From Candidatus Gastranaerophilales bacterium (GTDB taxonomy: Bacteria; Cyanobacteriota; Vampirovibrionia; Gastranaerophilales; Gastranaerophilaceae): a DNA stretch of 37,491 bases. Made by a program: the position numbers and the translations under genes. This document shows positions 1 through 37,491 of the stretch, one piece after another (position 1 is the first letter of the stretch; each line of letters opens with the position of its first letter). Below the pieces are notes generated by a model, which saw only the letters and a program-made list of their open reading frames with translations, was not told the DNA's origin and made no database searches. The stretch is from the NCBI GenBank assembly GCA_944322875.1, contig CALUQI010000008.1, positions 1-37,491 on the forward strand, given 5' to 3'.

Positions 1-30
1 ACCTCCAAACCTATAAATCAACCCAATTAA

Positions 31-59
31 ATTATAGTAACAAAACCTTGCAAAGTCAA
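31..59 (-). promoter_or_regulatory. Consensus sigma70 promoter firing out of the left edge
   Basis: On the minus strand a -35 box TTGACT (59..54) and a -10 box TATAAT (36..31) are separated by exactly 17 nt. Transcription would start near position 24, and the window ends in GGAGGT (6..1), a strong Shine-Dalgarno sequence. This implies a gene whose start codon lies just beyond the left edge. The gene itself cannot be seen. Confidence 0.65.
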
Positions 60-77
60 GCATGGAGCGGGTCTTGC

Positions 78-131
78 CTACAGCCCCCCCCCCCATTTAA
101 GAAAGTAGACACAGTGCGTATTTTGACCCAT
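78..131 (-). CDS. Short 17-codon ORF broken at a poly-G run (leader peptide or frameshifted gene start)
   Basis: The ATG at 131 is preceded by GGAGG (144..140) at 8 nt spacing and by a consensus promoter (192..164), so translation here is plausible. As written it encodes MGQNTHCVYFLKWGGGL and stops at TAG (80..78), directly after 11 consecutive G residues. If the run were 9 or 12 G, the frame would instead stay open through the remaining bases to the left edge. With 10 G it stops after 25 codons. It may be a leader peptide, a phase-variable gene start, or a gene broken by a homopolymer sequencing or assembly error. No homology is recognised in the peptide. Confidence 0.4.
   Translation of the reverse strand: MGQNTHCVYFLKWGGGL
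84..94. repeat. Homopolymer of 11 C (11 G on the minus strand)
   Basis: Eleven uninterrupted C residues in an otherwise strongly AT-rich region. The run lies inside the short ORF at 131..78 and about 25 nt upstream of the -35 box of the edge promoter. Such tracts are prone to slipped-strand mispairing and also to sequencing error. Confidence 0.95.
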
Positions 132-163
132 TTTAAAATCCTCCATAAATTCTTTACGCAAAG

Positions 164-192
164 ATTATACCATTCTATAATACTTTTTGCAA
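164..192 (-). promoter_or_regulatory. Consensus sigma70 promoter upstream of the poly-G ORF
   Basis: The -35 box TTGCAA (192..187) and -10 box TATAAT (169..164) are separated by 17 nt on the minus strand. The predicted start near 157 gives a leader of about 26 nt containing GGAGG before the ATG at 131. Promoter, ribosome site and start codon are all correctly spaced. Confidence 0.65.
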
Positions 193-252
193 TCTTAAAA
201 AATATTAATCCATGGTAAATGAGTCAGGTGAATTATACAAGCAGATTTTGTT

Positions 253-540
253 TTAGAAATGCATATCAAAAGATGGCGGCATTCCGTTCATCTTTTCATC
301 TTCCATTCTCATTGCCGAGCCTATTGTGAAACTTTGTGCACATATCCTATTTATTTGAAAATTTAAATCTCCGTTGAATACTTCTTCGTTTTCTTCTAAA
401 AATTTGAAAAGTGGATCTGCAGGTGATTTTGCTAAATTACCAAGTGTTTCACCAGCTTGTTTCAGAGTTCTTTCCGGTACTTTTACATTCAATCCGAATG
501 GTTTATAGGGTCTGTTAAATGAAAATCCTGCTTCTGTCAT
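253..540 (-). CDS. Hypothetical protein, 95 aa
   Basis: A small, mostly soluble protein with no signal peptide or membrane segment. The start at 540 is preceded by AAAGGAAAC at a suitable distance, which supports the start. Nothing in the sequence matches a family I recognise. It has one cysteine (in NRICAQ), a central acidic stretch (FLEENEEVF) and a Met-rich C-terminus. It lies downstream of the 458-codon unknown gene on the same strand after a gap of about 120 nt, so it could be transcribed separately or by read-through. The coding call rests on the ribosome site, the size and non-random composition. Function unknown. Confidence 0.65.
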   Translation of the reverse strand: MTEAGFSFNRPYKPFGLNVKVPERTLKQAGETLGNLAKSPADPLFKFLEENEEVFNGDLNFQINRICAQSFTIGSAMRMEDEKMNGMPPSFDMHF

Positions 541-661
541 AAATTTGTTTCCTTTGTGTATACATGTTCATTCGGACAGGTTCTTTCAAAAGTTTAATGA
601 TTTTATTAAAAAAGTAAGAAAAATTTACATTTGTTAATTTTTTAGTTAATTTTAAGATTGG

Positions 662-2038
662 TTAAATAATTAGTTCTTTAAATTTAGATTTATTGAGTTT
701 TATTTTGCCTTCGTTTTCTATAGTTTTAATCTGTGCAAGTGCGTCTTCCAGTGGAATTCTTTGTTGTTTCACAAGTTTTGCAAGGTTGTCAATGTATTTT
801 TGTTGATTTTTTATTGAATAACCTTTTAAGAATTCCGATAAAGGTTTGTTGCCGCGTTTTGAGTTTATATATCTTAATGCAAGTACCCAATTGCTGATGT
901 TGTTTTCACCTTGCATTGAGGACGGTACCAGATGCTCTATAGACGCTAGAACAGGGTTGAACAGTCTGTCTCCAATTATATTGGGGTCTGAGTCTCTTAA
1001 TTTCAACATTAAAGCATCCTTATTCTCTGCAGAGGTTGGTAACTGCATCGCAATCTTAATCATCTTCTCTTTTAATTGTTGATTAGGAAGACCAGAAAGT
1101 GTTTTGTCTAAATCATATATAAACGATTTGTTATTAAAAGGTATAGTTACAGGTATGCCTTTGACCATGTCTATACTTGTCTCACATAACTTTTCAAGTC
1201 TTTTGTATCCGTTTTGATTTGCTATTTCGGATATTTCTTTCAGAATTGCGATTTTTACAGCATTTTTGTTTGTTTCGTAAGATTTGTAATATTTTACATA
1301 ATCGTTATTCTGAGGTGTTGAATTATTAATTTTAAATACTTTTTTTATTAATGTAGGGCGCAAGCTCTTGTCGTTGCGTTCAAAATACGGATCATTTAGA
1401 AGCTCCAATAAATTCTTGATATTTGTTTTAATGTACTCATCTGAACTTCTTTCTGCAATGTTATTAACTTTGTATGTGAATTCTTTTGTACTGAAATCTT
1501 GTTTTAATGGTTTATCGTATAATTTTTTGTCAACTGTTTCCATAAAGATTTCGAAAGACTTTTGATATTCCTTAGGAAGTCTCTTGCCCAGCTTTTTTAT
1601 TGCATCAAAACTGGGTTTTTGAACTTCCCTAAACTTTGTACGGGTGTTTTCGTACGTACTTTTAAATAGCTGCGTTAAATCCATGTCCGGATTTTTTTTT
1701 GCTGTTTTTTCTATTTGTTCAAAGACTTCTCTTTCTATTGGGGCAAGATACTTCTCTTTGTACGGCTTGAGTCTTCTTACAACATCTTTTATAGATCCCT
1801 CAAAATACCCTTGTTTCTTTAATTTGGTTAATTGCTCCCCTGAAAGCATAGGATTTCCAGTATAAAAACACGTCGTGTATGAACCTAATTTTTTGAAATC
1901 TTTGGCGCTTATTTTAGAATAACCGCTAAATTTTACTGAATCACTCCCATAATTTTGGTAATAGCGTATATTGGGTTCATTATTTACAATGATTTGACTA
2001 TGCTTTTTGCTTAATAAATTTACAGGTGAAATTTTCAT
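662..2038 (-). CDS. Unknown protein with split HNH-nuclease-like signature, 458 aa
   Basis: A basic, Lys-rich, mainly helical soluble protein. Near the N-terminus SVKFSG (34-39) resembles a short motif seen in other large proteins of this lineage. Residues 57-65 read C-F-Y-T-G-N-P-M-L, like a degraded CxYCGxPML zinc knuckle. Far downstream, residues 368-399 read E-H-L-V-P-S-S then N383, N392 and R-G-N-K-P, which fits the HNH pattern (H369, N383, N392). About 300 mostly helical residues separate the two halves. The second Cys of the knuckle and the late CxxC are missing, so metal binding and catalysis may be reduced or lost. The ATG at 2038 has no good Shine-Dalgarno; TATAAT lies only four bases before it. 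Known: HNH domains cut nucleic acids. Inferred: membership here, from motif reading only. Substrate unknown. Confidence 0.7.
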   Translation of the reverse strand: MKISPVNLLSKKHSQIIVNNEPNIRYYQNYGSDSVKFSGYSKISAKDFKKLGSYTTCFYTGNPMLSGEQLTKLKKQGYFEGSIKDVVRRLKPYKEKYLAPIEREVFEQIEKTAKKNPDMDLTQLFKSTYENTRTKFREVQKPSFDAIKKLGKRLPKEYQKSFEIFMETVDKKLYDKPLKQDFSTKEFTYKVNNIAERSSDEYIKTNIKNLLELLNDPYFERNDKSLRPTLIKKVFKINNSTPQNNDYVKYYKSYETNKNAVKIAILKEISEIANQNGYKRLEKLCETSIDMVKGIPVTIPFNNKSFIYDLDKTLSGLPNQQLKEKMIKIAMQLPTSAENKDALMLKLRDSDPNIIGDRLFNPVLASIEHLVPSSMQGENNISNWVLALRYINSKRGNKPLSEFLKGYSIKNQQKYIDNLAKLVKQQRIPLEDALAQIKTIENEGKIKLNKSKFKELII

Positions 2039-2079
2039 GTCTATTATAAAACTGCGAATAAAAAAACTTGCGTTTGATT

Positions 2080-2697
2080 TTATTTTTGATTAACCGGAGG
2101 AGGTTGTATGTATAGAGGTAATAATTCGGCCCAATTGCCGCTTTGAGTGTTAATTTTTTCAACTACCAATTCAGACAGGATTTCGCCTAAAGGATAATTA
2201 TTATCCTGATATGATAATCCTCCGATAATACCTTTTAATCTGTTGTCTGTAATTACTTCATATGAATTTTTGCTTATTATATTTTTAACTTCCTCCAGGT
2301 CAACAGCTCCTATTATTTTGTTTTCATAATATAAGTATGCTTTATTTTTCCTGGCATCAAGGGCGACTAAGGTATTTTGACCTCCAAGCTTCGATAATAT
2401 TTCAAGTGAGGAAACACCTATAACTTTAATGCCGAGTTGTTGTGCCATTACTCGTGCTGTGGTCGTGCATGCTCTTATACCGGTAAAACTTCCGGGGCCT
2501 ATGTTTGTACCTATTATGTCTAATTCATTTGGATATATTTTATTTTTTGACAGTATTTTTTGTATTGTTGATATTAAAAATGCTGAATGATACTTATTTT
2601 CTGTGTTCTCTATTATTTGGGACTCTATTATTTTATCCTCTGTTCTTAATACAACATACATTTTGTCTAAGCACGTGTCGAATGTTAGTATATTCAT
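2080..2697 (-). CDS. tsaB: tRNA threonylcarbamoyladenosine biosynthesis protein TsaB
   Basis: TsaB is the non-catalytic partner of TsaD in making the t6A modification at position 37 of ANN-decoding tRNAs; it bridges TsaD and TsaE in the cytoplasm. The N-terminal half matches the family: MNILTFDTC start, then TNIGPGSFTGIRACTTTARV, the conserved ASKHA-fold segment, followed by the SSLEIL region. The frame is open upstream, but I choose the ATG at 2697 because it begins with the family start MNIL, has GAGGG just upstream, and overlaps the tsaE stop as ATGA. The resulting 205 aa is a little short for the family; the C-terminal half is poorly conserved, as usual. It ends the eight-gene minus-strand block. 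Confidence 0.93.
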   Translation of the reverse strand: MNILTFDTCLDKMYVVLRTEDKIIESQIIENTENKYHSAFLISTIQKILSKNKIYPNELDIIGTNIGPGSFTGIRACTTTARVMAQQLGIKVIGVSSLEILSKLGGQNTLVALDARKNKAYLYYENKIIGAVDLEEVKNIISKNSYEVITDNRLKGIIGGLSYQDNNYPLGEILSELVVEKINTQSGNWAELLPLYIQPPPVNQK

Positions 2698-3167
2698 TGT
2701 TTTAGTCCCTCTATAATTTTGCTGCTTTTTTCTCCGCATGCTTCAAATGAATATATCCTTGCATCATTATCATCGTATGTTACCTTTATTTTTATGTGGT
2801 CAAAAGGAATTTCGTCTTGAGAAAACTCAGCCCATTCTACAAATGTTATTTGTGAACCCTCTGAATATTCTCTGAGTTCATCAACAATAGTTTTGACACC
2901 TTCGTCCTCTAATCGATATAAATCAAAATGATATATAGGTAATCTGGCGGTATGATATTCGTTTAATATTACAAAGCTTGGGCTGGTTACACGTTCTTTG
3001 ACTCCAAGAAATTCTGCAACAAGTTTCACAAAAGCTGTTTTGCCTGCTCCTATTTCTCCGTATAAACTAACAAAACATCCTTGCGTTTCAATTAGTTTGC
3101 TGAATTGTTTCGCTAATTCTCTCGTAGATTCTATATTACGGCATATTTTTGTATAAGTGCTATTCAT
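2694..3167 (-). CDS. tsaE: tRNA threonylcarbamoyladenosine biosynthesis ATPase TsaE
   Basis: TsaE is the small P-loop ATPase that drives turnover of the TsaB-TsaD complex in t6A synthesis. At 157 aa it has family length. The Walker A motif is GEIGAGKT (37-44), the TSPSF switch region is at 61-65, HFDLYR (80-85) holds the conserved Asp82, and FVEWAE has Glu111-Trp112, all hallmarks of TsaE/YjeE. It overlaps the upstream GGDEF gene by 8 nt and the downstream tsaB by 4 nt (ATGA), so translational coupling is likely. TsaD and TsaC are not in the window and must be elsewhere. Confidence 0.95.
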   Translation of the reverse strand: MNSTYTKICRNIESTRELAKQFSKLIETQGCFVSLYGEIGAGKTAFVKLVAEFLGVKERVTSPSFVILNEYHTARLPIYHFDLYRLEDEGVKTIVDELREYSEGSQITFVEWAEFSQDEIPFDHIKIKVTYDDNDARIYSFEACGEKSSKIIEGLKQ

Positions 3168-4377
3168 AAATTACTACCCTATTTCTACCCTCAGCTTTCG
3201 CTCGATATAATGCTTTGTCTGCATTTTGTAGCAGATCTTCTTCAGTATCCGATTGCTTGAATTCGTATATACCTAAACTTATGGTAACATGAATTTCATT
3301 TTCTGCTGAATCAGAATTTGTTTTTGAAATATCTATAACTTTTTTTTCAACGGCTTTTCTTAAACGTTCTGCGACCATTACGGCTTCATCAGCTCTAGTG
3401 AAAGGTAATAATATTGCGAATTCTTCACCTCCGTATCTGCCGGCTATATCGTATTCTCTTAATTGTGATCGCATCGATTTTGAAACTGTTTTTAAAACTA
3501 TATCACCTGTTGCATGTCCGTATTTATCATTTACGCTTTTAAAAAAGTCTATATCTACCATGATTGCACATAGTGGAGTTTTTTGTCTTTTTGCGCTGGC
3601 TATTTCTTGTTTTATACGTTCGTCAAGTTGTCGTCTGTTATAAAATCCAGTTAAAGCATCCAGTGTCGCGTGTTTTAATATCTCGGCATATGCATTTGCT
3701 CTGTTTATTGTCAGTGCGGATTGATTTGTTAATTCTTCAAGGTATTCGGTTTCTTTGAGGCTGAGTTTTGTATCTATATTTTTTGTGACAACATACCCTA
3801 ATAGTTTGTTCTCTGTTATTATCGGGAATATACCAAATTCGTTTGTTGTTATTCTTTTTCGCGGTTCTAAATTTATTATGTCAAAAATTTTATTTTCGTT
3901 ACACGCAGACGGCCACATTAACTTGTATTTATTCCCTGTCTTTATGAATATGTATATAAGATGATTCTGTATAAATTTGTCAATCATTTCTCCCAACAGT
4001 GGAATAATATAATTTAATTCATATTGTGTTTCCAATATTTTGGCAATATTTTTCATTGCATTCTGAAAGTCAACAGCTTTTTGCATCCTTTCTGTAAGTT
4101 CGATGTTTTGAAATTTCAAGGATAACATGTAAAGTGCAATCTTTAAAAATTTTTCCAGCCGAATATTTGTATTAGTAAACTCTATGTAGCCGATTATTTT
4201 TTTATGTTTGTACAGTGGAAAGTGTGGAAGATTGCCGTCGTAATTCTCTTTTAAAATTACTCTAAAACCCTTTGCATTAAAATTTTTATCAAAAAAATCA
4301 GCAACTAAAGCTACAACAGTTTTTTCGTTGTAACCCTCGTTTAAAATTTCAGATAGTTTTATTATGTTTTCCTGCAT
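3160..4377 (-). CDS. Cytoplasmic diguanylate cyclase with GAF-like sensor
   Basis: A 405 aa protein that should make cyclic di-GMP from two GTP. The N-terminal 230 residues look like a GAF-type sensory domain without membrane segments; a helical linker leads to the GGDEF domain from about residue 235 (ATLDALTGFYNRR). Metal-binding Asp275 and Asp277 (VDID), the active-site loop GGEEF (316-320) and an inhibitory I-site RxxD (Arg307, Asp310) exactly five residues before it are intact, so it is probably active and product-inhibited. Its ATG abuts the yebC stop codon (TAAATG) and its end overlaps tsaE by 8 nt. The signal sensed is unknown. Placement among housekeeping genes says little about its target pathway. 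Confidence 0.93.
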   Translation of the reverse strand: MQENIIKLSEILNEGYNEKTVVALVADFFDKNFNAKGFRVILKENYDGNLPHFPLYKHKKIIGYIEFTNTNIRLEKFLKIALYMLSLKFQNIELTERMQKAVDFQNAMKNIAKILETQYELNYIIPLLGEMIDKFIQNHLIYIFIKTGNKYKLMWPSACNENKIFDIINLEPRKRITTNEFGIFPIITENKLLGYVVTKNIDTKLSLKETEYLEELTNQSALTINRANAYAEILKHATLDALTGFYNRRQLDERIKQEIASAKRQKTPLCAIMVDIDFFKSVNDKYGHATGDIVLKTVSKSMRSQLREYDIAGRYGGEEFAILLPFTRADEAVMVAERLRKAVEKKVIDISKTNSDSAENEIHVTISLGIYEFKQSDTEEDLLQNADKALYRAKAEGRNRVVIYE

Positions 4378-5127
4378 TTAACCTTCTATTTTTTGTAGAA
4401 TATCATCAGCGATGTCAAAATTTGCATACACATTTTGAACATCATCGTGTTCTTCAATTTTTTCAAGAAGTTTCATTATTTGAGAAGCTGTATTTTCATC
4501 AGTTATCTCAATTGTATTTTGCGGAATCCTTGTTAGTTCTGCAGTTATACTCTTAAACCCCTCTTTTTCAAGACCTTCGACAACTTTTTGAAAATTTTCT
4601 ACTGATGTAATTACCTTGTACTCATCATCTTCTTCTAAAATATCTTCGGCATCAAGAGACAAGGCTATTTCAAAAAGTTTTTCATAATCAACAGATTTTT
4701 GAAAAGAAATAGAACCTTTTTGATCAAACATCCATCCGACACATCCTGTTGCCCCAAGACTTCCTCCAAATTTTGTAAAATAACTTCTAATATCACCAGC
4801 TGTTCTGTTTCTGTTATCAGTCATTGCCTCTATTACAACAGCTACTCCACCAGGGGCGTATCCTTCATATATTAATTCTTCATAATTTTCTGCTCCTGAA
4901 GTTCCAGCACCTTTTTCAATAGCTCTTTTTATATTGTCGTTTGGCAGCCCTGCGGCTTTCGCTTTTTCAATTGCAGTTCTTAATCTGAAGTTCCCGGCAG
5001 GGTCCGGACCGCCAAGTCTTGCTGCAACAATTAATTCCCTTGAATATTTTTGAAATACAACTGCACGTTGTGAATCTACTTTTGCTTTTTTATGTTTAAT
5101 GGTTGACCATTTTGAGTGTCCTGACAT
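4378..5127 (-). CDS. yebC: YebC/TACO1 family translation or transcription factor
   Basis: The protein begins MSGHSKWSTIKHKKAKVD, the signature start of YebC/TACO1. Family members act as ribosome-associated factors helping translation of proline-rich stretches, and some have been described as DNA-binding regulators. The frame is open 30 codons upstream, but the ATG at 5127 matches the family start and follows AGAGGAGGAA, one of the strongest ribosome sites in the window, giving a normal 249 aa. Further family blocks are visible: AGLPNDNIKRAIEKGAG and the ENYEELIYEGYAPGG segment. It follows the mgtC-like gene by 52 nt and abuts the GGDEF gene. Confidence 0.95.
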   Translation of the reverse strand: MSGHSKWSTIKHKKAKVDSQRAVVFQKYSRELIVAARLGGPDPAGNFRLRTAIEKAKAAGLPNDNIKRAIEKGAGTSGAENYEELIYEGYAPGGVAVVIEAMTDNRNRTAGDIRSYFTKFGGSLGATGCVGWMFDQKGSISFQKSVDYEKLFEIALSLDAEDILEEDDEYKVITSVENFQKVVEGLEKEGFKSITAELTRIPQNTIEITDENTASQIMKLLEKIEEHDDVQNVYANFDIADDILQKIEG

Positions 5128-5179
5128 GTTTTCCTCCTCTATGTTGTGATGGTAACAGAAAAATGTCTTTTTATCAAAT

Positions 5180-5893
5180 TCATGTTTCACAAAATTCTTG
5201 GATTGATACCGAATCAATTCCTTCGAACTTTTGAAACTCTTTGTAAAGTGTTTGAATTGGCTTTCGGCAAGTGACGTCCACTATTACAACTATTTTGGTT
5301 ATATTTTCTTCTGTTTTGCTCAGTTTTTTGCTGATTTCTTTCAGATTGGTAAATTTATCTACAATGTAATCGTATAAGTTATTGGCATTTTTGTTTTGGC
5401 AATTAAGGGTAATTTTTAATCTTTTAAAGTTTTTTGTACTTGAAGTAAGAACATTTTTTTCAAAAAATCTTACGGAAACCAGCGTAATTATGGCTACTAC
5501 AGTGGCAAGAATTGCCAGATCAAACATTCCAGCCCCGCAAGCCATACCGATAGCTGCGGACATAAATAATGTAGCTGCTGTTGTTAATCCGAAAACAGTT
5601 GCGCCGTGTCTTAGTACTGTTCCGCCGCCAATAAATCCGATGCCTGTTACAACTTGAGCCGCGACACGTGCCGTATCACGTGTTCCGTATTCTGCCGCCG
5701 TAACAGTTATTGCAGGAAATCCATATATTGAAATTATAGTGAATACGCAGGCTCCAAGACAAACAAGGATATTTGTTCTTAAACCGGCATATTTGTTTGT
5801 CATTTCTCTTTCTAGACCTATTGCAAAACCTAATAAAAGAGCAGATATCACTCTTATTATTATTGATAAATCAAAAATTCCTGACAGTTCCAT
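5180..5893 (-). CDS. MgtC/SapB family membrane protein
   Basis: A 237 aa protein with about four to five membrane helices in the first 150 residues followed by a soluble, ACT-like C-terminal tail. The family block LLLGFAIGLEREMTNKYAGLRTNIL (read in pieces, residues 19-43) and the VTGIGFIGGGTVLR segment are typical of MgtC/SapB proteins. Known members influence magnesium homeostasis, acid tolerance or F-type ATPase activity; many homologues have no proven role. The start ATG at 5893 abuts the stop of the upstream permease gene (TAAATG), so it is cotranscribed with the peptide transporter genes. A specific role here cannot be assigned. Confidence 0.9.
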   Translation of the reverse strand: MELSGIFDLSIIIRVISALLLGFAIGLEREMTNKYAGLRTNILVCLGACVFTIISIYGFPAITVTAAEYGTRDTARVAAQVVTGIGFIGGGTVLRHGATVFGLTTAATLFMSAAIGMACGAGMFDLAILATVVAIITLVSVRFFEKNVLTSSTKNFKRLKITLNCQNKNANNLYDYIVDKFTNLKEISKKLSKTEENITKIVVIVDVTCRKPIQTLYKEFQKFEGIDSVSIQEFCET

Positions 5894-6958
5894 TTATCTT
5901 ACCCTGCTTTTCGGATCTAACACATCCCTTATTGTATCACCAATAAGGTTAAAAGCCAACACCGCAACAAAAATTAAAAATCCGGGGGTTAAAAGCCAAG
6001 GCCTGTAAATTATATTGGTAAATTCTTGGGCTTCCTTTAACATATTCCCCCAGCTTGCGTCGGGCTGTTGTATACCTAAGCCCAAAAAACTTAAACCTGA
6101 CTCTGATAAAATATACGACGGCACAGATAGTGTCATTGCAACGATTACAAAACTGGTTGTTTGCGGTAATATATGCTTAATTATAATTCCAAGTTCAGAT
6201 TGTCCGATTGATTTAGCTGCCATTACAAATTCCTGATTTTTTATTGATAAAACCATTCCTCGTACAACGCGAGCAAAGCTTGCCCAGCCTATTAATGCAA
6301 GTATAATGACAATTAATATAAACCTTTGGATGCTTGTCATTCCTGATGGTAAGATTGATGCAAGGATTATTAACAAATAAAAACTGGGAATAGACATTAC
6401 AGCTTCCGCAAATCGCATCATTATATTATCAATTTTGCCTCCAAAATATCCTGATATTCCGCCATACAAAAGCCCTATAGGAAATAGCACAAACAATGCC
6501 AAAAATCCGATTGTCATTGAGATCCTGCCCCCAAAAAGCAGCCTGGAAAATACATCTCGTCCGTTGATATCTGTGCCAAGCAAAAATAATCTTCCGTCGG
6601 GTTCTACGCAAACAAGATGGTATTTCATTGGTATTATACCTAAAAACTTATATGGTTGTCCTTGTGAGAAAAATTTTAGATAATATTTTTTTGAACGATC
6701 AAGTTTATATCTCATCTCAAGGGATTCTTGATTGAATTCTCTAATGTAGTTATAGGTATAAGGTCTTGATAATTTGCCGTTTTCATCTATTGTGAATATT
6801 TTTGAGGGTGGTACGTATGCCATTGTCCTATCTGAAAAATCCTTTGTGTACGGCGCCAAAAAATCAGCAAAGAAAAGTGCAAGATAAATGCTTCCGAGCA
6901 CAATCAGTGCAAGTCTCGCAAATTTATCCCGTAAAAGTTGTTTAATAATTTCTTTCAT
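5894..6958 (-). CDS. Peptide/nickel-type ABC transporter permease, OppC/DppC family
   Basis: An inner-membrane permease half, 354 aa, longer than the usual 280-300 aa. One membrane helix (about 13-33) is followed by a soluble insert of roughly 80 residues, then the family motif LLGTDINGRDVFSRLLFGGRIS and five more helices. The cytoplasmic EAA loop is seen in AAKSIGQSELGIIIKHILPQ and contacts the ATPase subunit. It overlaps the OppB-like gene by 4 nt (ATGA), so the two permeases are coupled. Together they import oligopeptides or a related ligand. No ATPase (OppD/OppF) gene is in this operon, so ATPases must be supplied from elsewhere. Confidence 0.93.
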   Translation of the reverse strand: MKEIIKQLLRDKFARLALIVLGSIYLALFFADFLAPYTKDFSDRTMAYVPPSKIFTIDENGKLSRPYTYNYIREFNQESLEMRYKLDRSKKYYLKFFSQGQPYKFLGIIPMKYHLVCVEPDGRLFLLGTDINGRDVFSRLLFGGRISMTIGFLALFVLFPIGLLYGGISGYFGGKIDNIMMRFAEAVMSIPSFYLLIILASILPSGMTSIQRFILIVIILALIGWASFARVVRGMVLSIKNQEFVMAAKSIGQSELGIIIKHILPQTTSFVIVAMTLSVPSYILSESGLSFLGLGIQQPDASWGNMLKEAQEFTNIIYRPWLLTPGFLIFVAVLAFNLIGDTIRDVLDPKSRVR

Positions 6959-7926
6959 GATTTTATCCTTATTCTCGGATCAGTAATAATTAGTAGTATA
7001 TCTGCTATCAAATTCCCTAAGATAAGCATAATGGCACCCATCATGAGTGATGCCATAACCAGATTAATATCTGATTTTAGCACAGCTTCAAGGATAAGTC
7101 TTCCTAATCCAGGGTATTGGAATACATATTCGGTAAGAGCCGCCCCGCTTAGTAATCCTGCAAATTCAAATCCCAAAAGCGTAATTAGAGGGTTAATAGC
7201 GTTTCTCAGAGCGTGTTTGTATATAACCTTTGTTTCACTCAGACCTTTTGCCCGAGCAAATTTAATGTAGTCGCTGTCAAGTACATCCAACATGTTCGCA
7301 CGCATCTGCCTTTGTAAACCGGCAAGCGAAATTGTAAATAGGACTAGGACTGGTAAAAATAAGTGGTGTGTAATGTCTTTGATTTGTTCTAAAATGCTCA
7401 TATCTGCAAAATTTGCACCGGTTAATCCTCCTACCGGAAACCAACCAGTTTTTACAGCAAATATTAAAAGCAAAACGGCGAAGAAAAACGATGGTATCGC
7501 CATTCCGATACTGGTTAGTACAGTTAGAATTCTATCAAAAGGTGTTTTCCAGTTTAGCGCTGCCAAAATTCCCAGAGGTATACCCGCCAGCCAAGTTACT
7601 GTTATAACTACAATTGTAAGTAGTAATGTATTTGGAATTCTTTCTTTTAGTTTTGTGCTGACTTGTTCGCCATTTGAAGTTATTCCCAAGTCCCCTTTAA
7701 TGAAGGACTTTGCCCATTTGCAATATTGTATAATTATCGGTTTGTCCAGTCCCAGTCTTTGTGTTTCACGTTGTAATGTCTCTTGTGATACCGATGGATT
7801 TAGTCTTAATTCGGCGAGAGGATCCACAGGAGATAACCTTATTATGAAAAAACTTATCAGCGATACTATTATTAGTAAAGGTATGGTTTGTATGATTCTT
7901 TTAAATATATATTTGAAAATTTCCAT
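6955..7926 (-). CDS. Peptide/nickel-type ABC transporter permease, OppB/DppB family
   Basis: A 323 aa membrane protein with the DppB/OppB start (YIFKRIIQTIPLLIIVSLISF), the LDKPIIIQYCKW segment and an EAA loop ARAKGLSETKVIYKHALRNA. Six membrane helices are expected. It partners the OppC-like permease encoded directly downstream and receives ligand from the lipoprotein encoded upstream. Its ATG overlaps the stop of the binding-protein gene by one base (TAATG). Ligand specificity (peptide, nickel, other) cannot be read from the permease. Confidence 0.94.
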   Translation of the reverse strand: MEIFKYIFKRIIQTIPLLIIVSLISFFIIRLSPVDPLAELRLNPSVSQETLQRETQRLGLDKPIIIQYCKWAKSFIKGDLGITSNGEQVSTKLKERIPNTLLLTIVVITVTWLAGIPLGILAALNWKTPFDRILTVLTSIGMAIPSFFFAVLLLIFAVKTGWFPVGGLTGANFADMSILEQIKDITHHLFLPVLVLFTISLAGLQRQMRANMLDVLDSDYIKFARAKGLSETKVIYKHALRNAINPLITLLGFEFAGLLSGAALTEYVFQYPGLGRLILEAVLKSDINLVMASLMMGAIMLILGNLIADILLIITDPRIRIKS

Positions 7927-9764
7927 TATTCTCCTATGTATATTTCTTCTATATTGTATGTTGTCCCACCTAATGACGTTGGAAAAATGTTTTTGAACTT
8001 GTCGCGTATTGCTACAATTCTCGTAGGTGAATATATGTATATGAAAGGTTTTTCTTCATATATTATTTTTTGATATTCGTCGTAATACTTTTTTCTGTCT
8101 TCAAATTTTGTTGCTAGCGCTCCTTTTATAAATAACTCATCAATACGTTTTTCAAATTCATAGCGTGGCGAGTTTTTGTCTTTTTCAGGTCGCATGTTGT
8201 ACACGTGAAGAGTTCCGTCTGACATCATAACGTTTTTTCCTCCGTTTGGTTCCAGGGGGGAACCTGTAAAGCCCATTATAACAACGTCCCAATCTAGTGT
8301 GTTTACAAGTTTATTTACTAATGAGTTGAATTCTATAGGCTTAAAATTTACTTTCATTCCTAAATCTTCCAGATCTTGTTTTATCATAACACCTATAGAT
8401 TCTCGTTCTGTATTTCCCGCGTTTGTGTACATATCAAACTCAACGCGATTGCCAAATTTGTCATATAATTTACCTTGCTTATCCCAATAAAAACCGGATT
8501 TTTTTAAAAGTTCACGTGATATGTTCTCGTTTTTGTCATAGGGTTTTAGATCTTTATTTAGAAAAATAGAATTTAAACTTTCTGCCGTGAAAAGTGGTTC
8601 TCCTATCCCGTTTGCTATGTTAAGTACCATGTTTTTTCTGTCAATTGCATAGTCAACTGCTTTTCTAAAATTTAAATCACTAAACCAAAGTTGTTTTTTG
8701 GGACTAACATAGAAATTGCCTTTCTCATCTTTGCGGTTATTTAAGTTCATTGCAAGATACATTGTTCCGGTATCAGGTCCCAGATTGTATATTTTAAAAT
8801 CAGAATGTGGTTCCATTGCCTTGTAACGTGCTACTTTTGAACCTTGAAGATTAATTATGTCAAGTTCTTTCGCCTCAAATTTTAAAACTTCATTGTTTAA
8901 ATCTCCAACGATTAAATATACAAGTTTTTCAAGGTATGGGAGTTTTTGGTTATTTTTATTTATTATGTAATAATCGGGATTGCGTTCATAGACAACTCTT
9001 TGTGCCGGAACGTATTCCTTTAGCCTGAAAGCACCCGAAGTTACGAAATTTTCAGGTTTTGTATTTGTTGACAAAAATGTGTCAAAGTATTGAGCACCTT
9101 TTTTTACGGCGGGTTCAAATATGTGTTTTGGTGCAATTGGTGATGATAGCATTCTTATGAACGGTGCAAACGGCTCCGGAGTTGTAAATTGCACCGTAAA
9201 ATCGTCAATTTTATTGACTGTCGGTAATTTGCCGTCGATAACTATTGAATCTCTAATGGAAGTATTGCCAAAACCTGCTAGAATTATATCTTTCCAAGTA
9301 AAAACAACATCATCTGCGGTAATAGGCTTTCCGTCAGACCATTTTATTCCGTGGCGAAGATTAATAGTATATTCTTTTCCGTCTTCGGATATTTTAAATG
9401 ATTTTGCAAGTTTTGGTATGGGTTGTCCGGTGATCGGATGGGTTGTTAAAAGACCATCGTACATTATTTCTGACAGCGTACTTGAAATATTATCTTTAGA
9501 ATTGAATGGGTTAAATGTTTTTGGACCTTCACCTATTGTTGAAAATGTTAATGTCCCGCCAAAATTTCCGATAGGTGCTTGTGATTGAAGATAATCTATA
9601 CCATTTATTGTAACTGTTTTTTGATCTGAAGGGTATATTACTTCCTGAATTTTTTGAATATTGGTTGTGTTAGTATTGTCTTCAGGTTTATCTTGTTTTA
9701 TACAGGATTTTAATAAACCCAAAACAAGTAATAGAATCAATATAACATAGATAACCCGTCTCAT
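7926..9764 (-). CDS. Extracellular solute-binding lipoprotein, family 5 (peptide type)
   Basis: A 612 aa binding protein for an Opp/Dpp-type importer. The N-terminus is a signal peptide ending L-L-K-S-C (Cys21), a plausible though non-ideal lipobox with Lys at -2. The family 5 fold is clear: GGTLTFSTIGEGPKTFNPFN, then IMYDGLLT, SEDGKEYTINLRHGIKWSDG and ADDVVFTW. It is the first gene of the eight-gene minus-strand block and is divergent from groES across 218 nt. No good Shine-Dalgarno is seen before the ATG at 9764. At about 600 aa it is within range for DppA/OppA-like proteins. The ligand is probably a peptide, but this is inference from family. Confidence 0.93.
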   Translation of the reverse strand: MRRVIYVILILLLVLGLLKSCIKQDKPEDNTNTTNIQKIQEVIYPSDQKTVTINGIDYLQSQAPIGNFGGTLTFSTIGEGPKTFNPFNSKDNISSTLSEIMYDGLLTTHPITGQPIPKLAKSFKISEDGKEYTINLRHGIKWSDGKPITADDVVFTWKDIILAGFGNTSIRDSIVIDGKLPTVNKIDDFTVQFTTPEPFAPFIRMLSSPIAPKHIFEPAVKKGAQYFDTFLSTNTKPENFVTSGAFRLKEYVPAQRVVYERNPDYYIINKNNQKLPYLEKLVYLIVGDLNNEVLKFEAKELDIINLQGSKVARYKAMEPHSDFKIYNLGPDTGTMYLAMNLNNRKDEKGNFYVSPKKQLWFSDLNFRKAVDYAIDRKNMVLNIANGIGEPLFTAESLNSIFLNKDLKPYDKNENISRELLKKSGFYWDKQGKLYDKFGNRVEFDMYTNAGNTERESIGVMIKQDLEDLGMKVNFKPIEFNSLVNKLVNTLDWDVVIMGFTGSPLEPNGGKNVMMSDGTLHVYNMRPEKDKNSPRYEFEKRIDELFIKGALATKFEDRKKYYDEYQKIIYEEKPFIYIYSPTRIVAIRDKFKNIFPTSLGGTTYNIEEIYIGE

Positions 9765-9876
9765 AGTCTAAGAATATCACAAAAAATTAATAAATGAATA
9801 AGTTAATAAGGTGATATGATGATTTTATAAATATTTCCTTTCCTCTTGCTATGAAATTTTAACTTGTTTTACTTGT

Positions 9877-9893
9877 ATTCCATATTTTGGAAT
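9877..9893. promoter_or_regulatory. Perfect inverted repeat upstream of groESL (candidate operator)
   Basis: ATTCCA-5 nt-TGGAAT is a perfect palindrome, extendable by one T/A pair on each side (9876-9894). It lies about 90 nt before groES. No CIRCE element (TTAGCACTC-N9-GAGTGCTAA) is present anywhere in the 218-nt intergenic region, so this repeat is the best visible candidate for a regulator site. Confidence 0.35.
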
Positions 9894-9921
9894 AATTAAT
9901 TTTTCCTTAACTTTTTTATTT

Positions 9922-9950
9922 TTCAAGAGATTATGTATTATAAATATAAT
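9922..9950 (+). promoter_or_regulatory. Possible groESL promoter
   Basis: A consensus -10 box TATAAT (9945-9950) sits 33 nt before the groES ATG. The -35 position at 17 nt spacing reads TTCAAG, a poor match, so activation or an alternative sigma factor is possible. The ribosome site AAGGAGAG follows. Confidence 0.4.
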
Positions 9951-9982
9951 TGTGATTAGTTTGAAAAAAAGGAGAGTAAAAT

Positions 9983-10267
9983 ATGATTAAACCATTAAGC
10001 GACAGAATTGTAATTAAAGTTATTGAAGACACTGAACAGACTTCAGGTGGTATATTCATTCCTGACAGTGCAAAAGAAAAACCTCAAAAGGGTGAAGTAG
10101 TAGCAGTTGGTCTGGGAAAAATGAATGATAAAGGTGAAAGAGAACCTATGGATGTAAAAGTAGGTGATGTTGTTCTTTACGCAAAATATGCCGGGACAGA
10201 TATCAAGATGGATGGTGTTGAATATAAAATACTTTCTGTAAAAGATGCATTGGCAGTTATTGAATAA
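9983..10267 (+). CDS. groES: Co-chaperonin GroES
   Basis: GroES is the heptameric lid of the GroEL folding chamber in the cytoplasm. The 94 aa length and sequence are classic: [13 protein letters not shown] start, mobile loop [20 protein letters not shown] region around residues 15-33, [25 protein letters not shown] and the terminal VKDALAVIE. The ATG at 9983 follows AAGGAGAG. groEL begins 42 nt downstream, so they form the usual bicistronic operon, ended by the hairpin at 11983. Confidence 0.98.
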
Positions 10268-10270
10268 TAA

Positions 10271-11953
<1,683 letters not shown>

Positions 11954-11982
11954 GTCTGTTGTCCGTTAGTTTTTAGTTATTT

Positions 11983-12020
11983 AAAAGATGCAAGGTAACT
12001 TGCATCTTTTATTTTTCCTT
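11983..12020 (+). terminator. Rho-independent terminator of groESL
   Basis: A perfect 12-bp stem AAAAGATGCAAG / CTTGCATCTTTT (11983-11994 and 11999-12010) closes a GTAA tetraloop and is followed by ATTTTTCCTT. It lies 30 nt after the groEL stop. Confidence 0.93.
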
Positions 12021-12072
12021 ATTTTATTATGATAAGAAAATCAAGAAATGTAAAATTTATTATTGTATAATA

Positions 12073-12101
12073 TTGAAATTATATTTTTCTTATTGTATAA
12101 A
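12073..12101 (+). promoter_or_regulatory. Promoter of the 170-codon unknown gene
   Basis: The -35 box TTGAAA (12073-12078) and -10 box TATAAA (12096-12101) are 17 nt apart. The ATG at 12133 follows after a leader of about 25 nt containing TGGAGAA. It lies just after the groESL terminator, so the gene is its own unit. Confidence 0.55.
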
Positions 12102-12132
12102 TTTGAAAGAAAATTATTAATGGAGAATTCTT

Positions 12133-12645
12133 ATGCAATATGAAAAAATTATTCTTGAGCTTATGTCTCGAATTAAAAATTTAGAAGAGGATGTTTCTAC
12201 ATTAAAGGCTTGCATTACAAGTATGAAAGATAATCAGGTGGTTGCCGGCCAGATACTGTTAAATAGTCGTACTAAATCTTACATTAAAAATAATGATTCT
12301 ATGATTGATGCTTGTTACTTGTATGGTAAAAAAGCTTATGAAAATTCAGAATCAGATTTTAAAATCTATGCTGATGCTGTATTCAGAGAAACAGGGATGA
12401 ATAAAAATTCTGCGTATATTTGTATTTATGCTGTCAAATCTTTACTTGACGGTGTCGTATTTAAGAGAGTTATTAGCAGTAAGGCCTTGGTAAAATATCT
12501 CGGTTATATACGCAATGATTTTGGTAAAAATGGTTTGAAAAAATCTATTTCTGCACTTAAAGGTCATATTGAATATCTTCAAAGTTGCGGAAAGCCTGCT
12601 AATTCTTTTGTAAAAATATATAATGAATACAAGGTGAAAATCTAG
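12133..12645 (+). CDS. Unknown protein with N-terminal coiled coil, 170 aa
   Basis: A basic soluble protein. Residues 1-35 (ELMSRIKNLEEDVSTLKACI) have heptad spacing of a coiled coil. From about residue 70 the text reads AVFRETGMNKNSAYICIYAV, then KRVISSKALVKYLGYIRNDFG and HIEYLQSCGK. This order (GMN-x-x-SA, a K/R-R-x-I-S turn, I-x-x-D-F/Y-G, HIEY) is one I associate with a helical domain found beside HNH or restriction-type endonucleases in Firmicutes, but the match is from memory and no nuclease residues are present here. It may be a stand-alone DNA-binding or protein-interaction domain. It has its own promoter and converges on cysK with a 16 nt gap. Function unknown. Confidence 0.75.
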   Translation: MQYEKIILELMSRIKNLEEDVSTLKACITSMKDNQVVAGQILLNSRTKSYIKNNDSMIDACYLYGKKAYENSESDFKIYADAVFRETGMNKNSAYICIYAVKSLLDGVVFKRVISSKALVKYLGYIRNDFGKNGLKKSISALKGHIEYLQSCGKPANSFVKIYNEYKVKI

Positions 12646-12661
12646 TGCCAATTATTGATGA

Positions 12662-13576
12662 TTAATCAGAATATAACTCGCTGGACAGATATCTTTCTCC
12701 GGAATCAGGCAGTATTACAACAATAGTTTTATCGGTATTTTCCGATCGTTTTGCAATTTGGATAGCTGCGTACATTGCTGCACCTGAGGAAATGCCGCAT
12801 AAAATCCCTTCTTTAATCGCCAGTTGTCTTGCTGTTTCCAGTGCATCTTCATCTTTTACCGGAAAAATTTCATCAATAACTGAATTATCAAAGTTTTTAG
12901 GAATAAAATTAGCTCCTATCCCTTGGATTCTGTGCTGGCCTGAGGGGTGTCCCGATAGTACTTGTGAACTCTCAGGTTCAACAGCTATTGCTTTTATATT
13001 TGAATTATAGGATTTTAAACCTTTTGCTATTCCTGATATCGTTCCGCCTGTTCCTACTCCTGCTATTATTACATCGACTTTACCTTCTGTATCTTGCCAA
13101 ATTTCTTTAGCAGTTGTTTCTATGTGGGATTGAGGATTTGCCGGATTACTGAATTGCTGGGGAATAAATGAATTAGGATGCTTTGTTTTTAATTCATTTG
13201 CCTTGTTTACAGCTCCTTGCATCCCTTTTGCTCCTTCAGTTAAAATTAATTCCGCACCGTATGCTTTTAATAATTTTCTCCTTTCTTCGCTCATTGTTTC
13301 GGGCATTGTTAATATTAATTTGTATCCTTTAATGGCACATACCATTGCTATGCCGATACCTGTATTCCCGCTTGTTGGTTCAATTATTAATGTATCTTTA
13401 TTTATTAATCCTTCGCTTTCGGCTTTTTCTATCATGTTTAACGCCGGTCTGTCTTTTATTGAGCCCGCAGGGTTAAAACTTTCCAGTTTCGCTAATATTT
13501 TGCTGTCTGTGAGTTTGTTAATTCTTACCAGTGGTGTTCCGCCTATTAGTTCTGTCATATTTTTTGCTATTTTCAT
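12662..13576 (-). CDS. cysK: Cysteine synthase A (O-acetylserine sulfhydrylase)
   Basis: A PLP enzyme that makes L-cysteine from O-acetylserine and sulfide. At 304 aa it has family length. The PLP lysine is Lys41 in [11 protein letters not shown]; the substrate loop TSGNTGIG (about 68-75) and the PLP phosphate loop [10 protein letters not shown] (about 178-187) are intact, and the C-terminal block [11 protein letters not shown] is present. It starts 3 nt after the hydE stop, so the two are cotranscribed. Cysteine supply for iron-sulfur proteins could explain that pairing, but this is inference. A weaker alternative is a related beta-synthase; the absence of a regulatory domain favours CysK. 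Confidence 0.94.
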
Positions 13577-13579
13577 TAT

Positions 13580-14584
13580 TTATTTCACCCTAAAACCTTT
13601 ATCTTTTGATATTGTTCTACCTATTAGTTTAAGTTCTTTTTCCAGTTCTGAATAATCAACGTAAGCCTTTCCAGGATAGATGTCATATTTTGTTTTTAAT
13701 TCATTGTCATTAATATTCGGCATTACAACATTAGCTCCGCTTTGTAATGCTATAATTCTGCCATTTTTTTGAAGTGTTTCCATTGCGGTTGTAGCCGGTA
13801 TATTTATATCAGGCATTAAAAGTCTAGTTATTGCCATAACTTTTAATGAAAGTAAAAATCCATTTGCAGGAGTATTTTTTAAAGGGGTGTCTTTATGCGG
13901 TATAAGTGGTCCTATACCTACCATATCAGCATTTAGTTCTTTAAAAAATAAAATATCATTAGCTAAAGACTCTGTTGTTTGTCCCGGAAGTCCTACCAGA
14001 CAACCGGTTCCCGTTTCATAACCGAGATTTTTTAGGTTTTTTAGGCAGTCCTCTCGATTTTCATAGCTCATGCCGGGGTGAAGTTTTTTGTATAATTCTT
14101 TGTCGGTAGTTTCTATTCTTAGTAAAAATCTGTCTGCTCCGGACTCTTTTAACATTTTATATTCTTCAAATTTACGTTCTCCTATGCTAAGAGTTATTGC
14201 AATATCGTTTTTTTTAATTTTTCTCAAAATTTCCCCAAGAATATCTATATTGTAGTAATCATCTTCCGCTGATTGTAGGACTATAGTCTTAAATCCTTTT
14301 TGTACAGCTCTTTCGCTTAGATTTAATATTTCATTGGGGCTAAGTCGAAATCTTTTGGTATTTTTATTTTGAATTCTTATTCCACAATATTTACAGTTCC
14401 TTTTACAGATGTTAGAAAATTCAATTAAAGCTCTTAAGTGAATTTTAGCTCCGACATGTTTTTCTCTTATTTCGTCTGCGGCTTTAAAAAGATTATCATT
14501 AATAGAATTATTTTCCAGTAATAAAATTATTTCATTTTTTGAAAGTTGATGCAGACTTTTTGCTTTTTCAATTATAGAATTCAT
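13580..14584 (-). CDS. hydE: [FeFe]-hydrogenase H-cluster radical SAM maturase HydE
   Basis: HydE is a radical SAM enzyme needed, with HydF and HydG, to build the di-iron subcluster of [FeFe]-hydrogenase. The [4Fe-4S] motif C-K-R-N-C-K-Y-C is Cys60, Cys64, Cys67, followed by the biotin-synthase-like barrel. The block LVGLPGQTTESLANDILFFKELNADMVGIGPLIPH (read in pieces) is characteristic of HydE rather than BioB, PylB or HmdB. The ATG at 14584 is preferred over one at 14602 because the latter lies within a terminator hairpin; this gives 334 aa. cysK follows 3 nt downstream. HydF, HydG and a hydrogenase are not in the window. PylB-like function is the main alternative. Confidence 0.88.
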   Translation of the reverse strand: MNSIIEKAKSLHQLSKNEIILLLENNSINDNLFKAADEIREKHVGAKIHLRALIEFSNICKRNCKYCGIRIQNKNTKRFRLSPNEILNLSERAVQKGFKTIVLQSAEDDYYNIDILGEILRKIKKNDIAITLSIGERKFEEYKMLKESGADRFLLRIETTDKELYKKLHPGMSYENREDCLKNLKNLGYETGTGCLVGLPGQTTESLANDILFFKELNADMVGIGPLIPHKDTPLKNTPANGFLLSLKVMAITRLLMPDINIPATTAMETLQKNGRIIALQSGANVVMPNINDNELKTKYDIYPGKAYVDYSELEKELKLIGRTISKDKGFRVK

Positions 14585-14593
14585 AATTAGATT

Positions 14594-14634
14594 ATATAAC
14601 AAAAAGGCTGAATATATTCAGCCTTTTGTTATAT
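14594..14634 (-). terminator. Rho-independent terminator after the Spy-like gene
   Basis: ATATAACAAAA-GGCTGAAT pairs with ATTCAGCC-TTTTGTTATAT with one bulged base, a stem of about 19 bp. On the minus strand it is followed by a T-rich tract and lies 11-52 nt after the stop codon at 14646. Its end is only about 10 nt before the hydE start. Confidence 0.8.
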
Positions 14635-14645
14635 GCTTTTTGTAA

Positions 14646-15188
14646 TTATTCTATTATCGGTTTTTGGGGCCCCATATGGTTACGTTTGTGTTCTTGTTCG
14701 TAACGTTTTCTGCCTTCTTTTTTGATTTTATCAAGTTCTTTTTTCTGTTTTTTGGTTAGTATTGATTCAAAGTCTTGCATATTTTTCATGCGAAGTTCAT
14801 GAGCTTGTTTGCGTAAATCTTGGATTTCTGAGTTAATTTGTTTTAATTTTTCCTGTTGCATTTCAACAGACATTTTGGAACGTTTTACGGCTTCTGCTTC
14901 TTGGCGTTTTGTTTTTATTTGTTCCATTATAGGTTGCATTTCTTCATGACCTTTTATTCTGAGATCTTTAATTTTTTGTTTTTGTTTGTCTGTTAAATTG
15001 AGTCGTTTGTCAAATTCGGCTTGTTTTTTTTGAAAATCAGGTCTTTTCGGTGGTTTTTGACCAAATTCAGGAGCCGGTTTCTGGATTTCTGTCTTTGTTG
15101 GTGTATCAACTTTTACTGTCGGTTCTGCAGCTAAGGCTGTTGTCATTGAAAATGCTATTAAACTTGCTAAAATTAGTGTTTTTTTCAT
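14646..15188 (-). CDS. Periplasmic Spy/CpxP-like protein (LTXXQ family)
   Basis: A 180 aa exported protein: signal peptide MKKTLILASLIAFSMTTALA with cleavage before AEPTV, then a Pro-rich linker and a charged, all-helical domain. LNLTDKQKQKIKDLR holds the LTxxQ motif of the Spy/CpxP family, and a second weaker copy is near LTKKQKKELDKI. Spy-type proteins are periplasmic chaperones or envelope-stress modulators. The ATG overlaps the stop of the ECF sigma gene by one base (TAATG), so it belongs to the anti-sigma/sigma cassette and is probably its target and possible feedback element. It has no cysteine, so a redox role is unlikely. Confidence 0.85.
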   Translation of the reverse strand: MKKTLILASLIAFSMTTALAAEPTVKVDTPTKTEIQKPAPEFGQKPPKRPDFQKKQAEFDKRLNLTDKQKQKIKDLRIKGHEEMQPIMEQIKTKRQEAEAVKRSKMSVEMQQEKLKQINSEIQDLRKQAHELRMKNMQDFESILTKKQKKELDKIKKEGRKRYEQEHKRNHMGPQKPIIE

Positions 15189-15700
15189 TAGTTAATCCTT
15201 TCTTTTATTAGTTGTTCCAATTTTTCTGCCAATCCCTTTTTTGCGTTGTAAATTCTTGACTTAACAGTTCCAAGAGGACATTTTAGTTTGCGCGCGCAAT
15301 CCTCGTAGCTGTACCCTTCAATTTCACAAAGCATAATGACTTCTTTAAATTTAGGTCTGAGTGAATTTATGGCATTGATTATTTGTGTTTGTCTTTCATT
15401 TTTGATAAGTTTTAGTTCGGGTGTCTCCTTCTTGTCTTTTATTGTGTTTATTATTGTTTCATCGGTAACTGAGTTTTCAAGATTTTTTTTGTAAGATGAT
15501 TTTAAATAATCTTTGGAAACGTTTTTTGCTATTGTGTTTATCCAGCTTTTTAGGTTACCTTGTTCTTTATATTTTTCTGAATTTTTCCATATTTTTATGT
15601 AGACCTCTTGTTCAAGATCTTCATTTGATTCTTTTGTTATGAGTTTTATTATTCCTTTTATATTGTTTTGGTTCTTCTTTATTATTTCTTTGAAATTCAT
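15188..15700 (-). CDS. ECF-type RNA polymerase sigma factor
   Basis: A 170 aa sigma-70 family factor with only regions 2 and 4. Region 2 is seen in NEDLEQEVYIKIWKNSEKY and LKSWINTIAKNVSKDYLKS (-10 recognition), region 4 in LRPKFKEVIMLCEIEGYSYEDCARKL and GTVKSRIYNAKKGL (helix-turn-helix for the -35). It lies directly downstream of an anti-sigma gene (TAAATG junction) and upstream of a Spy-like gene with a one-base overlap. The layout argues for an envelope-stress response in which the membrane anti-sigma factor holds the sigma factor until a signal arrives. Confidence 0.94.
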   Translation of the reverse strand: MNFKEIIKKNQNNIKGIIKLITKESNEDLEQEVYIKIWKNSEKYKEQGNLKSWINTIAKNVSKDYLKSSYKKNLENSVTDETIINTIKDKKETPELKLIKNERQTQIINAINSLRPKFKEVIMLCEIEGYSYEDCARKLKCPLGTVKSRIYNAKKGLAEKLEQLIKERIN

Positions 15701-16045
15701 TTACTCTACCATTACAAACCCGTACGCATCTACCGGAAGCCCTAAGTCTTCAGCAGTTAAAGTTGTACCGTATTTTATTGTGTCAGATATGTTTGAATTA
15801 AGGTTAACAACGCCAAGCGCTGTTGCACTTATACACATTGCAAATACGGCACATGCAATTTTTAATTTCGCGATATTCCTTTTCTTGTTAAGATAGCTGG
15901 GGCGCACTTCTTTTATTAATTCGGAAACCGCAGCCATCCTTGCATGCTCTTCTCGACAATCTTCACAAACTTCCAGGTGCTTTTGAAAAGTTTCAGCATC
16001 AGCGAATGTGAAAAGTGATTCATATTTAGTACATTTATTTCTCAT
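15701..16045 (-). CDS. Membrane anti-sigma factor with zinc-binding motif
   Basis: A 114 aa protein with an N-terminal cytoplasmic domain carrying H-L-E-V-C-E-D-C (His23, Cys27, Cys30), an exact HxxxCxxC motif of zinc-containing anti-sigma (ZAS) domains. One membrane helix follows (about 61-79) and then a short outside tail of about 35 residues. In the family this domain binds and masks the partner ECF sigma factor; release may follow thiol oxidation or proteolysis. It is the first gene of the cassette, preceded by AGAGGTT. The tail is too short to hold a sensor domain, so sensing may be by the Spy-like product or another protein. Confidence 0.85.
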   Translation of the reverse strand: MRNKCTKYESLFTFADAETFQKHLEVCEDCREEHARMAAVSELIKEVRPSYLNKKRNIAKLKIACAVFAMCISATALGVVNLNSNISDTIKYGTTLTAEDLGLPVDAYGFVMVE

Positions 16046-16066
16046 TTTTAACCTCTGTACTTATAT

Positions 16067-16091
16067 AACGAAATTCAAAATAAGATTGTTC
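16067..16091 (-). promoter_or_regulatory. Candidate autoregulated ECF promoter of the anti-sigma operon
   Basis: Minus strand: GAAC (16091..16088), 17 nt spacer, CGTT (16070..16067). This resembles the GAAC/CGT pattern recognised by many ECF factors. It sits 22 nt before the anti-sigma start codon. The match is short and could be chance. Confidence 0.35.
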
Positions 16092-16112
16092 ATTTAATTT
16101 TATTATATTTTC

Positions 16113-16141
16113 TTGATTTTGTAAAATTATTGTAATAATAT
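16113..16141 (+). promoter_or_regulatory. Candidate promoter of the paralogous membrane gene pair
   Basis: TTGATT (16113-16118), 17 nt, TAATAT (16136-16141). It would give a leader of about 40 nt before the ATG at 16190. No strong Shine-Dalgarno is seen before that ATG (GAGATAATTGCA). Confidence 0.4.
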
Positions 16142-16189
16142 TACTTTTGGCTGGCAATTTTTAATATTTACTAACTTGAGATAATTGCA

Positions 16190-16819
16190 ATGGGTATATC
16201 AAAAACATTAGAAAAAATTTGTACATCAATGGGTAATAACAACAAGCCAACTTATGTTGTAATGGCAATTGCAACTGTAAAGGGCATTTGTCGTCCTATG
16301 TTTACCATGATGGATAAAAAAGAAAATCCTGAAACCAAAAAATATACAGCAATCAGAGAAGGATTGACGGAAATTATTGCTATTCCAGTTTATTGGGCTT
16401 GCGGTGAGGTTGCGGGAAAACTTTCTCATTTATTCGCAAAGCCTGAAAATTTTATGGATAAAAAACTCTATGCATCATTTAAGGCCGGTAAATTAACTCC
16501 TGAAGTGGTTAAGGCCTACGAAAATGCAAAGGTGCTTGCTGAAAATAATTTACCTAAAATGAATAAAAATTTGATGTTCATGGGTGTATGTGGTGCTGCT
16601 TTGTTTGTTATTCCTGCATTATGCTCAGTCGCAATTAAGCCATTAATGAATAAAATTCAAGGTAATAAGGCACAGAAAAATAAAGTTACAGAAATTAAGC
16701 CTCAAGCTTCTCCGCAATTTTTTGGGTATAATTCCCAGATTAGAAATAATGATGCATTTCGGAACGTAAGAAGTGTTTATAGGGGTTCAGATTCAGGTAT
16801 GAGGGTAGGTGGATTATGA
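16190..16819 (+). CDS. Lineage-specific membrane protein, paralog A, 209 aa
   Basis: Function unknown. Residues about 29-70 (KGICRPMFTMMD, PETKKYTAIREGL, then a hydrophobic segment) align with residues of the next gene (KSIGRPGFILID, PDTKKYAATKEFL), so the two are paralogs. A second hydrophobic segment (LMFMGVCGAALFVIPALCSVAIKPLMNKI, in pieces, about 129-157) suggests two membrane helices with a charged region between. The C-terminal 50 residues are polar, basic and probably disordered, with QFFGYN. Its stop overlaps the next start (ATGA). The style (RPxF..D, P-x-T-K-K-Y, IP..NK) recurs in Gastranaerophilales-type proteins, from memory. Confidence 0.8.
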   Translation: MGISKTLEKICTSMGNNNKPTYVVMAIATVKGICRPMFTMMDKKENPETKKYTAIREGLTEIIAIPVYWACGEVAGKLSHLFAKPENFMDKKLYASFKAGKLTPEVVKAYENAKVLAENNLPKMNKNLMFMGVCGAALFVIPALCSVAIKPLMNKIQGNKAQKNKVTEIKPQASPQFFGYNSQIRNNDAFRNVRSVYRGSDSGMRVGGL

Positions 16820-17445
16820 TTGGAGCAATTTCAAATGTTTTATCAAATTCAACGCTTGCAAATATTGCTCAGAATACTGCTACATCTGTTTCAATTGAGA
16901 CAACTTTGAAATCAATCGGCAGACCTGGATTTATATTGATTGATAATAATATAAGTCCTGATACCAAAAAGTATGCTGCAACAAAAGAGTTTTTATACCA
17001 AGCGACTTGTCTTGCAGTTTACTTAGCCTTAATCATACCAGTATTTAAAAAAGGCGCATTCTCTCTTGCTAAGAAAACATTTTTCAAAAACAAGCCTGAG
17101 TTTGCTAAATTTACCAATGCTTCAGAATATTTAGATTATTATAACTTAGCTTCAAAGAACATAACAAATAGAAAAGCAACTTTAATGAAAGATCATTCTC
17201 GTAATAAGTTTATGCATGACGGTTTAAGAGAAGAGTTGCAAAACAATGTAAAACCTGAAAAATATCCTTTAATTAAAGGTACGATTGAATTAGGTTCATT
17301 GATTGGTTCGGTGTTTGGCTTGGCTATTTTGGCTCCGCAAATAAGCCATTATACTATTCACCCAATGCTTCGTATGCTTGGTATGGAAAAGAAAGAAGAA
17401 CCTAAGAATCCTGCTGATACTCATAGAATTGATAACAAGGTTTAA
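16816..17445 (+). CDS. Lineage-specific membrane protein, paralog B, 209 aa
   Basis: Function unknown. It shares with the preceding gene a T-x-K-x-I-x-R-P-x-F-x-x-x-D block, P-D-T-K-K-Y-A-A-x-K-E and a following membrane helix (about 55-78). A second hydrophobic segment lies near residues 157-178 (LGSLIGSVFGLAILAPQ). The middle is charged (RKATLMKDHSRNKFMHDG) and likely on one face of the membrane. It begins with a 4-nt ATGA overlap, so the pair is translationally coupled and may form a hetero-oligomer. Equal length of 209 aa is coincidental or reflects duplication. No enzyme motif is visible. Confidence 0.8.
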   Translation: MIGAISNVLSNSTLANIAQNTATSVSIETTLKSIGRPGFILIDNNISPDTKKYAATKEFLYQATCLAVYLALIIPVFKKGAFSLAKKTFFKNKPEFAKFTNASEYLDYYNLASKNITNRKATLMKDHSRNKFMHDGLREELQNNVKPEKYPLIKGTIELGSLIGSVFGLAILAPQISHYTIHPMLRMLGMEKKEEPKNPADTHRIDNKV

Positions 17446-17447
17446 CT

Positions 17448-17645
17448 ATGGAATGTAAACAAAATGTGAATATAGAATATTGCACGTGCACTGCTGATTG
17501 TTCAAATCGCGGGTTATGCTGCCAATGTGTAGCTCATCACAGAAGTTTGGGGCAGATTCCGGGTTGTTTTTTCCCTAAAGATGCGGAAAAAACATATGAT
17601 AGATCCGTTAAATATTTTGTAAAGGTTATGAGCAAACAGATTTAA
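17448..17645 (+). CDS. Small Cys-rich protein, DUF6485-like, 65 aa
   Basis: Nine residues of cysteine in 65 aa, concentrated in E-Y-C-T-C-T-A-D-C and R-G-L-C-C-Q-C, followed by V-A-H-H-R-x-x-G-x-I-P-G-C-F-F-P and A-E-K-T-Y-D-R-S-V. I recognise this arrangement as the small DUF6485 family, whose function is unknown; metal or iron-sulfur binding is likely from the cysteines and histidines. It starts 2 nt after the paralog B stop, so it is in the same operon. Its 3' end overlaps the convergent trmFO by 20 nt. Confidence 0.85.
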   Translation: MECKQNVNIEYCTCTADCSNRGLCCQCVAHHRSLGQIPGCFFPKDAEKTYDRSVKYFVKVMSKQI

Positions 17646-18930
17646 GCACATTAATTGAACGTTCTGCCATTAGTTTTGCTTTTAATTTTTTGTTTTTGCG
17701 TTCTTTCTTTGGAAGTTCAATTTGAGGCATTATACCCCAATTGGAATTGATTGGTTGAAATTTATCATGCATTTCGTCAGTTATATAGTTAATTAATGCT
17801 CCGAGCATGGTTTCTTTCGGTAAGCTTAAAAGAGCTTTACCTTCAATGTATCTGGACATGTTAATCCCTGCTAAAAGCCCTGTAGCAATTGATTCTGTGT
17901 AACCTTCCGTTCCGGTAATTTGTCCTGCAAAGAATATGTTTGATTGATTCTTTACTTGTAAATATGAATTAAGTATTTGTGGAGAATTAATAAACGTATT
18001 TCTATGCATTACTCCGTATCTCACTATATTAGCATTTTCAAGTCCTGGAATTGATTTGAGTAGTTCTTTTTGGCTTCCCCATTTTAAATTGGTTTGGAAA
18101 CCTACCAGATTATATAGCGTTTTAGCAGAATTATCCTGCCTCAATTGTACAACCGCGTAATTTTCTGTCCCTGTCCTTTTGTCAATTAAGCCTACTGGTT
18201 TCATCGGTCCAAATCTTAGTGTATCAATTCCTCGTGATGCTAATACCTCTATAGGTAAACAGCTTTCAAAAAACTTGGCATTTTTTTCGAAATCCTTAAG
18301 TTCTATTTTAGGTGCATTTATTAATATGTCATAGAATTTTTCATATTCTTCCTTGTTCATAGGACAATTTATGTACGAAGCTTCACCTTTATCGTATCTG
18401 GATGCATAAAATGCTTTCTCAAAATTAATGCTATCCCTTTCTATTATTGGTGCTATAGCATCGTAAAAATATAGGTGGTCATTCCGCGTTAGTTCTTTTA
18501 TACAATTTGCTAACTCAGGACTGGTAAGTGGCCCTGAAGCAATTATAGAAGGTGTTTTAGGGATTTTTGTTATCTCTTGCCTTATTAAGTTAATGTTTTT
18601 GTCTGAATTTATTTTCTCAGTTACCGTTTTTGAAAATAATTCTCGATCAATAGCAAGAGCGCTACCAGCTGGAACACGACATTGATATGCTATTTTTATT
18701 AATTCGCCACCTAAAATTTCCATTTCATGCTTTAGTAAACCGCTTGCGTTTGTTTTGTCGTATGAGCCTAAACTATTTGAACAAACGAATTCTGCACAAT
18801 TCGAAGTTTTATGTGCGCCGGTCCCCTTTTGGGGACGCATTTCGTATAAATTTACTTGTATATTCCTTTTTGATAATTGCAGTGCTGCTTCTGTTCCTGC
18901 AAGCCCCGCACCTATTATTGTTACTTCCAT
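17626..18930 (-). CDS. trmFO: Methylenetetrahydrofolate-tRNA-(uracil-54-C5)-methyltransferase TrmFO
   Basis: TrmFO makes ribothymidine at position 54 of tRNAs using methylenetetrahydrofolate and FAD. The FAD motif GAGLAG is at residues 7-12, followed by the family blocks YEMRPQKGTGAHKTSNCAEF (in pieces), VCSNSLGS, the RVPAGSALAIDRE segment and near the C-terminus FFAGQITGTEGYTESIATG. I choose the ATG at 18930 (MEVTIIGAG) over the upstream TTG at 18966, giving 434 aa, normal for the family. A consensus promoter (18966..18938) places the transcript start at or next to this ATG, suggesting a leaderless message. TrmFO, rather than TrmA, is the type found in Firmicutes and many Cyanobacteria. Confidence 0.96.
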   Translation of the reverse strand: MEVTIIGAGLAGTEAALQLSKRNIQVNLYEMRPQKGTGAHKTSNCAEFVCSNSLGSYDKTNASGLLKHEMEILGGELIKIAYQCRVPAGSALAIDRELFSKTVTEKINSDKNINLIRQEITKIPKTPSIIASGPLTSPELANCIKELTRNDHLYFYDAIAPIIERDSINFEKAFYASRYDKGEASYINCPMNKEEYEKFYDILINAPKIELKDFEKNAKFFESCLPIEVLASRGIDTLRFGPMKPVGLIDKRTGTENYAVVQLRQDNSAKTLYNLVGFQTNLKWGSQKELLKSIPGLENANIVRYGVMHRNTFINSPQILNSYLQVKNQSNIFFAGQITGTEGYTESIATGLLAGINMSRYIEGKALLSLPKETMLGALINYITDEMHDKFQPINSNWGIMPQIELPKKERKNKKLKAKLMAERSINVLKSVCS

Positions 18931-18937
18931 TCTCTTT

Positions 18938-18966
18938 AGTTTAGTATGATTGTATTCTGCTGTCAA
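18938..18966 (-). promoter_or_regulatory. trmFO promoter with start point at the ATG
   Basis: TTGACA (18966..18961), 17 nt, TAAACT (18943..18938). Seven bases separate the -10 box from the trmFO ATG at 18930, so initiation should fall at about the A of the ATG. The AAGAGA between them could serve only a slightly longer message. Confidence 0.55.
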
Positions 18967-19039
18967 ATTAATTTTTCCCCGTTATTTGCCGAATTTAGAC
19001 TCCTTTTGTAAACTTAATGTTACATTTGTAGCAGAGCGG

Positions 19040-19068
19040 TTGCAAATTTTTGTTGTATTAAGTATAAT
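19040..19068 (+). promoter_or_regulatory. Promoter of the 647-codon membrane protein
   Basis: TTGCAA (19040-19045), 17 nt, TATAAT (19063-19068). Transcription from about 19075 would give a long leader of about 105 nt before the ATG at 19182. No clear hairpin or riboswitch was recognised in that leader. Confidence 0.65.
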
Positions 19069-19181
19069 AAGTACACTTATTGTTTTGTTAATTTTTATAA
19101 AATTACCCTGAAAAAAAAGCAATAAGTGATGCCGTAAATTTTTAAATATTATGTGTGTAGATTAGTGAAATCAGTAGGGAT

Positions 19182-21125
19182 ATGTCAGTAAAACCAGTAC
19201 AAACTTCGTCAATAGAAATAAATCGTAATAAAATTAACTCGCATCGTGATAACCAAGTTTCCTTCGGTAATGCAGGAAATCCAATAATAACACTAATGGA
19301 TGCAATAGATCGCGGTGGTTTTGCAGCATCTTTTATAATGCAAGATTTTTTGGGTATGGCCGGTCCTCGTGTTTTGACGGGTATGTATAGAAATCATGAT
19401 AAAACTGGTCAGTTAAATTGGGATTTTGCTAAAAAAGAAGGTGTTCGTGAAATCTTAAGCGGGCCGAGTGCATTTTTAATCCCTGCTGCTATGATGTCTG
19501 TTATAAAGAAAATATCAGGATCTGCTAATAATGTTCCTATTGATTTTATAAAGGGATTTGGCGATTCGTTTTCTGAATATGCAAAATCAAATGCCGATGT
19601 TCTTGCTGACTATAATAATACTAAATTAGGGTTTTACAAAGATACATTTAAAAATATATTGGCAACATCGACAAATAATTGTTTGAAAGGTGAAGAACTA
19701 GATACAGTTGCTGATGATTTTGCCAAAAAATTGATAGAAACTGAAAAAGCTCCTAAAAAAAGTTTTTGGAAACACCTTCTGGGTAAGAAAGTTGATGGTT
19801 CTGCGCAAGACATGCAGAATGAACTTTTAAATGAGTTCGTTAATTTGAAGAAAAAATCTCTTGGTTCTTCAGGTGATAAGATAATTGCAGAATACTCCAA
19901 TGCTGATAAGAAGATTGCGACTTCTTTCAAGTCTATTATTGGTCATATGAGAGACTTCTCAGAGGATGTTGTCAAAAACATAAGCAAAAAGTCTCTTAAT
20001 TCAGAAATGTCAAATATTGACGATGTTGTCAAAAATATGTGTAAAAGTCGTTCTGGAACAAGATTTTTGTCAAATATGTCAATGTGGCTTGCTGTAGTTG
20101 GTTTTTATACTATTATTCCTAAGTTATATAACAAGGTTACAAAAGGCAGAGATCCCGGACTTGATGGTTTAAATGTTCAAGGTGAAACAAAAAAATCGGA
20201 TACAAATGCTCTTAAAGATAATAAAATCAGTTCTTCCGATAAAAAAGAACCTTCATTTACCGGATTGCAGAAATCAATGTCAAATCTTGGTAAAAGTATC
20301 GTAAATAATTCAGGGTTAAAAAAGATTTCTGATAAATTTGAATTTGATGGGGCTACGATGTCGATGCCGGGTATGTTGTCTTTATTATTCGGTTTTTGTT
20401 TGCCTCCTCGGTTGATAAACGCTCAAAGTAATACGGATAGAAAAGAAATTTTGATGCGTGATATGACAAGTTTTATAGCTATTTTGTTTGGTGCAAAGGC
20501 TATAAACAGAGTTTTTTCTGATGCGTTTGCAAAAATATCAGGATTGGCTTTGAATATTAAACCAAGTGATCATAACGATAATATATTTAAGAAAATATGG
20601 CATTATGTATATCCTACCGGCGGAGTACAGGTTTTAGACAGTGACAGAATTGTTGCCAACTATAGTAATGTTAATTCATTCAAAGACGGAATAAATGACT
20701 TGTTCAAATTCGTCGAGAAAAATGGCGGTAATGTTGGCAAGCTGTTGAGCATTGATAATGATATTAAAGAAGCTGCTACTGAAATTTTGGGCAGTGCGCC
20801 GGATAAGAATATGAAACTTGGTAAAATTATAAATGATTTTGATAAGGCTAAGGGTACAAAAGCTTATGAAAAGATTATTTCAATACTTTCAGACAGTGGA
20901 AATAATATTGTAAAACGTGCCAAAACTTATAATAGTGCGTTTGGTTTTGTATCAACTATTCTGCTTGTTCCGGCATTAATGATTTGGATTTCTAAACACT
21001 GTGAAAAAATGACCAAAAAACATATAGCAATGCAAAATCAATCAAGTATGCCGGTTAATGACATGTCTACATCTATGGCAGTAAATAACAAGCCTACAAT
21101 GGCAGGTTTTTTAAGTAAACGCTAA
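19182..21125 (+). CDS. Large lineage-specific membrane protein, 647 aa
   Basis: Function unknown. Near the N-terminus NQVSFGNAGN (about 24-33) recalls the V-x-F-x-G motif of the 458 aa protein. Then comes MDAIDRGGF, MAGPRVLTGMYRN and a hydrophobic stretch (about 100-112). A long charged helical region follows (about 115-300), then further membrane segments near 302-318 (WLAVVGFYTIIPKLYNKV), 396-410, 430-446 and 590-610 (TILLVPALMIW). The protein is Lys/Asn/Ser rich and shows no catalytic motif. IPKLYNKV resembles the IPALCSVAIKPLMNKI end of paralog A. It stands alone, with its own promoter and a strong terminator. Membrane topology and role are undetermined. Confidence 0.85.
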   Translation: MSVKPVQTSSIEINRNKINSHRDNQVSFGNAGNPIITLMDAIDRGGFAASFIMQDFLGMAGPRVLTGMYRNHDKTGQLNWDFAKKEGVREILSGPSAFLIPAAMMSVIKKISGSANNVPIDFIKGFGDSFSEYAKSNADVLADYNNTKLGFYKDTFKNILATSTNNCLKGEELDTVADDFAKKLIETEKAPKKSFWKHLLGKKVDGSAQDMQNELLNEFVNLKKKSLGSSGDKIIAEYSNADKKIATSFKSIIGHMRDFSEDVVKNISKKSLNSEMSNIDDVVKNMCKSRSGTRFLSNMSMWLAVVGFYTIIPKLYNKVTKGRDPGLDGLNVQGETKKSDTNALKDNKISSSDKKEPSFTGLQKSMSNLGKSIVNNSGLKKISDKFEFDGATMSMPGMLSLLFGFCLPPRLINAQSNTDRKEILMRDMTSFIAILFGAKAINRVFSDAFAKISGLALNIKPSDHNDNIFKKIWHYVYPTGGVQVLDSDRIVANYSNVNSFKDGINDLFKFVEKNGGNVGKLLSIDNDIKEAATEILGSAPDKNMKLGKIINDFDKAKGTKAYEKIISILSDSGNNIVKRAKTYNSAFGFVSTILLVPALMIWISKHCEKMTKKHIAMQNQSSMPVNDMSTSMAVNNKPTMAGFLSKR

Positions 21126-21158
21126 AAAAAGAGGTTCTTATTTGAACCTCTTTTTTTT
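21124..21158. terminator. Bidirectional Rho-independent terminator
   Basis: AAAAAAAGAGGTTC (21124-21137) and GAACCTCTTTTTTT (21144-21157) form a stem with a 6-nt loop, with T-tracts in both directions. It terminates the 647-codon gene and probably also the DUF1858 gene converging from the other side. Confidence 0.9.
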
Positions 21159-21170
21159 GTTTTTAATAAA

Positions 21171-21374
21171 TTAGTCTTCAATTAGTGCATTAATATCTGC
21201 AACCATAGCATCAGGATCGAATCCGTGTACTTTAGCTCCAGCCTCAAGGTTTTCAAAACGTGCTGCTGCACAGCCTATACATCCCAGTCCGTATCTTTGA
21301 AATACTTCAATACTTTGCGGATAAGCTTGCACTATATCCATAATGTTCATGTCTTTTGTTACTTTTTGTGCCAT
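21171..21374 (-). CDS. DUF1858 redox-disulfide domain protein, 67 aa
   Basis: A one-domain protein of the DUF1858 family, which is often associated with hybrid-cluster and other anaerobic redox proteins. The core is KDMNIMDIVQAYPQSIEVFQ, then YGLGCIGCAAA with the paired cysteines (C-x-x-C), and a helical tail. I choose the ATG at 21374 because AAGGAGAATAAC precedes it and it gives the usual family start; a longer frame begins at 21425. It is convergent with the preceding gene and divergent from a 53-codon ORF at 21446. A small redox or metal-handling role is likely but not proven. Confidence 0.88.
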   Translation of the reverse strand: MAQKVTKDMNIMDIVQAYPQSIEVFQRYGLGCIGCAAARFENLEAGAKVHGFDPDAMVADINALIED

Positions 21375-21445
21375 GTTATTCTCCTTCTTGACTTTATAAA
21401 TATTCTCATTAATTACATTATACATGAAAAAAAGAAGGCGGGTAT

Positions 21446-21607
21446 ATGGAATTACTGAAAAAATTATTCAAGGATGAAGACAAAGTTATAGGTTTATGCA
21501 GTATTAGGAAAGAATATGAAGAACCAATAAGAGTTTTTATCCCAAAATTTACTCCAACAAAGACATTTAGTAGTACAAGTTACAATAAAAACTTTTTTCT
21601 TTTGTAA
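21446..21607 (+). CDS. Small hypothetical protein, 53 aa
   Basis: ATG at 21446, stop TAA at 21605-21607. The product begins MELLKKLFKDEDKVIGLCSI, has a basic middle (RKEYEEPIRVFIPKF) and ends KNFFLL. AAGGCGG lies about 8 nt upstream as a moderate ribosome site. The charged amphipathic first half and a full-length fit between the divergent DUF1858 promoter region and the next small gene support coding, but no homolog is recognised and the size is near the limit of reliable calling. Confidence 0.5.
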   Translation: MELLKKLFKDEDKVIGLCSIRKEYEEPIRVFIPKFTPTKTFSSTSYNKNFFLL

Positions 21608-21682
21608 TATTTTTTAATAAATAAGCAATTTTACTATGCAAAAATACTTTATTAATTTACAGGGAAAAATTGGAGATTGTTC

Positions 21683-21862
21683 ATGGCTGTTAAAGTTAAT
21701 AAAGTAAATTTATCAAGTTTGTACAGCGTAGATAATTTAAAAAATTCAAGACTACATAAAGACGTAGATGTACAAACCGGTGTTCATGCAATAAAGGACA
21801 GAGAACTTCATCCTTCAATCAGCAACAGTCATCTCGGGAATTATTTGGACTGTTTAGCTTAA
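21683..21862 (+). CDS. Small hypothetical protein, 59 aa
   Basis: The ATG at 21683 follows TGGAGA at 6 nt spacing; an in-frame TTG at 21677 overlaps that site and is less likely. The product is polar: MAVKVNKVNLSSLYSVDNL then KNSRLHKDVDVQTGVHAIKD and a C-terminal HPSISNSHLGNYLDCLA. No signal peptide or membrane helix. The stop codon abuts the stop of the convergent bifunctional nuclease gene. No family recognised; the spacing, ribosome site and composition support a real small gene. Confidence 0.6.
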   Translation: MAVKVNKVNLSSLYSVDNLKNSRLHKDVDVQTGVHAIKDRELHPSISNSHLGNYLDCLA

Positions 21863-22378
21863 TTATTGATCACTTTCGTGTTGTTCATTATCTTTCATTA
21901 ATTTAGCAAAATCCGAAGGCTTGATGCTTTGAATGAAGTTTTTGAATTCTTGTGCTTCTTCCTCATCTTTTGCTGTATCTGTAGAAACAGACCCGCTTGA
22001 TAGTACGTTAGCAGTAACAAATATAGGTGCATCAACTCTTATTGCGACAGCAATAGCATCGGATGGACGTGAATCAATTTCAATAAACTTATCATCATCA
22101 CCTTTAAGAAACAAAGTGGCGAAATATGTTTCCTTTTCAACATCATTAATTTCGACTCGGTCCAGTTCATAGCCGGTTTTTTCAATAAGATCAATAATTA
22201 AATCATGTGTCATTGGTCTGGCTACATTGAGATTTTCTATTTTCCTAATGATAGCACTTGCTTCAGCCGAGCCTATCCAAATAGGTAAAGCTTTTCTGTT
22301 GTCTTTGTCGTGTAAAACGACGATTGGTGATCCTGTTCTTGTATCAAGGGCAATGCCCATCACTTTCATTTCTATCAT
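21863..22378 (-). CDS. Bifunctional nuclease family (DUF151) protein
   Basis: A 171 aa cytoplasmic protein of the bifunctional nuclease (BFN/DUF151) family, which has DNase and RNase activity in a plant member and is widespread in bacteria including Cyanobacteria. Family blocks: MKVMGIALDTRTGSPIVVL, then KALPIWIGSAEASAI, PMTHDLIIDLIEKTGYEL, and SRPSDAIAVAIRVDAPIFV. A short acidic C-terminal extension follows (TDTAKDEEEAQEF). The promoter at 22413..22385 places transcript initiation at the ATG (22378), so the message looks leaderless and no Shine-Dalgarno precedes the start. Ligand or nucleic-acid target in this organism is unknown. Confidence 0.92.
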   Translation of the reverse strand: MIEMKVMGIALDTRTGSPIVVLHDKDNRKALPIWIGSAEASAIIRKIENLNVARPMTHDLIIDLIEKTGYELDRVEINDVEKETYFATLFLKGDDDKFIEIDSRPSDAIAVAIRVDAPIFVTANVLSSGSVSTDTAKDEEEAQEFKNFIQSIKPSDFAKLMKDNEQHESDQ

Positions 22379-22384
22379 AACTAG

Positions 22385-22413
22385 ATTATAACCTCTATAG
22401 TGTTAAACGTCAA
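22385..22413 (-). promoter_or_regulatory. Consensus promoter with start point at the nuclease ATG
   Basis: TTGACG (22413..22408), 17 nt, TATAAT (22390..22385). Only six bases (CTAGTT) separate the -10 box from the ATG at 22378, so the message should start at the start codon. Confidence 0.65.
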
Positions 22414-22469
22414 TTTTTACTAATATTATAAAACAAAAAATAATTTCTTTTAAAAAAAATTATTTATGT

Positions 22470-22475
22470 TATACT
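22470..22475 (+). promoter_or_regulatory. -10 box for the tRNA-Ser gene
   Basis: TATACT 35 nt before the tRNA 5' end; the -35 region is T-rich without a clear TTGACA. A short hairpin GCGAAAA-ATA-TTTTCGC lies between (about 22485-22501), within the presumed precursor leader. Confidence 0.35.
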
Positions 22476-22510
22476 AAGGTTACGGCGAAAAATATTTTCG
22501 CATGACATAC

Positions 22511-22599
22511 GGAGTAATGGCCGAGTGGCTGAAGGCGGCACCCTGCTAAGGTGTTATGTGGGTTATCCTGCATCGAGGGTTCAAATCCCTCTTGCTCCG
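22511..22599 (+). tRNA. tRNA-Ser(GCU)
   Basis: Class II tRNA of 89 nt. The acceptor stem GGAGTAA pairs with TTGCTCC (one G-T pair), discriminator G; the D arm has TGGCCGAGTGGCTGAAGGC; the anticodon loop CTGCTAA holds GCT at 22545-22547 (reads AGY serine codons); a long variable arm and the T arm GAGGGTTCAAATCCCTC follow. No CCA is encoded. Confidence 0.97.
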
Positions 22600-22643
22600 T
22601 TTCTTTATGAATTTTATTCTTTGGTTTTAACAGGAGTGTTGTA

Positions 22644-23672
22644 ATGTTAAAGACGAAAAAAAATATTGATTGGAGTAGTTTAAGTTTTGGTTATGTAAAA
22701 ACTGATTTTAGATATGTTTCAAATTATAAAGATGGAAAATGGGATGAAGGTTACCTTAGTCGTGATTCGGAAATAACTATTAGCGAAAGTGCAGGTGTTC
22801 TGCAGTATGCTCAGACTTGTTTTGAGGGGTTGAAAGCATATACAACCGTTGATGGGAATGTAGTATGTTTCCGCCCTGATTTGAATGCTAAAAGGATGGC
22901 TGATTCTTGCAGAAGGCTTGAGATGCCAGTTTTTCCTGAAGAAAAATTTGTTGAGGCTATATCGCAAGTGGTAAAGGCCAATATTGAATGGGTTCCACCA
23001 TACGGTTCAGGTGCTACCTTGTACTTACGTCCTTATATGTTCGGAAGTAGTGCAGTGATTGGTGTTAAACCTGCTGAAGAATACCAATTTAGAATTTTTG
23101 CAACTCCCGTAGGTCCCTATTTTAAAGGCGGAGTCAAACCTATTACCTTGCGAGTCCCAGATTTTGACAGAGCTGCACCTCGTGGTACCGGGCATGTAAA
23201 AGCTGGTCTTAATTATGCAATGAGTTTACATGCTATTGTTGATGCTCACAATCAAGGATATAACGAAAATATGTATCTTGATTCTGCAACCAGAACTAAG
23301 GTTGAAGAAACGGGCGGTGCAAATATAATATTTATTACTGATGATAATAAGGTTGTTACGCCTAAATCTGATACAATTTTGCCGTCTATTACACGTCGTT
23401 CTTTGATGTATGTTGCCCAAAAATATTTGGGTCTGGAAACAGAAGAACGTCCTGTTTTTGTTGATGAATTAAAAGAATTTAAAGAATGTGCACTTTGCGG
23501 TACAGCTGCGGTCCTTTCCCCTGTTGGAGAAATTGTAAACCATGGTGAACATATTTTGTTTGATAAAGAAAATATGGGTGAAATTACTAAGAAACTTTAT
23601 GATACGCTTTTAGGTATACAAATGGGTGAGATTGAGCCTCCGGAAGGTTGGATTAAAGTCATCGAACAGTAA
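22644..23672 (+). CDS. ilvE: Branched-chain amino acid aminotransferase
   Basis: A fold-type IV PLP enzyme that interconverts Leu, Ile and Val with their keto acids. At 342 aa it matches the longer bacterial/eukaryotic type (BCAT). The PLP lysine is Lys186 in GHVKAGLNYA; EETGGANIIF around 221-230 and the CALCGTAAVLSPVG block close to the C-terminus are family features. CxxC in that last block is the redox-active pair seen in BCATs. AGGAG precedes the ATG at 22644. It lies 45 nt after the tRNA and its 3' end overlaps the convergent P-type ATPase by 14 nt. D-amino-acid aminotransferase is unlikely. Confidence 0.96.
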   Translation: MLKTKKNIDWSSLSFGYVKTDFRYVSNYKDGKWDEGYLSRDSEITISESAGVLQYAQTCFEGLKAYTTVDGNVVCFRPDLNAKRMADSCRRLEMPVFPEEKFVEAISQVVKANIEWVPPYGSGATLYLRPYMFGSSAVIGVKPAEEYQFRIFATPVGPYFKGGVKPITLRVPDFDRAAPRGTGHVKAGLNYAMSLHAIVDAHNQGYNENMYLDSATRTKVEETGGANIIFITDDNKVVTPKSDTILPSITRRSLMYVAQKYLGLETEERPVFVDELKEFKECALCGTAAVLSPVGEIVNHGEHILFDKENMGEITKKLYDTLLGIQMGEIEPPEGWIKVIEQ

Positions 23673-25524
23673 AATCGGTTTTTAGTGCACGCATTGAATT
23701 CAGTATTGAAATTAAGGCTACTCCTACATCGGCAAATACTGCACCCCATATTGTCATTAACCCTATACCTCCAAGCAGGAGAAATAATGCTTTTGTTACT
23801 ATTATGAAAATGATATTTTGCTTAATTATTTGCATTGTTTTCTGTGCTATTTTTATTGCTAATGCTACCTTAATTGGTTTGTCATCCATTATTACCACAT
23901 CTGCAGCTTCTATTGCCGCATCAGATCCGATTGCGCCCATTGCTATCCCTATGTCTGCTCTTGCCAGTACTGGTGCATCATTTATTCCGTCACCTGCAAA
24001 TATTATACTTTTATTGTCCGGTTTTATTTCTATTAATTCTTCTATTTTTTTTACTTTTTCTGTCGGTAATAGTTGTGAATAATATTCGGTTATCTTAAGT
24101 TTTTGTGCTATTAATTCAGCTGTGCTCTTATTATCACCGGTAAGCATTATTACTTTGTCTGCAAGCTTTTTTAATATTTGAATCGCTTTGACTGAATCTT
24201 CTTTTTCTTCGTCAGATATGATTAGATATCCTTTGTATTTTGAGTCCTCCGCTACATAAATTATCGTCCCTGTTTTATTAACTGGTTCGTATTTAATATC
24301 GTTAACCTCCATAAGCCTCTTGCTGCCAATAAGTACAGTATGTCCGTTTACTTTTGCTTTTATACCTTCTCCTGCTTTCTCGGTTATATCTGAAATTGTA
24401 CTTGTATCAATCATTTTTTTGTATGCTGTTTTTATTGATGTTGCAATCGGATGATTAGAATAATTTTCTGCCGTAGCTGCAAGTTTGAGTAATTCTAATT
24501 TGGATAGCCCGTCTGCCGGCTTTATATCGGTTACAGTAAAAGACCCTTTTGTCAGTGTGCCAGTTTTATCAAATACTATTGCGTAAGGCTTTGAGAGAGA
24601 TTCAATATAGTTGCTTCCCTTGATCAATACCCCGTGTCTTGATGCTCCTCCTATTCCGGCAAAAAATCCCAATGGTATTGATATTACAAGTGCACACGGA
24701 CATGATATTACTAAAAACGTTAGTGCCCTTTCTAACCAGATTGTATATGGCTCTGAAATTATTAATGGGGGCAAAATTGCCAAAATCGTTGCTAAAAAAA
24801 CAACCGCCGGAGTATAATATCTGGCAAATTTTGTTATGAAATTTTCGGTTTTTGTTTTTTTTGAATTCGCATGTTCAACTAGTTCAAGAATTTTTGAAAC
24901 GGTTGTCTCTTCATATTCCTTGTTCACTTTTATTTTTAATAAACCGTCTCTGTTTATACAACCGCTCAAAACTGAATCGCCAATCCGAAGTTCTTTGGGT
25001 AATGACTCCCCGGTTAGTACCGAAAAGTCTATTGTAGCATGTCCTTCTGTTATTGTTCCGTCAAGTGGTACCTTTTCTCCTGTTTGTACTATTATTATAT
25101 CATTTATGTGAACTTCTTTAGGCGATTTGCGCACTATTATGCCATTCTCTTCTATATTTGCATATTCTGAACGTATATCCATTAGTGAACTTATTGATTT
25201 GCGGGATTTGCTTATCGCTTTGTTTTGTAAATATTCACCAAGCCTATATAAAACCATTACCATTATTGCTTCAGGATATTCCCCGATTATGATTGCTCCT
25301 ATCGTTGCTATGCTCATTAAAAAATTCTCGTCAAATAGGTGACCCTTATATAGGTTTATTGCCGCTTTCGTTAAAATTTCTCCACCTGCGATTATATAAG
25401 CGCTAATATATAATAAAGCTGTTGTATTCAAGTAGTCCTGTTGTACTCCAAAAATTAGCACTATCACTGCAAGTGTTATATAAATTCCGCTGCTTCCTTT
25501 GTTTTCGCTGTCATGCTCGCACAT
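23659..25524 (-). CDS. zntA: Heavy-metal P1B-type ATPase (zinc/cadmium efflux)
   Basis: A membrane pump that exports divalent metal using ATP. Motifs: TGES (171-174), the transmembrane metal motif Cys275-Pro276-Cys277, phosphorylated Asp319 in DKTGTLT, His358-Pro359, and GDGIND before the last helices. The final helices read VTKALFLLLGGIGLMTIWGAVFADVG (in pieces), with the Lys and Asp seen in ZntA, which point to Zn, Cd and Pb rather than copper. No HMA metal-binding domain is present at the N-terminus; only a Cys/His-bearing start (MCEHD) may deliver metal. The gene is divergent from a SmtB-like repressor, with an operator between its -35 and -10 boxes. The symbol follows function, not proven orthology. 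Confidence 0.93.
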   Translation of the reverse strand: MCEHDSENKGSSGIYITLAVIVLIFGVQQDYLNTTALLYISAYIIAGGEILTKAAINLYKGHLFDENFLMSIATIGAIIIGEYPEAIMVMVLYRLGEYLQNKAISKSRKSISSLMDIRSEYANIEENGIIVRKSPKEVHINDIIIVQTGEKVPLDGTITEGHATIDFSVLTGESLPKELRIGDSVLSGCINRDGLLKIKVNKEYEETTVSKILELVEHANSKKTKTENFITKFARYYTPAVVFLATILAILPPLIISEPYTIWLERALTFLVISCPCALVISIPLGFFAGIGGASRHGVLIKGSNYIESLSKPYAIVFDKTGTLTKGSFTVTDIKPADGLSKLELLKLAATAENYSNHPIATSIKTAYKKMIDTSTISDITEKAGEGIKAKVNGHTVLIGSKRLMEVNDIKYEPVNKTGTIIYVAEDSKYKGYLIISDEEKEDSVKAIQILKKLADKVIMLTGDNKSTAELIAQKLKITEYYSQLLPTEKVKKIEELIEIKPDNKSIIFAGDGINDAPVLARADIGIAMGAIGSDAAIEAADVVIMDDKPIKVALAIKIAQKTMQIIKQNIIFIIVTKALFLLLGGIGLMTIWGAVFADVGVALISILNSMRALKTDFTVR

Positions 25525-25544
25525 CGTTTCTTTCCTTTATTAAT

Positions 25545-25574
25545 ATTATAATTGAACAACTGTTCAATTGTCAA
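25545..25574 (-). promoter_or_regulatory. ATPase promoter with operator 1 between its boxes
   Basis: Minus strand TTGACA (25574..25569), 18 nt, TATAAT (25550..25545): both boxes are perfect consensus. The spacer is filled by the palindrome AATTGAACA-AC-TGTTCAATT (25550-25569), a typical SmtB/ArsR-type operator. A bound repressor would block RNA polymerase directly. Confidence 0.8.
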
Positions 25575-25610
25575 GTGCGTATAAAACTTATTTTACAAAA
25601 ATTAATAATA

Positions 25611-25640
25611 ATTGAACAACTATTCAAGTAATGTTATAAT
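25611..25640 (+). promoter_or_regulatory. smtB-like gene promoter with operator 2 on its -35
   Basis: TTGAAC (25612-25617), 17 nt, TATAAT (25635-25640). ATTGAACA-AC-TATTCAAG (25611-25628) is an imperfect second copy (6 of 8 arm pairs) of operator 1, placed exactly 60 bp away. The start point about 25647 leaves a short leader with AAGGAG (25649-25654). Confidence 0.7.
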
Positions 25641-25662
25641 GTAGACAAAAGGAGTGCTTGTG

Positions 25663-26004
25663 ATGGGTGCGGATTGTGAAGCTATAAATATTGTTACTGT
25701 TAATAAGGTTAAGCCTAAAATGCCAGAGATGAATACTTTATATGATTTGTCTGATTTTTTTAAAGTTATGGGTGACGGTACACGGATACAATTATTATGG
25801 GCATTAGAGGAAAGTGAGATGTGTGTCGGCGATTTGGCTGTGCTTTTAAATATGACCAAATCTGCTGTTTCTCATCAATTAAAAGTTTTGCGAACTGCAA
25901 AGTTAGTAAAAGCATTTAAAAAAGGTAAGAATGTATATTATTCGCTTAATGATGCCCATGTGAAGACAATTTTAGAGATGGCTTTGGATCATATAAGGGA
26001 ATAG
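25663..26004 (+). CDS. SmtB/ArsR-family zinc-sensing repressor
   Basis: A 113 aa winged-helix dimer that leaves DNA when metal binds. Asp97, His99, His110 and Glu113 have the spacing 0, 2, 13, 16 of the alpha5 zinc site of cyanobacterial SmtB, including the terminal Glu; Glu113 is the last residue. The alpha3 part keeps Cys54 and Asp57 (EMCVGDLA), and Cys5 may serve the N-terminal ligand, so an alpha3N site is also possible. The recognition helix reads MTKSAVSHQLKVLR. I choose the ATG at 25663 (AAGGAG 8 nt upstream); GTG codons at 25654 and 25660 overlap or crowd that site. It regulates the divergent ATPase and itself, by the paired operators. Confidence 0.93.
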   Translation: MGADCEAINIVTVNKVKPKMPEMNTLYDLSDFFKVMGDGTRIQLLWALEESEMCVGDLAVLLNMTKSAVSHQLKVLRTAKLVKAFKKGKNVYYSLNDAHVKTILEMALDHIRE

Positions 26005-26005
26005 T

Positions 26006-26461
26006 TTAGTTAGATTTTATGTAATTATCTATTATCTGAGCGGCGTCAGCTATGAAGTTTTCACATGGCCTGTTTTGGTAGTATTGTTCAGTCCTTTTAT
26101 CAGGTATCGGTGATAGTGGTTCTTTTTCCAAACCAAGAAGTTCTCTGCAGATAATAGTTTTGTGTTTTCTTCTGAATTCATTAGCAAGATTTTGAATTCT
26201 TGTATAATGTTCAGTTTTAACATCATCATTATTTGGTTCGGTATATCCATATTTAAAACCTGCTATCATAAACATTGCACTGACTGCTCCGCACACTTCT
26301 CTTAATCTGCCCATGCCTCCGCCAAATGAAGATGATAATTTTAGGGCTGTTTCGAGATCTATGTTTAATTCCTCACAAAATGTGCAAAATACCGATTGGG
26401 CACAATTGTAGCCTTCGTGAAACATTTTTTTTGCTTGCTCGGATTTGTTTTTCATACACAT
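26006..26461 (-). CDS. C_GCAxxG_C_C family protein, 151 aa
   Basis: A small protein of the putative redox-active C_GCAxxG_C_C family, common in anaerobes. Visible: EGYNCAQSVFCTFCEEL, then SSFGGGMGRLREVCGAVSAMFMIAGF, and near the C-terminus R-P-C-E-N-F. Conserved cysteines suggest bound metal or disulfide chemistry; the biochemical role is not known. The ATG at 26461 is accepted though M3 is also possible. It converges on the SmtB-like gene with a 1-nt gap and lies upstream of the GH13 gene's 3' end by 36 nt on the same strand direction order. Confidence 0.86.
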   Translation of the reverse strand: MCMKNKSEQAKKMFHEGYNCAQSVFCTFCEELNIDLETALKLSSSFGGGMGRLREVCGAVSAMFMIAGFKYGYTEPNNDDVKTEHYTRIQNLANEFRRKHKTIICRELLGLEKEPLSPIPDKRTEQYYQNRPCENFIADAAQIIDNYIKSN

Positions 26462-26497
26462 AATTATAAAACAAATTAATATAAATTACATACAAAA

Positions 26498-28546
26498 TTA
26501 TATTTTTAACCACAATGTTTCGTATGGTTTTAACCTTATAATGAGTTGTTTCTCTTTTACTGATGCTTTCATCATTTTATCTGATAGCAGATCGTGAAAA
26601 TATATTTCTTTTGCTTTTTTGCCAAAATCGTCGTTTGCAAGGTTTACTGTTGCTCTTGTTCGAGTTTTTGAAAGATTATTTATTACAATTACTCTTGTTG
26701 TATCCAATGTCCTCATGTAGGCAAAAACTTCAGGTGATGTTGTTTTCATTTCTGTAAAAGTACCTCTCGACATTACCGGATATTGTTTTCTTACTTCAAT
26801 AAGTTTTTTTACTTTCTCGTATACTTTGTTATTAAATGTTCCTTTTTGTATTGCCGCATTTTTAAAGGTTGTTGAGGTAATTGGACCACGATTTATATCT
26901 CTGCTGTCAAAATAACTCAACATATTCACTTTATTTTTGCTATGCGTTTGTTTATATTCTCTTATTTTGGCATTACGTTTGGCATTTGCATAATTATTTT
27001 GAATTCCTATTTCATCACCGTAGTATATTATGGGTATTCCCGGCAATGAAAGCAATATTGAAAAAGCCATACCTATCCTATCGGGGTTATTGTCTAAAAA
27101 GTTTGCCAGTCTTCCGCTAACTCCAAATCCCTTTCTACAACCAGCACCTTTGGGGGCTAAGTCTTCAAATAAAAGCTCCCTAGTGCTTTCGTTTACCATT
27201 TCTAGTGTTAATTCATCGTGTACTCGTAAAAATATTCCCCAAGATGCACTTTCAGGTATTTGCGGGGTATCTTTATAGGCTTTCCAAAAGTAGCTGTTCT
27301 TGCCTGTAACCATGGACGCCCATATAGCAGGCATATATGGAAAATGATAAGCAATTTGAACTTCATCAGTTCTTGTAAGTTCTTTTTCTTTCCCGTCCAT
27401 TATAGGTTTTACCTTGCGTTCCGTTCCATAATAAGGTAATATTTTATTCGGTAGCTGACAGGCTTCTGCTTGAATTACCGATCTTGGTGCTACGGCTTGG
27501 ATGTATGCACTTAAAAGTTTTATTATTCTGTGAGTTTTTGCTAAGTTCTCGGCATCTGTTCCGTCCTCTTTTATCAGATATGGAATTGCATCCATTCTAA
27601 ATATATCTATACCTAGGTTTGCCCAAAAACTTATTGTTTCTAAGTTGTAATATAATACTTGCGGGTTTTCCCAATTTATATCAAGTTGAAATGGATAAAA
27701 TGTGTGGTAAAAATAGTAATCTTTATCTTTTATTTGTACTTTCCTGTAATGATTATCGGTAATTTCCGGAAACATTAATCGTCTCTTTGATATTTTCCCG
27801 GATGGTTCTTTGTATTCTACAACTTGACCTAATTTAGGATCTTTATATTTTATATTTGCTGGTAGTTCCTCTCTTACTACAAAATAATTCAATTTTTCTA
27901 AGTTGCCGTTTTGAATATCCTTAAACCATTCGTGCTCATCTGAAAAGTGATTTAGAACAAGATCTGCTTTTATTTTGAATCCTTTCTCCTTTGCTGCTTT
28001 TAAAAAGTCTTTAAATTCCGGCATGCCTCCCAGATCTGACCTTACATTTCTTGGATTTCTGACATCAAATCCCGAATCCTTCATTGGTGAATCAGCAAAC
28101 GGGAGTATGTATATGGTAGTTACTCCTAATCCTTTCAAATAATCAAGCATTTTTATATCGTCTTTAAAAGTGTTTGTGCTATTTTGATTTTTTACACCGA
28201 ATTGATCAGCATAAAACATATAAACTATTTCATCTTTATACCAGTCTGCCGGTCGGTTTAGATCTTCTTCCTTTAGTTCTTTTGAACGTGTTTGTTTGGT
28301 TTTTAACGCTATTTGCTCTACGTTTGCATAGATTGTTTCTACATTATCCGCGCCGTAGATTTTGGCTATTGAAGTTTTTATTTCTTTTTCTAATTTATGG
28401 GGAATTACTGCTGTATTTGAATTGCTTTGCTGTAATTCGGATGTCTTTGTTGATGTGTTAATTTCGGAACAAAATGCTGCCGCGTTACTAATTATAGTGC
28501 ATAGCAGAAATATAGAAATTAATTTGCGTTTACTTAGGAATGTCAT
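26498..28546 (-). CDS. Exported trehalose-synthase-like GH13 glycoside hydrolase
   Basis: A 682 aa enzyme of the alpha-amylase clan. The signal peptide MTFLSKRKLISIFLLCTI with cleavage after about residue 24-26 marks it for export. The (beta/alpha)8 barrel starts at WYKDEIVYMFY (102-112). Catalytic residues: nucleophile Asp319 (FRMDA), acid/base Glu361 (QAEAC) and Asp444 (RVHDELT). The stretch 313-323 (IDIFRMDAIPY), HFPYMP (401-406) and SLPGIPIIYYGDEIG match trehalose synthase (TreS, GH13_16) more than plain amylase. TreS converts maltose and trehalose in the cytoplasm; an exported member would act on maltose, trehalose or short alpha-glucans in the periplasm. An amylase-like or amylosucrase-like activity is the main alternative. 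Confidence 0.9.
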   Translation of the reverse strand: MTFLSKRKLISIFLLCTIISNAAAFCSEINTSTKTSELQQSNSNTAVIPHKLEKEIKTSIAKIYGADNVETIYANVEQIALKTKQTRSKELKEEDLNRPADWYKDEIVYMFYADQFGVKNQNSTNTFKDDIKMLDYLKGLGVTTIYILPFADSPMKDSGFDVRNPRNVRSDLGGMPEFKDFLKAAKEKGFKIKADLVLNHFSDEHEWFKDIQNGNLEKLNYFVVREELPANIKYKDPKLGQVVEYKEPSGKISKRRLMFPEITDNHYRKVQIKDKDYYFYHTFYPFQLDINWENPQVLYYNLETISFWANLGIDIFRMDAIPYLIKEDGTDAENLAKTHRIIKLLSAYIQAVAPRSVIQAEACQLPNKILPYYGTERKVKPIMDGKEKELTRTDEVQIAYHFPYMPAIWASMVTGKNSYFWKAYKDTPQIPESASWGIFLRVHDELTLEMVNESTRELLFEDLAPKGAGCRKGFGVSGRLANFLDNNPDRIGMAFSILLSLPGIPIIYYGDEIGIQNNYANAKRNAKIREYKQTHSKNKVNMLSYFDSRDINRGPITSTTFKNAAIQKGTFNNKVYEKVKKLIEVRKQYPVMSRGTFTEMKTTSPEVFAYMRTLDTTRVIVINNLSKTRTRATVNLANDDFGKKAKEIYFHDLLSDKMMKASVKEKQLIIRLKPYETLWLKI

Positions 28547-28644
28547 AGGTTAATTGTACCTTAAAAATCTTTTATTTTAAAATATGTTCTTCTGTGGAAT
28601 GTATTTTTTTTTGTATTTTGTATCTTTTATTTAGGAGAAATATT

Positions 28645-29616
28645 ATGGATAATTTTATGCATAAAAGTGTTAATTTAACAAAACAAGTTAGTCTGTTTAA
28701 TGCAGGATTAGAAAAAAGTCATGTTAAGCCTATTTATCAGATGACTTATGAACAGGCACGTTTGTTTTTGGAAAAATTGCAGGCCGACTCTCATCAAAAT
28801 ATTGATGCTGATATTGAGGATAAGGCAGTATATACAGAGAATTCCGGAACTGTTGATTTGCGTATAGTGAGACCTAAAAACTTACAAGATAATATTTTGC
28901 CTGTCATATTGTATATTCACGGTGGTGGATGGGTTATGGGTGGGAAAAATACTCACGATATGCTTATTAGAAAACTTGCTCTTGCAACTTCTTCTGTTGT
29001 GGTTTTTCCGGAGTATTCTCTTTCTCCTGAAGCTAAGTTCCCGATCGCGTTGTATCAGTGTTATGATGTATTAAAATACTTATACAGTTTTCCTGATGAA
29101 TTTAATATAGATAATAAAAAAATTGTTATTGCAGGTGATAGTGCAGGTGGAAATATGACTGCTTCGATTGCTTTAATGTCAAAGTATTCATCAGGTCCGC
29201 ATATTTCATTTCAGATTCTATTATACCCCGTTACTGATTTGGATATGTCTGCTAAATCTTATCAAGAATTTGAAAACGGACCATGGCTTACTAAAAAAGC
29301 CATGGAGTGGTTCATTAATGCATATATTTCTGATAAAAGTGTAAAAAATGATATTTATGCTTCTCCATTAAAAGCTCCTTTGGATAAATTGGTGGGGATG
29401 CCTCCTGCACTTGTTATTACTGCTCAAAATGATGTTTTGAGAGATGAAGGTGAATTATTCGCTGATAAATTAATAAATGCTGGTGTGGATGTATTATCTG
29501 TCAGAATTAATTCCACTCAGCATGACTTTCTCATGCTTAATGCTCTGCAAAATACACCTCAATTTGACGGTTGTATGTCTATTATAAAAAATTGTTTGGA
29601 TAAAGCTTTTAATTAA
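28645..29616 (+). CDS. Alpha/beta hydrolase, hormone-sensitive-lipase (HSL) family esterase
   Basis: A 323 aa cytoplasmic esterase for small esters. The oxyanion motif is HGGGW (92-96), the nucleophile is Ser166 in GDSAGG, the acid is Asp263 (QNDVLRDEG) and the base is His293 (TQHDFL), a complete triad. The ATG at 28645 is preferred because TTTAGGAGAAAT lies directly upstream; a longer frame begins at 28594 but has no such site. It is divergent from the GH13 gene with a 98-nt gap and convergent with the OadG-like gene, 4 nt apart. The native substrate is unknown. Confidence 0.9.
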   Translation: MDNFMHKSVNLTKQVSLFNAGLEKSHVKPIYQMTYEQARLFLEKLQADSHQNIDADIEDKAVYTENSGTVDLRIVRPKNLQDNILPVILYIHGGGWVMGGKNTHDMLIRKLALATSSVVVFPEYSLSPEAKFPIALYQCYDVLKYLYSFPDEFNIDNKKIVIAGDSAGGNMTASIALMSKYSSGPHISFQILLYPVTDLDMSAKSYQEFENGPWLTKKAMEWFINAYISDKSVKNDIYASPLKAPLDKLVGMPPALVITAQNDVLRDEGELFADKLINAGVDVLSVRINSTQHDFLMLNALQNTPQFDGCMSIIKNCLDKAFN

Positions 29617-29620
29617 AAAA

Positions 29621-29866
29621 TTATTTGAGTTGTGCTCTTGCGTATGACAAAGCTATTGCTAATGCAACTTCACCTTCAGGTGAGGCTTTTGATTTTGAAA
29701 ATCCAACTTCTTCAGCTACTTTTTCTGGAAATATAATATTTATTTTCTTTATTACGTAAGACATTAGAGTCATTGCGTATATGGTTATTATTAAAAATAG
29801 AAATACTACCCCCATCCCGATCGTCATGATAACTAAACCGTCTTCCAGTAAAGAAAGATTATCCAT
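29621..29866 (-). CDS. OadG-like sodium-pump decarboxylase gamma subunit
   Basis: An 81 aa protein with one N-terminal membrane helix (about 10-35: VIMTIGMGVVFLFLIITIYAM) preceded by a short outside segment and followed by a charged cytoplasmic tail (KKINIIFPEK) and AIALSYARAQ. This is the layout of OadG/MmdD gamma or delta subunits, which anchor biotin-dependent sodium-pumping decarboxylases. AAGGAGA precedes the ATG at 29866. The partner alpha and beta subunits are not in the window, so either they are elsewhere or this is an orphan. Confidence 0.8.
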   Translation of the reverse strand: MDNLSLLEDGLVIMTIGMGVVFLFLIITIYAMTLMSYVIKKINIIFPEKVAEEVGFSKSKASPEGEVALAIALSYARAQLK

Positions 29867-29922
29867 TTGGTTCTCCTTTTATTTCTCTTCTATGCTGCTA
29901 TTTTAATATAAATAATTTTAAA

Positions 29923-30591
29923 TTACAAATTATTTGTTATTGGAATTATAATTTCAAATTCTGTCAGTGTTTTTGTTGATTTGTTTAATTTGAGTTCAGC
30001 ATTTTGCGATTCTAAATTTGTTTTGCAAATAAATAATCCAAGACCGCTTCCTGTATTTTTAGTTGTGTATCCTTCGCTGAAAATCTCTTTTTGTTTGTTT
30101 GATGGAATCATTTTCCCGTTGTTTGAAATTTTTATGTGTCCTTCTCCGTTTTTTATCTCTGCAATAATGTTTATTTCACCCTTGCTTTCAATTGCTTCAA
30201 TGGCATTTTTAATTATATTTACAATGCAGGCTATGAATTTATCGCTGTCTATATAAATTTCTCCGGTGTTTTTTATACAGCTGTTAATTTTTATTTCTTT
30301 TCCTGTCGCGTATACTTCTGATAATTTTGTTCCTGTTTCTAGTATTGTTTTAAAATCGTATTTTTTTAAGGTGAAACTGTTTATTGATTTTAAATCGAGT
30401 AATGTGTTGCTTATTATTCTTAATGAATTTTTTATGCACGATATTGCATTTTCTACTGATGGGTTTTGGTAATTATCCCGTTCTGTATTTTTCCTTATTA
30501 TCTCTGTATACATATCACATATAGATATATGATTTCTTATCTCATGTGCTATACATTTTGTTTGTGTTTTTATTATTTCGGTATCGTTCAT
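29923..30591 (-). CDS. Soluble sensor-less histidine kinase
   Basis: A 222 aa cytoplasmic kinase with only dimerization and ATPase domains. The phospho-acceptor His16 is in CIAHEIRNHIS, right at the N-terminus. The N box is NIIKNAIEAI, the F region FSEGYTTKN, and G2 SGLGLFICK. The G1 position reads SNNG, with Asn where Asp is usual; that variation is common in this subgroup. It has no transmembrane or sensor domain, so the signal must be cytoplasmic or come from a partner. It follows the NarL-type response regulator by 67 nt with a hairpin between and is its likely partner. Confidence 0.88.
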   Translation of the reverse strand: MNDTEIIKTQTKCIAHEIRNHISICDMYTEIIRKNTERDNYQNPSVENAISCIKNSLRIISNTLLDLKSINSFTLKKYDFKTILETGTKLSEVYATGKEIKINSCIKNTGEIYIDSDKFIACIVNIIKNAIEAIESKGEINIIAEIKNGEGHIKISNNGKMIPSNKQKEIFSEGYTTKNTGSGLGLFICKTNLESQNAELKLNKSTKTLTEFEIIIPITNNL

Positions 30592-30609
30592 TCTGTTTTT
30601 CCCAGTATT

Positions 30610-30635
30610 AAGGTTCAGCTTTTCAGCTGAACCTT
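30610..30635 (-). terminator. Hairpin between response regulator and kinase genes
   Basis: Minus strand AAGGTTCAGCT-GAAA-AGCTGAACCTT: an 11-bp perfect stem with a GAAA (GNRA) tetraloop, followed only by TTAATACT. The T-tract is short, so it may be a weak terminator or an attenuator setting a lower kinase level. It could also stabilise the 3' end of the regulator message. Confidence 0.6.
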
Positions 30636-30658
30636 TAATAATTTTTAACGCTCCATTT

Positions 30659-31357
30659 TTATACGGCTATCTTTGCGTGTCTTTTGTTTAGAAAACCGTT
30701 GTTTAATGCATATAGTACAGCTTGTGTTCTGTCATTTACTTGTAATTTTTGGAAAATATTGTTAACGTGTGTTTTAACCGTAGTTTCCGATATAAATAAT
30801 TTCCCCGCAATCCCTTTGTAGTTATTACCCTGTGTAAGTAAATCTAATACTTCCTCTTCTCGTGCTGTCAGGTATGTGAGAAGATTTTCTGCATCAGAAT
30901 AGTTTGACTCTTCCTTAAATGAACGTTGAAAATATTCAAAAAATCTTGAGGATAGTGCGGATGGTAAATATATTTTTCCTGCTGCTATTTCGTCAATTGC
31001 ATATATTAATTGTGCTGATGCCATTGTTTTTAGTATGTAGCCTTTCGCACCCAATTTCATCGCTCTGAATATTAAGTCGGCATCATCATATCCGCTTAAT
31101 GCTATTATCTTTGTGTTTAATCCAAGCTTTTCTATTTCTTGTATTGCCTGTAATCCGTCCTTCTCAGGCATATTTATGTCCATAAGTATTATGTCAGGGT
31201 GATATTTTTTTGTCAGACTAATACCTACATTGGCATTTGTTGTTCCACCGACAACTTCATAGTTGCTTTCCAACGAAATTAGTTCTTTGATTCCTCTTAA
31301 GTGATCTGCGTTGTCATCTATTAACAACACTCTCAATTTGTTTCTAAACTCTCTCAT
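30659..31357 (-). CDS. NarL/FixJ-type response regulator
   Basis: A 232 aa DNA-binding regulator. The receiver domain (about 1-130) has acidic pocket Asp14-Asp15, phosphorylated Asp60 (LMDINMP) and the KTMASAQ lysine region. A linker leads to a LuxR-type helix-turn-helix (about 165-225): LTAREEEVLDLLTQGNNYKGIAGKLFISETTVKTHVNNIFQKL (read in pieces). It is encoded just upstream of the histidine kinase. Target genes cannot be read from the sequence. Confidence 0.93.
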   Translation of the reverse strand: MREFRNKLRVLLIDDNADHLRGIKELISLESNYEVVGGTTNANVGISLTKKYHPDIILMDINMPEKDGLQAIQEIEKLGLNTKIIALSGYDDADLIFRAMKLGAKGYILKTMASAQLIYAIDEIAAGKIYLPSALSSRFFEYFQRSFKEESNYSDAENLLTYLTAREEEVLDLLTQGNNYKGIAGKLFISETTVKTHVNNIFQKLQVNDRTQAVLYALNNGFLNKRHAKIAV

Positions 31358-31611
31358 TTTATTTTCCCCTTAGCTTTAACCTTCAACTACACTATACATA
31401 CTACTATTTTTAGTGGGGTGTGTTCATCCATGTGCCGATTGATATTGTAGGCATGGCAGTTTGAGAATCTGGCGTAAATCTTTAGATTGATAAAAACCCT
31501 CAACCATGCTCTACACCATGATTTGCGGCATGATTGATTTTTTGTAAATATTTTTTTTGTTACTTTCTTTGGTGTACACTCGTTGTGGTATAATTCTCTC
31601 AAGGAGAAATT
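31358..31611. other. Intergenic region of 254 nt between response regulator and rmuC
   Basis: Holds the divergent control regions of the response regulator (minus) and rmuC (plus). A TATAAT lies at 31589-31594, only 18 nt before the rmuC ATG, with AAGGAG (31601-31606). It contains several CATG-bearing near repeats (CCATGTGCCG, CATGCTCTACACC, CGGCATGATTG) that could fold, but no known riboswitch or RNA family was recognised. A 71-codon minus-strand frame here is judged spurious. Confidence 0.5.
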
Positions 31612-32649
31612 ATGGAAATTTTATTTTTTATATGTGGTTTTTTTGTTGGTGCTGTGTTTGTTTTTATACCTTTTTATTTGGCTCAAAAAAATTCACGTGC
31701 TAACTTTGAAAATATTGCAAATAGAATTTTTAAAGAAAATTCTGCAGAATTGTCAAATCAAAATAGAGAAAAGCTTGATGAGTTCTTTAAGAGATTTAAG
31801 GATAAAATAGAAGATTTTGAACGAAGAACTGAAGAAAATTTTAAACTGGAAAAAGAAAATTTTACCGTTTTTGATTTGAATATTAAAAATTTTTTGGAAA
31901 CAGGTAAAAAGATTTCTATGGATGCAAATTCTCTTTTGAATGTTATGAAGTCCGATAACCGATCCTCCGGTAAGTGGGGTGAAATCGTTCTGGAAAGAGT
32001 TTTGGAAGCTTCCGGTTTAAGAAAAGATGAAGAATATAAGTTGCAATCGGTTTCATCTGAAGGCAGACCTGATGCTACTGTTTTTCTTCCTGATAACAGG
32101 TACATATTTATTGATTCCAAGACTTCATTCTCCTCTTGGGAAGGGTATGTCAATTCTGACAACGAATATGAAAAAGAAGTTCATTTGAAACAATTTTTTG
32201 ACTCTACAAAAGCTCATATTAATGGACTTGCAAAACGTGATTATTCCGTTGATGAAAAATCTCCGGATTATGTTTTGATGTTTATACCTATTGAAAGTTG
32301 TTATGCGGCTTTATTTTGTGATGATTGTTATCTTTGGGATTATGCCTGGAAAAATAAGGTTATGCCGGTTTCACCTTCTACTTTATTGGCAGCTTTGAAA
32401 ATTATAAACTCATTTCATGTTGTTGACAGACAAAATAAAAATGCGTTGGAAATATCTCGTATTTGCTCTAAAATGATTGATAAATTTGCCGATTTGATGG
32501 GTGATATGAATAAAATTAAAACGGCATTTAACTCGGCAATGACAAGATTAAGTGGCAAGGACAATATTATAAACCAGCTTACCAGAATTGAAGAACTTGG
32601 AGTAAAAGGGGCTAAAAATATTCCTGAAATTCCTGAAAATTTAGAATAG
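31612..32649 (+). CDS. rmuC: RmuC family DNA recombination protein
   Basis: A 345 aa protein with an N-terminal membrane helix (residues 2-22), a coiled coil (about 25-95) and an endonuclease-like core. The core block SSGKWGEIVLERVLEASG is near 121-138, followed by GRPDATVFLPDNRYIFIDSKTSF with the Asp/Lys pair typical of the RmuC nuclease fold. RmuC limits inversion of DNA between inverted repeats in E. coli; the exact activity is not settled. At 345 aa it is shorter than E. coli RmuC (about 475 aa), mainly through a shorter coiled coil. The gene converges flush with comEC: its last base abuts the comEC stop. Confidence 0.93.
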   Translation: MEILFFICGFFVGAVFVFIPFYLAQKNSRANFENIANRIFKENSAELSNQNREKLDEFFKRFKDKIEDFERRTEENFKLEKENFTVFDLNIKNFLETGKKISMDANSLLNVMKSDNRSSGKWGEIVLERVLEASGLRKDEEYKLQSVSSEGRPDATVFLPDNRYIFIDSKTSFSSWEGYVNSDNEYEKEVHLKQFFDSTKAHINGLAKRDYSVDEKSPDYVLMFIPIESCYAALFCDDCYLWDYAWKNKVMPVSPSTLLAALKIINSFHVVDRQNKNALEISRICSKMIDKFADLMGDMNKIKTAFNSAMTRLSGKDNIINQLTRIEELGVKGAKNIPEIPENLE

Positions 32650-35046
32650 TTATTTTATACTATACATTTGAGCCGATTTTTTATATTTTTTGTTTTGTTG
32701 ATCGAATGTATATATGCTAAAACTACTGCCCTCAGTTTCTATTTTTATGGAATTATTTCTGTCAGTTCTGTATATTTGTGTGTCTCCTAAAATTTCAAGG
32801 GTTCCCTTGTTGGGGTGTCCGAAAGTATTCGGGCCTGTTGAAATTATGGAAACTTTGTTTGAAATATGTTTAAGCATTGCTTTGTCCACTACATCTTTCC
32901 CGCCATGGTGCCCGACTTTTAAAACTTCTACGTTGTTGGGAATATCTTTTTTAACTTTATTAAATGCTTTGACTCCAGCATCTCCTGTAAAAAGCATATC
33001 AAAGTCTTTATAACTTAGTAACGTTATTATGGAGTTTTCGTTATCATTATCTTTGATTTGGGCTATAAAGGTTCTTATTTTTAAATTTGGTTCGATATAT
33101 ATTTCTTTGTTGTTTTCTGCAAGATATGTTTTTATTTGTTTTTTATTTATTGTATTAAAAATTTTTTCGACTGTATAGGAAGTACTATTAAAAGAATTTA
33201 CGTATACGGTTTTAATGTTCAGACTATTTATTAAGTCACAGGCTCCTCCCGCATGATCTATATCAAAATGTGTCAGAATCATTCCTTCAATGTTTTTAAT
33301 CCCTCTGTCTTTTAAATATTTAACGATAACAAGTTTAGCAGTTGAAGAACTGCTTTTATAACTTAATTTTGCAGTGTCTATTATGAAGTATTTGTTTTCA
33401 GGAGTTTTTATTAGAAAAGCGTCTGCATTGCCAACGTCAAATGTTATTATTTCCAATTTCTTATTTGGAATGTTGACAGTTGATATTAAAAGTAGCGTTA
33501 TTGATATTATTACTGTTGTTATAAGTTTTTTCTTGAAACCTATTTCTATCATTAGTGTAAATAAAAGTATTATGAGGTAGTAAATAAGTAATTGAAATAC
33601 GTTAGGGTGAGTTGTTTCAATAATCGAATTAGGTAACTTGGCAAAATAATCAGATATAATGACAACCGCATCAAGTGCGTATTTCAACACAAAATCAAAA
33701 ACCATACAAATAAAGTCAGATATTGGCTTTATTATGGCCAGAATGGAGCTTACAAAACCTCCAAAGCTTATTATACTTAAAAATGGAACAGTGATTATAT
33801 TGGCAAAAATTGAATAGGTGCTGAATGTATTAAAATAGAACATTTGTATCGGAGCAACCCATAGTTGCGCAATTATTGGAATTATTAAAGTGCCGCTTAA
33901 CCATTTGGGAATTTTTAATGAATCACATTTTTTGAATATTGCAACTCCTGTAGTTAATAGTCCAAAAGTGACTATAAACGAAAGTTGAAATCCGACGTCA
34001 TTTATATATGCAGGGTTGTATATTAGCATCAACATTGCAACAAATGATAAAAGTGACACGCTGTGCGAATCTCTGTCTATTAGTTTCCCAATTTGAACAA
34101 ATAAAAGCATCAATGCTGCTCTGAGAACAGACGGTCCCAGCCCGGTCATAAGTGTATATGCTATAACCATAAACATTCCGCCTATTATGTTTATTTTAAA
34201 CGGTATTTTTAAAACCCTCATTATGATAAACCAAAAACCAAAGATAAAAGCCACGTTCATGCCAGATGCAGCAAGTATATGCAAAAGTCCTGAATTTATA
34301 AAAGTAGATTTTATATCATCAGGTGGTGCTACTGCATCATCACCAAAAACTATCCCTCCAAGTATTTCTATATTAGGCGACTTGAGATATTTAGCATGGC
34401 TTGTAAGTATTTGGTTTCGAAGCGTGTTCAAGCTTTGCATACACTTCCAATATAAGTTTGGGGTGCTCGGTATTATTTTGTAATTAGTATCATCGCTGTA
34501 AAACGTTGTGAATACATTAAAATTTCTGAGGTACTTGCTGTAATCAAATTGTGATGGATTCCCGGATTTGAATGGTTTGCGAAGTTTACCATTAATTACA
34601 ATCTCGTCGCCAATATGTATTTCGTCTAAATCAGTTTTGTTGTTTTTTGTTATAGTTACAAATGTTTTTCCACAGGTTTCAATTTCTCCTACTTTACTTG
34701 TTGATACAAAAAATCGTGTTTTGTCTTGTTTCTGCTCAGGTATGGATACTACCTGACCTGTTATTTGTGTATTTTCTGGTGCGATTTTGTATAAATCATC
34801 ACTTGTTTTTACTCTGAAATATGAATTGAAAAATCCAAAGTAAAATATGCATAACCATAGCATAACGTATTTTGTTGAAATTCTTTTTTGTAAGATGCAT
34901 ACTATCCCAACCAATGTTAATATCGCCGCAACTATGCTGCCGCAATCGTTGAAGTACGACATTATACCTGCCATAAATATTAATGACGTTATAAACATTA
35001 CAGAATTCTTATTCTGTAATGCAAAATTTATATTTTCTCTAATCAT
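32650..35046 (-). CDS. comEC: ComEC/Rec2 DNA uptake channel
   Basis: A full-length 798 aa inner-membrane protein for entry of single-stranded DNA during natural transformation. N-terminal helices are followed by the periplasmic OB-like domain (DUF4131), the competence channel domain (LLHILAASGMNVAFIF block) and a C-terminal metallo-beta-lactamase domain with HFDIDHAGG (593-601) and GHHGG (712-716). The metal-binding HxDxDH pattern is intact, so the nuclease part may degrade the non-transferred strand. It is 27 nt downstream of the GH10-like gene on the same strand. No other competence genes (comEA, pilus) are visible in the window. Confidence 0.95.
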   Translation of the reverse strand: MIRENINFALQNKNSVMFITSLIFMAGIMSYFNDCGSIVAAILTLVGIVCILQKRISTKYVMLWLCIFYFGFFNSYFRVKTSDDLYKIAPENTQITGQVVSIPEQKQDKTRFFVSTSKVGEIETCGKTFVTITKNNKTDLDEIHIGDEIVINGKLRKPFKSGNPSQFDYSKYLRNFNVFTTFYSDDTNYKIIPSTPNLYWKCMQSLNTLRNQILTSHAKYLKSPNIEILGGIVFGDDAVAPPDDIKSTFINSGLLHILAASGMNVAFIFGFWFIIMRVLKIPFKINIIGGMFMVIAYTLMTGLGPSVLRAALMLLFVQIGKLIDRDSHSVSLLSFVAMLMLIYNPAYINDVGFQLSFIVTFGLLTTGVAIFKKCDSLKIPKWLSGTLIIPIIAQLWVAPIQMFYFNTFSTYSIFANIITVPFLSIISFGGFVSSILAIIKPISDFICMVFDFVLKYALDAVVIISDYFAKLPNSIIETTHPNVFQLLIYYLIILLFTLMIEIGFKKKLITTVIISITLLLISTVNIPNKKLEIITFDVGNADAFLIKTPENKYFIIDTAKLSYKSSSSTAKLVIVKYLKDRGIKNIEGMILTHFDIDHAGGACDLINSLNIKTVYVNSFNSTSYTVEKIFNTINKKQIKTYLAENNKEIYIEPNLKIRTFIAQIKDNDNENSIITLLSYKDFDMLFTGDAGVKAFNKVKKDIPNNVEVLKVGHHGGKDVVDKAMLKHISNKVSIISTGPNTFGHPNKGTLEILGDTQIYRTDRNNSIKIETEGSSFSIYTFDQQNKKYKKSAQMYSIK

Positions 35047-35073
35047 TCCAACATGTGGATTATACCATAGATT

Positions 35074-36897
35074 TTAATTCTTTTTCCAAAATTTCCAGAA
35101 ACTTTTTTTGTTTTTTATGGGCTGTTTTTCTTCTTCTTTCTTCTCTTGGTAATTTTGATTATTAAAAGCACTTTCCTTTAGTGTTTTCGTGTATTTTGGG
35201 GTTGTGTGTGCGTAGTCAAAAAGAATTACTCCATTGGCTTTTAGTTTTCTTGTTTCGTGTATTTGTCTCACTAAATCTTCATTTGAACCGCCCATAAAGG
35301 TTACAAATATCCCAGCATGTATTTCCGTTTTACCACTTTTATTTTTCATTATTTCTTTCATCATTTCAGATACCGTTTTAGGATCGTATGTTAAAAATAA
35401 CGGAGTAAATCCGTCTATAAAGTCTCTCTTTGACCAAGTTCTCCAATCTTGTTGCTTTGTATTTAAGGCGCTTTCAATGTCTGGGAATATTACTGCGGTT
35501 ATGTAAACATTATTGTTTCTGCCCAAAGTGCCCACTTTGGCTACAAAATTGGTTATCTGTTCTCTTCGGTATTCTTCCCAATTTTTCCAAGATTCATCTT
35601 TGATATTGATTGTTATTGGGTCTGTTTTGTATATTTCAGAAAAGTCTTTTCTTGCATATTCTGTATAGCCCCAGCTGCCTGCTTCATTTTTGCTTACTGC
35701 CTGCGGGTATCTTATGTAGTCAAGGTTTATGCCGTCTGGTTTGTAGTTGCATATTATTTCGGATAATAGTTTAAGTAAAAAATCCTTAACTTCAGGATTT
35801 GCCGGATCTAAAAAGTATCCGTTATGCTCTGAACGAGAACTGGTTGGTGCCGAATTTTGGTAGTCTGACCTTGTTTTATTGCCCCATTCAGGGTGTACTG
35901 CCAGTATGCTTCTGCTGTTTTTGTCGGGCGGAACATTACCAACATAAAATGATTGAAACCATATATGAACTTTCATATCTCTTTTATGTGCTTCTTTTAT
36001 CCATACTTTTAATGGGTCAAACGATGCGAATTGTTCGTTTTGTGAAATAAAACCGTAATCTCGCATTACTTGACTGGGATATATGGTTTTCCCGTGATAG
36101 AAAGTTTCCAAAAATATATTATTGATGCCTGCATCTTGCATTGTGTTTATTGCTGATATAATTTCGGAGGTCGTAGTTTGTGTTGGTCTTATCCACATCC
36201 CTTTTTGTTCTTCAGGAATGTTTGGCAGTACAGTTGATATTGCTTCATTGGCTTCTGTCACTGCTAATTTGGTAAGCTTTTTGACTCGATCTTGGTCTTC
36301 AATGTCTTTCTTTGCTTTTTTTAAATAGTCTTGTGCTGCTGTTATATGTTTTTCAGGTACTTTTGTCTTGTAGTTTGAAACTTTGTTTTTGTAATAATCC
36401 ATCATTGATTTGGCTTCAGAAATTTTATTTTCAGCTTCGTACATATAACTTTCGGATGTTGTGTAAACATTGACGGTATTAGTTTCTTTATCGATATATA
36501 TTTTCGTTCCTATTGTTATGTTTGTGTTCATCCAAGTTTTTGATGTCCCATGCCCGCTTATTACGATTCCATTGGCAGGGATGAAAGAATTCGCTCCACT
36601 TAGAATTGTTACAATGTTATTTTGTACTATTGCTTCTGTTCCAAATTCGTTTGTGTTTGTCCTTTCGCCAAAAGCAGGTGTGTATATTACAAGTTGATTC
36701 GGACCTCTTCCTCCGGGAAATATGCTGCCTTGGATATTATTTTGTGGTGATGGGTTTATTATATCAGCTTTTTTGGATGATGTAGAAAATATAACTTCTT
36801 GTTTTGAAAATTTTATCGGTTCGTATATGTCAGAAGCATTTGCTTGTGCCGTAATTAATAATAGTATAAATGCAGTTATGAATTGCTTTTTATTCAT
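35074..36897 (-). CDS. Exported GH10-like glycosyl hydrolase (DUF187/GHL10)
   Basis: A 607 aa secreted protein: signal peptide MNKKQFITAFILLLITAQANA, cleavage before SDIYEP. The N-terminal 140 residues carry GGRGPNQLVIYTPAFGERTN and ANGIVISGHG, as in cyanobacterial family 10-like proteins. A helical linker (about 155-215) precedes the GHL10 barrel: GMWIRPTQT (about 233), HIWFQSFYVG, SILAVHPEWG, DPANPEVKDF and GINLDYIRYP. Members probably cleave peptidoglycan glycan or exopolysaccharide; catalysis is little studied. The C-terminus is basic and Lys-rich, a possible wall anchor. It follows the TPR gene by 2 nt. Confidence 0.9.
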   Translation of the reverse strand: MNKKQFITAFILLLITAQANASDIYEPIKFSKQEVIFSTSSKKADIINPSPQNNIQGSIFPGGRGPNQLVIYTPAFGERTNTNEFGTEAIVQNNIVTILSGANSFIPANGIVISGHGTSKTWMNTNITIGTKIYIDKETNTVNVYTTSESYMYEAENKISEAKSMMDYYKNKVSNYKTKVPEKHITAAQDYLKKAKKDIEDQDRVKKLTKLAVTEANEAISTVLPNIPEEQKGMWIRPTQTTTSEIISAINTMQDAGINNIFLETFYHGKTIYPSQVMRDYGFISQNEQFASFDPLKVWIKEAHKRDMKVHIWFQSFYVGNVPPDKNSRSILAVHPEWGNKTRSDYQNSAPTSSRSEHNGYFLDPANPEVKDFLLKLLSEIICNYKPDGINLDYIRYPQAVSKNEAGSWGYTEYARKDFSEIYKTDPITINIKDESWKNWEEYRREQITNFVAKVGTLGRNNNVYITAVIFPDIESALNTKQQDWRTWSKRDFIDGFTPLFLTYDPKTVSEMMKEIMKNKSGKTEIHAGIFVTFMGGSNEDLVRQIHETRKLKANGVILFDYAHTTPKYTKTLKESAFNNQNYQEKKEEEKQPIKNKKSFWKFWKKN

Positions 36898-36899
36898 CT

Positions 36900-37491
36900 C
36901 TATTTCCTGATACGATAGTAGTCCGATTTGTCATAATTAAGAGAATCTATTTGTAATGTTTTATCCTTAAGATTTGTTTTTGACGTATCTATAGAATAAG
37001 CTTTCTCATAATAATACTTTGCTTTTATTAAATCTGCAAATTTTTCATATATTGTTGCAATTTTGTAATTCAGATCATAATAATTTTGGTAACCGTTGTC
37101 GTAGGCTATTTTGAAATACCTCATTGCACGCTTATAATCTCGTCTCTTGTAATAAAAATCGCCTAAATAGTAGTTAAGATAAGGATCTTTACGGTTTATA
37201 TCAAGACATATATTAAAGTATTCTTTAGCAAATTTATCAAGTTGCCTTTCGTCATAGGTTCTGGCAAGTTGAACCATTGGGTAAATTTTTAGGGGATATA
37301 TTTTGGTTACTATGTAGTAATTCCCCATAGCCGTATTCAGAAATTTTTTATCTTTTGTTAATTCATATTGGGCAAAAAACGAATCCGCGTCAGAGAGTAT
37401 CTTGTCAGCATCCAAAACCGAGTAATCAATAAGGTTCTCTTCATACTTAACAGAACCTTTTTCTACGCACAAAGCCGGTAAGGTGATTATT
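36900..37491 (-). CDS. TPR-repeat protein, cut by the right edge
   Basis: The frame stays open to the last base, so the true start is outside the window. The first visible residues, IITLPALCVEKG, look like the end of a signal peptide, so export is likely; the TTG at 37472 is not a credible start. At least four TPR-like helix pairs follow: AMGNYYIVTKIYP, MVQLARTYDE.. AKEYFNICLDINRKDP, YLNYYLGDFYYKRRDYKRAMRYFKIAYDNG, and ATIYEKFADLIKAKYYYEKAYSID. These make a scaffold for protein contacts in the periplasm or envelope. It is directly upstream of the GH10-like gene and probably co-functions with it at the cell wall; that link is inference. Confidence 0.82.
   Translation of the reverse strand, partial: IITLPALCVEKGSVKYEENLIDYSVLDADKILSDADSFFAQYELTKDKKFLNTAMGNYYIVTKIYPLKIYPMVQLARTYDERQLDKFAKEYFNICLDINRKDPYLNYYLGDFYYKRRDYKRAMRYFKIAYDNGYQNYYDLNYKIATIYEKFADLIKAKYYYEKAYSIDTSKTNLKDKTLQIDSLNYDKSDYYRIRK

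Follow-up and report, generated by a model that had tools for sequence, protein, structure and literature searches.

The left edge of the window (the whole 37,491-nt stretch that was analyzed, contig C8 of Candidatus Gastranaerophilales genome G000, 1.49 Mb in 98 contigs) very probably carries the 5′ portion of a gene from a large phase-variable type IV prepilin family, a role read from homologous copies, as the pilin of the window copy lies past the contig break. Judged from sequence, we have high confidence that the layout represents slipped-strand translational phase variation in the prepilin signal peptide, combined with the swapping of pilin cassettes behind it. With anything from one to nearly ninety pilus genes in a genome preceded by it, the layout looks like an on/off dial for many surface fibres.

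Results

Layout at the left edge of the window

The promoter, GGAGG, ATG, and 17-codon ORF ending directly after 11 G that the first-pass annotation had described were confirmed on the minus strand (Table 1), as was its alternative frame, which was open from G11 to the window edge and passed through GKTRSMLDFAR. The internal promoter sits inside this alternative frame and is stronger than the outer promoter (11/12 vs. 10/12 matches). The first-pass annotation had mentioned neither this promoter nor the second GGAGG, nor that the contig breaks within a repeat.

Table 1. Coordinates of the features at the left edge of the window.
Feature	Position	Strand	Remarks
Dispersed repeat	1..205	.	12 matches in the genome, mostly at or near contig ends
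Outer promoter of the leader ORF	164..192	-	TTGCAA 192-187, 17-nt spacer, TG-extended TATAAT 169-164; 10/12 matches; -10 region conserved across copies
Putative ribosome-binding site (RBS) of the leader ORF (GGAGG)	140..144	-	8-nt spacer to ATG
ATG of the leader ORF	131-129	-
Leader ORF, MGQNTHCVYFLKWGGGL	78..131	-	17 codons; as assembled, OFF frame; would start a prepilin fusion if the tract were in register; codon-level conservation
G11 homopolymer	84..94	-	Proposed slipped-strand switch
TAG stop of the leader ORF	80-78	-	Directly 3′ of G11
Prepilin leader continued in the alternative frame (AVGKTRSMLDFARFCYYNLIGLIYRFGG...)	1..83	-	In longer copies, in frame with the prepilin
Internal promoter	31..59	-	TTGACT 59-54, 17 nt, TATAAT 36-31; 11/12 matches; kept in copies with a second start
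Second GGAGG	2..6	-	In sister copies, followed directly by the prepilin's own ATG, here past the contig edge

A contig break within the dispersed repeat forms the start of the window. Repeat copies that extend further form the 5′ end (promoter and leader) of type IV prepilin-like genes (MKSFGKVKYRRYAFTLAEVLITITVIGVV...), and in copies with enough sequence the leader ORF continued into an FTLAEV type IV prepilin without a stop in exactly one tract-length class. The fused leader-prepilin ORFs reached 423 aa, some being cut short where the contig or the stretch read ended. The conserved protein that the first-pass annotation had proposed to look for beyond the edge in the alternative frame was thus found in the longer copies. 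A reading of the 200-bp dispersed repeat as a mobile element was dropped, the downstream sequence being prepilin genes in frame.

An Rfam scan of the window gave nothing at the left edge, the sole match being a tRNA (22511-22599). Upstream of the leader region and adjoining TsaD/TsaE-like genes, a 458-aa protein with an HNH endonuclease domain (PF13395) is encoded at 662-2038 on the minus strand; between this gene and the prepilin promoter lies a 95-aa ORF without a Pfam match (253-540, minus strand).

Frame relation between poly-G tracts and prepilins

Whole-genome counts in G000 were obtained by pattern searches. Only 11 runs of at least nine G were found in its 1.49 Mb, all in prepilin leaders, a placement beyond chance; three of them (the window copy, C96, and C97) were assigned by leader homology alone because their contigs end. 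Among 79 distinct poly-G/prepilin loci, a number that includes paralogues and therefore overstates independence, the prepilin frame was open from the tract to the FTLAE motif in all 79, against 28.2 expected from shuffling; the other two frames were open in 6 and 7 loci. A leader with a Shine-Dalgarno sequence (SD) and ATG was present at 76 of the 79 loci. Leaders were diverse (61 different first six residues among 76 loci) and were unrelated in sequence in other genera, yet the order SD-ATG-polyG-prepilin was kept.

The state could be scored at 76 loci, with 12 ON and 64 OFF, so that the OFF share exceeded the random two-thirds (P = 0.0009). OFF frames stopped no more than 12 codons from the tract in 62 of 64 cases. 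As in contingency loci, a long homopolymer lay in a reading frame (G11 in the window, G8 to G13 over the 79 loci), one register opened a conserved gene and the others truncated it (79/79; 62/64), and tract length differed at the same locus between close relatives, in this case between species.

Two layouts were observed. One, to which the window belongs, gives the prepilin an additional promoter, RBS, and ATG of its own; in the other (e.g., L105, L108, L109, L114, L006-L008), these inner elements are absent or decayed, and the start of the leader is the only one preceded by an RBS. Overall, at 64 of the 76 loci with an SD+ATG leader, the stretch from tract to prepilin contained no separate start preceded by an SD. 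Internal SD-preceded starts, often with a promoter, occurred in 12 of the 79 loci, including the window's class, and could bypass the switch.

Same-locus comparison

Tract lengths at the same locus were compared between species, with one assembly per species and with the error that G-run lengths from short-read assemblies carry. The tract was G12 and ON in G002:C3 but G11 and OFF in G009:C107, two contigs with 92% identity over 3.7 kb around the leader. At a second orthologous locus (G002:C1, G008:C5, and G009:C61), three species had tracts of 11, 10, and 9 G, respectively.

The pilin itself also differed at one locus. Between G010:C1 (L106) and G012:C1 (L107) the flanks were 98.6% and 99.1% identical and the leader was nearly the same, whereas the pilins were different, with 48% identity over 71 residues only; a third pilin was present at this locus in G008:C29. 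The body was replaced completely, with one breakpoint just after the poly-G leader and the other downstream of the pilin stop; pilin bodies are thus exchanged behind a shared leader.

Distribution in Gastranaerophilales

The family was searched for G8, 20-80 bases, and FTLAE[V/I]. Matches were found in 82 of 288 genomes and 16 of 41 genera, whereas the reversed pattern, used as a control, gave no match over the same family. Beyond the family, 2 of 22 genomes of the same order and none of 84 genomes in the phylum sample had the pattern. Counting each tract once, genomes had from one to 89 poly-G/prepilin loci, with the highest numbers in G235 (89), G256 (50), G153 (40), G060 (38), and G157 (32). 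With a stricter motif, prepilins numbered 79 in G235, 75 in G005, and 74 in G002, whereas a genus without poly-G had one to two in each of two genomes. Named matches to the leader pattern in the species collection were Candidatus Gastranaerophilales MAGs plus one record labeled "uncultured bacterium"; viral contigs gave no match to this pattern.

Leader peptide and cleavage site

Across 29 distinct leaders of the NTHY type, the residues N, T, H, and Y encoded by codons 4-6 and 9 were invariant, with synonymous changes in three of the four, an invariance that is partly imposed because the search pattern required these residues while leaving codon choice free. Mean dN was 0.30 and mean dS was 0.52. 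These values give modest support to translation of the leader, modest because the stretch is short.

The residue before F1 was Gly in 38, Ala in 36, and Ser in 5 of the 79 loci. Ala (nearly half of the loci) and Ser (a few) at this position are unusual for bacterial prepilins. ON-form leaders had 18-150 residues (median 30), 26 of 76 being 26 aa or shorter. In bacteria, the class III signal peptides of type IV prepilins are 6-26 residues long, with Gly as the final residue (PMC4471445). Given the lengths and end residues of the ON-form leaders, their removal by prepilin peptidase is no more than likely. A prepilin peptidase gene is present in G000 (PF01478, C13:7207-7596, 41.1 bits, over the cut-off).

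Properties of the prepilin

The prepilin N-terminus, FTLAEVLIT, scored above the cut-offs of PF07963 (24.3 vs. 21.2) and TIGR02532 (21 vs. 16.3) and combined the N-terminal motif, including Glu5, with a hydrophobic helix, as in type IV prepilins. The structure model (pLDDT 80.5, pTM 0.54) had a long N-terminal helix, with low confidence in that part. The variable C-terminal half weakly resembled Legionella Lcl-C and C-type-lectin folds: the best Foldseek matches were the Legionella Lcl C-terminal domain (E = 2.9e-3) and Bdellovibrio Bd2740 (E = 6.5e-3), with C-type-lectin-like folds lower, and Pfam Lcl_C reached 20.2 bits, under its cut-off of 34.9. These resemblances would fit an adhesive head, but only as a suggestion, no Foldseek match having E < 0.001.

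Discussion

The proposed sequence of events would begin at the outer promoter, with an mRNA whose first ORF crosses the poly-G tract into the prepilin. With the tract in one of three registers, the ribosome would make leader plus prepilin; otherwise it would meet a stop within a few codons. Slippage of the tract at replication would change the register, so that each pilin in a population would be switched independently. Prepilin peptidase would then remove the leader upstream of F(T)LAEV, and because the leader lies upstream of this cleavage motif, the hypermutable low-complexity peptide should stay out of the mature pilin. Together, switching and cassette exchange would diversify the surface fibres. 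We infer switching from comparisons of assemblies, since these were the only data, with one assembly per species and error-prone G-run lengths.

The slipped-strand switch that the first-pass annotation had put forward gained strong support: the layout stands before all 79 prepilins examined, a conserved protein follows it, and both tract length and frame vary between orthologues. Absence of the run from relatives, which the annotation had named as refuting the idea, did not hold: they carry it, with 8 to 13 G. Its two other suggestions fared less well. The OFF frame does give a 17-aa peptide, so a leader peptide exists in a trivial sense; as a regulatory (attenuating) leader, a conserved short ORF ending at the run, it is very improbable. 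The NTHY peptide and the stop after the run are conserved within the genus, but leaders are unrelated in other genera, the frame is open to the prepilin, and no terminator was found on the minus strand between the leader and the window edge, so that the attenuator arrangement of a conserved short ORF and a terminator before the gene was not seen. Assembly error does not explain the layout, although the precise number of G in this single contig may conceivably be miscounted. The contigs are short and broken in the repeat, and the assemblies are single consensus sequences; however, the runs recur in 79 loci and 16 genera, including well-assembled genomes (G012, and G002 with 20 contigs), and a frame relation is not something that miscounting can create. 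We consider the chance that the feature is a homopolymer miscount or assembly artefact close to negligible.

Other readings accept the tract and assign it a different role. For the window's class, one such reading takes the outer leader with its G run as only a modulator or relic and has the pilin made constitutively from the inner promoter. TTGACT-17-TATAAT and the SD-ATG are indeed kept in copies from G000, G002, G005, G008, and G009, but none of those copies has a prepilin-frame stop in the 30-40 codons across that promoter, and L109 and L006-L008 lost the inner start and kept the frame; we regard this reading as rather doubtful. Transcriptional slippage or ribosomal frameshifting on the run could, at any DNA length, yield full-length prepilin at a low and constant level. 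Long runs of G are prone to slippage and the prepilin frame is kept open in every locus, and because of the excess of OFF assemblies (64/76) another route, either this one or silent donor cassettes, may matter. Nevertheless, the tract varies from 8 to 13 G and its register is not conserved, unlike programmed sites, and runs are shortened or interrupted at L004, L005, and L028, so slippage or frameshifting is unlikely. Even less likely is a silent-cassette system, in which leader-tagged copies would be mainly donors or recombination platforms and the G run a marker or recombination aid, comparable to the G-rich element upstream of gonococcal pilE. The different pilins in near-identical flanks of G010:C1 and G012:C1, with the third in G008:C29, would fit such a system, but each copy comes complete with promoter, RBS, and full-length gene, and a recombination role would not need the open frame seen in 79 of 79 loci.

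In the window copy, slipped-strand switching may tune the amount of pilin or its leader instead of being all-or-none. With an RBS and a promoter inside the leader frame, and presumably also an ATG beyond the contig edge, control of this copy may be graded, with expression possible at any tract length.

Several known systems share parts of this layout. Neisseria pilC is phase variable through a poly-G tract of 9-20 G within the reading frame (PMC5953494). As in pilC, a G homopolymer of nine and more lies inside the frame of a type IV pilus protein and would turn it on or off by frame; unlike pilC, which comprises one or two genes for pilus-associated proteins, the Gastranaerophilales system places the run in the class III signal peptide of tens of prepilins in an uncultured lineage. 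The pilC run lies in the signal-peptide region and is also removed. Neisseria opa genes carry CTTCT repeats at about 4 or 11-12 loci per genome (PMC5953494). Like opa, the prepilins are a multigene surface family with an independent repeat switch for each member, but opa uses pentamer repeats in outer-membrane proteins at about a dozen loci at most, compared with poly-G in pilins at up to 89 loci. Replacement of the pilin body behind a constant 5′ region recalls Neisseria pilE/pilS. The pilS copies are silent donors without promoter and start, whereas Gastranaerophilales copies carry promoter, RBS, ATG, and switch; promoterless donors with a single expression site were not found among them, and the exchange seen here is a difference between species. 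Compared with the class III signal peptide (PMC4471445), the leader likewise precedes an F1/E5 hydrophobic helix in a genome with a peptidase gene, but it contains a hypermutable run, is often more than 26 residues long, and at half of the loci has Ala or Ser as its last residue.

Relative to pilC and opa, the new aspects are the scale, the position in the pilins' own class III signal peptide, the lineage, and the combination with cassette exchange. A search of open-licence papers found no description of this system in this lineage. It is reasonably likely that these dozens of prepilin genes, each with a poly-G switch confined to a cleaved signal peptide and with bodies shuffled among leaders, form a family-wide combinatorial system that ranks among the largest known repertoires of phase-variable pilins. 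The most familiar poly-G contingency genes are those of host-adapted pathogens such as Neisseria, Helicobacter, and Campylobacter. On average, 15-19 poly-G tracts occur in a genome of the main pathogenic Neisseria or of N. lactamica, spread over many gene types (PMC5953494), against up to 89 in one genome for a single protein type in this uncultured gut lineage of non-photosynthetic cyanobacterial relatives, and here the tract lies in a segment whose processing should leave no trace of it in the mature protein. The layout offers a testable account of surface-fibre variation in the gut, under attachment, phage, or immune pressure. Automated gene calling would record many such pilins as missing, truncated, or wrongly started.

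Some leaders had further peculiarities. At L104, L106, L107, L114, L115, and L116, dispersed intergenic repeats (...HPEVPEAQQHIRAFWNFTGHPKALAEGSQKVNEMLKQVQHD..., ...CHCEGAKRLSQSHYRYVKKAA...) were inserted between the tract and FTLAEV and read through in frame, which is why leaders reach 150 residues. An inverted repeat, absent from the window copy and from the other genera looked at, was present in some leaders of genus g1 (e.g., L104 and L107), in which GGAGGTTAA, at the leader RBS, has its complement, TTAACCTCC, just 3′ of the poly-G; a hairpin masking the RBS is possible. Two FTLAE motifs occurred in tandem in one leader at L113 (G005:C18; GFTLAEMAEPRQHIRHSYKGFTLAEVLITL) and at L019 (VAFTLAEGATQRICT...), as if a repeat had been inserted just after the first prepilin motif.
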